Origin: Daucus carota subsp. sativus
Lineage: Eukaryota > Streptophyta > Magnoliopsida > Apiales > Apiaceae
Assembly: GCF_001625215.2 (NCBI RefSeq)
Contig: NC_030385.2
Location: 1,853,135 to 1,917,134, forward strand
Reading direction: 5' to 3'
DNA length: 64,000 nucleotides
Shown: in pieces, positions 1-64,000 of the stretch
Numbering within the stretch: position 1 is the stretch's first letter
Layout: each line of letters starts with the position of its first letter
The notes under the pieces: generated by a model
What the model saw: only the letters and a program-made list of their open reading frames with translations
The model's database searches: none
Told to the model about the DNA's origin: nothing
Program-made: the position numbers and the translations under genes

Positions 1-2522
1 GCGGTACCTCATCGACTGACTGTAAATGTCTAGCTCTCTTCTGCACGGATTCATAGTCTGCAGTATGATAAACCATTTCGGGATTAGTACTACTAGGATG
101 GTTAACATAGATGCCATCACTATTATAAAGAATATAAAAAAGCTATCATGAAGTATTAAAAGAGAGAAAATGCTATCATAAATTATGGCAAAAATGGATT
201 ACGCAATCACTCATAAGTAAACTACAACAAACAATAGTATAATAAATACAAAAGCAATATAGATGGTTTAAGCCGTGTCTATGTGAGTAAAAATAATACT
301 AAAAAAAAGCAAGTACCATAATGTGATACTGGAACCAGTGCGAGCCTCTTTCGAAGAGGCAAATGTACCTTAATTGGTCTGAACTGTTGGTACAGATAAT
401 TCAGCCTCTTGTTTGTTTCTAATCATCGTAATACAGACTATAGCAGGCACTTCTAGGATTCCCGATATAAGAACGCTAAATCGAATATATCAATCAAATG
501 ATACCTTCCCTGGAACTCTAAAGAATGTTACTATCAAAGTGACATCCTATTTCTTCAATACATTTATGACATTCTTCCTCTCCACATTCCTATCCTTGCA
601 CATTATGTGTAGCGTGTTCCAGTTGAAAATATTAGAATGCTGATAACCGGCTGTTTAAGATGAATAACTTCAAATCTTGTAAACCACAGAACTTTAAGTA
701 CACAAACTACTGAACCTGGCAGCAGGGGAGTAATCATGATTTAAAAACATTTAAGCATGATCGGAACTTTGTTCGGGCATGGCCAGATAATTTGTAGCCA
801 TGAATTTTAATATATTTAAGTTGTTCCAAATGTTGGCTTTAGGTATCTGGAAGATAGACGCATAGTTATACGACTAGGACTGCCACAATAGGTAATAAGC
901 TAAATGCATGATACATATACACAATACAACAGCACAAAGTGATTCATATATAGCGGTAGATGTAGTCTATCATCCACTAAAACAGTTCTCGACATAATTA
1001 CGAGACAGTAATAACTAAGACTAACAATTTATGAAGTATCTGATAAAACTGAGAATGTTAAAAGGACTATTAGTTACACAAACTGTGTTGAATCATCAAG
1101 ATTACCAGTATTATCTCGAGCACTCAAGCCTTTGGGACCTCCAAGAGTCTGAAAAGATAAAAAGAAGAGGAAATAATCATAAACTATAGAATCATATTTC
1201 AAATTCCCAATCGAAGAATACTAACATGAAACATCACATGTGTTCCTGCACCAGGAGCAACATGAGGGGGGAAATCACAACTTACAAGTTGTGTGGTCAC
1301 TCCAGAGGGAGCCCGAGCACCGTATATTTGCCCACAAGAATGATCTACATATAGTGTTTGAACACCAGGGTGAGGCTTTGGATTCTTACAGTGATGATGT
1401 TGCCATTTCAAGCTGCAAATGGAAAAAACAAAGATGATGAGAGTAATTATTAGATTTCCTCAATAGTCAGAGAAAACAATAGGTACCTCTGGTTAATCAA
1501 TCTCTGCAGCCTAGAGTTTTCAATGTTGGGAAGCTGAAGTTTATCTCGAAAAAGTGGATTTTCCTCGATAGACATTTTAAGCATCTCAAGCACATTTGAC
1601 CTGGCTTCTTTGGTATCCCCGTACATAGAAAATTCTGCATTCGCCCTAGAAATTGGAAAACATCCCATAACAGTCGAACAAATGAAAAATAGGAGGCCAA
1701 ATTATCTAAGGGTCGTTTCAATCATATAGTACCATGAGGTTGCAATTTCGGAATATACAATTTTCATAAGATTAATGTGTGCAAGTCCTGGCATTATCCA
1801 ACAATCGTAACTAGTATAGGTTCATTTTTAAGCTACACAACAGCATGGAACAGGCAAAGAAAGTAAACTAAATAAGCGGATCAACACATACAATAATATA
1901 AGATGTGAAGAAAACACCTGAAGTTTGGCGATCTCAGAAGCAGAGTCATTTTGGTGAGATCATTATCATGAGTAACGGAAAAAACTGTCAACTCTTTTCT
2001 CAGCATCTCTACCGCCTTCCCATAATCAGACCTGAACCAGATGTAGAAACGAAAAGTAACATCCATAAGTATCTGAAAATTACAACAAAAATACAGGCAT
2101 AATTCAAATCAATTAGTATAACTTACTTATCCAATGCTTCGAAATACTTTTGTTTTTTAATCTCAAAGAACATTTCCAAGGAGTGACAATTGTCATCATA
2201 ACTGGTAAAGACGGACAGATATTTCTCAACTTCATCCCATTCTCCCTTTGTAACAACATCTTCAAAATACTTCATATTGAAATAACAACCCGAGTCTGTT
2301 TCCAACCTTCAGAACCATGGAAACATCAACACCAACACCAACGCAGATCAATCAAGAAACATAATTGGCACATAAACAAAAAGCTAAGTATGTGAGCAGG
2401 CTGAAGAAACGATACCGAACTCAAATATACATAAACCCTTACCAACGAATAGCGTTTTTGAATTCTTTCTCTTCTAAGAATTGGCGAATCAGAAACACAA
2501 CTTCTCCAGTAAGATGAGACAT
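1..2522 (-). CDS. TOPLESS-related (TPL/TPR) corepressor, divergent, N-terminal part; gene runs off the left edge
   Basis: Seven exons read on the minus strand: 2443-2522, 2127-2306, 1918-2031, 1487-1645, 1226-1412, 1084-1148 and 1-119 (partial). The first five keep frame exactly. The exon 6 donor (GT at 1083-1082) is inferred because it restores phase into the last exon. The protein begins MSHLTGEVVFLIRQFLEEKE, a LisH motif, followed by the CTLH region (FNMKYFED, WDEVEKYL, FFEIKKQKY, YGDTKEAR, NPLFRDKLQLP) and the CKNP..TLYVDHSCG stretch typical of TOPLESS. The last visible exon has the HPSSTNP..KRAR linker that precedes the WD40 repeats, which would lie beyond position 1. TPL proteins are nuclear corepressors recruited by EAR-motif repressors (auxin, jasmonate, defence). 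Positions that contact EAR peptides in TPL are changed here (see findings), so a different partner range is possible. Family assignment is sure; the exon 6/7 join is less so. Confidence 0.85.
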
Positions 2523-2608
2523 ATTTGCCTCCATTCGAAAACGAAAACCTGCATTACCCACATCAAAATTGCAACTCAAAATTAGTTAGGCTTTCTCATA
2601 CCCAAAAT

Positions 2609-2976
2609 CACACACACACACACACACACACACAACTAAATCAGGAAATCATATAAAAAACTAAGCACACAAGAAAATCAAGAAATGCAATTGCATACTC
2701 TCTCTCTCCCCCTCCCTCCCTCCCTCCCTCTCCCTCCCTCTGTCACAACTCCCTCCCTCCCTCCTTCCCTTCCTCTCTCTCTCTCTCTCTAACACACACA
2801 CACACACACACGAGCAAATGCAGAAAAAACACAAGAATCAGGTATATGCAAATCCATACTCATACCCAGAAGACAAAAATTATACACACCTTTTGCAATT
2901 GCATACTCTCTCTCTCTCTCCCTCCCTCCCTCCCTCCCCCCTCTCTCTCCCCCTATCTCCCTCCGTTCCTCCCTCC

Positions 2977-3021
<45 letters not shown>

Positions 3022-3023
3022 AA
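2609..3023. repeat. CA and CT/CCT microsatellites with a ~210-bp tandem duplication
   Basis: The (CA)n runs lie at 2609-2634, 2791-2811 and 2998-3022. The CT/CCT-rich tracts lie at 2698-2790 and 2906-2996. The segment starting GCAATTGCATACTC at 2687 recurs at 2895, and GCAAATGCAGAAAAAACAC at 2814 recurs at 3024. A unit of about 208-210 bp carrying both microsatellites has therefore been duplicated in tandem. It lies just upstream of the TOPLESS-like start codon, probably in its promoter or 5' leader. Confidence 0.85.
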
Positions 3024-4649
3024 GCAAATGCAGAAAAAACACTTATGGTTTTCTGATTTTAGGGGCTCGAGCTGGGATGACAAGAGAATAACCCTTGTGC
3101 TGTGTAATTGCAGCACAAAGTAGCGTTAAAAGTGTAAGTAAATGATAATGAATCTTTGAAGCCGACTTGTTTAATCATCTGTGTTGTTTAGGCTTGCAGA
3201 GAAACAAGCTTAAGGGCTAATATAACAATTCAGACTCAGTGCTTCAGTGAAGAAATAAGCTTGTGCAGAAGGTCAAGAGCGCTAAGCTTTAGCACAGCTA
3301 ATACCAGATGGTGCCACACAACTGACCACTTCAGCAAGGGATACTTTTCGATACCCTGCCTTGGAATATGCAATGTCAGGGAAGGCCTCAAAGTTGGGAT
3401 GCTTACAGTTTCAGGATTCTCTTGTTTAGCTTGCCCGTTGGAGAACCCGGGGCACATGATGGCTGGCGGTGTTGGTGCTACTTAAGGGAGGACAGAATCA
3501 TACATGTTTAATATACAAAATGATGGACTATCCACTAATCCTACACCAGTAGAAGGTAATGTTGGATTTTCAACAGTCTGACTCAATTTAAGCAGAAGAG
3601 TAGCAGCATATACGGATTGTGACAACTCGTTAGTTATGTCCGTGGTCCGGGAAAGTGTGATTCATTCTCAGTGCTGGAGTCTTTGTACCGGTGTTCTAAG
3701 AGTAACCTAGATGAAACGATGCTGGTGGTAGCGATTTCTGTAGTAACTAGCAAGTGACTGGAGCAGCAGCTATGCATGCTTAAAACTTTTACGTATTTAT
3801 CAACGTCACGGGCGGTGACAGAATCAGAATTCCAAAATAGCGAGTAGCTATGCATGTTTAAGACTTTCAGATTTTTATCATATTTTATTGGCAGAACCAG
3901 AATTTTGAAATACTCGGGACTAAAATTGTAAATGACCAAATTTGGATGTCAGTCGGGACTGAAAATCAAATATTTACTACTTACAAAAGGAAATTATATA
4001 TTAATTTTCGAGGGTTAGCTAGAGCTTTAGCCTAAGTCTAGATTGACCTCAGTCACAGCTTCACGGCTTCATAGAATGTCTCAAATAATTCAGAGAAATG
4101 TTTTCTTTATTATTTTCCCGGCTAAAAATGATTCTATGTTTATAGTAACATTTTAAGGTAGTATTTTCAATTTTCGTGTACTTTACTCTATTTTCGAGTG
4201 GATATACCAGCTGTGTATTTGGTTTCCTTTTTCCGGTACATTACTCTACTTTCGAGTGGGATATACCGACTGCATATTTGGTTTCTTTTTTTCCGGTCTA
4301 GAAGAATACTCCTGTGAGAAGAACGAGGGCAACATCAAAATCACATTGCTCTGTATCATATCATTAAGTCAAGAAACGCCCACTTGTTATGTTTGGGCCA
4401 CAGCTGCATAGTACTCTTTAGTCTTTTGTAACTTAAATCATTTTACTTCTTTTTTTCGCCATCAATACATGAGCCCAGTTGTTGGTTCATAATACAATTC
4501 ACAACATTTCTCGTGATGCACATTAATGTTACAACCTTCTGTATTTATTTCTACGCATCCTCAGACCCGTGAGCTCATAACTCTGCTGCTCTGGTCTCCT
4601 CAGCATTGTGCTTTTTAAACCCCCCAACTCAAACACAAAATCAACAAAA
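3024..4649. other. Intergenic region between the divergent TOPLESS-like and TMM genes
   Basis: This stretch is the shared upstream region of two genes transcribed away from each other. I see no convincing coding sequence. It holds a short direct repeat at 4171-4290, listed separately. Polypyrimidine-rich sequence near 4580-4605 probably belongs to the TMM 5' leader. The rest is unremarkable AT-rich sequence. Confidence 0.6.
4171..4290. repeat. Tandem duplication of a ~59-bp unit upstream of TMM
   Basis: Two adjacent imperfect copies share the order ACTCTA, TTTCGAGTGG, ATATACC, GCATATTTGGTTTC. Copy 1 runs about 4171-4229 and copy 2 about 4230-4290. They lie roughly 360-480 bp upstream of the TMM start codon, so they sit in the likely promoter. 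Confidence 0.75.
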
Positions 4650-6116
4650 ATGAAGTTTGTACTACATTACACATTGTTACTAATTCTCCTGTGCCTGCCT
4701 CTAGGCATGCCATTTACGGTGATCATGTCGGACTCTGGCGTCCCATCGGCTCTGGTGGATGCCCCGCAGATTGGGAGCTCGATGAGTAGCAGCGGAGCCA
4801 GGACTGATAAACATGAACAAGAAGCGGTTTACGACATCATGAAGGCCACTGGAAATGAATGGGCTACTGAAATTCCTGACGTTTGTCGCGGTCGGTGGCA
4901 TGGGATCGAATGCATGCCTGATAAGGACAATGTGTACCACATTGTGTCACTTTCCTTTGGGGCATTGTCGGATGATACTGCATTCCCTATTTGTGATCCG
5001 AATAGGTCGTTTATCTCGCCTTCCATCACGAAGCTTCGACACCTTCGTGGCCTTTTCTTCTATGGCTGTCTCACCAACAATCCTCAGCCCATTCCTTCGT
5101 TTTTGGGAAAATTGGGTTCCACATTGCAGACATTAGTCCTCAGGGAAAACGGACACGTGGGGTCTATACCAAATGAAATCGGCAATCTTACTCATTTAAG
5201 AGTTCTAGATCTTCACAAAAACAATTTGAACGGTTCAATTCCAGTTTCATTAGGCCGAATTACTGGCTTAAGGTCGTTAGACTTGAGCATAAACAAGCTA
5301 ACAGGTTCAATTCCAAGTGTAACATTTTCGCGTTTAAACATACTAGACCTCAACCAAAATCTCCTCAGCGGCCTTATCCCAGCCTCTATTGGAACCTGCC
5401 ATTCTCTACTTAAACTCGATTTAAGCCATAACCGTCTCTCTGGTTCCGTCCCTGACTCGATCAATCACCTCAACAACCTAGTTCTCCTAGATATAAGCTA
5501 CAATAGTCTATCCGGTCCTCTTCCACTTTCATTCAAAGGCATGAAATCTCTTCAAGCTTTAATACTAAATGCAAATCCAATGGTGTACTCAACAATGCCG
5601 GATAATCTATTTGATGGTCTGAAGGATCTCATGATCTTAGTCCTGTCAGAAATGAATTTACACGGACCAATACCAGAGTCATTAGGCCTTTTATCAAGTC
5701 TCCGCGTCCTCCACCTTGATGGCAATCGATTGAATGGCTCTGTTCCTTTAAGTTTCCGCAATTTGAGCAATCTTGGTGAGCTTAGACTAAACAACAATGA
5801 GCTAACAGGAAGAGTTCCTCTGGGAAGAGAAATGGCTTGGAGGATGAAACGAAAACTGAGGCTTTACAACAATTCAGGCCTTTGCTACGATGAAAGGAAC
5901 GGCTCAGCTGATGATCTGGATCTGTTGTTCGACTCTGGAATCAGGCATTGTGGAACACAGAACACTGGAACTGGCAAAACTGTGCAACATGTTTCAACAG
6001 GCACAAATGTGGTCGGAGTAGCAAGTAGAAGTACAGCTGCGACAACTCACAAGTCATTAGTTCTTTCGACTTTGCTTCAGCTAGTGACCATTTTTGTATT
6101 CATCGCGAGACAGTGA
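4650..6116 (+). CDS. TMM: TOO MANY MOUTHS (TMM) leucine-rich-repeat receptor-like protein
   Basis: An intronless 488-aa protein if translation starts at the ATG at 4650. An upstream in-frame ATG at 4608 would add 14 polar residues before the signal peptide and is less likely. A hydrophobic signal peptide (residues about 1-22) is followed by the TMM-typical block EQEAVYDIMKATGNEWA, VCRGRWHGIECMPD and SLSFGALSDDTAFP. About ten LRRs follow (LVLREN, LDLHKNNLNGSIP, LDLNQNLLSG and so on). A membrane-proximal segment with WRMKRKLRLYNNSGLC and a C-terminal hydrophobic stretch (residues about 465-488) complete it. There is no kinase domain. In Arabidopsis, TMM is a plasma-membrane co-receptor that works with ERECTA-family kinases to read EPF peptides and space stomata. 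Length and near-continuous similarity to TMM make the assignment secure. No defects were seen. Confidence 0.97.
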   Translation: MKFVLHYTLLLILLCLPLGMPFTVIMSDSGVPSALVDAPQIGSSMSSSGARTDKHEQEAVYDIMKATGNEWATEIPDVCRGRWHGIECMPDKDNVYHIVSLSFGALSDDTAFPICDPNRSFISPSITKLRHLRGLFFYGCLTNNPQPIPSFLGKLGSTLQTLVLRENGHVGSIPNEIGNLTHLRVLDLHKNNLNGSIPVSLGRITGLRSLDLSINKLTGSIPSVTFSRLNILDLNQNLLSGLIPASIGTCHSLLKLDLSHNRLSGSVPDSINHLNNLVLLDISYNSLSGPLPLSFKGMKSLQALILNANPMVYSTMPDNLFDGLKDLMILVLSEMNLHGPIPESLGLLSSLRVLHLDGNRLNGSVPLSFRNLSNLGELRLNNNELTGRVPLGREMAWRMKRKLRLYNNSGLCYDERNGSADDLDLLFDSGIRHCGTQNTGTGKTVQHVSTGTNVVGVASRSTAATTHKSLVLSTLLQLVTIFVFIARQ

Positions 6117-6716
6117 GGAAAAATATATGTACATGACTACATGGCTAAAATTTTATATATAATCTTGTAATTGTAGCATCAAATGGTATACATGATCTTT
6201 AGTAAATTTTCGCTAAAAGGACTAAGTGTCACGTTGAACGAACTCTCTTGATTGTTGATCTGTCTCCCCCAGACTCAGCAGCTGCAGCAACTCACAACCA
6301 CAGTAGTAAAATCACAATGTAGGCACTAGAGAGTAGAGGCTCTTATGCAGCTCAAGATATTCTTACTGTCAGCACAATGTGTCAGCTTCAAAACATGGCA
6401 GAAGTAAATTCATAGCAGGCTAGCAGCTGTGTTAGCTGAAATTATTTTGATCAGTTGCTTTATGGCCACATTCAGAAGGCAATTGCTGATACACATTACA
6501 CAAATAGTGGTGAAAGCGGAAATAAAATATGCAAATATTTTGATAATTGTTTAGATAGTTATATTTAAAAACAAATTTTGGGGGCGTTTGGCTCATGATC
6601 AATGAGCCTGGTTCCTGATCTCAACTGATGTGTTGGTTGGTGTTCGGATTAATCATTTTGTGACATGGAATAGGAATCTAGTATCAACAATTCCTTCCGC
6701 ATTGTTTGGATCTTTA
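6117..6716. other. TMM 3' region; no gene seen
   Basis: This includes the likely TMM 3' UTR with AT-rich possible polyadenylation signals just after the stop. Plain AT-rich sequence follows, up to the first MITE. No supported gene was seen. Confidence 0.5.
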
Positions 6717-7459
6717 GAGCATTTCCAACCATTGAAAGCCTTTAGCTAAATTGTGAGTTGGCATACCAAAATTAAAAAATATAGCCAACTTCTCTAAAAA
6801 CTCAGAGCAAGTCCAATGCTAGATGCTATATATCTATTGCTATTGCTATAATATAGCACCAAAAAGTGTTTTTTGATGCTAAAATAAAACTTGCACTCCA
6901 ATGCTAAGTTTTATAACTAGTTAAAAATTTAAGCAACTCATTAACTTTTTACCTAACTTCTATAAATAAAATATAGAACTAAGGATGTGGCAACATGGAT
7001 GGATCCATCCTTGGTTTCAAATATAGAACCAAGGATGCATCTATGCATGGATGCATCCAAATATAGCACCCCTTTGGAGTTGAATTTTTTTACTTTTGAT
7101 GCTATAATATAGCAATAGAACCAAGTATAACATTGCATTGGAGTTGCTCTCACACTCCAACCACATCGACCCCTTGTCTATAATTTTAGCCAACGTCTTA
7201 TGGATGACTAAATTTGTCGAACTTCTACACGTCTTTAAGAAATCTGTAAGAAAATTGCAGATTATTTATTACCATATTTGAACTTATATATTCTATTTTA
7301 ACAATCTAAAATATTAATAACATACTATTTTTAAATTATAGTCGATCAATATAGCCAATACCATTGAAACACAATGTCTTACAGGTTGAGCAAATTTTAC
7401 ATAATGTCTTGCAGGTCCAATTTAGCCAACGATTATAGCCAACGCGATTGGAGATGCTC
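6717..7459. mobile_element. MITE, PIF/Harbinger-like, 3-bp TSD (outer element)
   Basis: The terminal inverted repeats are GAGCATTTCCAACC at 6717 and GATTGGAGATGCTC ending at 7459. The element is flanked by the direct repeat TTA (6714-6716 and 7460-7462). The interior has no coding capacity and contains several TAGCCAAC motifs. A second MITE is inserted inside it (6805-7149). Non-autonomous elements with TIRs starting GAGCAT and 3-bp target duplications are common in plants; placement with PIF/Harbinger is an inference from TSD length. Confidence 0.75.
6805..7149. mobile_element. MITE nested inside the 6717-7459 element
   Basis: The TIRs are GAGCAAGTCCAATGC at 6805 and GCATTGGAGTTGCTC ending at 7149. 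They are flanked by the direct repeat TCA (6802-6804 and 7150-7152). The 345-bp interior repeats TATAGCA and CTATATTG-like words. Because its TSD lies in the body of the outer element, it inserted later. Confidence 0.8.
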
Positions 7460-7462
7460 TTA

Positions 7463-7915
7463 GAATACCTTATATACCTCATTCTCGTTCTCGATTCTCA
7501 TTCTTATCTGTCATTCAAACATTCCATTTCTCACTCAACTCAAATAGATAAATTTAGTTAGTTAATACTTTGACACAAAACAATTTTTTGTTGTAATTTT
7601 TTTTAATATATTTGACTTGAATTTTAAAAATATATTAAAATCGTAAAATATTCGATCATAAATTTAATGATTTATAAAAATCCGTTGGTATTTATCTAAG
7701 ATTTCAAATTACTCGGTACTCAGCTGAGATTATCAAAATTATTTAAAATATAATGAGATGTGTGATAGTTATAAGTATTTGCTAGTGGTGATGGCTATTA
7801 ACGATGACTGGCGATGATCGTAAGTCACAAAGGGTGCCGATAATGGTGGTAGCCGTTCCATTTTTGCAATATGATCATGATATGTATATATTTATGTATA
7901 AGAGATATGTTATAT
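7463..7915. other. AT-rich intergenic sequence; nothing supported
   Basis: No gene or clear repeat was seen between the nested MITEs and the foldback element. Confidence 0.4.
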
Positions 7916-8231
7916 GGGTCCTGTTCCTTGCCAACCGGTTGCCGGGAAGGGGTTATTTAACACACTGTACGGGGGCCATTAGATTTAGATTTCAAGGGCT
8001 CAGATCCAATTTGAGTTTTCAAAGGATCCGCTATAAATAACCGCGGAAGGGAAATTTTCCTTTCCGCGGATATTATCCGCGGAATGGGAGTTCCCCTTTC
8101 CGCGGATAATATCCGCGGATGCATTCCAAACTCAAAATTGGATCTGAGCCCTTGAAATCTAAATCTAATGGCCCCCGTACAGTGTGTTAGATAACCCTTT
8201 CCCGGCAACCGGTTGGCAAGGAACAGGACCC
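7916..8231. mobile_element. Foldback MITE with ~100-bp near-perfect terminal inverted repeats
   Basis: The left arm begins GGGTCCTGTTCCTTGCCAAC and the right arm ends with its exact complement. Pairing continues for roughly 100 bp with only two or three mismatches (for example TATTTA against TATCTA near 7960 and 8190). The loop (about 8030-8115) carries several CCGCGG words and smaller palindromes, which stand out in this AT-rich region. No coding capacity. The flanks show no clean target duplication. A Mutator-like foldback origin is possible, but the family is not established. Confidence 0.8.
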
Positions 8232-9524
8232 ATCATATAAGATAGTGATTTGTGATGTACAAATCAGTTATTTTTATAGTTAAAAATAGTGATTGAAAAT
8301 GGGTCGGAGTCTCGGAGATGATTTTTAGTTTGTAAGCTAATTTGATTAGTAGTGGAGTAAAATTCAAAAAATATTTATTTACACGCATCATTTTGTCACA
8401 ATCGGCTTGAGTTATCGACAATAAATGCAATCTCGTATAATAGTTTATCACTCAATTGAAATTAACCCTCACAATAATGGAGAGAAACAAACACCCTCTC
8501 GCGCCAAGTAAAATAAACAAACTAAATTTGTAAATTGAATTTCTAAATAAAACTTAGATATGAAAAACGAAATTACAATAAAAAATTTGGTCTACTTGCA
8601 AATCCAATTTTTTTCGTTTGAATCGAAGAAGAATAAACCGAAAGCTATGATAATTTATATTCAAAATAATAATCGAAAAAGGAGATTAGTGAAGGACAAC
8701 AAAACAAATAAAATAAATTAAAGAAGTTGCGATTTTACGCTTTAAAAACCAGTAGAAGTCCTTGTTTTAAGCAAAGAAAACCATCAACATAGTGTTTTTA
8801 CTCATAGACTATATTAACAAATGAGAAGGAGTCGCGGTTGGAGGTTTCAGAAAAGAAAATAATCACCAAAATACTTTTTAAAAATAGATATAAAAAATAT
8901 TTAAAATAACTAAATTTGCAATGATTTACGTTTGGAAAGTTGGGGAAGAAACCATCACCAAAATACTTTTTTAGAAACGGATTAAAAATATACTCTTTGT
9001 TTCATATTACATATTCATTGTTAAAGAAAGAAAAATGTTTTAAATTATTTGTTCATTTCAACTTTCAATGGAGTGTAGTTAATATATGTATTTTCAAGAT
9101 AAGGTTTATATCAAATCTTACTAAATTATACCACATATTATACTTGGTCAATACAATTAATATAATAATAAATGAACATATTCCATAAAAAATTAATTTT
9201 TCATAATATGCGCAATTTGTTCAAAACATGAAACGGAGGGAATATTTAAAATAATTAGATTTCCCAGAATTTCAGCACAACCGATTTTCAAATCCCGAAA
9301 ACAAATCACTCAAACAATCGTGTGATGGATACGCATCATACACTATAAAATGAGGGACAGTGAAATCAAACTCGAGGCCGCACTCGCACTGGAGTCCGAT
9401 TTGATTCAACTCATTTTCAAATTTCTAAACCCTAACCCCTCTCTGACTCTACAATACTCATTCTCCGAGATTGAATAGATTTCGGATTATACACACACAA
9501 ACGCTCGAATTTCTGAATTTCACA
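8232..9524. other. Intergenic region and CUE gene promoter
   Basis: AT-rich with no supported gene. The phrase ATCACCAAAATACTTTTTTA recurs in near-identical form at about 8862 and 8953, a small local duplication. A TATA-like CTATAAAA at 9343-9350 lies about 180 bp upstream of the CUE gene ATG. A pyrimidine-rich leader with CCTAACCCCTCTCTGACTCT near 9430 precedes the start. Confidence 0.5.
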
Positions 9525-9707
9525 ATGTCTGGAGGTTTGTGTGGCAAGAGATCTTTCTTCTCCGACGATAACTCCAATTTTCTTGCTTCGCCGTCGTCTT
9601 CTCCTTTCTCCAAGAAGCTCCGGTTGTTTTCTTCGCCTTCTAGCTTGTCTCCGCCGTCGTCTGCTGTTGATCAGCTTCGTGCTGTGTTCCCTGACATGGA
9701 CAAACAG

Positions 9708-9789
<82 letters not shown>

Positions 9790-12510
9790 CCCCTCCCTCT
9801 CTCCGTCTCTCTCTCTCTCTCTCTCTCTGATATTGAATCATAGTTAATAGTGTCTCTGTTTTATTGAATTAGTAATTTAGCAGATCTGTTAACATTGTGA
9901 CCTATCTGCAAAACTCATTGAATTACATTTAATTATTAAATGATTAGTTATCATTGTAAGATTCATGACTATTTAGTCAATAATATTAATAGTCTATTAT
10001 AATTGCATAAAATCAACAATGCAGTCTATCTCTGAAGATTAATTGTTTATAAATTCTTGGTCACTACATAGTTATGTTTGTACTGAAAATTGTTTGTTAC
10101 ACGTGTTAGTACCTTGAGAGAGCACTTGAGGAAAGTGGATATGATATATGTTCTGCCATCAAGAACTTGCATAATCTTCATCTCGGATATGCACACGGAA
10201 ACCCGGGCTCTGCAGTGAAATCACCTCCAGATTCGGTGACAGGTATGGTATTATAACCCCCCGCATTTTATTCAGATGAGATAATTACATAAATACTATA
10301 CATGCTCTAATGTTGATAGTGTAGATACAGTGACAAATGCTCTTAAGATTTTTTCATGGCGAATTATATATGAATAATATCCCTAAGAGATACTAAAATG
10401 CAACTAAACCTTTTTTAGAGGTAACATGGAAATGGGATCGATCGCTTGGTGACATGTTAAATAAAGTAAATTAGATTCTTGCTTCACAACGTTTACGTAT
10501 ACATTCATTGTAAATCCCTAAATCCCCTACCATATTCCCCGTCTTCAATACTCTTCATTGATGGCGTCTTCCTCAAATCTTACAGTCAAATGTTTATATA
10601 TACACTCGTGTGTGTGCGTTTGGGGGGGGGGGGGGGGGGGAGTTGGGTTAGTGTATGTGTATATCAGTTAAACATTCAAACATTGGTTTTAATTGGAATG
10701 ATGTGGTTATTATTGCAAGAATGATGTCACTGAGATGGTTATTAAATACGTTGTATATATTAATAATATTTTTTTTGTAAATGCCGTATTGGCCCCCCAC
10801 CTGAATCCTCATATATTAAAATTTGTCCAACTCCCGTAACCCCGCATTGCGCACTCCTGCTTCCTAGGTTCCCATTAACACCTTACCCTATATATTGGAA
10901 TATATCTTTCTTGCGCACTGATCATCTGACTGACAAGAATATGTTACATATGTGTTATGAGAATGTGTCGAGCAAGATGATGCTTAATGTGGTGTTTATC
11001 TGTTACTGGGTTCTTCCTGTGTGAATGTATTTTTAGTTCACTGTTACATAACCAGTCTGTACTTGTGTCTTTAATTGTGACAAGTACATTATGCACCTTT
11101 TCTTTAGTAACACTTATTTTTGAAATTGAATATGGCCGTCTACATTATTTATCAGATCAAATCCTGCACAAAATTTACCCAAATCATATACTTCAGAAAA
11201 AGTCTCATGGCTGATGTGGAAATGGTAGGTGTTACAACTGTTGATGGAATCTCGACAAAGGATAATTTGACAAGGGATACCGTTCAATTGGAGGGTGCGG
11301 AATGGGTGGAACTGCTTCTACGAGAAATGCAGAGTGCTACTAGCACGGATGATGCTAGGTGTCGAGCAACACGAGTTTTGGAGAGTTTAGAGAAATCTAT
11401 CTCTGTTCGTGCTAGTGCTGAGGCAGCACAAAGTGTTCACAAGGTACTACTGTATGTATTAATGTATGCTATTATGGTTATTGACCAGTGTTTTCTTACG
11501 ATGTACTTTCCTGAATTGTTTTCCTACATGAATATGATTGTAGCGCCTGGTAGTACTAATCCACTAATTACCCTGTATATATTGGTACAGATTAGTTTGT
11601 GATCTGAAGAATGTGTTCCATGTTATTGTTAATTGACATGACTCGAGAAAGAGCATATATGTGCAACCTTTTGTGTTAAAACCTCCTTTGCTATGTAGAC
11701 ATTAGAGTCTGTCGTTACATAGAGAAAGGTGACGCCAAAGGGCCTAGAACAATACTGTTAAAGATTTGAAATCATCAATTATTATATTATCTGGTTTTTT
11801 TTTTTATATTGTAGTATGTTCTTGTATCAATGTATGTCTCTCCGGTTCTTATTTCTGGAAATTAAATGAGTATTGCCTAATGTAACTTCTCTGCAAATGG
11901 CAGGAAAACATAATGCTAAAGGAGCAAACTGAAGTCATAGTACGGGAGAATACTATCCTCAAGCGTGCTGTAACTATCCAGCATGAACGCCAGAAGGAAT
12001 ATGATGAGAGGAACCAGGAGGTGCAGCACATGAAGCAGATGATAGCTCAATACCAGGAGCATGTGAGGAGCCTAGAGGTAAAGCACAAAAGAATGATTTT
12101 CGTACTTTGTGACTCTCTTTGTGCTTTATATTTTACCCTTGTCTTATGGATTTAAATCTTTAAACTTAAGTAATTAACACTTAGGCCTTAAAAAATATTG
12201 ATATTGTTGGAGAAGATGTTTGTTGCTTCTATACACTTAAATTAGAAGTATAATGTGTTAAAGTTAATGTTTTGACCTGGGGTTCCCGGATGATACTTCT
12301 GTACGTTTTACACTATATCATATCTATTATGTTCCGACTAATGAGCTTTCATCAATTTGCATGCCGTTTGTTTGTTTCTTTATTTTATGTTTAGCTGCTC
12401 CTAATTTACAATTATTTTTTCAGATCAACAATTATGCTTTGTCAATGCATTTGAAGCAATCTTTAGAAAGCAATGTCATGATGGGGAGCTCAAATAGAGA
12501 TGTGTTCTGA
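9525..12510 (+). CDS. CUE-domain (ubiquitin-binding) coiled-coil protein
   Basis: Five exons: 9525-9707, 10110-10242, 11229-11443, 11904-12077 and 12424-12510. They sum to 263 aa plus stop and keep frame throughout. Residues 1-45 are Ser/Pro-rich. Exons 1-2 encode a CUE-like helix bundle (AVDQLRAVFPDMDKQYLERA, then LEESGYDICSAIKNLHNL). A linker and a helical region follow (EWVELLLREMQ, ARCRATRVLESLEKSI). Exon 4 is a strong coiled coil (ENTILKRAVTIQHERQKEYD, VQHMKQMIAQYQEHVRSLE). Plant proteins of this layout are annotated as ubiquitin-system CUE components; their cellular role is not established. A long CT microsatellite begins a few bases after the exon 1 donor, so the donor GTCATCT lies against the repeat. 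The exon 3 acceptor at 11228 was chosen because it is the one that restores phase. Confidence 0.85.
9709..9829. repeat. (CT)n microsatellite in CUE gene intron 1
   Basis: About 120 bp of almost pure CT with a few CCCT and CG interruptions starts directly behind the intron 1 donor. Apparent Ser-Leu-rich open frames here are repeat translations, not genes. Confidence 0.95.
10622..10640. repeat. Poly(G) run in CUE gene intron 2
   Basis: A run of 19 G follows TGTGTGTGCGTTT. It lies inside the long second intron (10243-11228). Homopolymers of this kind are length-unstable and are often misassembled. Confidence 0.9.
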
Positions 12511-14514
12511 AACCTAACAAGGGATTAGAGTTAATTTCGTGGTCAGATTTCTGCTGACCATGCGTAATTATTAGCTTACATATATGCTGCAGGATCAATG
12601 TACAATCAGAGGAAATGTATGTGTTTTACTTTTACAGCAGCAACAACTAAACTTCCAGGTAGAGTTTATGCGGTTTTTGGTTATTCTTTGAAGTCCACCA
12701 CAGTCACAGATGTGTGGTTGTATAACACAAAGCAGGCAATTCATTTTCAGATAGGATGTTGTAAACCTTCAAACTTCAAAGCTGGGTGAAACCTTGTGAG
12801 TTGTGATAGAGCTCTTAAATGAAATATAGATTCTCTCAATCCTTTTTGTGACGTGTGAGGTTTACAAATAGGGAAGGTAAGGCATCTCTGACATGGCTTT
12901 TGGAGAAGTGATGGATTTTAATACTAAATCTTATCAAAAAATATTATTTTATTATATTTTAATTCAAAATATTAAAAAATATTAAAAAAGAAAATCTGAT
13001 TTCTATCTTTTCTGTCATATCTTCTAAATTGTATGGAATATTGTAGATGTGTTTTCGCCTTAAACAAATATACTATTATATTCATTCATAAACATAATAT
13101 ACTATTATATTCATTCATAAACATAATATACTATTATATTCATTTATCATATTTATTATATTCAGATAAATATAATCTGACAAAAATCATAGATTGTTCA
13201 TCCTCACTCTATTTACTCTGCCCAAAAATATTCGAAAGTAATATAATTCTGTTCTTGATTAAATTAAACTTTTGAAGTTCTTCGAGTTAATAGTTCATAC
13301 AAACAAACAAAAGGATTTTGGTTTAGCCAGAAGATATATTATTATTTCCTAGATTAAACTGAATGAAAAGTCCTGCATCAATTTTTTTTTTGTTTTTCCA
13401 GGACAATAATATTAACCAAGTATTAATATCAAACAAAGACGGTGGAAAATAAAATCAAAAAAAATATTTTTGACCTAGACAAACGTTAGCTTTTAATGTT
13501 TAAATAATGAATATTCTATTTTTATGCAGTAGTGCATATAATTATATATAATGAAATTAGGGTTTTTAGTCCCCTCAGTTCACAAAGTCACAAGTCAAGT
13601 TAGGGTTTATATACTTACTAATAATATTCAAACCCTAAACCCCAATCTTCTTAGCTGCTGCTGCCTCCTCTTCTCTTCACAGTAAGAATTTCTTCATGGC
13701 TTGCACTTCTTAATTTTATATGTATTGCTTATTATTTCTTGATTTCTTGTATTTGTAAATGCTCTGTTGTCATTTCATTTCATTAAATTTTTTGGTGATA
13801 TTTTGGACTAATGTGGTTAGGATTGACAAAGGGTCATGGTTAATTTGGATCATTAGTCCATCTGCCCCAAATTAGTAGTCATTTTGACTTTTTACGGAGT
13901 CAAGGTGCATAAAAACTTGTAAAAACTTATAGGGACTAGTTATTTGGGATGGAGGGAGTGTGTATTAATTGTTAATTGCAGTGTGATATGTTGCAGAGAG
14001 AGTTGGTTGTTTAACATGGTAACGAAGCTCGGAAATTTTCCGAAATAGATAGTGAAAGATTTGGATAACTAGCAGTTGGTAACAGAAAAACAGGATTTTG
14101 AGTGAGGGAGTGATGAGTATTTGGAATAAATGCGAGCCCTCCTACTGATACTTTCAGTATTGTTGGGAGTTAGTATACTAGGGTGACAATGATTCTGAAA
14201 GATATCTGTTATCTTTCAAATTTCAATTAGACTAAAACTTATTGTATATAATTTGTTTATGTTCATGCCATTCACCTCTATATGTTTTTTTTTTACCAAT
14301 TGATACGACTATGCAAAACCTGATTATTGAGTCATCCAACACTAATAAACAGATAACAATCCCTAGAGAAAGAAGTCTACGGTTTGGAAATATCCTTTGG
14401 TTGAGAAATTGGTAGATTGTAGAGGGGCTTGTTGCGGTAACTGGTGTAGAAAGTCATTTGTACTTCAGCTGCTCGGAGTTATCAGAAAATAGTTATCCAA
14501 AAAGACACATTATT
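12511..14514. other. CUE gene 3' region and 5' leader of the hAT-derived gene
   Basis: The first ~330 bp probably hold the CUE gene 3' UTR. 12900-13550 is AT-rich with a short tandem repeat (listed separately). At 13555-13690, AAACCCTAAACCCCAATCTTC and a pyrimidine-rich stretch look like a plant transcription start and leader. A leader intron from about 13683 to the acceptor TACTTCAG near 14468 is plausible. GGATGGAGGGAGTG near 13949 is one end of a decayed Stowaway-type MITE. Confidence 0.45.
13068..13145. repeat. Tandem repeat, ~31-bp unit, about 2.5 copies
   Basis: The unit ATACTATTATATTCATTCAT plus AAACATAAT is repeated twice, with a third partial copy ending in TTTATCAT. Pure AT-rich sequence with no coding meaning. 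Confidence 0.8.
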
Positions 14515-16278
14515 ATGGGTGTCTTTTCAGTTGGCCGTCATGGTAACGAGGAAATAAATCAGATTACCCCATATACGCCTTTGAAGACAGATAGTAGTGC
14601 AGTTGGTACCGTACCTCCCAGAAAACGGTACAGAAGCATCCCAGGGGCATCAATTCCTTTTGACCAGGACACTTCCAGCCACTCAATAGCCAAGATGATC
14701 ATCTTGCACGACTATCCTCTTAATATCACAGAACATCAGGGATTTCTTAATTTTGTACGGTTTCTTCATCCACAGGTCCATACAGATGTCAAAAGTGTCC
14801 AAGAGGAATGTATCAACATTTACCGTAGGGAGAAGCAGGATCTTGTGAATTATCTTGGTCAAATCTCCGGACATGTTAATCTAACTCTGGATTTGTGGGG
14901 ATCAGATCAAGGCCTGTGCTATTTACTATTAACAGGCTATTTTGTTGACAGTGCTTGGAAACTGCAAAAGCGGATCCTCAATGTTGTTATGCTACCATTC
15001 CCTGATACAGAATTTGCTTTGAGTCATGCAGTTGATAATTGCTTAGCCAACTGGGGATTGGAACAGAAGATTTTTACTTTAACTCTTGATGAATCTTGTG
15101 CAAATGAGGCTGCACCAAGATATCTTAGAGGTCTACTCTCAGTTATGAACCCACAAGTTCTTTATGGTCAGTTAGTACTTGGGAACTGTTACGCTCGATT
15201 ATTGTGCAGTCTTGTGAAGAATGCTTTAGTATCAATGGGAGATATCATCAAGAAAGTTCGTGACAGTGTGAAATATGTAAAAGCATATAAAGGCAACGAA
15301 GATTATTTTAATGAACTGAAGCAGAAGCTTCAAAAACCTAGCTCAAATAGCTTGGCTATTGATGATCAAACAAAGTGGAATACTACTTACCACATGCTAG
15401 TGGCTGCCTCTGAACTAAAAGAAGTATTTTCTTGTTTGGATACATCTGATCCAAATTATAGCATTTTTCTATCTGAAGAAGAGTGGCGAAGGGTGGAAAT
15501 TCTCTGTGTATACTTAAAGCTCTTCTTTGATGCAGCAAACTTATTAGTTGCTCCAACACACCAAACCACCAATTTATTCTACCATGAAGTGTCAAACATC
15601 CAAATTCAATTGGCTCATGCAGCCATGAGCCAGGATACTTTTACTAGAAATCTGACTAAACCATTGCAGGAAAAGTTTAATGAATATTGGAATTCTTGCA
15701 GCCTAATTCTTGCTGTTGCTGTGATTCTGGATCCAAGATTTAAGATGAAACTTGTTGAGTTCAGCTTTTCTAAGATATATGGCATGGATGCTGAAACCTG
15801 GATTAAGGTTGTTGATGAGGGTGTTCATGAACTCTTTGTTGAATATATTGTGTTATCGCTGCCTTCACCAACTTTTCTTGTAGAAGACAACGGAGGAGTG
15901 AAAAAAGAGACGAGTCCCGAAGATGAGAATTCTGCTGGTGGTGATGATTTTTTGGACTTTGATGTCTACATATCTGAGATAGCAGGAAGCCAACATATGA
16001 AATCAGAGTTAGACCGGTATTTGGAAGAACCTCTTTTGCCTAGAACACAAAAATTTGATGTTTTAAGTTGGTGGAAACTAGAAGCACAGAAGTATCCAAC
16101 TCTCTCTAGAATGGCATGCGATATATTGTGCATCCCAGTTTCGACAGTAGCTCCAGAGTCTGTGTTCGACACTGTACCTAAGAAAATGGATAGCTACCGA
16201 AGCTCACTAAAACCCTCAACTGTCGAGGCACTTATTTGTGCCAAAGATTGGCTTCAGTATGGATCCTCATCAGTTTAG
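14515..16278 (+). CDS. Domesticated hAT (hobo/Ac/Tam3) transposase-like protein
   Basis: An intronless frame of 587 aa from the ATG at 14515; the frame is open further upstream but has no earlier ATG. The order is that of hAT transposases: the MIILHDYPLNITEHQGFLNF block (about residues 60-80), TLDLWGSDQ and LTLDESCANE around the first two catalytic aspartates, KWNTTYHML, VILDPRFKM, and a hAT dimerisation domain near the C terminus (LSWWKLEAQKYPTLSRMACD, STVAPESVFDT, RSSLKPSTVEALICAKDWL). The BED zinc finger normally at the N terminus is absent. The usual CxxH motif of the insertion domain reads CYAR. The usual ST-GGR motif after the conserved Glu reads DTVPKK. No inverted repeats were seen around the gene. 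An intact frame with altered transposition motifs fits a domesticated gene. Its function is unknown. Confidence 0.88.
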   Translation: MGVFSVGRHGNEEINQITPYTPLKTDSSAVGTVPPRKRYRSIPGASIPFDQDTSSHSIAKMIILHDYPLNITEHQGFLNFVRFLHPQVHTDVKSVQEECINIYRREKQDLVNYLGQISGHVNLTLDLWGSDQGLCYLLLTGYFVDSAWKLQKRILNVVMLPFPDTEFALSHAVDNCLANWGLEQKIFTLTLDESCANEAAPRYLRGLLSVMNPQVLYGQLVLGNCYARLLCSLVKNALVSMGDIIKKVRDSVKYVKAYKGNEDYFNELKQKLQKPSSNSLAIDDQTKWNTTYHMLVAASELKEVFSCLDTSDPNYSIFLSEEEWRRVEILCVYLKLFFDAANLLVAPTHQTTNLFYHEVSNIQIQLAHAAMSQDTFTRNLTKPLQEKFNEYWNSCSLILAVAVILDPRFKMKLVEFSFSKIYGMDAETWIKVVDEGVHELFVEYIVLSLPSPTFLVEDNGGVKKETSPEDENSAGGDDFLDFDVYISEIAGSQHMKSELDRYLEEPLLPRTQKFDVLSWWKLEAQKYPTLSRMACDILCIPVSTVAPESVFDTVPKKMDSYRSSLKPSTVEALICAKDWLQYGSSSV

Positions 16279-19268
16279 CCCCAACTTTCAAATGTAATTT
16301 CAGCCCTATAAGAATATTATTGCTATCATGAAGATATGAAAGTTACACAACCTCTTGGCGATTGGCACCATCATGGCTTTTCTTCGACATGAGCTATTTT
16401 TTGTAAAATCATTTCACATACGAAGGCTTCTAGTGGATCGATGACATCAGCCTTTAATTGCTATTGGTTGGAGAAAGTACAAGCGTATAGGAATCTCATG
16501 GCAAACAAAGAAATTCAGAATACCCCAGTTGCAGGTCAACAGAGTTGAATGGTATTATCCATATATTCTTTTGGCTGCGGACTACTTGCATACTCGAAGA
16601 ATATGAAGAGAATTCAACACTCAGGTTTTACACAGTTTACATCCAATACTTCTGGGTTCATTGTCTAGTTAGTTCATGACCTTTTTTCTGTGTATATGAT
16701 GGTGACCGTGGTGATAAAAATGCAGTCCCATATGCTTCACGTACTAATATTGCAGCTTCGTTTGTACTATCATGACTAATGTAAAACACAATGTCCACTT
16801 TACAGTCTCACTGTCTTTCCAAACTGGTGTGTTTTCTCTTCATCCATTCGTCTGGTAACATGATAACATCATCTATGCCATCATCAATGCCACTCCTAGT
16901 CGAGAAGAATGTTCAGGACAGGAAATCGTGTTCTATTTTTCCATGTTCATCCAACACATTTTTCATACCCGAACTTCAACCCTCAACCTGTCTTATGATA
17001 CATTTTTCATCGCAAATCTGTGTGCCAACACATTTAGCTCCCAAAACATCTGTTGGCCAAAACCGAGATCACTGAACAAATTTTATTATTTTCTTTTTGC
17101 ATGATTTTTTGTCGAATCATATGATCGACAAAAGATGAGAACTCTTCTGACAGATTGCAGATTTTCTGAAATGGTAAAAGAGATTGACAAATTTGGGTCT
17201 TAGGAGTAGATAATCAACAAAGTCAGTTGTTTTTAGTTCAACAAATGTAGACTACAAAGTGATGATCACACAAATCAAAGTCAGAATCTGGTAACTATGA
17301 CTGAGTATCATTGTTCATAAACCACTAGAACACATGTTTCTGATGAGCAACAAGACTATATAACATTTGAATGCTCAAGAACAGATTTCCAATTATAATA
17401 TCTGGGGACAAGAAGTCAAATTACTCCTTCATTGTAAATGTATTTGGGGTTGTCTGGATTGTATATTTTAGAAAACAATATTTTCCATCTTTTGAAAGAG
17501 TTCTTAATTGGTTTACTTTCAAGAAACTGTTTCTAATGAATACAACTATTGCTTCCTTCCTCTTTTTTTTTTCCACCTTTATCGAATGGAAAACGTATTT
17601 TCTTAATTATAAAGGTCAAGCGTGCACTAAATTTTATAGAGAAGAGCAGCTGGTTTTCATAAAAATCGCTTTTTTATTATCCCAAAAGTTTTTAGAATAT
17701 AAGATATTATACCTTCGTCTACTCGTATCCTAAAATATTTTAAAACATAAAGATATTATACTTTCTCATTATACGTTCTGCCTACTCATATTCAACATCA
17801 TCTATTATCATAATCATCAACGCGTCATAAATTATCCAAATCACTGCTCATCATAATCACCATTTCATCATAAATCATCCCCGATATAAATCATAAACTC
17901 AAATATTAATATATCGGATTACTCATTTCAAAATGAATATTAGATACAATTTTTAAAAAAATAAAATTTAAGACAAATCTATAGAATATTGTGATATTTA
18001 TATGATTTTTTCGAGTTATAATTATAGTTGATTATTTACAAATATAAATACCATATTGTCAACTACGATAACCATTTAAACCCAAGCGTGTTTACGGCTC
18101 GCAAAAGCCATATAGAAAACAAGTAATGCGTCATGCAAGATGCGAGTTTCACAACCTTGAGATTCTCACTTAACAATAAAATACACCACAACTTGTTTAA
18201 TCATTATCATTATTTTACTAAAAATACAGTTAATCCTTTTTTTAATGTATATAATTAAAATATTAAAATATATACAAGATTCTCGATTCTTCTTCGATCA
18301 TCTTTTAACCCCAAATATATCATTAACACATATAACATAACAAAATGATATATCCAGAGCAAATATTTATATCCAGAGCTGTAAAAAGCATGAAAAGACG
18401 AAATTACCCCTCACATTGTTTTTTTTCATTTGTTGTTGTTGTGTATGCACGGGGTTGGTTTTGTCTTTTCATGCTTGTTTGTACTGGAAATTAAAACTTT
18501 GCTCTGTATATAACATTTTCTTAGTTTTTTCACTAAAAAAATAATTTGTTTGATTAAAAACCTCATTAAATTAAAAAGAAACGATTCTCTTTGATTTATT
18601 GGAATAAAATATTAAAGACTATTCAAGCTTCCAAATTAGGAGTCTCAAAATCACCCACAGGCCTGACAGCTGGTTCCTGATTGGTTTTGGCTAATCAAAT
18701 TAAACGGGGAGATTAATGCTAAAAAGCTCACCTAATAAGATTTTTAACATAAAAACACATGATAAAACAAAAGGCTCGGCCCATCCCAAACCCCATCACA
18801 GCCATCCACGTGGCACCCAACCAACGGTCCCATTCCTCCCAATGTGCCCCACCAAACTTGTATTTTCTCCGCTGCATGGGCTTGCTGTCTTTCCCCTTAA
18901 AAGGGACCTCACATGTTTCATGTAGAGAGAGATAGTGGGAGAGATTGGGAGAGATTTCGAGGGAGAGAGATATAAATTTTTAGCAACAAGGAGAGGCCAG
19001 GATTTGTCTCAAATCTATCAGAAGGTTAACCCCCCAAAACCCTTATCCTATCTTCTTCTACAAAGATTTCCTACCTATAGCTCCTCTCTTTTCTTCACTC
19101 ACTCTCTCCATATCTACCAAACCACTATCTCTCTCTCTCCTACCCTTCTTCATTGCATCATTTTCCTCCTTTTCGAATATTGTCGTTTATTTTCTTGTTC
19201 TTGTTTTCGTTCTCGATTAAATATATTTTGTCTGAGAACGAAAACACCGGAGGAAGGCCAGCAAGAGT
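16279..19268. other. hAT-derived gene 3' region, AT-rich spacer and REC gene leader
   Basis: The stretch from 16279 to about 17100 may include the 3' UTR. 17440-18640 is very AT-rich with no supported gene. A small inverted repeat (AAGCATGAAAAGAC at 18387 and GTCTTTTCATGCTT near 18464) encloses about 75 bp. Near 18895, CCCCTTAAAAGGGACC may be a TATA-like core followed by a GA-rich leader (18924-18970). A CT-rich stretch at 19080-19145 precedes the REC start codon. Confidence 0.45.
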
Positions 19269-22200
19269 ATGGCCCCGAGGTCCGGGAGGGGAAAAGGGAA
19301 TAGAAACAAAGCGGAGAAGAAGAAAAAGGAAGAGAAAGGTTAATTTAGCTCGATTCGAATCGATATTTTCCGTTCGGCTCTGTTCTGGTCGATTACAGAA
19401 ATTTAAATATTCGCGAATATTTCTTTTTGTTTATGCAATTAATCGTTTATATTCTTTTCCTGCAGTTGTACCCACTCTTGTTGACATAATTGTTATCACC
19501 CCGTATGAGACACAAGTCATACTCAAGGTATATATTGATCATTTGTTTCCATGGATTAATTAATCAGCTGTTAATTATCACAAAACCGAATTAAATAATT
19601 AATTCTGGGTTTTATGAAAATGCAGGGAATCTCAACGGACAAGATACTTGATGTGAAGAAGCTGCTAGCAGTTAACGTTGAAACCTGCCACCTTACAAAC
19701 TATTCTCTGTCTCATGAGGTGAATTCGAACATTCCAGAAATTTACGAGATCATAGTTAAAATCAGTTCACACGATTTAATTTGTAAATTCTCCGCTTTTT
19801 CAATAATATTCGATAAATTTCTATATAAATGATTTTAAAATCTCGAGATTCGATACGGAAGTCTTGGCTGTCTATAATCTCCGCTTTAATATAATTTAAT
19901 CAGTTTTTAATATAATTAAAATCTACTTTTTCAACAGGTGAAAGGGCAGAAACTGAGTGAGAAGGTGGATGTGACTTCATTGAAGCCATGCGTGCTGAAG
20001 ATAGTTGAAGGTATTATACATACAAATAGTATGTGTGTGTTTAGTGTGTGTGATCACACATAGTAAGTACGTTTGGTGATACAGTATTACAATGCAGTGT
20101 GATTTTGTCTTATTCATTAAGAAATCATGAAGTAATCTAATTGGCATCTAATGTGTGGTTAGTACAAAAAACAGTTGTTTAAAGCTAATGTGACGTAATT
20201 AACCAGCTTTTTATGTTTGCTTAACAACAAAACCGTTTTTGGCCCCTTATAAACCATTTATAAGCCGGAACTTACGTATCTTTAGTTTCCGGTTTATAAA
20301 ATCGAATATATTCTCTTCGTCCTCATGAATTATATATATCGGGAATTGGGAAAAAGCTACGCCGATATTTTATAATCTTATTTGTATGCGTTTTGGGTTG
20401 TGAAAAATAAAAATGAATTGGACAGAGAAGTATATATTTGATAATTCATGGAATGCTATTTATATAATAAAAACAAATTTTTGTTTTATTCTTGTGCATA
20501 AATTTAAAAATCATGTCCCTATTTGGAAACTAACAGCTTGAAAATATATAATGATTCCTGCAATAAGAATTTATTTCTAGCAAGTGGACAAACTTATATT
20601 TATTTAATCTGAATATTATATTTTATTTATTTATGCATTGACATTATCGCCCAATTAAAATCCACTTATTTACAAATCCGCCCTTGACAACTACAGAGAA
20701 GTACACGGAGGAACAGCATGCCGTAGCCCACGTGCGGAGACTACTCGACATTGTCGCGTGCACGACACGTTACGACAAGCCCAAGAACGGAAAGCCCAAC
20801 AGCCCCACAGCCCATGCAGTCGGGTCCGGAAAAGCCCGTACCCGTGACCCGGTTCCAAATGCGGATCCACCGCCGGAGAATGGGGAACCAACGGCGGCGG
20901 CGGCGGCAATTGAGAGCTTAGACATGGCGGCGATTCACCCGATACCGAAACTTTCGGATTTTTACGATTTTTTCGCATTCTCTCACCTCTCTCCTCCTAT
21001 AATCAGTGAGTTTGTCTCTCTTTTGTCTTGTCTTTTCATTAAAGTTTCAATCTTTATTGTAAAGTTTTAATAAATTTTTAAAAAAAACCTTTATTGAATA
21101 ATGTGATGAATTATATGTACAAAATGATTTTAATTGAGTTTTTGGTTTGTATTTGTGAAAAGTTTAAATTTTAATGCAAAGTTTTAATTTTTTATAATAA
21201 GTAAGGAAATTTATGTACAAAGTGTTTAAAATGAGTTCTTGTCTTGTATTTTTGTTGAAGATCTTTTTCCACTATTTTGAGGAAATTCATGTACAAAATG
21301 TTTTAAGTGGGTTTTTGTATTCTATTTTGTTAAAGAATGAATCTTTAATGTGTATGTAATGTGAGTGAATTTATATACAAAATATTTTTTAATTGTGTTT
21401 TTCTCTTGTTTTCATGTCATTTTTTTATATGTTTTTAATTTTGAAAAATTATAGAATATGAATGACCAAAATGTTTATATTAGTATTGGTTATGTTATGG
21501 TTTCAGATTTGAAGAGAGTGGAGCAGAAAGATGAACAGAAGAAACCAGATGGGGATTACTTTGAAATGCAGGTCTTTATTTTCTCCATTTTTGTGCCTAC
21601 ACAATCATAACATAACCACTATATCCTGTTCGAAAGCAGGGGCAAATATACCGAGACAGCATGCAGACTTTGAAACTAGATGTTTTTTTTAAATATTAAA
21701 GTCGCAAGTATTTTTAAGCAATTGGAGGGTGTTTTATAAGAATAAATTAATTATGATTGTACTGCAAGTCTGAAAGTGGTTCTGAGGAGTAACTCAAGGT
21801 AGCTGGTTTTAGTCCCCACACGAGGGAGAGTTCCTTTCATCAATTAGTGTAGTATTTATTATTTTCTATGAATGGTTGGTAGCTTTATGCATTACTTTCT
21901 GTTGTTGATGGTTATATTGTTACTTGAGTTTATGTACCTCAACTAATGCTATGAATTAATTATCAGATTAAGATATGCAACGGAAAGCTTATACATGTGG
22001 TTGCATCAGTAAACGGGTTCTACACTTTAGGAAAACAGTTTTTGCAGAGCCACTCACTGGTGGATCTCCTGCAACGGCTCAGCCAAGCTTTTGCTAATGT
22101 AAGCGCTGTACTAAAAATTTACTTGCCTGCAATAGTTTATTTGGCAGCGCATGCATACATTCTATCATTTTGCATTAAGATATGACTTAATGATATTTTT

Positions 22201-25200
22201 TTAATAAGCGGAAAATATACAAAGAACCGGTACTTTGCATCTTTGCCATACCTACGCAAGTATAGTACTTTGCATAATACCTTATCTATATATTTCAAAT
22301 GAGAGCTTAGTATCTGTGAATGCTTCTTCTTTTTCAAGCTTGTTGACTGGTTTAGCTTGTTGCTATTTATTTTTCGTAATATCATCTTGTACATTATTTA
22401 AGTAGTTACATAATGATATTTGCAGGCATATGATTGCTTGATGAAAGCTTTCGTGGAACACAATAAGGTGACATTTTGTTGTTTGCTTATTAAGATTCAT
22501 TGAGAATTGCATTGATTCTGATAATGTGTAGAATAAAGCTTTTACCATTTCCTTTCAGTTTGGGAATCTTCCCTATGGTTTTCGTGCCAATACATGGCTA
22601 TTTCCTCCATCCCTTAGCGATTCTGCATCAAATTATGTGCCTCTGCCAATGGAAGATGAAAATTGGGGTGGAAATGGAGGTGGCCAGGGAAGACATGGTG
22701 AATATGATCTTAAACCATGGGCTACAGATTTTGCCATATTGAGGAGTCTGCCTTGCAAAACCGAGGAGGAGAGGGTGGTTAGAGACCGAAAGGCTTTCTT
22801 GCTTCATAGTCAGTTTGTCGATTGCTCAATATTGAAAGCTGTCTCAGCCATACGCCAAGCAACAAATTCCAGTATGAATGCAACAGAAAGATTAAAGTCA
22901 TCACCTGGCTCAATCTTGCATGAAAGTCGTATTGGGGACATGTCTATTACAGTGAGACGAGATGCTGCAGATGCCAGCACAAAAATAGAAAGCAACTTGT
23001 TTGGCAGGGAATTAACTAGTACATCTGCAAAGGAAGCGGCTCAAATGAGTTTACTGAAAGGGGTAACTGCAGATGAGAGTGTAGTTGTAAATGTAAGTAT
23101 TTTTTCCTACTCCATATCTTTTTTATTTTTTTTATTTGTTTACTATAATAAGTATCTCTAATGAATTAAAGTGAACACAACACCTGAATCTGGAAAATAG
23201 ACGGACAGTTTTTTCTTCCCTCTGTAGTCCATGCTTGTCAACCACAACTGTCTAGACTCAGGATCAGAATTTTATGTCAGTGACAATTATTACATTTAAA
23301 TGATTTTTTTATGACAACTGTAATCAATTATTAAAATTAATGTGGGGTGCCAATTGCTTTAGCTGCAAATGCAAATCTTCATTTGAACAGTGGCGCATAC
23401 AAAATTTTGCACTGCTTTTTAAAATCCTAGAATAGATGCCGAGTCAGGAGAGTTTTTTTTAAAAGCAAATAAGAAAGCTTTCTACAAAGCCACTTAAATC
23501 TTTGATTGATTGTAGACTTTTCATAGAAAGCATATATTTGGCAAGTGTGTATTTGTTATGTATTGCTTTTGCTAACTAACCAAAGTTTTATAAACCTTTT
23601 ATTGGTCACAGTTTTTTCTAACACTGATTTATTGGTACAATGACTTTGAGATAATGACTTTTCGTATAAAACCTTTTGCAGGATTCTCTGTCATTGGGTA
23701 CTGTTGTTGTACGGCAATGTGGATATACAGCTACTGTAAAGGTTGTTGGTGATGTTAAGAAGGATAGATACAACTCTCAGAACATTGACATTGACGATCA
23801 ACTTGATGGGGGAGCAAATGCTCTCAATATAAACAGGTATAAACACATGCTACACACTATGTTTTCACATTTAACAGATGGGTTTTTAAATCTCTGAAAG
23901 TTCATCCGTACATTTTTGCCATGGAAATTCCTTACACTATAGTTGAGTCACTACTTGTCTGGCAGTCATTAGTTTGCATCCGTCGTGGAGATGGGCTAAT
24001 ATATGAGCATTAAGAACTCACATGATTGTTAGTTGTTGATAAGGATAAATGAATAACAAAAGAACCACATCTTGAATGTATTTAAATACATTTATGTCCT
24101 GTATTCAGGCTTAAAGCTGTAAGTTTAAGTTCCAAGTTCTACATATTAATACTAAAACTCGGTAAACAAAGTTCTCTCCATGTTGTGTCAATGTGTCTAA
24201 TTATTGTTTTAATAAGCACATAATTAACTAATTTCAGTATTAAAATTTGTACAGCTTAAGAACTCTTCTCCCCAAGTCAAGCACTATTGAGCCATCTGGA
24301 GGGAGCCACTCACCTCATACTGATGTATCTGATATTGAAACTTCAAGATGTCTTGTTCAAAAAGTAATTAAGGACAGCCTAAGCAAATTGGAGGAAGAAC
24401 CAGAGCTAACTGATAGGCTGATCAGGTGGGAACTTGGTTCTTGTTGGATTCAACATTTACAAAAGAAGGATACAACTACAGATGATATGTCTAAAAGCCC
24501 CACGAATGATAAGGCTGAAGCAGTAGTAAGAGGACTTGGAAAGGAATTTAAACTGCTGAAAAGGAGGGAAAAGACGGCAGGAAGTGTAGATGATAACGAT
24601 GAAAATGACTATAGAAGCAGCAATTTGGATGTGGAAAACAGCATCAGAGATGTGAGCAACAGTGAGTATGAAAGTGAGGCAGAGTTGAAGAAATTTGTCT
24701 CTGAAGAAGCCTTCTTGCATTTGAAAGAAACTGGGACAGGTCTTCATTTAAAGGTCTCGTACAATCTGCCATGTTATAGATATACATCCCCCCCCCCTCC
24801 CAAAACCAACTTGCTACTAGAATTATGGTTGCATGACTGATAAATGTCCACTAGTCAATGTTGAATATACTTTCCACTTTAATTTTCTAAATAAAGAGTG
24901 TTCAATCTGTCTTTTGTAACAGTCGGTGGATGAGCTCATCAAGATGGCGCACACACATTATGATGAAGTTGCTTTGCCGAAGCTGGTATGATTTACCTAA
25001 TGTTTTTTTGTTTTATCAAATTGCTGAATTTGTCCTGTGCTCACTCTTCATGTTTGCCAACTTGATTTAGGTAACAGACTTTGGATCACTCGAACTCTCT
25101 CCAGTTGATGGACGCACACTAACTGATTTTATGCATTTAAGAGGACTGAAAATGCGCTCTTTGGGTCGTGTGGTGAGAAAAGAATCTCTCAGACTTTTAT

Positions 25201-28200
25201 CTATAAAGCCGGGCATGTTCAGGCCAAAGTCTAATTTCTTAGAGATGACAACTTACATAGATAACAAAAAGTATAGTGTTTAAGACAATGTATTAGCAAG
25301 GCAATTTACAAATAAGAAATCCTTAGGTTCAAGAAAGGAATACAACTTTTCATTAATTTGTCATTAAAGTTATAGGGTTTATAATCTACTTGAAGCACAA
25401 ATGAACAATTAAATTCTGTCTCTAATTTTTCTGCATGTTTCAGGTTGAACTTGCTGATAAGCTCCCTCATATACAGTCCTTGTGTGTTCATGAAATGGTT
25501 ACTCGAGCTTTCAAGCATGTTCTCAAAGCTGTGATTGCTTCTGTTGAAAATGTTGCTGATTTGTCAGCACAAATAGCCTCTTCCCTGAATTTTTTGCTTG
25601 GGAATTGCAAGACAGAAGGCAACAATCATAATTCAAGTGAGGATCATAAAATCAAATTACAGTGGTTAAGGACATTTTTGGCTACAAGATTTGGTTACAC
25701 AAAAAAAGATGAATTTCAGCAGTTGCGGAAAATTTCGATTCTCCGTGGACTTTGTCACAAGGCATGAACTGCACCTCTTGCTTTCATTGTTCCAGATCTT
25801 GTTCCGCTCTAGAATTATCTTTTCATTTTATTGGCATTGTTTCTGATACAGGTTGGATTAGAGTTGGTACCAAGAGATTATGATATGGAAAGTCAAAACC
25901 CCTTTAATAGTTCCGACATTATTAGCATGGTTCCAGTTTGCAAGGTAGCTCTCTCGCTACACACACGCGCGCGCGCGCGTGCGTGCAGTGTCCTATGTAA
26001 CAGAATTTGTAATCTGTTCAATCTACCAATTAAAGGACTTCTCATTGAATTTGATTGAGTTTTTGTTAACAGCATGTTGGGTGTTCTTCTGCTGATGGAC
26101 GGACTTTATTGGAGTCTTCAAAAATTGCCTTGGATAAGGGGAAGCTGGAAGAAGCAGTTAATTGTGGAACCAAGGTACTACAGGAGTATGCCCTTTGAAA
26201 TTGAAATTAGAATTTAAATCAGATAGATTAAAAGTTAATTGGGTTTCTTCACTTGAATTAAAGGCATTGGCGAAGATGATAGCTGTTTGTGGTCCCTATC
26301 ATAGAACAACTGCAAGTGCGTATAGTCTCTTAGCTGTTGTTCTTTACCACACTGGAGATTTTAATCAGGTAAACAAATCTTGTAAGCCCTTTTATTTAAC
26401 TCGCAGATTATATTTCTGTAAACAAATATGTTGCCTAAAAACTGAGGTTTGTGGGATAATTACATCTGTGGGAGCTAACTTTGCAATTATATTTCGATTT
26501 TCTATAGTTATGATGTTTCTTTAGTCATGTTAAAGAGATGCTTAAGAATCATGTACATGTAGTAATCCTTTTGTTATTTACGCTATTAACCTATTTAAAT
26601 TTGGTATGCCATTTTAATTGTAAAATGCTGATACTTCTGGCACTGTGTACAACTTTCATCATCTCTATTCTCAGCTGTGTCTACCACATACATAGCACAG
26701 CTGTGTATCAGGTATCCAGTTTGCTCTGCCTAACTCTTATGCTTCTCCTACAGGCAACAATTTACCAACAAAAGGCTTTAGATATTAATGAGAGAGAACT
26801 TGGCCTGGACCATCCAGATACAATGAAGAGCTATGGAGATCTTTCAGTTTTCTATTACCGTCTCCAACACATAGAACTGGCTCTGAAGTAAGCTAAACCC
26901 TTTTTCATTTTCAACTTCTTGAGTTTGATTTACTATTAGCTATAGCACTCAGGCTACACTATTTCAGCTCATCAATGGTCTGCATATTTGTTTGTGTAAT
27001 CAGGAAATATGATGTATAGTTATCTCCTGCATTCTGTTTTTTATGAGTGAATATTTGTCGCAGCATTAATGTATTCTATGTTGGCAGATATGTCAACCGT
27101 GCTCTTTTCCTTCTCTATTTTACATGTGGACTGTCACACCCAAACACAGCTGCAACTTATATAAATGTGGCTATGATGGAAGAAGGCATGGGGAATGTTC
27201 ACGTAGCTCTCAGATACCTGCATGAAGCTCTTAAATGCAACCAGAAATTGTTAGGAGCAGATCATATACAGGTCTGCTCTCTCACTATATCTCTCAATAA
27301 TATCTACCTATATTTTTAGGCAGTTACAAGACTAGTGACATCTTTAATTTGACAGACTGCTGCTAGCTATCATGCCATCGCAATAGCTCTTTCGTTGATG
27401 GAAGCATATTCCTTAAGTGTGCAACATGAGCAAACAACTTTACAAATTCTTCAAGCCAAGCTGGGAGCAGAGGATCTCCGTGCCCAGGTCACTGCACAAC
27501 CTTTGATGTCTTTATTTCTTTTCTACATTTTCTTGTTGTGATCTTGATGCATGATAAAAGGGAAAAACTATGTCTTGGTATGTCATTTTCATTCCAGCGT
27601 AGCTACTCCTTGACATTGTTATAACTAATACTTGCTTTGTCCACAACTAGTAATTGCATTATAAGGCTTCAAGTTTTAAATTTATTATTTCAAATGATAT
27701 TTTCCCAACAAATCTCTTCCTCATTACTGGAACTGATATAAAATTTTGACTATATATATACTTATTGTTGAGTCATCAAGTCAAGCAGAGCATGTATAAG
27801 CATCTCAACTACTGCAAAGCAATATGATCCTGTATAGATCTTGCTTAAAAGCAACTGTAATACTGATATGATGTTATCCACACAGGATGCTGCTGCATGG
27901 CTAGAGTATTTTGAATCAAAAGCTTTAGAACAGCAAGAAGCTGCACGTAATGGAACACCAAAGCCAGACGCATCAATTGCCAGCAAAGGGCACCTTAGGT
28001 AGGGCCCTCAGTTTCACTCGACTTAACTTGTGTTCTACACACATATGTATATATGCATCCATGTAACCGGAGCTCTTTTTGACATTTTTAACTCCTTTGC
28101 AGTGTATCAGATCTCCTTGATTTCATAAGTCCAGATCAAGATTCAAAGGGAGATGCACACAGAAAACGACGAGCAAAGGTATTAATACAGTAATATCAAA

Positions 28201-30323
28201 TAATATGTGTGAAGCAGTGTTTGTAATAATTTATGTTTCAGCATCTCACAGAAATAAGATTCTTCAATTTAAACTTCACTGATGATCCTATTAAAGGCAT
28301 TTTCAGTTGTGATAATAATCTTGACTTCTTATCCCAATGGGAACTTCTGGGATCATATAAGTGAACAACTTAATCGATCTGGCGATCCTATTAAGGACAA
28401 TGTTCTTTTAATAGTCTTGTTTCAGTTAAGGTTGTGTGCATTTCTCCAGGTTTACTTTTTGTTGGTTTCGATTTCCATTCAGCAGATTGCCATTTCTTTG
28501 GCTATTGTTACCGACATAAACACTCAGCCTATAATGCGACTCTCCTAAAAACTTGCATGTATGATCTGTAGGTCTGGCCAGTCGGTGATAAATCCCAACA
28601 ACTGCAGCATGATGAAAGAAGCAATGACTCCACTGTTCCTGATGGGATAGAAACTACAGGGGTGACTGCAGAATCCAGTAAAGCTGAAGATAGGCCAGGC
28701 ATTGTTATTTCCCAAGCAGAATCCAGTACAGTGGAAGATAGGCCAGCCGTGATTGTTTCCGAAGAACCCAAGGACATGGACTTCAGGAAAAATGAACCTA
28801 TAGTCACAGAACAAGCTGTTCAGGAAGCTAGCTCGGATGAAGGTTGGCAAGAAGCCAATTCAAAAGTTCGTACAGGAAATGGTGCTAGTCGGAAATACGG
28901 CCGGGGGCGTCCTGATCTTGCTAAGCTCAAAATAGGCAAGTCTGAGTACTTCAATCCTAGAGATAGTAGCTATCGAAGGGAAGCCATGTTACAGGGGAAA
29001 AAGATGACACCAAGGACAAATGTAACTGAACCATCTAAGCAGAGGCAGATAAAGATTCTCAGCTCTAGTGCTGGAGAGGATATGCCTAAAATTCCAGCAA
29101 CAACTTCGGTTTCAAAAGTTCCAGCGACTCTGGTTTCAAAAGTATCACCAGTGTCTTCCCCGCTCACTTCTATGGCCTCAAAATCTCTATCATACAAAGA
29201 AGTTGCAGTGGCACCTCCAGGTACGGTTCTTAAGCCTTTATTGGAGAAAGTTGAAGATTTAAACGAGGTAAAAACTGATATTCAGATATGCCTTAGTCCC
29301 TCCGAAAAAGTAACAGAGAATGGAAGTAAGATCCCCTTAGAAGAAGCAATACCAGATGATGAAGCTGTCAAAGATGTTCATATTAGTGAAGATCCAGAAA
29401 GTGAACCCGAGTCGGAAGAATCTGCCTCTGCCCAAGAAGATTCAAAGCTAGCAGGTTCAGGCGATCAGGACAGCTCTGTAGAAACGAATGGGAGCAAGCT
29501 TTCAGCTGCCGCTGAACCATTTAGTCCAGGAGCCTTCCCCTTGACCCACCCATTAACTTCAGTTGCTGTTACAAGTGTTTATGATGTAATAGCCAGTCAA
29601 GGCATGCTTGCAGAACCAATTGGATTCCCGCCACTTGCTGCTAGGGTTCCTTGTGGACCTAGATCACCTCTATATTACAGAATGAGCCATTCTATGCGTA
29701 TGAAACATGGGTTTCTGAAATATCAATTACCCCCACCAGAAAGAAGTGGAATTGGTTCTCCAGGGATCATGAATCCACATGCACCTGAATTTATTCCAAA
29801 GAAAGCTTGGCTAACAAATCCAGTGATCGAAAATTCAGAAGTTCCAACAGATTCAAATTCAATAATCGATGCAAATGGTGAATTGGTTGCAGAAGCAAAG
29901 GCAGGGGAAGGAGTGGCTAGTAAAAGTGAAGATGTCAGAACGAAGAAACGCAGCTCGGATGCTGAAAAAGCAGAGTTCGCAAGGCAGATACTACTGAGCT
30001 TTATAGTGAAATCGGTTCAACACAATCCTGATCCTGTAAGTCAACCTCCAGTAACTCAAACGAAATCTGAGTTCCCTGAAAATTCATCAGAAGCAGTTGC
30101 AAATGATAGTGCAATTATAAAAATTCTGTACGGGAATGAAGGGAAAACGAACTTAGATTCCCAGACCGGAGGAGATGAAGAGCTAAAAACGGTTGACATT
30201 ACAAACAAACAAGGAGATGAAGGATTTGTAGTTGTTACAAAACGAAGGAGAAACAGGCAACATTTCACAAGTGGGGTAAATGGGTTGTACAATCGACAAT
30301 CTATGTCTGCTTCGGTGCGTTGA
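19269..30323 (+). CDS. REC/CLU-type TPR protein (REDUCED CHLOROPLAST COVERAGE family; clustered-mitochondria homolog)
   Basis: Twenty-three exons: 19269-19338, 19466-19527, 19626-19718, 19938-20010, 20697-21005, 21507-21571, 21967-22098, 22426-22467, 22559-23092, 23682-23836, 24255-24753, 24923-24985, 25071-25172, 25444-25761, 25852-25944, 26073-26174, 26264-26368, 26754-26887, 27088-27271, 27356-27487, 27886-27998, 28103-28178, 28572-30323. They sum to 1735 aa and frame holds throughout. A basic start ([20 protein letters not shown]) leads into a ubiquitin-like CLU N-domain (about residues 25-100). The CLU domain follows ([11 protein letters not shown].., [12 protein letters not shown]). The TPR block is at about 870-1090 ([40 protein letters not shown]). 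A long acidic, Ser/Pro-rich disordered tail is encoded by the last exon. In Arabidopsis, REC proteins are cytosolic/nuclear and set the share of cell volume held by chloroplasts. The exon 14 donor is GC (25762), not GT. Which REC paralog this is cannot be decided here. Confidence 0.93.
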
Positions 30324-30904
30324 AAGGACAGAACAAACTCACCAGCAAAACTGAGAGTCTCGCTGGAAGTAGCAAGAAAGTTGATCGCCGGGAGAACTAA
30401 GAAGAGACCAGCAAAGAACTTAAAGCTTTTCATCTCTCTGTTCAATCCATGACATGATCATAATCATAATCACTTGACCTCATACCTTTTTACCTTGTGA
30501 AAATGTGTTAGACAAAGATAGTTTGGAGGATTATAATCTGAATCTAATTTTATTGATAAGAAGCCGGCTTAGGACGTTCTTTAATAATGCTTGTAGAGAA
30601 ATTTCTCTCCACCAGAGATTTTTTGTTTGATCAATAAAATTCTATTGGAGTCCTGCATTTCATTCTTAGTGCAACATCTTCTTGTTGTCACTCTTTGTGA
30701 TTAAGAATAAAAGAACTTAGGTGTTTTGCTTCTCCTCATCCCAATATAAAGAATTTATTGCTTTCATGTGCTGATTGTATTTGGTGGATGAACAATCATA
30801 TTTCAAGGATGGGCAATCCGAATTAATTAATGTGTTAATGAATTCATTTGATTATCAAATGTAATCACATTTCTTTTGTTAAAAAGAAGAAAACGAAATA
30901 CTTT
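30324..30904. other. REC gene 3' UTR and downstream flank
   Basis: The 3' UTR probably extends to about 30640, where TTTTGTTTGATCAATAAAAT gives an AATAAA-type signal. A decayed copy of this 3' UTR recurs at about 33900-34015. No further gene was seen. Confidence 0.6.
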
Positions 30905-32420
30905 TTTTTTCCGGCATGTCTATAGTTGATATCCGGCATGTATACACTTGGGGTGCCTTTGGCATGTGTATAACTGGTGTCCGGCATGTAGATAGCTGTG
31001 GTGCAGCTTCTCCAATCTCAATGCTTTTGAACATTGGGCTAACAATGATTTTTACGTGATATGGTCAATTGCGATGTTACTATTTCCAGATATATGGTGC
31101 AATTTGGATCGCTTGGGATACCTTTGATTTCGTTTTTAGTTTCTAAATTTTTTAAATTTTATGTGTTAAACGATAAGGAAACTTCCAAGTCTTTGATTTT
31201 GTTTTTAGTTTCAAAATTTTTTAAATTCTATGTGTTAAACGATCAAAAAACTAATCATCTAATTGTTTGAGTATGTTATTTGTTTTACCACCTGTTGTAT
31301 TTGTGGGTTTGTCCCGACTGTATTATATTCAAGTTAATGAAAACATTTTTATTTTTATACTAAAGGTTCCGGCTCAATTCAAATTGTCTCATCTCTTGAC
31401 ATAGTATTTTTAATTAATAATTTAACATAATTCAATATATGTGATTATAGACATTTTGAAATGTGAGTTCATGATTATAGAATAGTAAATATCTTTGAAA
31501 CAATCTAGCTGCCTCTCTCCTCCCCTCTACCAGGGTTTGTCCATTTTCAAGTAAATTAAGGGGCTTCCACTGATTTTCTCCGGTGAAAAACCCAACCCCT
31601 TCATTATCTTTTACTCTCGTTAATTTCCTCTCAATAAAACCCAATTCTTTCGGTGTTTATGTGTCTCTCTTTCTGGAGTGTGTGTTTTGTCTCTCCTTTT
31701 GGAGTGTTTTGTTATGTTTTGGTTTAGTTATGATTGAGTTTATTTAGTGTTGGATCTGTTGAGAACGACTTTATTGATATATATTTTTGGTGATATGCAA
31801 AGACTTATCAAATTTGGGACGGTGGTGATTATTGCAAGAGCTCACCTTTGACAAGTAAAGATTGTTCATCCTTCACGGGTTTACACTATCGGCGTGTTTA
31901 TAGCTAGTATCCGGCATGTAAATAGTTAGGGTGCATTGGGCAGGTCTAGTTTCCGACATATAAATAGCCGTGGTGCTGCTTCTTTCCAATCTCAATTTAT
32001 GCGATTAGTATTTCTAAACATTGGGCTAACAATGATTTTTATGTTACTATTTCCATAGATGTTGGTGCAATTTGGATTATGATGTTTTTGATTTCGTTTT
32101 TATATAGCTTCAAAATTTTTTAAATTATATGTGTTAAACGATGAGAAAACAAATCATCTAATTGTTTTTAGTATGTTATTTGTTTTATCATCTGGTTGTA
32201 TTACCCGGCTATATTATATTCAAGTTATGCAAATCTTCTTGCATTTGTGAAATAAATAAAAAATGAAAACATATTTTATTTTTATACTAAAGGTTCCGAC
32301 TCAATTCAAATTGTCTCATCTCTTGACATAATATTTTTAATTAATAATTTAACATAATTCAATATATGTGATTATAGAATTTTGAAATGTGAGTTCATAA
32401 TTATAGAAAAGTAAATAGCT
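30905..32420. repeat. Tandem segmental duplication (two ~550-600-bp copies, 930-970 bp apart)
   Basis: Copy 1 (about 30905-31497) and copy 2 (about 31870-32420) share, in the same order, TCCGGCATGTA, AACATTGGGCTAACAATGAT, GTGCAATTTGGAT, TGTGTTAAACGAT, ACTAAAGGTTCCG and CTCAATTCAAATTGTCTCAT. Scattered substitutions and small indels separate them. The sequence between the copies (31500-31866) resembles part of the LINE-like element at 34469-35141, including a GCAAGAG.TCACCTTT phrase. This suggests the duplicated block was built around an older copy of that element. Confidence 0.75.
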
Positions 32421-33669
32421 TTGATTATATAAATTTGATTCATAAATCACTTATACTTTCTAGTTACTAAAAGTCAAAATAAATAACTATTTATATAACA
32501 TTTCACATAAACAATTTAAAAAAAAGACTCATTTATACAATTATTTTAATAAACCTCCTTATTTTTTGACAACATCTCATTTTTTTAATCATGATATCTA
32601 GCTGTTAAAAAGTATCTAAAAGAAATAAACAATTATTTTCGTACACATATACATGACTTATTGAGAAACAATTCCAAAATTATAAAAACAATATAAGAAT
32701 TTATGGAAGATATTTATAAATATAAGTATATATATTAAAAGAGTTAAAATATATTAAAAGGAAATAAATAGAAAATATACGATTTTATTAAGACAAAACT
32801 TTACAAAATAAGTATTAGAACCCCGATAATATTGGGAAATAAAGAACAACTAATATAATATAATAATATGATAATTGTTGATCGAATTTAATGAATAAAA
32901 TGTTGAAAAGTTTATAGAAATGAAAGATTTTGAATTATTAAGTGCGTCTTATTGTTATTATATTGTAATATATGTTTTCTGTTATTTTATTTTATGGTCT
33001 GTATTCATAATTCAAATAATTTTTATTTAATTATATATTTATTATATACGTTAATTCTAAAAGGTTTTAAAATTATTTTTCCCATGCAATCAAAATTCAA
33101 AAATAATAACTACAAAGAAGAAAGTATTTATATGCTCATAAAATTAAGCTTAATAGTTAAATATATGAATTGATCAGTATAATTGTAAATTTTTAATTTC
33201 ACCCCTAAATCTAACTCTATAACATATGACTATTGAGAAATTAACTTAATTTTAATTATAACTTGGTGTTTTTAGTGTCTTCCATAGTAATAGAGAGAGT
33301 CAACATTCCACTAAAAATAATAAATTTTTGTTTCAATAACTAATTGCATCAAATGAAATTTACAAGATTAGAGAGAAAATAACAAAACATAGGTATTATT
33401 AACATCTGGGAATAAATACACTGTTCTTAGAATAAATATACTATGTTGAATTGTTGATAACTGTTGTTATAATTATGATGACAATACACATATGTATCTT
33501 AGATTTGGATACGAATATACAGCACATTCAAAGGTGCGCGACACTTCAAAAAATAGGAAGGTCATACCAGTTCACATGTTTTCTAGGGTTTTAATACATG
33601 TAATTACTAGGGTTTTAATGTATATATGAAGTTACCTATTTGCGCTACAATATTACCCTCAAGATTATG
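32421..33669. other. AT-rich spacer; no gene seen
   Basis: Very AT-rich, with short random open frames only. No domain, repeat boundary or RNA gene could be supported. Confidence 0.4.
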
Positions 33670-34015
33670 AAAAATTTGTAAGAGAACCAATGAATATATA
33701 TTCCCAACCTCAGGAGATGAATAACTAAAAAGCTTGACAATACAAACAAACAAGGAGATGGAGTGTTAGCGGTTGTTATAAAATCAATAACAAGATTTCA
33801 GAAGGAAGGTAAAAGGGTTGTATAATCAACAATCTATGCATGTCCCCCGTGAACCGGTGCAAGCTTTGAAGTAGCTAGAAACTAAGAGTCTACGAGAGAA
33901 AGTTGTGCGACAGTAATTGGAAAAGACACCAACCAAAGAACCCAAACCCCATCACTTGAACTCATAAATTGTGACTGTTGCTAAAATGTAAATGTGTAGT
34001 TTGGAGGACCTATAA
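33670..34015 (+). pseudogene. Relic copy of the REC gene 3' end (last-exon tail plus 3' UTR)
   Basis: The block contains AGGAGATGAATAACTAAAAA, ACAATACAAACAAACAAGG, GGGTTGTATAATCAACAATC and TAGTTTGGAGGACCTATAA. They lie in the same order and similar spacing as the REC segment from about 30110 to 30530. It covers the last ~70 codons, the stop region and part of the 3' UTR. The frame is broken: an in-frame TAA replaces the Glu codon at the equivalent of 30180, and there are small deletions. Because the source segment lies within one exon, segmental copying and retrocopying cannot be told apart. No coding value remains. Confidence 0.75.
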
Positions 34016-34455
34016 GAAACTGGAATACCTTCTTCTTCTTAAACTCATACACATTTTAATACTAGAAGTATAGTTTTATAATTTTTTAAGAGTTTTCGTT
34101 TGCAATATTAATTTTTTATTCATAAAAAAGGTAAGATTATAAAAATTTTATTGTAAATATTAAAATGTTTCCCATGTATAGAATGGAGAGGAATTGGAAG
34201 AGTATATATAAAATTGAGTTGTAGTCGGTATTTGAGATAGATTATAATCGAGTTAAATGGATTATAAGTCTACTTCTACTTGTTAGTTAGGGTTTGACTA
34301 GAATAAGTTTGAAATTTAGGTTTTTTATGAGAGAAACCGGAAGTTAGGTTTTCCTAGCCTTTTTTTCATGCCTTTCTTGCAGATTACTTGTTCGAGTCTT
34401 AAGTTAGATGCTTAGTGTCTAATATACACAATTATATACATTAACATGTAATTAA
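34016..34455. other. AT-rich spacer; no gene seen
   Basis: Short stretch between the REC relic and the LINE-like insertion. Nothing is supported beyond AT-rich sequence. Confidence 0.4.
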
Positions 34456-34468
34456 GTTAGATACTACA

Positions 34469-35141
34469 ATGTTGAATTATCACCTATTAATCCCGGTCAT
34501 CACCTAAAACACGAATTACTATCTAAAAATTAGGGTTTGCAGTTTTGAGAGTCGGCCTCCAAGATTCTAGCCGCCACTTCTCCTTTCTTCATGCTTCATC
34601 CCCTCATTAATCATCTTCGCTCTTCTATCTTCTCTTATATTTATCAGTTTTATCAATAAAACCAAGATCTAATCCTTTTGGGTGAGTTCTTGTTGATCGA
34701 GTACCTTGTCATCAAGGTTTTGCCCTTTTTGGGATGTTTGTGTTTGTTTTGATGTTTCTGTGTGTCTTGTTATGAGTTTCGGTAATGTTTTGAAGGTCAC
34801 GGTGGTAAATATCGCAAGAGTTCACCTTTCACGACATAATATTGTTCATGTTTTGGGGTCATTTTTTGATCCAATATCAAGTAGATGTAACTGATAATTC
34901 TGAAGATCGATTGTGAAGCTACTATGTTATGTAGGTTGGATTGTTCGAGATTTGATTGTAATACTTTTTGGTTAAAAGAATTTAAATATTTTATTTGTTA
35001 AGCGATTTGAAAACAAAGCGGCTATATGTTTAGCTCGTTTTTTTTTTCTTAATCAAGGTGAATTGACAATTTGAGGGTTTGTCTCGACTAGGTTTCGATT
35101 ATTTATTAAATTCTTCGCTTTTCGTCAAAAAAAAAAAAAAG
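34469..35141 (+). mobile_element. Non-LTR (LINE/SINE-like) retrotransposed insertion with poly(A) and 13-bp TSD
   Basis: The insert ends in TTCGCTTTTCGTC followed by about 14 A (35127-35140), a 3' end typical of plant non-LTR elements. The direct repeat GTTAGATACTACA flanks it at 34456-34468 and 35142-35154. The 673-bp body has no reverse transcriptase frame. It is therefore either a 5'-truncated LINE or a non-autonomous element. Related sequence occurs at about 31650-31870 and, in its 3' part (GGGTTTGTC.CGACT), at 31300. Confidence 0.8.
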
Positions 35142-35154
35142 GTTAGATACTACA

Positions 35155-36418
35155 TAATTTGTGGTGGAAATTGGAGGTGTATTAACATGCATTAATAATT
35201 CATTCTTTATCTTATACTATCTATTTTGTTAATTTCTATATTAATATGAGTCTTTAAATTTCGAATGTGTTTAAAATTTATGTATTATAAAATAAATTGA
35301 ATTTTAATAAAGAAATTATAAGTTTAGATTATCAAACACTCCACTAAATTTAAATTTAAATAGAATATCCAAATGCATAAAAAACTATAAGTCAAATATG
35401 ACTTATATATAAATCCTAATTGCTCACCGTTTATAATCTACTTCTCCCCTTTAAATATTTTAAATAATAAATAACTTATTTTAAGTTTAGCTAAACATCC
35501 CATATTAAATTTTTTTATTGTTTAAACTCTATTATTGTTTTTGCCGCACTACACTTCTTCTTTTCACTTTTTCTTTTTCTTTTCTAAGTTTTGCTTGTAT
35601 AATTAGATTTTACAATTTTTGTTAAAATAAATTTATTATTTTAATAGATTAGAAATACACATACAAAAAAATATAATATTTTACACACTACATATTTATT
35701 TCAATATTTTTAATATATTAACAATTGTTTCGAAACTTTACAATATATTTTTATAATTATAAATTTAAATTGATTAATAATATCACATATGGTGATTATT
35801 TTAAATTTAATTTTTAGTAACTACAAATTAATAAACATAAAATAATATAATATATTAATAACTATATTTATTCTCATACTAAAAATTTAATACTGTTACA
35901 TGTGGTAAAGAATATTTTAATAAGTATAATAAATTTTCTATCTATTATCTTTGTTACATTCATATCCATAATTTAATTTTTTTAATATTAGTAACCATCT
36001 TACAAATTTGTTACAAGAGAAGAGGATTCGTTATAATTTAATTTTAAGAAGATAGAATTTGCATTTTGATTTTTTTAGATGATGATACAAATGGATTTTC
36101 TTATTACCATATTACACTCACTCTGTCCCAACATCCATTGTTATAATAAATAAATATGACTAAATAATTTGTGATATATGTTTGTTTAGATCAACTTCCG
36201 TAGCAGTCACCTGATTCTTAATACTTTGAAATGAAATACAACAATAATCAACCAACATATCACACTATAATCAAATTAAAATCAAAAATATTATTGTGGA
36301 TTGATGTAGCATTCAATATATATGATAAAAATTACAACCCCAACATTTGTTTGATAACACTTTTCCAATGATTAAACATAACAAAATAGAGCTACATCAA
36401 CATTTTTTCCATGTGAGT
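35155..36418. other. AT-rich spacer; no gene seen
   Basis: Highly AT-rich sequence between the LINE-like insertion and the first VQ gene. No supported feature. Confidence 0.4.
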
Positions 36419-36820
36419 TCAAGCATCTGGAGATGTAGGAAACAAGTCCAGGAGCTTGGGTTCTGGGGAGGTAGGAAACAAATCCAAAAGCTGCGGCTCA
36501 ATATTGTTTGAATTAGTACCCAATGGATTTGGATACAGATAAAAGCCTTTGTTGGCAATTGCATTGTCTTCTAGCATAGAAGGTGACACTTCTGTCATCA
36601 TATTGCCAGGGACAAATGCATTCTGCCCATGAGGGGTTGCATTTTGATTGAGCTGACTGGTTTGCCTTTGGACTATATCACGAAAATTAGGGGCGGGTCC
36701 GGTCAGCCTTTGGACTATATCACGAAAATTTTCCGGCTCAGTTCGAACAAAAGTTGTGTTTTGATTGGTGTTTCTGTTCTTGTTTGTTTTGGGGGTGTTG
36801 GAAGAACAAGCATCCGACAT
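36419..36820 (-). CDS. Short VQ-motif protein with internal duplications
   Basis: An intronless 133-aa frame starting at the ATG at 36820. The VQ motif FRDIVQRLTG (about residues 32-41) matches FxxxVQxLTG, the WRKY-binding signature. A second, degenerate copy, FRDIVQRQTS, follows about 13 residues later. The C terminus also repeats LLDLFPTSP twice in tandem. Both repeats are visible as duplicated DNA (TTTGGACTATATCACGAAAA at about 36668 and 36713). The middle part (LNQNATPHGQNAF, ANKGFYLYP) matches the larger VQ gene at 42828-43283, so the two are tandem paralogs on the same strand. VQ proteins are small nuclear cofactors of WRKY factors or MAP kinases. An intact frame and a TATA box argue for a real gene; decay in progress is the alternative. 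Confidence 0.85.
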   Translation of the reverse strand: MSDACSSNTPKTNKNRNTNQNTTFVRTEPENFRDIVQRLTGPAPNFRDIVQRQTSQLNQNATPHGQNAFVPGNMMTEVSPSMLEDNAIANKGFYLYPNPLGTNSNNIEPQLLDLFPTSPEPKLLDLFPTSPDA

Positions 36821-36893
36821 TTTGGAAATGATAAAACCAGGGTGAGGAGAGATTACTTCTGTATAAGTGCATAGAGAGGTACCGTGGTTATCC

Positions 36894-36901
36894 TTTATAT
36901 A
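36894..36901 (-). promoter_or_regulatory. TATA box of the short VQ gene
   Basis: On the minus strand GCTATATAAAGG lies about 75 bp upstream of the ATG. The same TTTGCTATATAAA core lies at a similar distance from the second VQ gene, so the core promoter was duplicated with the gene. Confidence 0.6.
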
Positions 36902-38336
36902 GCAAAGAGAAATGTTAGGGTTTGCAAAATTTACGCGGGAGTGTCGGGCGGTAAAAAAATATTAACGTGTTGACTACGTGTTTACAATTTTTTAAAATTA
37001 TTTAGTTGGGATTCTATAAAATTAATGACAATTTAAGTATTTAGTTGGATTGTATTTAAGTTTTGGTTGAGATATTGTGAGATTATACAAATTAAATGTA
37101 TTCAGTTGAGATTATAATAAATTTTATAATAATATATATAATCTATTAGATTGTAATTAATTCTAGAGATAAGAAAATCAAGTATAATTGTACTTGTTTG
37201 GATTTAGGCACATTATTTCCAGTATCTCATTTAGTGAGATGCCAAAAAATATAAATACGATAATCAATGTCTCTCAACTTATATTAAATCACTGATATTG
37301 GATGATTTAATTTAATAAATTATCATCTAAATATAATATAAAATCTGATGGATACCACCAAAATTTAAAATTAAATTCAAAACATATTAAATATTTCAAG
37401 ATTATTGATTACATGAATAAAAAATTATCAATGAAAAACAATTTAGTTAATTATCCAATAAAATTGTCAATATCTTATAAAAGGTTGTAGATATTTGTTA
37501 TATACTTATTTATTATTTTTTATAATTGTAAAATAGTGTATACAAAATTTAGATTAATATGTTGTATAATCATTTAAATAAATTCGAGACGCGATAAATA
37601 TAAACGAGAAAACCTATAATATATGTGTGGTTATATAAAAATAATATTATATCATATCATTATAAATATCTTTCTCATCACATACATGAAAAAATCAACT
37701 GAGAGAGAAAATAAAAAACATGTAACGACTTTGTTTAATATATATTTTAAGTTATTTAATATTATATAATATGATATTATGTTCGACATATCTTAAAATA
37801 TGTTAAACATTTATCAGAAAGTTGACACCTTGATCATATACATATTAAATTTGTAATAACATAATTAGCACATGACATAATTAAAAGAAGATTTCACTTT
37901 TCACAATTACATTTTCCTCTAATTTTTTAATTTATTTTTGATATACATCTCATTTTAGACCATGGCATATAATTATTTAAATATATTTTTATAAAAACTC
38001 ATGCATAAACAATTATTATTTTATTCAAAATTTATAAAAGAAACATTTTTAGAGTTATGCAAATTATTTGTACAAAAGAGTATATATATGATAATTTTAA
38101 TATTAAAATTAAAAAAATCATATAAATATATTAAATAAAACAATATACAAGATACTAAATTAAAAAAAATATTAATATCAATTTCTTATATAATAAGGTT
38201 AATATCACGTACATATATAATTTAGATCGTCTTTGGAGATATCACATAAAGTCACTAGATTTAGATAATTTTTATTTTCATTTTAAGAAGAGTTTCTATT
38301 TTACTAAAAAAAAAATAGTTTCTATTTGAAAAAATC

Positions 38337-38338
<2 letters not shown>

Positions 38339-38373
<35 letters not shown>

Positions 38374-38547
38374 GTGTGTGTGTGAATGAATGAATTTTAG
38401 TTAAATAAAATAAAATTGAACTGCAAAACATATTTATTATTATTATCTGACAAGAACTATAAAACAAATTTATAATTATATATTATTAAAATGTCCTATT
38501 AAATTGGGACATATTACACAAATTTCTAAATAATATATATATGACGT

Positions 38548-38594
<47 letters not shown>
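38339..38594. repeat. Two (TA)n microsatellites
   Basis: About 32 bp of (TA)n at 38339-38370, followed by (TG)n. A second run of about 44 bp lies at 38551-38594. Confidence 0.95.
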
Positions 38595-38599
<5 letters not shown>

Positions 38600-39089
38600 T
38601 TTTCTCTATTTCGGGTTTGAATTGGGTTTCTGAAAACATTAATCCAAAATTTCAGGGCGGGTATATCCAAATTTTCAGGTTTTCGTTATCTGAAATATTT
38701 TGTCATCCTTGCAACTTTTTATTTTCTATTTCATTATATGTTAATTAAAATCCCAAATTTATATTTACTTATTATTTTTATCGTACGATGATTACAATCC
38801 CTGATTCATATTTTTTATTTATAGTTAGCCGTCTGTCATTAATATTATCACTATATGTAAGTTTATATTAAATATTTATATTAGTGTTTTATTTTAAATT
38901 TAATTTTGTTCACTAAGTTATTTATTGAGTCTTTTGTATCAATTTGCTAAATATTCTTAATGGATAATATTAATATTAATTTTATATTTATCATAAATTA
39001 TATATTACAATTATTATTCTTTTTCAATGTTATATTGTGAAATTTAAAATAAATTATTAAACACTACCCATAATTGAGTCGGGCAAGCT

Positions 39090-39240
39090 TGGGTTTAAAT
39101 GAGGCTAAGTGTGGGGTAAATGGGTTGTAGGATCGACAAATATGTTCTGGTAAGCTCTTAATGACTAGAGTCTCATTAATATAAATACAAATAAAGTTAA
39201 CTAGATGGGAAGAAGAGAGGACCAAAAAATTTAATCAAAG
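39090..39240 (+). pseudogene. Possible second relic of the REC gene 3' end
   Basis: GTGGGGTAAATGGGTTGTAG followed by GATCGACAA matches the last REC codons near 30273-30300 (GTGGGGTAAATGGGTTGTAC, AATCGACAA). Further on, AGAGTCTC and GAAGAAGAGAGGACCA resemble the REC 3' UTR near 30351-30411 in the same order. Only about 30 bp match well, so this is weaker than the relic at 33670-34015. Confidence 0.45.
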
Positions 39241-40019
39241 TCATAGTGTCAAATGTCTCCGAACCCAATCAAGTTTGGATGATTGATGAGGTGGCAAAGA
39301 ATGTCCTTCAACTAATATTAAACTTGAGACCCCGTGGAGATAAGTGATGAGTTTGATACCATTTATCCACTTTAGTGATGAGTTTGATAATTAACCCATT
39401 AAACTAGTTGACAAGTTGCGCATTGCGGCGGGTTATAAAAATTATATTAATTATTTAATATTAAAATTTATAAAATAAAATAAATTTACGGCAACCTATA
39501 AAAATTATATTAATAATTTAAAATTAATATTTATAGAATAAAATAATTTTATATTATAAATATCTCGATACAATACTAATATTAATATATAAAATTGAAA
39601 AATTAGACTATTATTCATAAGTAAAATAATGAAAATAAAATCTGCATGTAATTAACGATTCAAATCATGACAAATCTTAATTTTGGTTGTGTTTAATATA
39701 GGTGCTAAAGTCTAAAAGACATTGAGATACTAACTTCGAAACATCCGAATTTCAATACGGATAAACATTATGTTCTAGTTGTGCGAACATTAATCATCTC
39801 GAGACGTATGAATTCCAATTCATACATGGGTGTATTAGTGATTCCTTCTTTTTTTTTGGATTGATTGACTACAAAAACATGAGATCTCGGTCTATAATTA
39901 CCCTTGCAACAACCTTTATTTATGCTATATATACAGCTTTCACCTAAAAGGTGCTTGAACTGATGAGCAAACATATATTGTGAAAGCGTTGTATGAATAA
40001 TCTTTTCATGTATACAAAG

Positions 40020-41474
40020 TAGGGGTGAACAAAAAACCGATTCACCCGCCAAACCAACTCAACCCGTCCCTTATTTCGGCCGAATAAACCGAACCGTTCA
40101 AAATCGACTAAATAATTGGGTTCGATTTTTGTCTGAATAACAATTTTTATTAACCCGAATAGATCGGGTTGGGTAAGGTTTTTGTATTATTAACCCTCAC
40201 CCAACCCGATCCAACCCGTTTAAATTAGTGATGGAATGGGTGGTGCTGATTTTAAGATCACTAGCTTGTTTCTATGTGTAATAATTATATGCTCTCGCAT
40301 CGTTTGCATGTTCTTAGTTTAATAGTTTAATTAGAGGCTACTGTTTGTATTTTTCTCCACTGTTTAGATTGTTAGCATTTTATTTAATATTTTCACTGAA
40401 TGCTGCTATTTCCTAGAGTAGAAGGATTGGCGCACTAAAGCAGAACTTTATTTTCATTGTCTTGTTTGTTTTTCTGTTTCTATAAGCCTTTTGGATTTAC
40501 AAGCTCCTCCCACCGAAACCTGGTGCTTCTGGATTTAAAAACTTATTAATATATTATTGAATTAATTGCAATTGGCACCTCTTTGGTTTAGCATATTGCA
40601 CATTGCACCTAATAGTTTTGGAAAATACACTTTGCAGCCCCAGACTTTTAACCCTTAGACACTTTGCACCCTTTTCGTTAATTTCTGCCATTACCGTTAA
40701 CTTTTGCAGGGGCATTTTGGGAAATTTAATTATTTTTAATTAAAATCAGATCTTTATTTAAATTTTTTGACCATCTAAACGATATTTTTCGGAAAAACTT
40801 GAAGAACGGAAGTTGTAGAGAATAAAAAGATCTTCTTAGAACTATAAGGTTTAAAATTTTCGTAATTCTTTTTATAATTATTCTAAAAAAAATTAAAAAA
40901 TTACCAATCTTGTAAAAATGAACAATCGTTTCTAAATAATTATTTAAATTTTGAACCTTATTGTTCTAAAAAGATCTTTTTATTCTCTACGATTTTCTTT
41001 CTTTAAGTTTTTCTGAAAAATATCGTTTAGATGGTCAGGAAAATTTAAATAATGGTCTGATTTTAATTAAATATAATTAAATTTCCCAAAATGCCCCTGC
41101 AAAAATTAACGGTAACGGCAGAAATTAACGGAAATGGTGCAAAGTGTCTACGGGTTAAAAGTCTGGGGCTGCAGAGTGTATTTTTCAAAACTATTAGGTG
41201 CAATGTGCAATATGTTGAAACCAAAGGGGTGCCAATTGCAATTAACTCTATATTATTTAAGGATCTATATTGTGCACTGTTGAAAGTTTATAATTTGTGT
41301 TGTTGATTTTTAATTTTGACACGATAAACCCGACCCAACCCGACCTATGAATAATAGGGTTGGGTTGGAAATATTTTCAAGGGTTAACGGGTTCGAAAAT
41401 TTATAAACCGATTATATTGGTTTGGGTTGAATTTTTGCCACTAACCCGGCCAACCCAACCCGTGTTCACCCCTA
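40020..41474. mobile_element. Non-autonomous hAT-type element with 8-bp TSD
   Basis: The ends are TAGGGGTGAAC (40020) and its complement GTTCACCCCTA (ending 41474). The direct repeat ATACAAAG flanks them on both sides (40012-40019 and 41475-41482). The subterminal regions are rich in CCAACCC/GGGTTGGG words and form long imperfect inverted repeats, as in many plant elements with this TIR. The central part is taken up by a second foldback element (40562-41245). No transposase is encoded. Confidence 0.85.
40562..41245. mobile_element. Foldback (long-TIR) element nested in the hAT-type element
   Basis: TTAATTGCAATTGGCACC at 40562 pairs with GGTGCCAATTGCAATTAA ending at 41245. Complementarity extends for roughly 300 bp on each side (for example TTGCACCTAATAGTTTTG with its complement near 41190, and GATCTTTTTATTCTCTAC around the centre). 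Length about 684 bp, with no coding capacity. A target duplication could not be fixed because the palindrome runs into AT-rich flanks. Mutator-like origin is a guess. Confidence 0.75.
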
Positions 41475-41482
41475 ATACAAAG

Positions 41483-42827
41483 TAAATCATATAAAAATTA
41501 ACAATAATAAACATATAACGAAACAAATATTATAAAAAAGTAAAGAACAAACATATATCCCTAACAATTAATTTATTAACCTTTTTATCCATTAATATCA
41601 TGTCAAGACTATATAGTTCTCCCGTATTTGGATTTGTCGACTACCACATCCGACAAACTCTTACTCTTATCAAGCCAATCATCTTTATCGTCATTCAAAA
41701 ACATTTAGAGTGTAACTCATTATTGTATTAGATGGAGAAGAAAAACTGTGTGTGTTAAATTTTATGAAGTCTGACCTTATTTATAGGGGTTGATTTGGGA
41801 AAAGACATGCTTATCAAAAATACATTCTGTTTTTGATATACACCTTTTCCAAAAATATGATAATAGTTTCAGATTCAAATTTGATTTTGATATTTTGAAA
41901 AAGGTAGTTCTGAAACTTTCTCCAATATATCCAAAACTAAAAAAGACCGCTTTTATTTTTGATATTTTTTCATCCAAAAATTTCAAAAAATTAGAAAAAT
42001 GGAACAGAGCTCTCTGAGAGGCGCCACCTAAACGACCCATGCTTCTCCTTTATATAAGTATATTGATGATTGATGATTGTCTTTTAACAATATTGTTGCC
42101 AAATTTCCCAACCTTGCCGAAAATTTGTTTGGCCAATAAAACACCATGAGAGTCCTTGCATGCAACATCTTCTCTTGTTGTTGCTATTTCTATTTTCTTA
42201 TAGTTCTTGATCTTTCTAGAACTAGCTTCAACCGTACTTATTCTTGATCTTTCCGGATTATGTTCAAATGTGAATGTTCTTATTTTTTGTGGGATTAACA
42301 AATACTATAAGAAATTATCCATATTTCTGTTATTTATTATTAATTTTTATGAGATTTTTATTCGTCTGATTGCTAACACTTCAAAGTCAACACACTTCAA
42401 AGTCAACACAATGTGCCTGTCTGGGGCGAGCGCTTTTGGCTTTTTTGGATAGGAAGCCGACTTTTAGTTTTCTTGATTCATTTATGTAAAATGCAAGAAG
42501 CATTTATTAAAAGTAAGCATGCTAACTTTTGTTTCATTAGTTATTCCCAAATAATTTAATTTACAAGTCTTAATTTACTTCTATGGTCAACTTCTTTACT
42601 TTTAGTATGAAACACCTTTTTAAAATTTATCCAAACGGCCATATTTAACACAACCACGCAGGCATGCCCCAACTAAAATAAAATTAAAACCAAAAATATA
42701 ATTTATTCATTGATTTAAGCATACAATACGAAAAAGATAAATTACAACTCCAACATTTTATTTAATGACATAATATCACTGATCATTGAACATAACAAAA
42801 GCTGCATCAACATTGTCCCAACTCGAT
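41483..42827. other. Intergenic region between the hAT-type element and the second VQ gene
   Basis: No gene is supported. A direct repeat, CACTTCAAAGTCAACACA, occurs twice in tandem at about 42377-42411. Sequence at about 42440-42600 is related to 48575-48760 (listed as a dispersed repeat). Confidence 0.45.
42440..42600. repeat. Dispersed repeat, copy 1 (second copy about 48575-48760)
   Basis: The series CATTTATGTAAAA.GCA.GAAGCAT, ATGCTAACTTTTxT, TTATTxCCCAAA and ACAAGTCTT recurs in the same order near 48640-48740 (CATTTGTGTAAAA.CGCAGAAGCAT, ATGCTAACTTTTCT, TTATTTCCCAAA, TATAAGTCTT). The copies are diverged. The ends are not sharp and the family is unknown. Confidence 0.55.
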
Positions 42828-43283
42828 TTAAGAATCTGAAGATGTTGGAAACAAGTTGAGCAGCTTGGGCTCAGACTTTCTTGAAGTACTGACTGGACCG
42901 GGTTGCAAGTAAAAGCCTTTGTTAGCAATAGCATGCTCTTCTGGCACAGAGGGTGAAAACATGTCCAGTGTCGAGACGGGGGAGAAATCCGTCACTTTCA
43001 TGTCAGGGAGAAACGCATACTGCCCATGCGAGGTTGTGTTTTGATTGAGCTGAATTGCCAGGTTCCGGGTGGCTTGCCTTCTCTCTTGCAGCATGAAAGA
43101 TGGTCTTGTCTGACCAACTTCCACAGTGTGGTACAGGCCATTTGATGGACGGGCAGAAAGGGTGACGGAGATCCTTTGCACTGCTGGATCAGTGCTGGAT
43201 CCGGTCAGCTTCTGGACTACATCCCTAAAGTTTTCGGGTTCAGCCTTGACAAAGGTGATGTTTTCTAGCTCTGGATCGGTCAT
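42828..43283 (-). CDS. VQ-motif-containing protein (VQ11/VQ4-like)
   Basis: An intronless 151-aa protein if it starts at the ATG at 43283 (MTDPELENITFVKAEPENF). The frame stays open upstream to 43385, but that extension overlaps the TATA region and is unlikely. The VQ motif FRDVVQKLTG (residues about 19-28) is complete. It is followed by an S/T-rich middle, LQERRQATRNLAIQLNQNT, and a C-terminal EPKLLNLFPTSSDS. VQ proteins bind WRKY transcription factors or are MAP-kinase substrates and tune defence and growth. The shorter paralog 6 kb away (36419-36820) shares the N-terminal block, LNQN.T.HGQ.AF, ANKGFYL and the LFPTS tail. The next gene on this strand is glycerol kinase. Confidence 0.92.
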   Translation of the reverse strand: MTDPELENITFVKAEPENFRDVVQKLTGSSTDPAVQRISVTLSARPSNGLYHTVEVGQTRPSFMLQERRQATRNLAIQLNQNTTSHGQYAFLPDMKVTDFSPVSTLDMFSPSVPEEHAIANKGFYLQPGPVSTSRKSEPKLLNLFPTSSDS

Positions 43284-43386
43284 TGTGAGAGTGATTGTGA
43301 GAATGATAGAGACAGAGAGTGAGAGTTGAAAGTACTTTGTTGTAGCTCTTTTTGTTTGCTGCATGTAGAGGACATTGGTTGTCATG

Positions 43387-43394
43387 GTTTATAT
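43387..43394 (-). promoter_or_regulatory. TATA box of the second VQ gene
   Basis: On the minus strand TTTGCTATATAAACC lies about 105 bp upstream of the chosen ATG. It supports that start over the longer open frame. Confidence 0.6.
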
Positions 43395-43395
43395 A

Positions 43396-45364
43396 GCAAA
43401 TGGAAAGATAAAAAAAATGTGTTCATAATCAAAAACATTTAATATATATTTATGTAGAGATAGGAATAGAGATGAATGTTGTTAGAGTCGTTTAGTCTAT
43501 GAATGACGTTTTTATAAAATCACAACTAAATCAAACTCAATAACTAATTAAACTTTTTGGTTGGCTTTCAATATGACTGCAAAGTTCATGATATGATCAC
43601 TGAATTTAACTCTATAAACACATTTCAGCCTTCATAATTAAGAGGGCCAACGCTCAACAGAAATCAGTAATCTTCGAGCTCGTAAATGAAAAGGACTACG
43701 ATAGCTCATATTTTAGTTGCAGTAAATTGAAACAGACAAAGATCGTAGAGATATTGATTTGAAAAAGTGGTGACTATTTTGAAAGTGAGAGCAACAATCC
43801 TTAACTGCTTTACATGCGAACAAACTATACAGTTAGAATGTGTTTGATACTCACAGTAATTGTGAAGACCATTGAGCAAATGTTGATGTAACTGGATTTG
43901 GATATGCATGTAAAGCATAGCTAGAACATTAAAAATGGGGAGGTTATAACTCATACGTGAGATCATGTCAGTTCACCTGTTTTCTACCTTTTGTCTTCGA
44001 ACGATGGTTTTAATGCTGATTATGCTGTACATATCCATTTATCTCTGGTGCAGTACTTCATTGTGGTGATTTTGTAGATAAAAAATGTTTTAAAACTCTA
44101 GAAATATTGAGTGAAGTGATTTCAAATAGGTGAAGTGACCAAATAAAGTGGATAGTGACTTTTAGATAATTCAAGAAATTATATAAATAAATAAATTATA
44201 ATATCATATTTGGTATAATTTTTGAAATTTATGTTGAAAAACAATTTATTCGTTTATTATAAGATGTAAAAATCATTTGTATAAAAATATGAATAGACAT
44301 TTAAATTTTTGGTTTAAATATTTAAGTTTGATTAAAATGTATAATTTAAGACAAAAGTTTTGAAATCATATTCCAATCATGATCTAACTTTAAAATTTTG
44401 ATCATTATAAATTTATAATAATTTTTACTAATATATGGAGCATCATTCACTATTTAAGATGTATAAGATATAATAATAATTAATATCTTACAAGGTCTTT
44501 GATTTTAATCTATAATATTTTAAATAATGACGGTTAATCTTTTAGAAAATTATAAATAATTGACAAACAATATCACATTTATTTTTCCAAACCCAATATC
44601 ATAATCAATATTGACTTTTCTAGAAAATATAAAAACCTGAATCAACAATTTTGTTGATGAGAAATGAATTAATATAGAAACGGTCTTTCTAATGTGTCCA
44701 AGGCACACAATAAGCACAACTTTCATGAAAATGACTCGTTTTGATCGGTGAAAATGATGTGAATGCAGGAGGAGCCATTTACATTTATTATTCATCCACC
44801 AATCAAAAGGTAGTATTCTCATTCAATATGGAAAATTACTCCCATACATAAGTGATCCCGATTTCTGAAAATCCTTGACCTTTTTAGTTTGCGTGTGGGA
44901 ATAAAATTGACATGCATGAACAAACACAGAGTCTGCATGGCCAGACTTTCTGCCATTTTTCAGTTCATAATATTTTCTGGTCTATTCTTGTTTGTTAGTT
45001 ATTGCAACTCCATTAGCTTCTCTGAGTTACCCTTTCTTTTGCAACTCCCATAGGATCCTTATTCTGCTCATTTTTTATTTTATTATTTTATTTTGAAGTA
45101 AAACAAATTTAACTTTTTTTTACTTCACATTTGGTTTATCTACATGAAATTGCCCTTCATATTCTTCTACTGTTCTCCATACCAAGATCAACTAAGAGCA
45201 GGCCAGCAGGCTATGTTTCAATCCAATGAAGCAATGCATCCATAAAAATTTAGTAAATGAAAAGACTCCGTTTCGAATATGAATGCAGTTATAACAAAAC
45301 CTTCAGACTGATCACTATGAGCTACAATTAGCTTGCTCCAAAATGTTGTAAGCTATAAAGTCGA
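43396..45364. other. Intergenic region between the VQ and glycerol kinase genes
   Basis: No gene is supported. A repeat copy at about 44690-44830 is listed separately. 45000-45364 probably contains the glycerol kinase 3' UTR on the minus strand. Confidence 0.45.
44690..44830. repeat. Dispersed repeat, copy 1 (second copy about 54295-54430)
   Basis: Shared ordered words with 54295-54430 are CACAA..TC.TGAAAATG, TTTGAT.GGTG, ACATTTA.TATtCATC, ACCAATCAAAAG, AATATTC and ATGGAAAA-like ends. Both copies are about 140 bp. They resemble a decayed small MITE; the family was not identified. Confidence 0.55.
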
Positions 45365-47992
45365 TTACAATGCTAGATCAGCCAAGTTAAAGGTCGTTGA
45401 AACAGCTTTAATCCACGAATCCACTCTCTTCTTCCTCTGTTCATCTGGTAACTTTGGTTGGAACGTAGTGGCTATCTTCATCCTTTCACTATTAGAGAAG
45501 ATATCATCCTCTGTCCAAACTCCAACAGCTAATCCAGCAGCACATGCAGCTCCAAGTGCTGTGGTCTCAATGTCGGCTGGTCTTACTACCGGAGTCCCCA
45601 GCACATCTGCCTGAAATTCATAGTGATCGTATGCACAAAAACAAGGCATTGCTTTAGTGATCCTAGAAAAAAGAATGAGAGACAAAGAAAGTACCAACTA
45701 ATATATTGGAGAGCCTAAACGTGAATACTCAAGATAACTTGTGCTTAATTCTACTTCAAATCAACTAAAATACACTGATGCATAATGCTAAACAAACAAG
45801 AATCAGAGAATGAAAGGTTTACTTGCACAATAATCAAATGATATAGTATTGTAGAGAAAAAAATGGAATAGCAACAGTCACTCATTGAGAAAGCAGACCT
45901 GGATTTGCATCAGAAGGTTGTTGATAGTAGCACCACCATCAACCCTTAACACGAATTTTGAGGCACTGTCCTCTTTACCAACATCCTTATTCATTGATTC
46001 TAATACATCTCTTGCCTGGAAACATATACTTTCAAGCACAGCCCGACAGATGTGAGACTTGGTTGTGTACCTGGTAATTCCAATACAAACACCACGAGCA
46101 TCTTCACGCCACCAAGGAGCAAATAGTCCATTAAATGCTGGAACAAAATAGACTCCACCAGTGGTGTCAACTTCTGCTGCAAGTTTCTCGACGTCCCTTG
46201 CACTACTAATTATACCAAGATTATCTCTAAGCCACTGGACCGCAGCACCAGCAATAGCAATGGAGCCCTCTAGTGCATAGGATGTGGGAGCTTGAGGGCC
46301 GAGTTTAAAAGCTACTGTGCTTAATAATCCATGACTTGACTTAACAGTCTCATCACCGGTGTTAAGTAAGATGAATGCTCCAGTACCATAAGTGCACTTG
46401 GCTTCCCACTTCTTACAAGCTTGCCCCAGCATTGCAGCGTGTTGATCGCCTAGACATCCTGCAATAGGAATACCTGTAGTAGGCCATCCGATTGCTATGT
46501 TTCCCACAATCTCAGAGTTGGAAATTATTTTAGGCAAAATTCCAGCAGGAATTTTTAACTCTTCCAAAATTTGTTCATCCCAGCTGAGTGTTTTGAGGTT
46601 CATGAGCATTGTCCGGGATGCATTTGAGACATCAGTGACATGCAATCCGCCTTTGATCCCTCCGGTTAGATTCCAAATCAACCAGGTGTCAATTGTTCCA
46701 AACATAGCATCACCAGATTTCACAGCTTTGCCTACTTCCTCCACATTTTCCATTAACCACAAAATCTTCATGGCACTAAAGTAAGTGCTAATCGGCAAGC
46801 CACATGTCTCTAGAAAATGGTTTCTTCCTCCTTTCAGTTCACCCTCAAGTCTCCTATAATTTGTCAAAAAGCAATTACATCTAAGTATGACAAATGCCCT
46901 AGTCTTCAAGTCATCAATGTTCTAAATAACTCTACAAAATTCAAACTCATAAATTTCAAACAATTTAACAGAAGGATTGCATTTCGAACTTCAAAAATTG
47001 TGAACTCAAATAATTTTAGTCAACACAAGCAAAGATAAAAGACTACAGCCAAATTGAGACTCTCTTCATAAAACTAAAGTCATGTACTCTGTTCAAAAAA
47101 TTTCAAAACAACGATCAAGATCATAAACGAATAGTAAACATACTCCCTCTGTTCCGACCATTTCTTTACACTTCCTTTTTGGATGTCCCATCCAATTCTT
47201 TACATTTCATCAAAACTTACTTCTCTCCACGTACTATACCTACTTTAGCATTAAATATCAATCAATCCCACCAGACTATCCTCACTTTTCTTACCTTTAC
47301 GCTCTTACTTTACTTATTTTCTCAACCTCCGTGCCTAACCCAAGTGTAAACATTTGGGTGGGACGGAGGGAGTACAAGATAACAGGCGGTAAGAAAAAAG
47401 GAAAAAAGAACACGAACCTGCAAATGGCACTAGTACGAATATCCATCCAAACAATGGCATTGTGAAGAGGGCAACCAGAAGACTTGCTCCATATGACTGC
47501 AGTCTCTCTTTGATTAGTGAGACCAATGGCCTTCAACTCACTATCAACATTATGTCCATCAGCTGTGGCCTTGTCTATAGCTTTCGCCATGCATATTCTT
47601 GCACTTTCCAATATCTCCATCGGATCATGCTCCACCCATCTAAACACAATCACACACATAAATATTCATAAACAACATAAAAAACACGACCACACAGTGA
47701 CAGAATCAAGATTTCGAAACTAGACTGAGGTATCTAATACTCCAATAATTTTTATTGCTTAAAGAAAATTTATACTATTATTTTCACGACAAAGTCATTT
47801 ATTTTTGCAGCTCAGTCGGGACTGTGTCCGGACACAAGTGTATGAGTTGAGTGAGTACCCTGCTCTAGGACAGAACTGATTGAATTCAACCTGGTGGGAA
47901 GCAATGGGCTTAGTAGTGGAATCATAGATGATGAATCTTGTGCTTGTAGTTCCCTGATCCAGTGAACCAATGAAAGCAGTTTTATTTGACAT
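45365..47992 (-). CDS. GLI1: Glycerol kinase (GLI1/NHO1-type)
   Basis: Four exons on the minus strand: 47859-47992, 47418-47639, 45899-46853 and 45365-45610. They give 518 aa, close to the roughly 520 aa of plant glycerol kinase. The N-terminal phosphate loop [16 protein letters not shown], the glycerol-binding QRET (in [12 protein letters not shown]) and [10 protein letters not shown] are present. So are the [13 protein letters not shown] motif, [13 protein letters not shown] and the C-terminal ATP-site motif [20 protein letters not shown]. The enzyme phosphorylates glycerol to sn-glycerol-3-phosphate in the cytosol, using ATP. In Arabidopsis, loss of this gene alters glycerol tolerance and nonhost resistance. 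All motif residues expected for activity are present, and no frameshift was seen. Intron 2 carries a Stowaway MITE (47143-47372). Confidence 0.97.
47143..47372. mobile_element. Stowaway-type MITE in glycerol kinase intron 2
   Basis: TIRs CTCCCTCTGTTCCGACC and GGTGGGACGGAGGGAG, flanked by TA on both sides. Length 230 bp. Stowaway elements are non-autonomous Tc1/mariner derivatives. Confidence 0.9.
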
Positions 47993-49290
47993 ATTGTTAT
48001 TCTTCTCTGTCTCTTCTCAAAATATTACTTGCCTGTAAAGATTGATTGGTACCATTATTTTTTAGGTTATTCATGACTTTGTCATAAATCAAAGTAGTAT
48101 TATACGGAATCAAATTATTGTCAAAAAACAGAAATCCCTGATTTTTTGGGTTGCCAAGAGGATTCCATTAGTGTAGGATAACGATACTACCCTTTCTCGT
48201 AAAATATCATGTATATTTTCTTTGCTAATTTTGATATTCGTGAAGTACTTAAGTACGTAACACTAAGGAGATGAAGGACTTTGTAAATTGTCATAAACCC
48301 TTATCACTAAACTATCGAGTATTGTTTAAATACTCAACAATTGAATATTTTTCGGTTCCAACATGAAAAATATGGCAAATTTGATTTTATTCTCGTTCAA
48401 ATGAAAATGTTAGGATATGATAATAACGTAACCTTATCTTTGATTGCTACATTTGTGACTATAATACTACTGTGACATTAATACATCTCTTTGTGGGGAA
48501 GATGTTGATGGTTGAGAATATCTTTTATAAAATTAATTATATAGTCTCCCTTTTTTTTTCTTGAAATATTGTGCTTGTTTGGCAACGTGAAAGAAGTTCT
48601 TTTTCAAAAGAGTTGGCTTCTGCTTTTCCTGACTCATTTGTGTAAAAACGCAGAAGCATATTTTAGAAGTTACAAATGCTAACTTTTCTCTTAGAGCTTC
48701 TATTTATTTCCCAAACATGCTAATCACTTATAAGTCTTGACTGGCTTCTAACTTCCTTCACGGCCCCAGTAGATGCAAGCAAGAAGAGATAGTCCATGGA
48801 TTATACAGAAGAAGTTGTGCAGGACTTGTCAAAAAATATGTCTGACTCTGGAAAATATTCTTGAATGCTGAAATTATGAGTTCTTTTACTCACTGACGTC
48901 GATGTGCATGCATCACTGGAGAACAAACTTGGTAATTGGTATCATGTTTCTAGTTATGATATTCTTGTCTAAGTTGATTTTTTTCAAAATCAATTAACTT
49001 AAAAGATTGGGTTCGTGAAAATGTATTTCATTTCAAATGATTTCAAATTACATGATCCGAAATGTCATTTTAAATTTTCAATTTTATACTAATATTTGAA
49101 TGTCATGTATTTCCAATAACCGACAACATGATAGGTACCTTTTTTGTTGCCTGCAAGTACAATTATATGAGGCATCAGGCATGCATTATTATAGTTGTGG
49201 AACAGCAAGTTCCACATTACATAAGAAAAACATGGTAAAGCAAAGCAAATTGCAATATAAGACTAGATGAAAGAGGATCCTCTGGGATTA
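47993..49290. other. Intergenic region upstream of glycerol kinase
   Basis: It should contain the glycerol kinase promoter (minus strand) next to 47992 and the 3' UTR of the first oxygenase gene near 49200-49290. A dispersed-repeat copy is at about 48575-48760. No other gene was seen. Confidence 0.45.
48575..48760. repeat. Dispersed repeat, copy 2 (see 42440-42600)
   Basis: Related in order and content to 42440-42600. The 5' side begins with TGTTTGGCAACG, reminiscent of small hAT MITE ends, but no matching right end was fixed. Confidence 0.5.
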
Positions 49291-50830
49291 TCAGACTTGT
49301 GCTGTGTGAATTGCTCTCTGTCCCCTCTCGTAAAATTGCCAGTATGTTGTAACATAGTCTTTGACATTCTTGAATAGCCTCGGGTTCTCCTCAGTAACAA
49401 AATCATCTCGCGGTCCAATTTCCAACTCTTCAGGCGGATTGTAGAACATGGCAACAGAAAACCTCTCAGTCTGTGAGTTACTCAGTACTCTGTGCATCGC
49501 GCTCTTGAATATTCCATTTGTCATTATCTGTCAGTAAAAGAGCAATACATTTTAGTACAAGTCTTTTACAATGTTCTGTTGATTTGCCTTTTTCAACTGT
49601 TAGAGATTGAAAATTTCTTCGTTTTTTCAAAACTTTACCTCCATGTAATCCCCTAAGATAAATATAAGGGCATCGGGTAATTTTGGAACTGTGAACCATT
49701 TGCCATCTTTACGGATTTGAAGACCTGGTTCATCTTGCAGAATCATGCTGAAAGCTGTGACATCTGTGTGTGGTTTTAGGCCGAGAACAAGATCAGGCCT
49801 CTGACAACAAGAATAGTAATTGAACCTCGCAGTTAGTGTTGCCTGATCACCTAGCTCATGAAAACAGTTCTGATCCACATTTAGCGACTTTGCAAATACT
49901 TTGGACATAACTTCTGTCAACATTTTTATTTCTTTGGCATATTCTTCTAGAGTATCTCTGTTCGAGAAAAAATATGTTTAAGTAGATAAACCATAATAAT
50001 AATTTCAAACTTTGAACTTGAGGGTATAAGTGAACTCACCTTAATGATTCCGGCTTTTCAGGCCACAAGTTATAATTCCTTTTATCTTGAGGGTATAGTT
50101 CAAGAACAAGACGGTCGGACCAATCAAGAGGCTGACCTGCTTCAGGGACAGGATCAGCCCCGTATCCTTCAAACTCTTTAACAGTTTTGGCTACCTTTTT
50201 CTTTTCTGCCAATGGTTGTTCAAAGAATTCCTTTGCGACCTTTTTTATCTCATCAAGAACCGAGCTTGAAATCCCATGACCTACTGCCTGATTACATGTC
50301 AAGAATCAACAGGTTTTAACAGTAAAATTTGATACATTAACATGTGACTTTCTGGAAATATACAAGTTCAATTTTGTGCTGAGTGCACATTTTAAGGTAT
50401 AGGATTACAAATTTCTCACTGAAGCTCTTCTACTTTACATAATATTAAAGTTCGGTTTAGGGAAGTGACTTAAGTATTTAATATAGTACATAATCCAATT
50501 AAGGTTTCCCTTACGGTTTTGAGAGAGTTGGTTACTTAACAATTGAACGATTAGGATATCTAACAACATGCTGACCTGAAAGCAACCCCAAGACGACAGA
50601 GCTGAGCGGAGTTTTTGCAATTCCTGGATGCTTATATCTGTTGGTGCTGCAGAAGGCAATACAAGGCTTAAATCAATAACAGGAATTGGAGATACCGTGG
50701 AATTACCAGTATGATCATCAGTATCTTCGCCGTCTCTGCATATGTAAAGTGCTGGTGGCTCCTCTCCATCTAAGACCATTTCCTGTACTCGCTTGGACAG
50801 CAACACTTCTGCTTCTTCTGCTCTGGCCAT
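49291..50830 (-). CDS. 2-oxoglutarate/Fe(II)-dependent dioxygenase, DOXC class (SRG1 / norcoclaurine-synthase-like), copy A
   Basis: Four exons: 50576-50830, 50040-50287, 49639-49957 and 49291-49527, giving 352 aa. The start is the ATG at 50830 (MARAEEAEVLLSKRVQEMVL), matching the start region of the neighbouring copy. The N-terminal DIOX_N domain includes IPVIDLSLV and WGCFQAVGHGI. The catalytic jelly roll has the iron ligands in LGLKPHTDVTAF (H, D) and in AMHRVLSN (second H). The 2-oxoglutarate-binding R..S is in TERFSVAMF. All catalytic residues are present. Enzymes of this class hydroxylate, demethylate or desaturate specialised metabolites in the cytosol; the substrate cannot be told from sequence. 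Exon phases match copy B (51527-52943) exactly, as expected of a recent tandem duplication. The ASWGCFQ-type junction rests on phase-consistent splice sites. Confidence 0.93.
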
Positions 50831-51526
50831 GATTTCTGGGTACAACTCAGTGTGATTTAGCACTCCTTTTATTATCAACATCAGGGCATAAATGGTAAAT
50901 ACTTTATCATAAGTAGCTTTCATTTGTGCCATAAAGTCTTCGTGGGAGTCTTTTCTTGTCTGTACTGACGAAATTTCTTACTTCAATGCTGACAGCCGTG
51001 ATGTGATCATCATGTCGAGTAGTACTGGACATCGATTGTCCAAGATACCTAACAGATGTTTTTTTGAAAATATTAAGGAAAAATGACTTGAAATTTTTTG
51101 TTTTGATATAATACATATATCAATAGTATGTTTTTGCCTTGACCCTCAGTTTGCTGAAGCTGGTAATGAAGAAGCTCCAACAGACATGAGATTCCGCATA
51201 AAACTTGAATCAATAAACCAAATCAATTATTATTCAGCAAACAAAGTAGTAGTTGCTCAATGATACCTCTAATCTAGCTTGCAGATTTTTCATTTGGAAC
51301 ATTGGTTGCTATATACCTACTAGCACAGAAACTACTCAAAAGAAAAGCGGTTTTTCCAGACTGGATATGTAAATTGCAAATTTGCTCATGAAAGAGATAG
51401 GTACATGCACCTTATTACATTGAACGAAAACTAATGCATAAGGAAGAAAAACATACTAAAGAAAAACATACTAAAGCAAACCACATTGCAACATATGACT
51501 ACATCAAAGAAGATCCTCTAGTATAA
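50831..51526. other. Spacer between the two oxygenase genes
   Basis: It holds the promoter of copy A and the 3' UTR of copy B (minus strand). Open frame upstream of 50830 up to 50932 is in phase but unlike the other paralog beyond about 12 residues. Translation from 50932 cannot be ruled out. Nothing else was seen. Confidence 0.5.
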
Positions 51527-52943
51527 TCAGACTTGTGCTGTATGAATTGCTCTCTGCCCCTTCTGGTAATATTGAAAGTATGTTGTAACATAACCTTTGA
51601 CGTTCTTGAATAACCTCGGGTTTTCCTCATTGACCAAATCATCTCGTGGTCCAATTTCTATATCTTCTGGAGGATTGTAAAACATGGCAATAGAAATCCT
51701 CTCCGTCTGTAAGTTACTCAGTACTCTATGCACCGGACTCTTGAATATTCCATTCGTCATTATCTGTCAGTACAAGAGAAATACATATAAATATGAGCGT
51801 TTATTATATGCATTGCAAATTTGCCTTAACAAACTCTTCTCACATTACCTCCATGTAATCCCCTAAGATGAATATAAGAGCATCAGGATTTTTTGGAACT
51901 GTAAACCATTTGTCATCTTTACGGATTTGAAGACCTGATTCATCTTGCAGAATCATGGTGAAAGCTGAAACATCCGAGTGTGGTTTAAGGCCGAGAACAA
52001 GATCAGGCCTCTGACAACAAGAATAGTAATTAAACCTCGCGGTTATTGTTGCCTGATCACCTAACTCATCCAGAAAACAGTTATGATCAAGATTCAGTGA
52101 CTTTGCAAAGACTTCAGATGTGACTTCTGCTACCATTTTAATTTTCTTGGTATAGTCCTCTAAAATTTCTCTGTTCAACAAATGAAAACATTAAGGAGAT
52201 AAAACCATAATACAATTTTACAACTGGACTTGTGGCTATAAGTTGAGGCACCTGAATGATTCTGGCTTTTCTGGCCACAAGTTGTAGTTCTTGTTATCTG
52301 GAGGGTGTACTTCAAGAACAAGACGATCCGACCAATCAAGAGGCTGTCCTTCTTCAGGGACAGGGTCTGCACCATACCCTTCGAATTCTTCAACAGTTTT
52401 GGCTATCTTTTTCTTCTCCGCCACTGGCTGCTTAAAGAACTCTTTCGCGACCTTCCTCATCTCATGAAGGAATGAACTTGAAATCCCATGACCTATTGCC
52501 TGAAGATAATACAACAATCACAGAGTTCTCATATTAAAATTTGATACACTTAAGACTTTCTTTAATAATTAGTTCAATTTTAAGTGGCAAGTACTAATTT
52601 CCCATCCCCAGACATGCAAATACGCTTTAAGGAGACAGTCACGTTCTAGATATCCAACGACTAACTACAAGTGTGTAAATGTAATGTGATATCTGACCTG
52701 AAAGCATCCCCAAGACGACAAAGCTGATCTGAGTTTTTGCAGTTCCTCAATGCTTATATCTGTTGATGCTGCAGAAGGTGACACAAGGCTTAAATCGATA
52801 ACCGGAATCTGAGATACCGTGGAATAATCATCAGTATCTTCACCATGTCTGCATATGTAAAGTGCTGGTGGCTCCTCACCATCTAAGACCATTTCTTGGA
52901 CTCGCTTTGACAGTAACACCTCTGCTTCTTGTGTTCCAGCCAT
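51527..52943 (-). CDS. 2-oxoglutarate/Fe(II)-dependent dioxygenase, DOXC class (SRG1 / norcoclaurine-synthase-like), copy B
   Basis: Four exons: 52698-52943, 52252-52499, 51849-52170 and 51527-51763, giving 350 aa. It starts MAGTQEAEVLLSKRVQEMVL. Iron ligands are in LGLKPHSDVSAF and PVHRVLSN, and the 2-oxoglutarate-binding R..S is in TERISIAMF. Against copy A it lacks a few residues in the acidic stretch after ICRHGEDTDD. It gains one Asp in FLDELGD and is otherwise very similar over its full length. It lies about 700 bp upstream of copy A on the same strand. Differences fall mainly in helix-surface and substrate-pocket-type positions (for example LYPQDKR against VHPPDNK). They may differ in substrate or expression, but that is inference. 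Confidence 0.93.
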
Positions 52944-53001
52944 GACTTCTTGATAAAATTCAGTGTGATCTAGCAAGTGCACTCTTCTTTTTACTACAGT
53001 A

Positions 53002-53221
53002 CTCCCTCTGTTTGGATATATTAGTCTCTTGACTTTTTTGCACGCACATTTAAGAGCTTTGACCGCACATCTAAAATTATTATTTTTAAAATTTTCTTTT
53101 TATGAATAAAAGTATTAGTGATATATTTTAATTCACAAAATAATAATTTTACATGTGCGGTCAATGCTCTTAAAAGTGTGTGCAAAAAAGTCAAACGACT
53201 ATTATATCCAAACAGAGGGAG
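53002..53221. mobile_element. Stowaway-type MITE
   Basis: TIRs CTCCCTCTGTTTGGATATA and its complement TATCCAAACAGAGGGAG, flanked by TA on both sides. Length 220 bp. Inner stems pair GCACGCACATTTAAGAGC with the right arm. Confidence 0.9.
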
Positions 53222-54024
53222 TATTATCTAGTTCAGTGCACAAATGATTAGTACATGATGGGATCTTATCTTGTCTGGGTACTGACAAAATTTGTTACTT
53301 CAGCCATGATAACTGACGGCCCTGATAATCATGTAATGGACAAACTTGCTAGCTAGGCTGTGTCATGGCCATGGGTGTAAAAGAGCCCAAGTAAAAAATT
53401 CGAGTCCTCGCGAAAAAAAAAGGAAATTGTTAAAATTCAAGCCTGAGTTCGATATTTCTGAAATAGGTTCGAACTTGAATTGATTTGGCTCGAATTTGAT
53501 ATGATTGGCTTGCTTTTAATTCAATTTAATATATAAAAATTTAAATATTTATGTAATAATATAATATAAATATATGACTAAATAGAAATTCGATTAAACT
53601 CACGAATCTCGCGTGTTGAATAATTTGAAAATCGAATTCTGTACTATCGTATCTGAATAACTCGAATCCAGATAATAGGTATTTTATGAGCTGGTTTGTC
53701 GAATAATTTGAAAATCTAATTCTATCATCGTCATATCTAAATAGCTTGAAGAAATTTTATGATTCAACTTTGAATAACTCACAAACAATTTCATTTATTT
53801 ACATCATAAATTTTACTTCAAATCGATACTGATAAATGAGTTTCTTTCATTTTTAACTCAATATTAGTTATGAGTTTTCACAATTTTGAATATTTGAATT
53901 GAGTACAAAATATCATTACAAACAATATTTCACAAAATCTGCTCATTAAATTTCACATAGTAAAGAAATCACAATGCCAAATTGAATATTTTAAATTATG
54001 ATTTGAACTTGATCATAAGTTTTA

Positions 54025-54281
54025 CTCCCTCCGTCCCCATGAGTAGTATACATTGGGGGACGGGGACGCGGCACGGCCACGGACTTTAATGCTCCTGTAA
54101 AATGTAGTTGTGTAATTTATTTTTAAAATTTTCTTTTTCTGAATTAAAGTTTAGATGTTATATTTTTATTCAGAAAAAGAAAATCTCAAAAATAAGTTAC
54201 GGAACTATATTTTATAAGAGCATTGAAATGCTTGTCGAGTAGTTGAAAAGAAACGTATACAATTAAATGGGACAGAGGGAG
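54025..54281. mobile_element. Stowaway-type MITE
   Basis: TIRs CTCCCTCCGTCCCC and GGGACAGAGGGAG with flanking TA. 257 bp. A GC-rich patch (GGGGACGGGGACGCGGCACG) lies near the left end. Confidence 0.85.
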
Positions 54282-54294
54282 TAACAGTTTTCTA

Positions 54295-54430
54295 CTATGT
54301 GCCCATAAAGCACAAACTCTCGTGAAAATGGTTTCATTTGATTGGTGGAATTCGTGTTAATGTAGGGGACCATCAACATTTAATATCCATCTACCAATCA
54401 AAAGTTAATATTCCAATGAGCACACCATAA
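54295..54430. repeat. Dispersed repeat, copy 2 (see 44690-44830)
   Basis: Same ordered words as the copy at 44690-44830, including CCAATCAAAAG and CACAA..TC.TGAAAATG. It lies directly beside a Stowaway element. Confidence 0.55.
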
Positions 54431-54530
54431 AAAATTCGAAGTTTTAAACTGGATTTGTGGAAAAATTGTATTGAACTCATTCTAGTTGCAATCTGGACTC
54501 ATTCTAATTGCGTGTGTAGCTAGACATATA

Positions 54531-54767
54531 CTACCTCCATCCCAAATTAGATGACCCCGTTGACTTTGGGCACGTAACTTTAGGTGCATTGACCGTCTAC
54601 TTCCGAAATATATTTTTTTATTTTTTCTTTTGTAAATAAAAATTTCATATTTAAATATTTATTTACAAAAATAAAATTTTAAAAATAAGTCATGTAGCTA
54701 TACGGTCAATGAACCTTAAACTGTGTGCCCAAAGTCAACGGGGCCATCTAATTTGGGATGGAGGGAG
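54531..54767. mobile_element. Stowaway-type MITE
   Basis: TIRs CTACCTCCATCCCAAATTAG and its complement CTAATTTGGGATGGAGGGAG with flanking TA. 237 bp. The terminal stems extend to about 45 bp with few mismatches. Confidence 0.9.
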
Positions 54768-55254
54768 TATAAGAGAAATAGAATAGCGTATTGATAACAT
54801 ACTTTCACGAATTTTGACTTCGTGGCTAAAATCTATTTCTTTAATACTTTTATGATAAAAAAATACAGGAATTAACTTTTTATTTAGAAAATTTTTGAAA
54901 TAATAAATTTTGTTTTACATAATATTATCTTAACCTTCTTAGATATATATAAATAATCAATCGAGCACGATCAGATAGTCCGGGTTTAATGTTTATATAG
55001 TATTGTCCTAAAACACCTGAATTCAACACACGAGTTTGACTCTAGCTCACCCCGAAGAGTATTACAATAGATACTCAATTATAAAGCATATAAGTCTAAA
55101 TTGTCAAAAAAAAAAAAGAAAAAATCAATCCGAAATGGTCTATAATATATAGAATTAATCAAGTAGTCAAATTGACCAATTTTTGACTAAACATTATAAA
55201 TTATTTATTCGTTTTTTTCAAAATCTTAAAGTTGCATATTAAAATAAACTAAGA

Positions 55255-55715
55255 GGGGTGTATTAGATTGGGATTTTAAAACATTTTCTTGCAATTCATG
55301 AAATCCGAGGGTATTCGATTGAGATTATTTGAAATCTATTAAAATCTTGAGGTATTCAGCTGGGATTTCAAATTATGCTACAAAATCTGGTGGTATTCAA
55401 TTGGGATTTTAAATTATGCTTTAAAATCCGATGGTATTCAATTGGGATTATTTAAAATTCATTAAAATCTGATGGTATTCAAATGCTGATGGATTTTTTT
55501 CATTTCATAAAATGATGGATTTTGTGGCATTCTTCAGTGTATTTTAAGTTTTTTAAAATCCCATCAAAATCAATGGGATTTTGAAGCATTGTACCTAAAT
55601 CCTATCAACTCTGCAATATTTTATGAAGAATCCGCACAAAATCAAAATCTCATACAGTCCATTAAAATCCATAGACTAAAAACAATCCATTAAAATTCCA
55701 ATCGAATACACCCCC
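55255..55715. mobile_element. Probable MITE with GGGGTGTATT ends and internal GGTATTCAAT repeats
   Basis: GGGGTGTATTAGATTGGGA at 55255 pairs imperfectly with TTCCAATCGAATACACCCCC ending at 55715. The interior repeats a GGTATTCA.xTGGGAT unit about five times at 45-65-bp spacing (55310-55475). No coding capacity. No clear target duplication, so the family is open. Confidence 0.65.
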
Positions 55716-55999
55716 GTAAAAAATAATTCGTAGTGATATAATTTTCATTATTTTTTCTCAAGATAGTAAATTTCAGTCCCAAAAAAAAAAAATTGTGATA
55801 AGCTGCATGAATATATTAAAATATCGGAGAGAGTACTTCGGAAAACAAACATAAAAAATTAAAAACTTCCTCGGTCACGACACCTTAGATAGGATTCTAG
55901 GAAGAATCACCTTGGGGGCTTTCTAGTACCTCGATAATAGAGCTTGAGCTTTCATCATAGGAGCAAGCATCAACTGTGTCCATACACACACATCTGTGT

Positions 56000-56007
56000 G
56001 TATATAT
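56000..56007 (+). promoter_or_regulatory. Possible TATA box of the calcineurin-B-like gene
   Basis: TGTGTATATATACACACC lies about 130 bp upstream of the ATG at 56132. It also lies in a CA/TG-rich palindrome, so the call is tentative. Confidence 0.35.
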
Positions 56008-56131
56008 ACACACCATACCCATGACCCTTTATCAATATCATCCCAAGCTGCAATCTTGATGCAAAAAATTTAATTCTTTAGAATTAAATTAAGTTCTTAA
56101 TTATAATTTTATTATTAGATAATTACCATAA

Positions 56132-59100
56132 ATGGGTACTGCAACATCAAAGCTAACTCAGTATGATATTGAAGAAGTCCAGCAACACTGCAATAATCTC
56201 TGTAAGCTTTTCTTTGTTGGGCCTTTTTTAAATATATTTTAATGTTTTTGTGGTTGTGACTGGTTTTTAATTTATGAAATAATTAGTTTCCCAGCAAGAA
56301 ATAGTGTCTCTGTATCAGAGGTTTTGCCAGCTTGATAGGTCTTCAAAGGGTTTTATTTTTGCTGATGAATTTTTGTCTGTGCCTGAGTTTTCGATGAACC
56401 TACTGTCTCAGGTTAGTTACTTGCTCCTGATTGTATTCTTGATTATTTAGGCCTGTTTTGTACCACCTCCGTCTGTCGAATTTAGGTGATCCTTTCACAT
56501 TTTGCACGCTTTATCTTTTCGTAATTTTTCAATAAAAATTTTAACTTTGAATTCTTGTACAAAACAAAAATATACAAAACTATGTTACTTAATGCATTTT
56601 GAAAATAGGTCGCTTGACTTTTTGGCACACATTTCTGATTCTTTTGGTCGATAGCTAAAATTATTATTTTTATAATTTCCTTTTGTTGAGTTATAATATT
56701 AATCATATATTTTTATTCTGAAAAGAGAAAATTTTAAGAATAATGATTTTAACTATGCGGTCAAATGACTTAGAAGTACGTATCAAAAAGTCAAACGACC
56801 TCTATTTCGAAACAGGGAGTATATAAAAGTGCCTCCACCGAACATTGAAGTATGTGTATATAGCAAAAAGTATACGTAAAGTGGGACGGATGTAGTTGTT
56901 AATTTTTTTTTGATAAATGTAGTTGTTAGTTAGCTGAGTTGTGTTAGAATGAATGAGGCATTGATGGGTTTTTGGTTTCTTGGAATTTGTTTTTGTCACT
57001 TTTGTTTATAAATTTTGATTGATATGATTGGGGGCAAGTTTGAAATATGATTGTGTTGGTTTCGTGATTTTTGTAGAGGCTAGTGAAGATGGTGGATGGT
57101 TTAAATTTTAAGGACTTCGTAGCTTTCTTATCGGCTTTTAGTGCTAAAGCAAGTATGAAGCAGAAAATCGAACGTGAGTATAGTTGACTTTGATTGTTTA
57201 TGTTTCATTCTGTAACACAGCAATTGTATCGTAGTTAATAGCTGAAGTTAAGTGATATTGTTGGTGACAAGCTCCGGATACATTTCTGGTGGGGTTGGGG
57301 TTGAGTACAATTGACATATTACTTATGGTGCGATATGTGAAAGTATGACTTCTTACATCCATTTTTGTTAAGTTATGGATTACTACAGCGCTTGAATGAT
57401 TTTACATGTTGACAAGAATTATGTGCTTTTTCGGAAAACTTGTTTTTTATGCAGTTCCTGATTCATACAGCAGACTAACTTTTAATGTTATGTTGTTTTT
57501 TCTAGTTATATTCAAAGTATATGATGTAGATTATAATGGGAAAGTATCTTTCAAGGACATATTAGAAGTGCTTCGGGATTTGACTGGCTCGTATATGTCA
57601 GATGATCAAAGAGAGGTATAAAACCAATATTTATTATTTGTCATTACTTGATTGCATGCATTCTGCATTCATAGCATCTCACATCCCACAAAATTACCTT
57701 TAGAAAGAGAAGACCATGATCAAACTCTGTCTTCAGAGCTGCCTGATCACGGTCTACTGGTCTAAATAAGCCAGGGCAGTTTCACAATTATTTTGCTGTA
57801 CTCCATATGCTAGTGAAGTGGCTGTGATGTACTAGAAACTTGTAAGGTCATTTGATGGGCACAAGATATGATAATATTTTCGTCATCACTGAAAGAGTCT
57901 ATACTCCTATCATTACTTTGGTTACTATGTCAACATCCTCTCCACCAGTTTGCTTCATAGTACCTAGTTATACGTATTTGTGAAAATTTGTGAAACATTA
58001 ATAAATTAATCGCATTTTATGTGTATCATGATCTTATCTATCCTTTTATTCATTACTGTAAGTTAATAAAGCAGCCTATTCTATGTGCCAGTGATAATCA
58101 TCAGCCCTACCATTCTTTAACAAGAATATGACGCTATATTAGCAGGCAGTATGAGCCACAGGTTCTATTGGTTTATTTTTCAATCAACTCCTCAAGAATC
58201 AAGATATTGAACCTTAGCTGTGAACTTGAAACATGCTCTTCCACATCCGACAGTCTCATAAAATGCTTAATGCTCTTTATTAGTTTTTTGTGGTGCAATA
58301 ATTAATAGTTTGGGTCATGTGTCATTTAGTGAAAATTTGAGCAGCTTGGATAGAACCTCATACTTTGCTCAGTCGGAAAGTTGACCCATGTAGCAAGTGT
58401 TCATACAAAATAAATTGAAGGTCCTTGCTAACTCTGTTTTGCACTTTTGGCAGGAAGTCCTGAATGAAGTCATGAAGGAAGCTGGTTATACAAGGGAATC
58501 TCTATTATTATTGGATGACTTCATAAAGGTACTTGCAAATTCTAGAATTTTTTTTTATGATTGTAACTTACAGAAGCAAAAGATGTATTGGAGAAATTTA
58601 ATATGCAAATAGGGAACATTAAATTTTAATGCACCTACTTTTTACGTAATATAATCTTACTTAGATACTGGAGGCCGGATGTCTGTAATGTTAAAAAGAA
58701 TGTCAGGGTATGTATTGAAAAACCACACTACTATTTTATAAAGGCTACATTTGAAGTTGAACATAACTTTGTTTATTAGCAGCTACGGTCGACTGGAATA
58801 CATAGTGAACGCATGTGCGTAAGGGACAAATACTACAGTAGTGTGCTTACTGAAACTGCTCAGCTTTCTCTGATTAAAGCAGTTTCTTAGTATTGGCTTG
58901 AGTTATAGTGCTTTGGGGTGAGGTGAAACTGATAAAGTATGATCTCTACCCAGCATAAGCCATCCATCTGGAAACCAAATTATTTATCCCAGGATATTCT
59001 CGAATACATCTTTTAAGCAGTACAGTTGCATAACATTTTATTCTGTCGCATGTTACATAATATGCAGGCTATAACATTACCATTATCTACCCTTAATAGG

Positions 59101-59202
59101 TCAGTGAGATTGTCCTGTTTATAATTCTTCCTTTTTATATTGTACTTCCAGATTCTTGGCAATCCGGGCGTGAAGATGGAGGTAGAAGTTCCAGTTGACT
59201 AA
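56132..59202 (+). CDS. Calcineurin-B-like EF-hand calcium-binding protein
   Basis: Six exons: 56132-56201, 56287-56411, 57077-57173, 57506-57615, 58454-58528 and 59152-59202, giving 175 aa. The N terminus MGTATSKLT fits an N-myristoylation site, as in calcineurin B. The chain continues YDIEEVQQHCNNLFSQQEIV and LYQRFCQLDRSSKGFIFADE (first EF-hand, lacking some loop ligands). MVDGLNFKDFVAFLSAFSAK follows. A complete EF-hand loop reads DVDYNGKVSF with KDILEVLRDLTG. A last degenerate EF-hand and the end MEVEVPVD complete the chain. It is distinct from the CBL/CIPK family and resembles the single Arabidopsis calcineurin-B-type EF-hand protein of the same length. Its partner in plants is unclear, since plants lack a classical calcineurin A. 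Intron 2 holds decayed Stowaway sequences. Confidence 0.93.
56463..56895. mobile_element. Decayed nested Stowaway-type MITEs in intron 2 of the calcineurin-B-like gene
   Basis: CCACCTCCGTCTGTCG after TA at 56461 and GTGGGACGGATGTAG near 56881-56895 look like degenerate outer ends. Inside, TTGAAAATAGGTCGCTTGAC (about 56598) pairs with GTCAAACGACCTCTATTTCG ending at CAGGGAG near 56818. The two sets suggest one element inserted into another, followed by decay. Confidence 0.45.
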
Positions 59203-59620
59203 ACTGAGTCTGCAAGATTTTAGTGCAACACTGAAGCTTTGAAATATGATTCAGCTTTCCATTTCAGCAAGAAATATTTCATAGCATTAGGGTTCTTTCC
59301 CAAATATGTAAAACTTGACTAGATGAAACTAGAAAAAGTTGTCAGCGGATGAGTAACAACAGGATAAGCAATGTGTAGCGCTTATTATGTAAATTCTGTA
59401 TCTTCTACTCTGGTGTGCTTATTTTCGCTGTAGGGCTAAACTAATGCAGCATTGCTCTGTTAATGTGAGTACATTTTTTTAGTTGAATTTCTATCCTTGC
59501 CGCAGTTATACAAATACAATTCATGCTGCTAGTATTTCGTCTGGACATATTCTCTTAAATTACTTCCGAGGAGTCGAAGATCATTAGATAGTTGTCATCC
59601 ATGATGATGTCGTATAGTCG

Positions 59621-59905
59621 ATTAAGGGGGGTCTGGAATGGGAATGAAGGGTATGTAAATCAGGGTATGACAATGGATTAAGGGGATCAGGAATGGAAAT
59701 GAAAGGTATGGGAATCAGGGTATAGCAATGGGTATCTCATGGAAGTGTAAAGAATTATTTACCCTTCAAATAGGATTGAGGTCACCATTCCATATTACAA
59801 AATTGTTAATTCAAACACCGGCACATGGGTTTGAGGTTTCAATTCTCGTAAACCGGATTGGAATCATTAATTATGAACCAAAGTACCAGACACCTCCTAG
59901 AAGCA
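59621..59905. mobile_element. Probable MITE with an internal 56-bp tandem duplication
   Basis: GGGGTCTGGAATGGGAATGA near 59628 is roughly complementary to the right end AATCATTAATTATG..AAGTACCAGACACC near 59865-59895. A unit beginning ATTAAGGGG, with GGAATG.AAATGAA.GGTATG and ATCAGGGTAT, occurs at 59621 and again at 59677. Ends are approximate. Confidence 0.5.
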
Positions 59906-60177
59906 CACACGTATGTAATATGTAGGGAGAAGAGCCCTGAGAAGTGAGGGATGCAAAAGTAACATTTAAGACGCAAGCATGGATCCCGGGCGCTCCAAGT
60001 TCATGATCCAACTACTTCAACTTCCCAATGAAAGAAAGATAAGCGGAACTGTATGGTCTATCACAAGATCTATGCATCTCAGGCATTAAGCCACATCAGT
60101 GCTTAAATTAAAAATAAAAATGAAAGAGTTCCAATTTTTCTGCACATCAGTGCTTAATGGTTAATCATCTTCCACTT

Positions 60178-60495
60178 TGTGGGAGATGTTGAGATGGGTG
60201 TGCACGAGTTGTAACAAAAATTGCTCATAAGAACAATACGGATTTAAGTAGGTGACGAGAACGGTGGGATGATGTATTGGTCATTCTGTTTGATGGTTAA
60301 TCAATAAACACCTCGTGGGAAATGTTTAGATGGGAGTGCACGAGTTGAAACTGAAAGTGCTCGTAAGAGTAATACGGATTTAAGTAGGTGGCCAGAACGG
60401 TGGGATGATGTATTGATCATTCTACATGATTAATCTAGATTAAGTAGATGGTCAGAACGGTGGGATGATATATTGGTTATGTTTAATAATTAGTC
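60178..60495. repeat. Tandem repeat, ~125-135-bp unit, two full and one partial copy
   Basis: The unit contains GTGGGA.ATGTT.AGATGGG, GTGCACGAGTTG, AATACGGATTTAAGTAGGTG and AGAACGGTGGGATGATGTAT. Full copies run about 60178-60300 and 60316-60425. A third partial copy (60430-60495) has only the AAGTAGATGG..AGAACGGTGGGATGAT part. It lies in the 3' flank of the peptide gene. Confidence 0.85.
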
Positions 60496-60690
60496 TAGGT
60501 ACGAGCAAGTAGCGAGGAAATGCTGTAATCATAACATAAGAAACATGACTTAATCTTTAAGAACTTTATTTATCATACACTGAATACATAGTACAAGTCG
60601 AACGAGAGAATAATCAAGGCATGCAGATTGCAGCCAAACCCTCTGAGAACAATTACAAGTAACACTAAGTATAATTAGTATGTTAATTAA

Positions 60691-61107
60691 CTACTTATTG
60701 TTGCAGTAATAATAAGAAGAAGAGCCAGAAGGACCAGACTGCATATGGAAAGTACAGTCCAAACAAGTGAAAGTATACGACTCAAATCCGCGGCCAGGGT
60801 TAAAAACATGATCAGCAACACTGCAGTTCTTATCATCTTCTGGAGTCCAGCATGGATCATTTTTCGCGTAATCAGGTCTCCAGTTCCACGGAACATTTAG
60901 CAGTGGATCCCTTATGTCTCTTCCGGTTAAGTTCTGGCAGCCTCTTGGAGGATCAGCAGTTATTGGAGGAGACATTGGTTCTTCAGGACTTGACAAATTT
61001 GTTGCAGAGGTAAAATGAATGGCATCTGTTGCTTGAGTGATGCCTAGAACCATGCAAATGAAAGACAGGAAGATGAGGAATGTAATCATGTTGTTTTTCT
61101 TCATCAT
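60691..61107 (-). CDS. Small secreted six-cysteine protein, function unknown
   Basis: An intronless 138-aa frame starting at the ATG at 61107. Residues about 7-26 form a clear signal peptide (FLIFLSFICMVLGITQATDA). The mature part is Pro- and acid-rich at first (SPEEPMSPPITADPPRGC). It then contains six cysteines spaced GC-QNLTG, PCWTPED, NCSVADH, TCLDC and YYC near the C terminus, with NPWxP-like and GRGFESYTF stretches between. N-glycosylation sequons occur at NLS, NLT and NCS. A TATA box lies upstream at 61165-61174. I do not recognise the family; it does not match the defensin, LTP, RALF or ESF1 cysteine spacings. A secreted, disulfide-bonded apoplastic protein is the safest statement. 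Confidence 0.8.
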   Translation of the reverse strand: MMKKNNMITFLIFLSFICMVLGITQATDAIHFTSATNLSSPEEPMSPPITADPPRGCQNLTGRDIRDPLLNVPWNWRPDYAKNDPCWTPEDDKNCSVADHVFNPGRGFESYTFTCLDCTFHMQSGPSGSSSYYYCNNK

Positions 61108-61164
61108 GATGGCTTTACTGGAATGATGATTAGTTCTTAAAGATTAGGATTTGATTAGGGAAGG

Positions 61165-61174
61165 TATATATATA
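61165..61174 (-). promoter_or_regulatory. TATA box of the six-cysteine secreted protein gene
   Basis: CCTATATATATACC on the minus strand, about 60 bp upstream of the ATG. The short leader is typical of small secreted-protein genes. Confidence 0.6.
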
Positions 61175-61469
61175 GGTTCCAAGTAGTTGAATGTTACTGA
61201 TTTCTCACCTTAAACTATTAGGTTTATTTTATATATTTAAAATATTAGGTTTAAACATACTTGAACTTTACCTAAAAAATCAGATATTTTTAGGATTTTT
61301 CAAATATATTTTATACTTTTGTTAGGAGTTATTATAATTCGGACTTGTATGTTAGGAGTGTTTGGATGATAGATGGGAATGAGAATCAGAAATGCATATT
61401 GTATGACTAAAATTAAACATACAAAGGTCGAATAACTTGTACTTTTTTAAAATTTACATAAATACCTAA

Positions 61470-62230
61470 ACTAAGTGTTTGTAGTATTAACTTATAAGAT
61501 CTGTTGTTTATTGAGCTGTGAGTAAATTGAGTTTTTAAGAACGCAAGTTACACTAAAACAATCAAAGTCGAGATCTATATATATTTAAAAATCAAAAATT
61601 TGTAGCATTAACTTAAAATTAGTCTTTATTAAAATGCAAGTAAATTAAGTTTGTAAGAATACACCATGCGATTATATAAATCAGAAAATTTATACACTAT
61701 AAGATTATGTAAATTAGAAAATTTAAATCATAATGTACAAATTAAAGATTTATACACAATGAGATTATATAAATCAGAAAATTTAAATTTCGGTACAAAA
61801 TTTAAAAATCAAGTTTTTGTAGTGTTAACTTAAAACATCAGGCCTTTATTGAACCGTGATTAAATTGAGTTTTGAAAAACAGAAGTTGCATTCAAACATT
61901 CAAAGCACAAATCTATACATTATGAGATTATCTAAATTTAAAAATCGAGCGTTTAGAACATTAACTTAAAATATATAGCCTTCATTAAGGCACAAGTAAA
62001 TTTAATGTTTTTGGATGCAAGTTACACTCAAACAATCAAAACACATATCTATATACTATGAGGTTACATAAATCAGAAAATTTAAAAATCAGAGTGTTTG
62101 TGGTTTTAATTTATAACATCTAGTCATTATTGTAGTCGTTATTGAGCTGTGAGTAAATTGAGTTTCTAAAAACGTAAGTTACACTCAAAAAATCAAAGCA
62201 CCGATCTATACACTATAAGATTACGTATAT
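61470..62230. repeat. Degenerate tandem repeat, roughly 130-190-bp unit, about five copies
   Basis: Recurring ordered words are GTTTGTAGTATTAACTTA, CATCTxGxCxTTTATTGA.xTGTGA, TAAATTGAGTTTxTAA, GCAAGTTACACTCAAACAAT, CAAAGCAC..ATCTATACACTAT and AGATTATATAAATCAGAAAA. They start near 61478, 61598, 61805, 61945 and 62095, with varying internal deletions. No coding meaning. Confidence 0.7.
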
Positions 62231-62335
62231 GTGAAATTATGGAATGTTTTTAATCAAAATTTCAAGAGATTTGTTTATTTTTACACTCCTATATAAAATT
62301 ATGAAATATTTAATTTTATCTAAATTTCTCACTCC

Positions 62336-62343
62336 TATATAAA
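62336..62343 (+). promoter_or_regulatory. TATA box of the ESF1-like peptide gene
   Basis: ACTCCTATATAAACTGC lies about 85 bp upstream of the ATG. A near-identical ACTCCTATATAAAATTATG occurs about 47 bp further upstream (62285), from a local duplication. Confidence 0.55.
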
Positions 62344-62424
62344 CTGCACAAGTGATCCATAATCGTACACTAGTCCTGCATTAATCTTTCTCAAATAAGC
62401 ACAGTTTTGAAAAAAATTCTTTAC

Positions 62425-62802
62425 ATGGCTAATGTAACAAAATTCTGGCCGGTTCTCTTCCTCGTTCTTTTTCTTTCAAATTTATCATTTCATGAGTGTA
62501 AGTATATTACTCCCCACTGATTCAATTGAACGTTTATATATTATTAATATATAATATAATATAATATAATGTGTTTTGTTTTCAAATTTATAGGTGGTGC
62601 TAACAAGGAACCTATCACTGTACATGACGATAGCAATATTCTCGAATCGAAAAATCGAAATAATGATATAGGCTTTGGTGGTGTAAAATCGAAAGGAATC
62701 TGTTGGCCAAAAAGGTGCGCAGGATCATTTTGCTGGTGTTGCAGCTCAAAGCCATATTGTGCTGAACAAAAATATGAATGTGATATTATATGTGACTTGT
62801 GA
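62425..62802 (+). CDS. ESF1/MEG-like secreted cysteine-rich peptide
   Basis: Two exons, 62425-62497 and 62594-62802, give 93 aa. The first exon encodes the signal peptide (MANVTKFWPVLFLVLFLSNL) and ends within a Cys codon completed by exon 2 (HE-C-GANKEP), as is usual for plant cysteine-rich peptides. The mature C terminus has eight cysteines: ICWPKRC, SFCWCC, YC, EC, IIC. The CWCC core followed by three single cysteines resembles EMBRYO SURROUNDING FACTOR 1 / MEG family peptides rather than plant defensins. In Arabidopsis, ESF1 peptides come from the central cell and endosperm and guide suspensor development. That role here is an inference from spacing only; a defensin-like peptide is the alternative. 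TATA box at 62336. No defects were seen. Confidence 0.8.
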
Positions 62803-63005
62803 GGCAAAATCTTTATGCTTGTAATGATATTAATTATATTAAAGAATTGTGCTTGGATTCATCTGAAATTTTCTCCTAGTATTTGAAAATTTCCACATTA
62901 TAAATTTAATTTGTTTAATCATCTCTGCTCCATGATAATTTTGTATTTGTGTTAATTTAAGTTCTGAAACTTCTTTTGTCCAAATTAATTGTATACATAA
63001 TTTTT
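62803..63005. other. 3' flank of the ESF1-like gene
   Basis: Probable 3' UTR with AT-rich sequence. Nothing else was seen. Confidence 0.4.
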
Positions 63006-63506
63006 GGGTTTATATTAAGTTGTCCACCGAACTCAACAAAATATATCAAGTAGCTACCCAATCTTCATGACGACTCATTTAAACCACTAAAGTACTATTA
63101 TATATCATTCTGCTAATTTTTCTTTTTCAAAATCAAGGATTAGCAGTTGGTTTGTAAAATGCATCATATCCCACACTCCCAAGAATCATACATAAACTGA
63201 CTACTGTCACGGAACAAGTAACTTTATCTTTATATTTTTCCATCCAAGTTGAATTTACAGTTGAGATACCCTGAGAAGTTTGAGTTGAAATATCAGTTTT
63301 TTTGTTGATTTTATCCTGAAGTTAGCGTAATTCCGTTACTACATTAGCAATTTCGTTACTACATCAACATTGCCGTCAAATTTTTTTCGGAAAAATTAAT
63401 GAAATGATATAATAGTATTTTAGTGGTTTAAATAAGTCGTCGTGGAGATCAGGTAGCTACTTGATATATTTTGCTGAGTTGGATGGGCAATCTGATATAA
63501 AACCCC
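63006..63506. mobile_element. Foldback MITE with ~120-bp TIRs and near-perfect 9-bp TSD
   Basis: The left arm starts GGGTTTATATTAAG. The right arm ends with a diverged complement (ATCTGATATAAAACCCC). AAATATATCAAGTAGCTACC at about 63040 pairs exactly with the right arm near 63450. Flanks ATAATTTTT (62997-63005) and ATTATTTTT (63507-63515) differ at one base. A 9-bp duplication and long TIRs fit a non-autonomous Mutator-like element. No coding capacity. Confidence 0.75.
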
Positions 63507-64000
63507 ATTATTTTTTAACACATTTTTTAAGACTCCTTTGAAATATGGTTCTATAAATATATTCAAGTAAAGAGTTCTTCATAAAATCCAACCCATATTA
63601 CTATTATGCTATATTATTAGTTATTTTAATAATCGATTCAGTTCAATTTATATCTTGACGAGGAACCATATCGGTAGTTGTAAAATCATACTATTTAAAA
63701 CAGTCTAATTTATGAATTTTTATATTTCACTATGATATAATTTTATGCATTTCAATTTTAATTGATTTTTACCGATATAGATCTAATTTCTATCTCTTGT
63801 TTTATGGACGCCCGTCTGAAATATTATTTTCATCTTAATTTCGAACTAAAATTTACAATCAGCCCAATGAAAATCATACATCATTAATATCCAATAACAA
63901 ACAGCCCATTTTCGTTCAATTTTGCATAGGCCCTCTTTTCTAATCAACTTTGCCCAACAACTAAAAGCTCGGGTAAGGCCCATTTGACTCTACGCGCTGT
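63507..64000. other. Right-edge sequence; no gene seen
   Basis: AT-rich. Near 63860-64000 the words CAGCCCA, AGGCCCTC and AAGGCCCATTT occur on the plus strand. Such GGCCCA-type elements are common in plant promoters, so a gene could begin beyond the edge, but nothing in the window shows it. Confidence 0.35.

Follow-up and report, generated by a model that had tools for sequence, protein, structure and literature searches.

An intact short TOPLESS paralogue of carrot without the first WD40 propeller and with an altered EAR groove

The analysed window, a stretch of 64,000 nucleotides of the carrot genome (C5:1853135-1917134), cuts with its left edge through a TOPLESS (TPL)-type gene on the minus strand, hereafter the C5 gene. 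The gene has a full reading frame, lacks the first of the two WD40 propellers of its canonical relatives, has substitutions at five of six residues of the EAR-binding groove, falls within the TPL family in a tree, and shows an omega below neutrality. We have good, though not complete, confidence in reading it as an intact and selectively maintained "mini-TOPLESS", derived from a copy of the type of the canonical paralogue L011 and probably acting as a modulator outside EAR recruitment.

A complete frame without the first propeller

When completed from the assembly, the C5 gene comprises 15 exons and 680 codons, all 14 introns are of the GT..AG type, and neither a stop nor a frameshift interrupts the frame (Table 1). 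The earlier note, made from the window alone, had judged frame and splice sites to be intact, and this extends to the whole gene. Donors (GT), acceptors (AG) and phases are consistent across the seven in-window exons; the join of exons 6 and 7, which the note proposed checking, is in frame in the genomic sequence (GTAACT donor, ATAG acceptor); and a pseudogene signature past the window edge, which it named as fatal to its claim, was looked for and not found, the frame being open to the stop codon. The end of exon 7 was derived from genome coordinates, and the terminal TAA was read by hand. Exon 7 has a second in-frame acceptor 27 nt downstream, use of which would give 671 residues instead of 680.

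Table 1. Features of the C5 gene, of its surroundings and of the non-canonical paralogues. Positions without a contig prefix are those of the window.
Feature	Position	Strand	Content
C5 gene exon 1	2443..2522	-	residues 1-27; start codon, LisH helix region
C5 gene exon 2	2127..2306	-	residues 28-87, CTLH; R67C, K71E, F74 kept
C5 gene exon 3	1918..2031	-	residues 88-125, CRA; K102T, L111D, Q117L, E122P
C5 gene exon 4	1487..1645	-	residues 126-178; helix 8, first part of zinc-finger region; L130F, E146M, K149M, L150S; N176 kept
C5 gene exon 5	1226..1412	-	remainder of zinc finger and first part of linker; zf_topless 79-81 bits (cut-off 27)
C5 gene exon 6	1078..1148	-	linker, shortened: 71 nt vs 124 nt in L011
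C5 gene exon 7	8..119	-	linker, KRAR cluster; ends ...SVDE, phase 0, GTACCG donor
C5 gene exons 8-15	C5:1852732-1850580		outside the window; correspond to canonical exons 18-25, code for the second WD40 propeller and end in TAA
Repeat blocks	2609-3022		two similar CA and CTCC/CT microsatellite blocks just upstream of the C5 gene start codon
hAT-type transposase	14416-16275		RNase-H and dimerisation domains, one long open frame
VQ-motif protein genes	36422-36961 and 42831-43388		two genes, mutually related
FGGY carbohydrate-kinase gene	45881-46921		FGGY domains, probably glycerol kinase
L018-L021	C9:5.93-6.08 Mb		four neighbouring TPL genes of the short type
L022	C7:33.54 Mb		short TPL gene
L023-L031	C9:29.2-30.65 Mb and 7.5 Mb		nine fragment-only loci

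The first four exons measure 80, 180, 114 and 159 nt and the counterpart of canonical exon 18 measures 144 nt, the same lengths as in L011, with which exon 2 is identical at 45 of 60 positions. Descent from the TPL family is thus indicated both by a common exon structure and by a tree position inside the family. The duplicated repeat that lies upstream of the start codon is likely to belong to the promoter or 5' UTR of the gene.

Directly after exon 7 comes an exon that corresponds to canonical exon 18, both in phase 0, and canonical exons 8-17 are absent. In L011 this block amounts, by exon lengths, to ten exons, 1248 nt and 416 codons, with phase 0 at both ends. A tblastn search for propeller 1 (E 1e-3) over 19.8 kb at the C5 locus, containing no N bases, gave no match, whereas the same search gave 5-9 matches in each of eight canonical loci; the intron after exon 7 has 409 bases. 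Propeller 2 is present. The interpretation in the earlier note survives in part: the gene is an intact and real paralogue, but its first propeller, which lies beyond the DNA available to that note, is gone.

In spliced alignment, a full-length guide yielded two frameshifts and two stops, and L011 with cheaper gaps yielded one of each within a forced exon, while a guide free of propeller 1 yielded none of either. We regard these defects as artefacts, because the missing propeller was forced onto intron sequence.

Paralogues, ancestry and constraint

Paralogues were sought in the same assembly (441 Mb, 11 contigs) with the PF21889 profile, and loci were chosen from the 55 exon matches listed. 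Spliced alignment produced models of eight canonical genes (L010-L017), six short genes and nine fragment-only loci. Six of the canonical models run to about 1130 residues and the other two hold propeller 1; those of L010 and L013, with 982 and 953 residues, end with their 10 kb stretch.

Besides the C5 gene, five short copies are without propeller 1. Four of them, L018-L021, are neighbours on C9 and intact; by eye, they pass from exon 7 to the exon-18 counterpart just as the C5 gene does. They give one or two frameshifts and one or two stops with a full-length guide, and none with the propeller-free one. Of the six groove residues they keep 5, 5, 5 and 4, with L150I in all four and F74Y in L021. 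The fifth copy, L022, is a complete gene on C7, about 190 kb from canonical L012; it is more divergent than the C5 gene, keeps two of six groove residues, and runs from exon 5 directly to the exon-18 counterpart. At the fragment loci L023-L031, matches to the C9-type copy are limited to roughly exons 3-5, from residue 87 to residue 202 or 237, and some loci hold a second partial copy. These look like amplified gene fragments, with the reservation that exons upstream of the examined stretches would escape notice.

The tree was built from 14 genome loci and one further row; the nine fragment loci were excluded from it and from the rates, and the entries for L019-L021 in this input carry eight false C-terminal residues. 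The C5 gene groups with L011 and L022 at 97/98, and with L011 at 100/99 once the long-branched L022 is omitted; L022 in turn groups with L011 at 89/95 (not starred) once the C5 gene is omitted. The C5 gene and L022 may be sisters: the support is 49/30, placement of the C5 gene with L011 is not rejected (p 0.27), and long branches meet at that point. In the same tree, canonical L015 is sister to the C9 group at 100/100, which indicates for that group an origin separate from that of the C5 gene. A single clade of all six short copies, as one common origin would predict, is rejected (p-AU 7e-5). Since the short copies do not form one clade, there were at least two losses of propeller 1.

Neighbouring genes offer a further view of ancestry. 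The probable glycerol-kinase gene of the window has two matches in the genome; the other, 78% identical, lies on C7 between L022 and L012, and has one stop within the matched stretch. A VQ protein of the window has 16 genome matches, of which the best outside C5 (52%) is on C6 between L014 and L011. The blocks on C5, C6 and C7 thus look like old duplicates. An LRR gene, tried as a synteny marker, was uninformative with its 223 matches. Glycerol-kinase and VQ genes presumably also neighbour TPL/TPR1 in Arabidopsis; a literature search for that neighbourhood found no mention of the neighbours' locus names.

Compared pairwise with L011 over 671 codons, the C5 gene has an omega of 0.29 at dS 0.89. 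The dN/dS check that the earlier note proposed, in this pairwise form, rejects neutrality: omega 1 is excluded (p 1e-27), as is 0.5 (p 1e-6), roughly the value expected if one branch were neutral and its equally old partner frozen. Over the 534 codons of the head and propeller 2, omega is 0.255. Two canonical pairs at similar dS give 0.047 and 0.063, the value for the C5 gene being about 5 to 6 times as high. Three-gene fits, whose third branches are saturated or near-saturated and which do not always exclude omega 1, give the C5 branch an omega of 0.37 for N plus C (p 0.071 against omega 1), 0.31 for N (p 0.29), 0.31 for C (p 0.031, with a degenerate fit of the L011 branch), and 0.13 for N with L013 (p 0.011). 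In neutral runs from the L011 mini CDS, comprising substitutions only, none of 300 sequences was free of stops at each of d 0.2, 0.3, 0.45 and 0.57 and one of 300 was at d 0.1, with about 21 stops at d 0.45. Among the four C9 copies, omega ranges from 0.32 to 0.40 in six pairs, with p against omega 1 below 0.02 in five and 0.062 in one. Taken together, the rates point to a constraint on the C5 gene that is relaxed, not neutral.

An outright pseudogene is rejected on the full frame, the pairwise rates and the neutral runs, although some three-gene fits are compatible with omega 1. A subtler possibility is a dying paralogue, relaxed after duplication, deprived of its propeller by accident and doing little or nothing despite its open frame, its groove changes being drift. 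This we consider unlikely, while counting it, together with dominant-negative action (below), as a main rival of the non-EAR modulator that we favour. The raised omega, the alteration of other mapped surfaces, the failure of the three-gene N plus C fit to reject omega 1, and the similar syndrome reported for tomato SlTPL6, with its very low expression (PMC3935560), would all accord with decay. On the other hand, all 15 exons are intact at dS 0.89, neutral runs accumulate stops at d 0.45, a pairwise omega of 0.5 is rejected, and both the CTLH and the zinc-finger domain exceed their cut-offs by a wide margin.

The altered head

The N terminus aligns without gaps with the rice TPR2 head (PDB 4zhe) over 205 residues, 117 of them identical (E 1e-72), and is identical to AtTPL at 109 of 183. 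We take 4zhe to be rice TPR2; the PDB lists it as ASPR2 / Protein TPR1. The gapless TPL alignment in the earlier note covered about 150 positions and so proves longer, and the six residues that it singled out, five replaced and F74 kept, read as it stated (Table 1). These positions, R67, K71, F74, L111, L130 and L150, we take to be the contacts of the EAR (LxLxL) groove; a literature search on groove residues returned nothing concerning TOPLESS. Alignment with the TPL/TPR proteins of the species, another check proposed in the note, upholds its view of a paralogue with an altered groove: the eight canonical paralogues modelled all keep six of six, the C5 gene one. PDB entries 5ja5 and 5jgc are variants of the rice head in which alanine occupies positions 111 and 130, where the C5 gene has D and F; we presume the alanine variants to be groove mutants meant to break peptide binding.

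Set against divergence of the head as a whole, the loss in the groove is more than chance. The C5 gene keeps 102 of 168 positions common to AtTPL and OsTPR2, against one of six in the groove (P 0.035), and 97 of 144 positions invariant in the eight canonical paralogues and OsTPR2, again against one of six (P 0.014). Support for groove depletion is only moderate, because the six positions were picked after the sequence had been seen. Depletion is within chance in L022 (P 0.27; 78 of 144 invariant head positions kept) and in the four C9 copies (P 0.43-0.81; 110-115 of 144).

Three further surfaces were compared using residue lists for the LisH dimer, the CRA interface and the MED21 face (PMC8203292), and at each the C5 gene keeps one residue of four, losses which are each within chance alone (P 0.17, 0.17 and 0.34 among sets). 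In LisH, S5T, L8V and E19K are changed and F15 is kept. At the CRA interface only K102T is new, because Q117L and E122P are already found in L011, the nearest canonical gene. The MED21-binding face consists of V145, E146, K148 and K149, of which position 145 is variable in canonical genes as well. Part of the divergence is therefore older or ordinary. T116 and L179 are kept, as is N176, the tpl-1 site, and I195 is V.

Among domain profiles, the CTLH-containing TPR1-like domain (PF21889) scores 152 and 149.3 bits and the TOPLESS zinc finger (PF21359) 81 and 79.1, each against a cut-off of 27, while LisH_TPL (PF17814) reaches 27.7 and 25.6 bits (E 2e-6 and 1e-5), under its cut-off of 30.7; OsTPR2 scores 52.4 on the same profile. 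The LisH, CTLH and dimer-interface blocks had been called recognisable: this is right for CTLH, and the zinc finger may be added, but LisH falls under the Pfam cut-off and three of four dimer residues are changed. Similarly, the groove is altered, as claimed, but change is not confined there, given the loss of propeller 1 and the differences at three of four residues on the other surfaces. Divergence of the groove only was accordingly not upheld, although elsewhere no single surface departs from chance and some of the changes were inherited. Divergence thus extends past the groove, with both the CTLH-containing and the zinc-finger domain still scoring well clear of their cut-offs.

Function, relatives and implications

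We propose that a redundant duplicate of a canonical gene of the L011 type, probably the remnant of an ancient block duplication, was shortened by the in-frame loss of exons 8-17 in one piece, so that the first propeller would have gone and the LisH-CTLH-CRA-zinc-finger head and second propeller been kept. The head would then, presumably in that order, have come under weaker constraint, with loss of five of six LxLxL groove residues and three of four mapped MED21-face residues. Ordinary LxLxL (EAR) recruitment would be lost or weak and MED21 contact weak; action would proceed via the second propeller, the zinc finger and the conserved core of CTLH, perhaps with weak pairing through LisH, and the protein would serve not as a normal corepressor but either as a specialised adaptor outside EAR recruitment or as a modulator of TPL proteins of full length. 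With one propeller and most pocket residues lost, the protein probably has a different job from its parent.

The earlier note had itself suggested a decoy, a dominant-negative partner or new ligands. A decoy for EAR-bearing ligands is unlikely in the case of the C5 copy, judging from its sequence, because the groove itself is what changed; the short C9 copies would fit that role better. Dominant-negative action, in which the protein would pair with full-length TPL via LisH/CRA and poison tetramers for want of groove, MED21 face and propeller 1, strikes us as rather unlikely. Retention of F15, T116 and N176 and the well-scoring CTLH-containing domain would suit it, but S5T, L8V and E19K fall at LisH sites that were mutated to make TPL monomers, K102T lies at the CRA interface, and multimer-breaking TPL mutants still repressed in yeast (PMC8203292). 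The LisH and CRA substitutions thus suggest that pairing may be impaired. Distinctly improbable, again as a prediction from residues, is a groove rebuilt in acidic/polar form (E71, D111, S150) that would bind a different motif: the changes at 111 and 67 are radical (BLOSUM62 -4 and -3) while F74 is kept, but K71E and L130F score 1 and 0, and the raised rate is general and not groove-only. That the propeller is absent only through misassembly or a faulty gene model is hardly credible, for although there is a single assembly and full-guide alignments gave frameshifts and stops, no N occurs at the locus, the phases fit exactly once a propeller gap is allowed, and five further loci lack that propeller as well. 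Our odds on these readings are not mutually exclusive, because the dominant-negative and new-ligand proposals are sharper versions of the mini-TOPLESS reading.

With canonical TPL/TPR genes (AtTPL, rice TPR2, L010-L017), of which L011 is nearest, the C5 gene shares a gapless head to residue 205, equal exons 1-4, and a second propeller encoded by counterparts of exons 18-25. It is unlike them in lacking the first propeller, in five of six groove residues, in its shortened exon 6, and in length, with 680 residues versus about 1130. At2g25420 of Arabidopsis, which we take to have about 740 residues, is like the C5 gene a divergent TPL relative, the two being compared by description alone. Termed "AtTPR-like", it has been reported as highly diverging (PMC3935560). 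Tomato SlTPL6, also known here by description, belongs to a fast-evolving asterid clade, is cytoplasmic and weakly expressed, and has a dS/dN of 3.6 versus 6.2-7.6 for the other five tomato members; its Aux/IAA binding is absent according to the abstract of that report and appears as limited growth in its results (PMC3935560). SlTPL6 and the C5 gene are alike as fast-evolving paralogues under weakened purifying selection, but the former is described as having 1222 residues and two WD40 regions (PMC3935560), whereas the latter is short and has one propeller. The primer used to clone SlTPL6 begins with ATGTCTCTTAGTAAGGACCTTAT (MSLSKDL), a start that the C9 copies (MASLNKDL) resemble more closely than the C5 gene does (MSHLTGEV).

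Pocket variation between paralogues has a parallel in Arabidopsis, where the EAR pocket (helix 8) is reported to vary naturally among TPL/TPR1, TPR2/TPR3 and TPR4, altering client recruitment (preprint PMC13251949). Those variants are described as full-length functional corepressors with swaps in one helix, while the C5 gene combines changes in several helices with propeller loss. PuTPR1-1/1-3 of Populus ussuriensis, with reported lengths of 963-1285 residues, are described as having no LisH (PMC12566939), a domain loss within TPL paralogues that concerns LisH there and a propeller here. A soybean survey states that truncated sequences were discarded by hand (PMC13275459), and short TPL copies may be missed in surveys for this reason. 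Divergent paralogues such as SlTPL6 and At2g25420 are already published; loss of propeller 1 is not described in the portions of the TPL literature examined, where the lack of a report of a paralogue without only the first propeller is no proof of absence.

More tentatively, and in our view less likely than not, removal of propeller 1 may be a recurrent, selected route, by which at least two TPL lineages would have lost the segment from intron 7 to intron 17 and then been retained by purifying selection, forming a class of mini-TOPLESS regulators. The four C9 copies, with their largely kept groove, could then titrate or buffer EAR clients and EAR-bearing pathogen effectors, and the C5 gene and L022 would have rebuilt the groove for other partners. 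Hormone and developmental repression share TPL as a hub, and pathogen effectors target it. SIX8 of Fusarium is reported to bind Arabidopsis TPR1 at its first WD40 region (PMC10754003), and other effectors to use the EAR pocket (PMC13251949). An intact C5 paralogue with no propeller 1 and a changed groove, alongside copies that lack propeller 1 but largely keep the groove, amounts to a natural separation of TPL functions, and the short copies form a natural mutant set for testing the role of each module.
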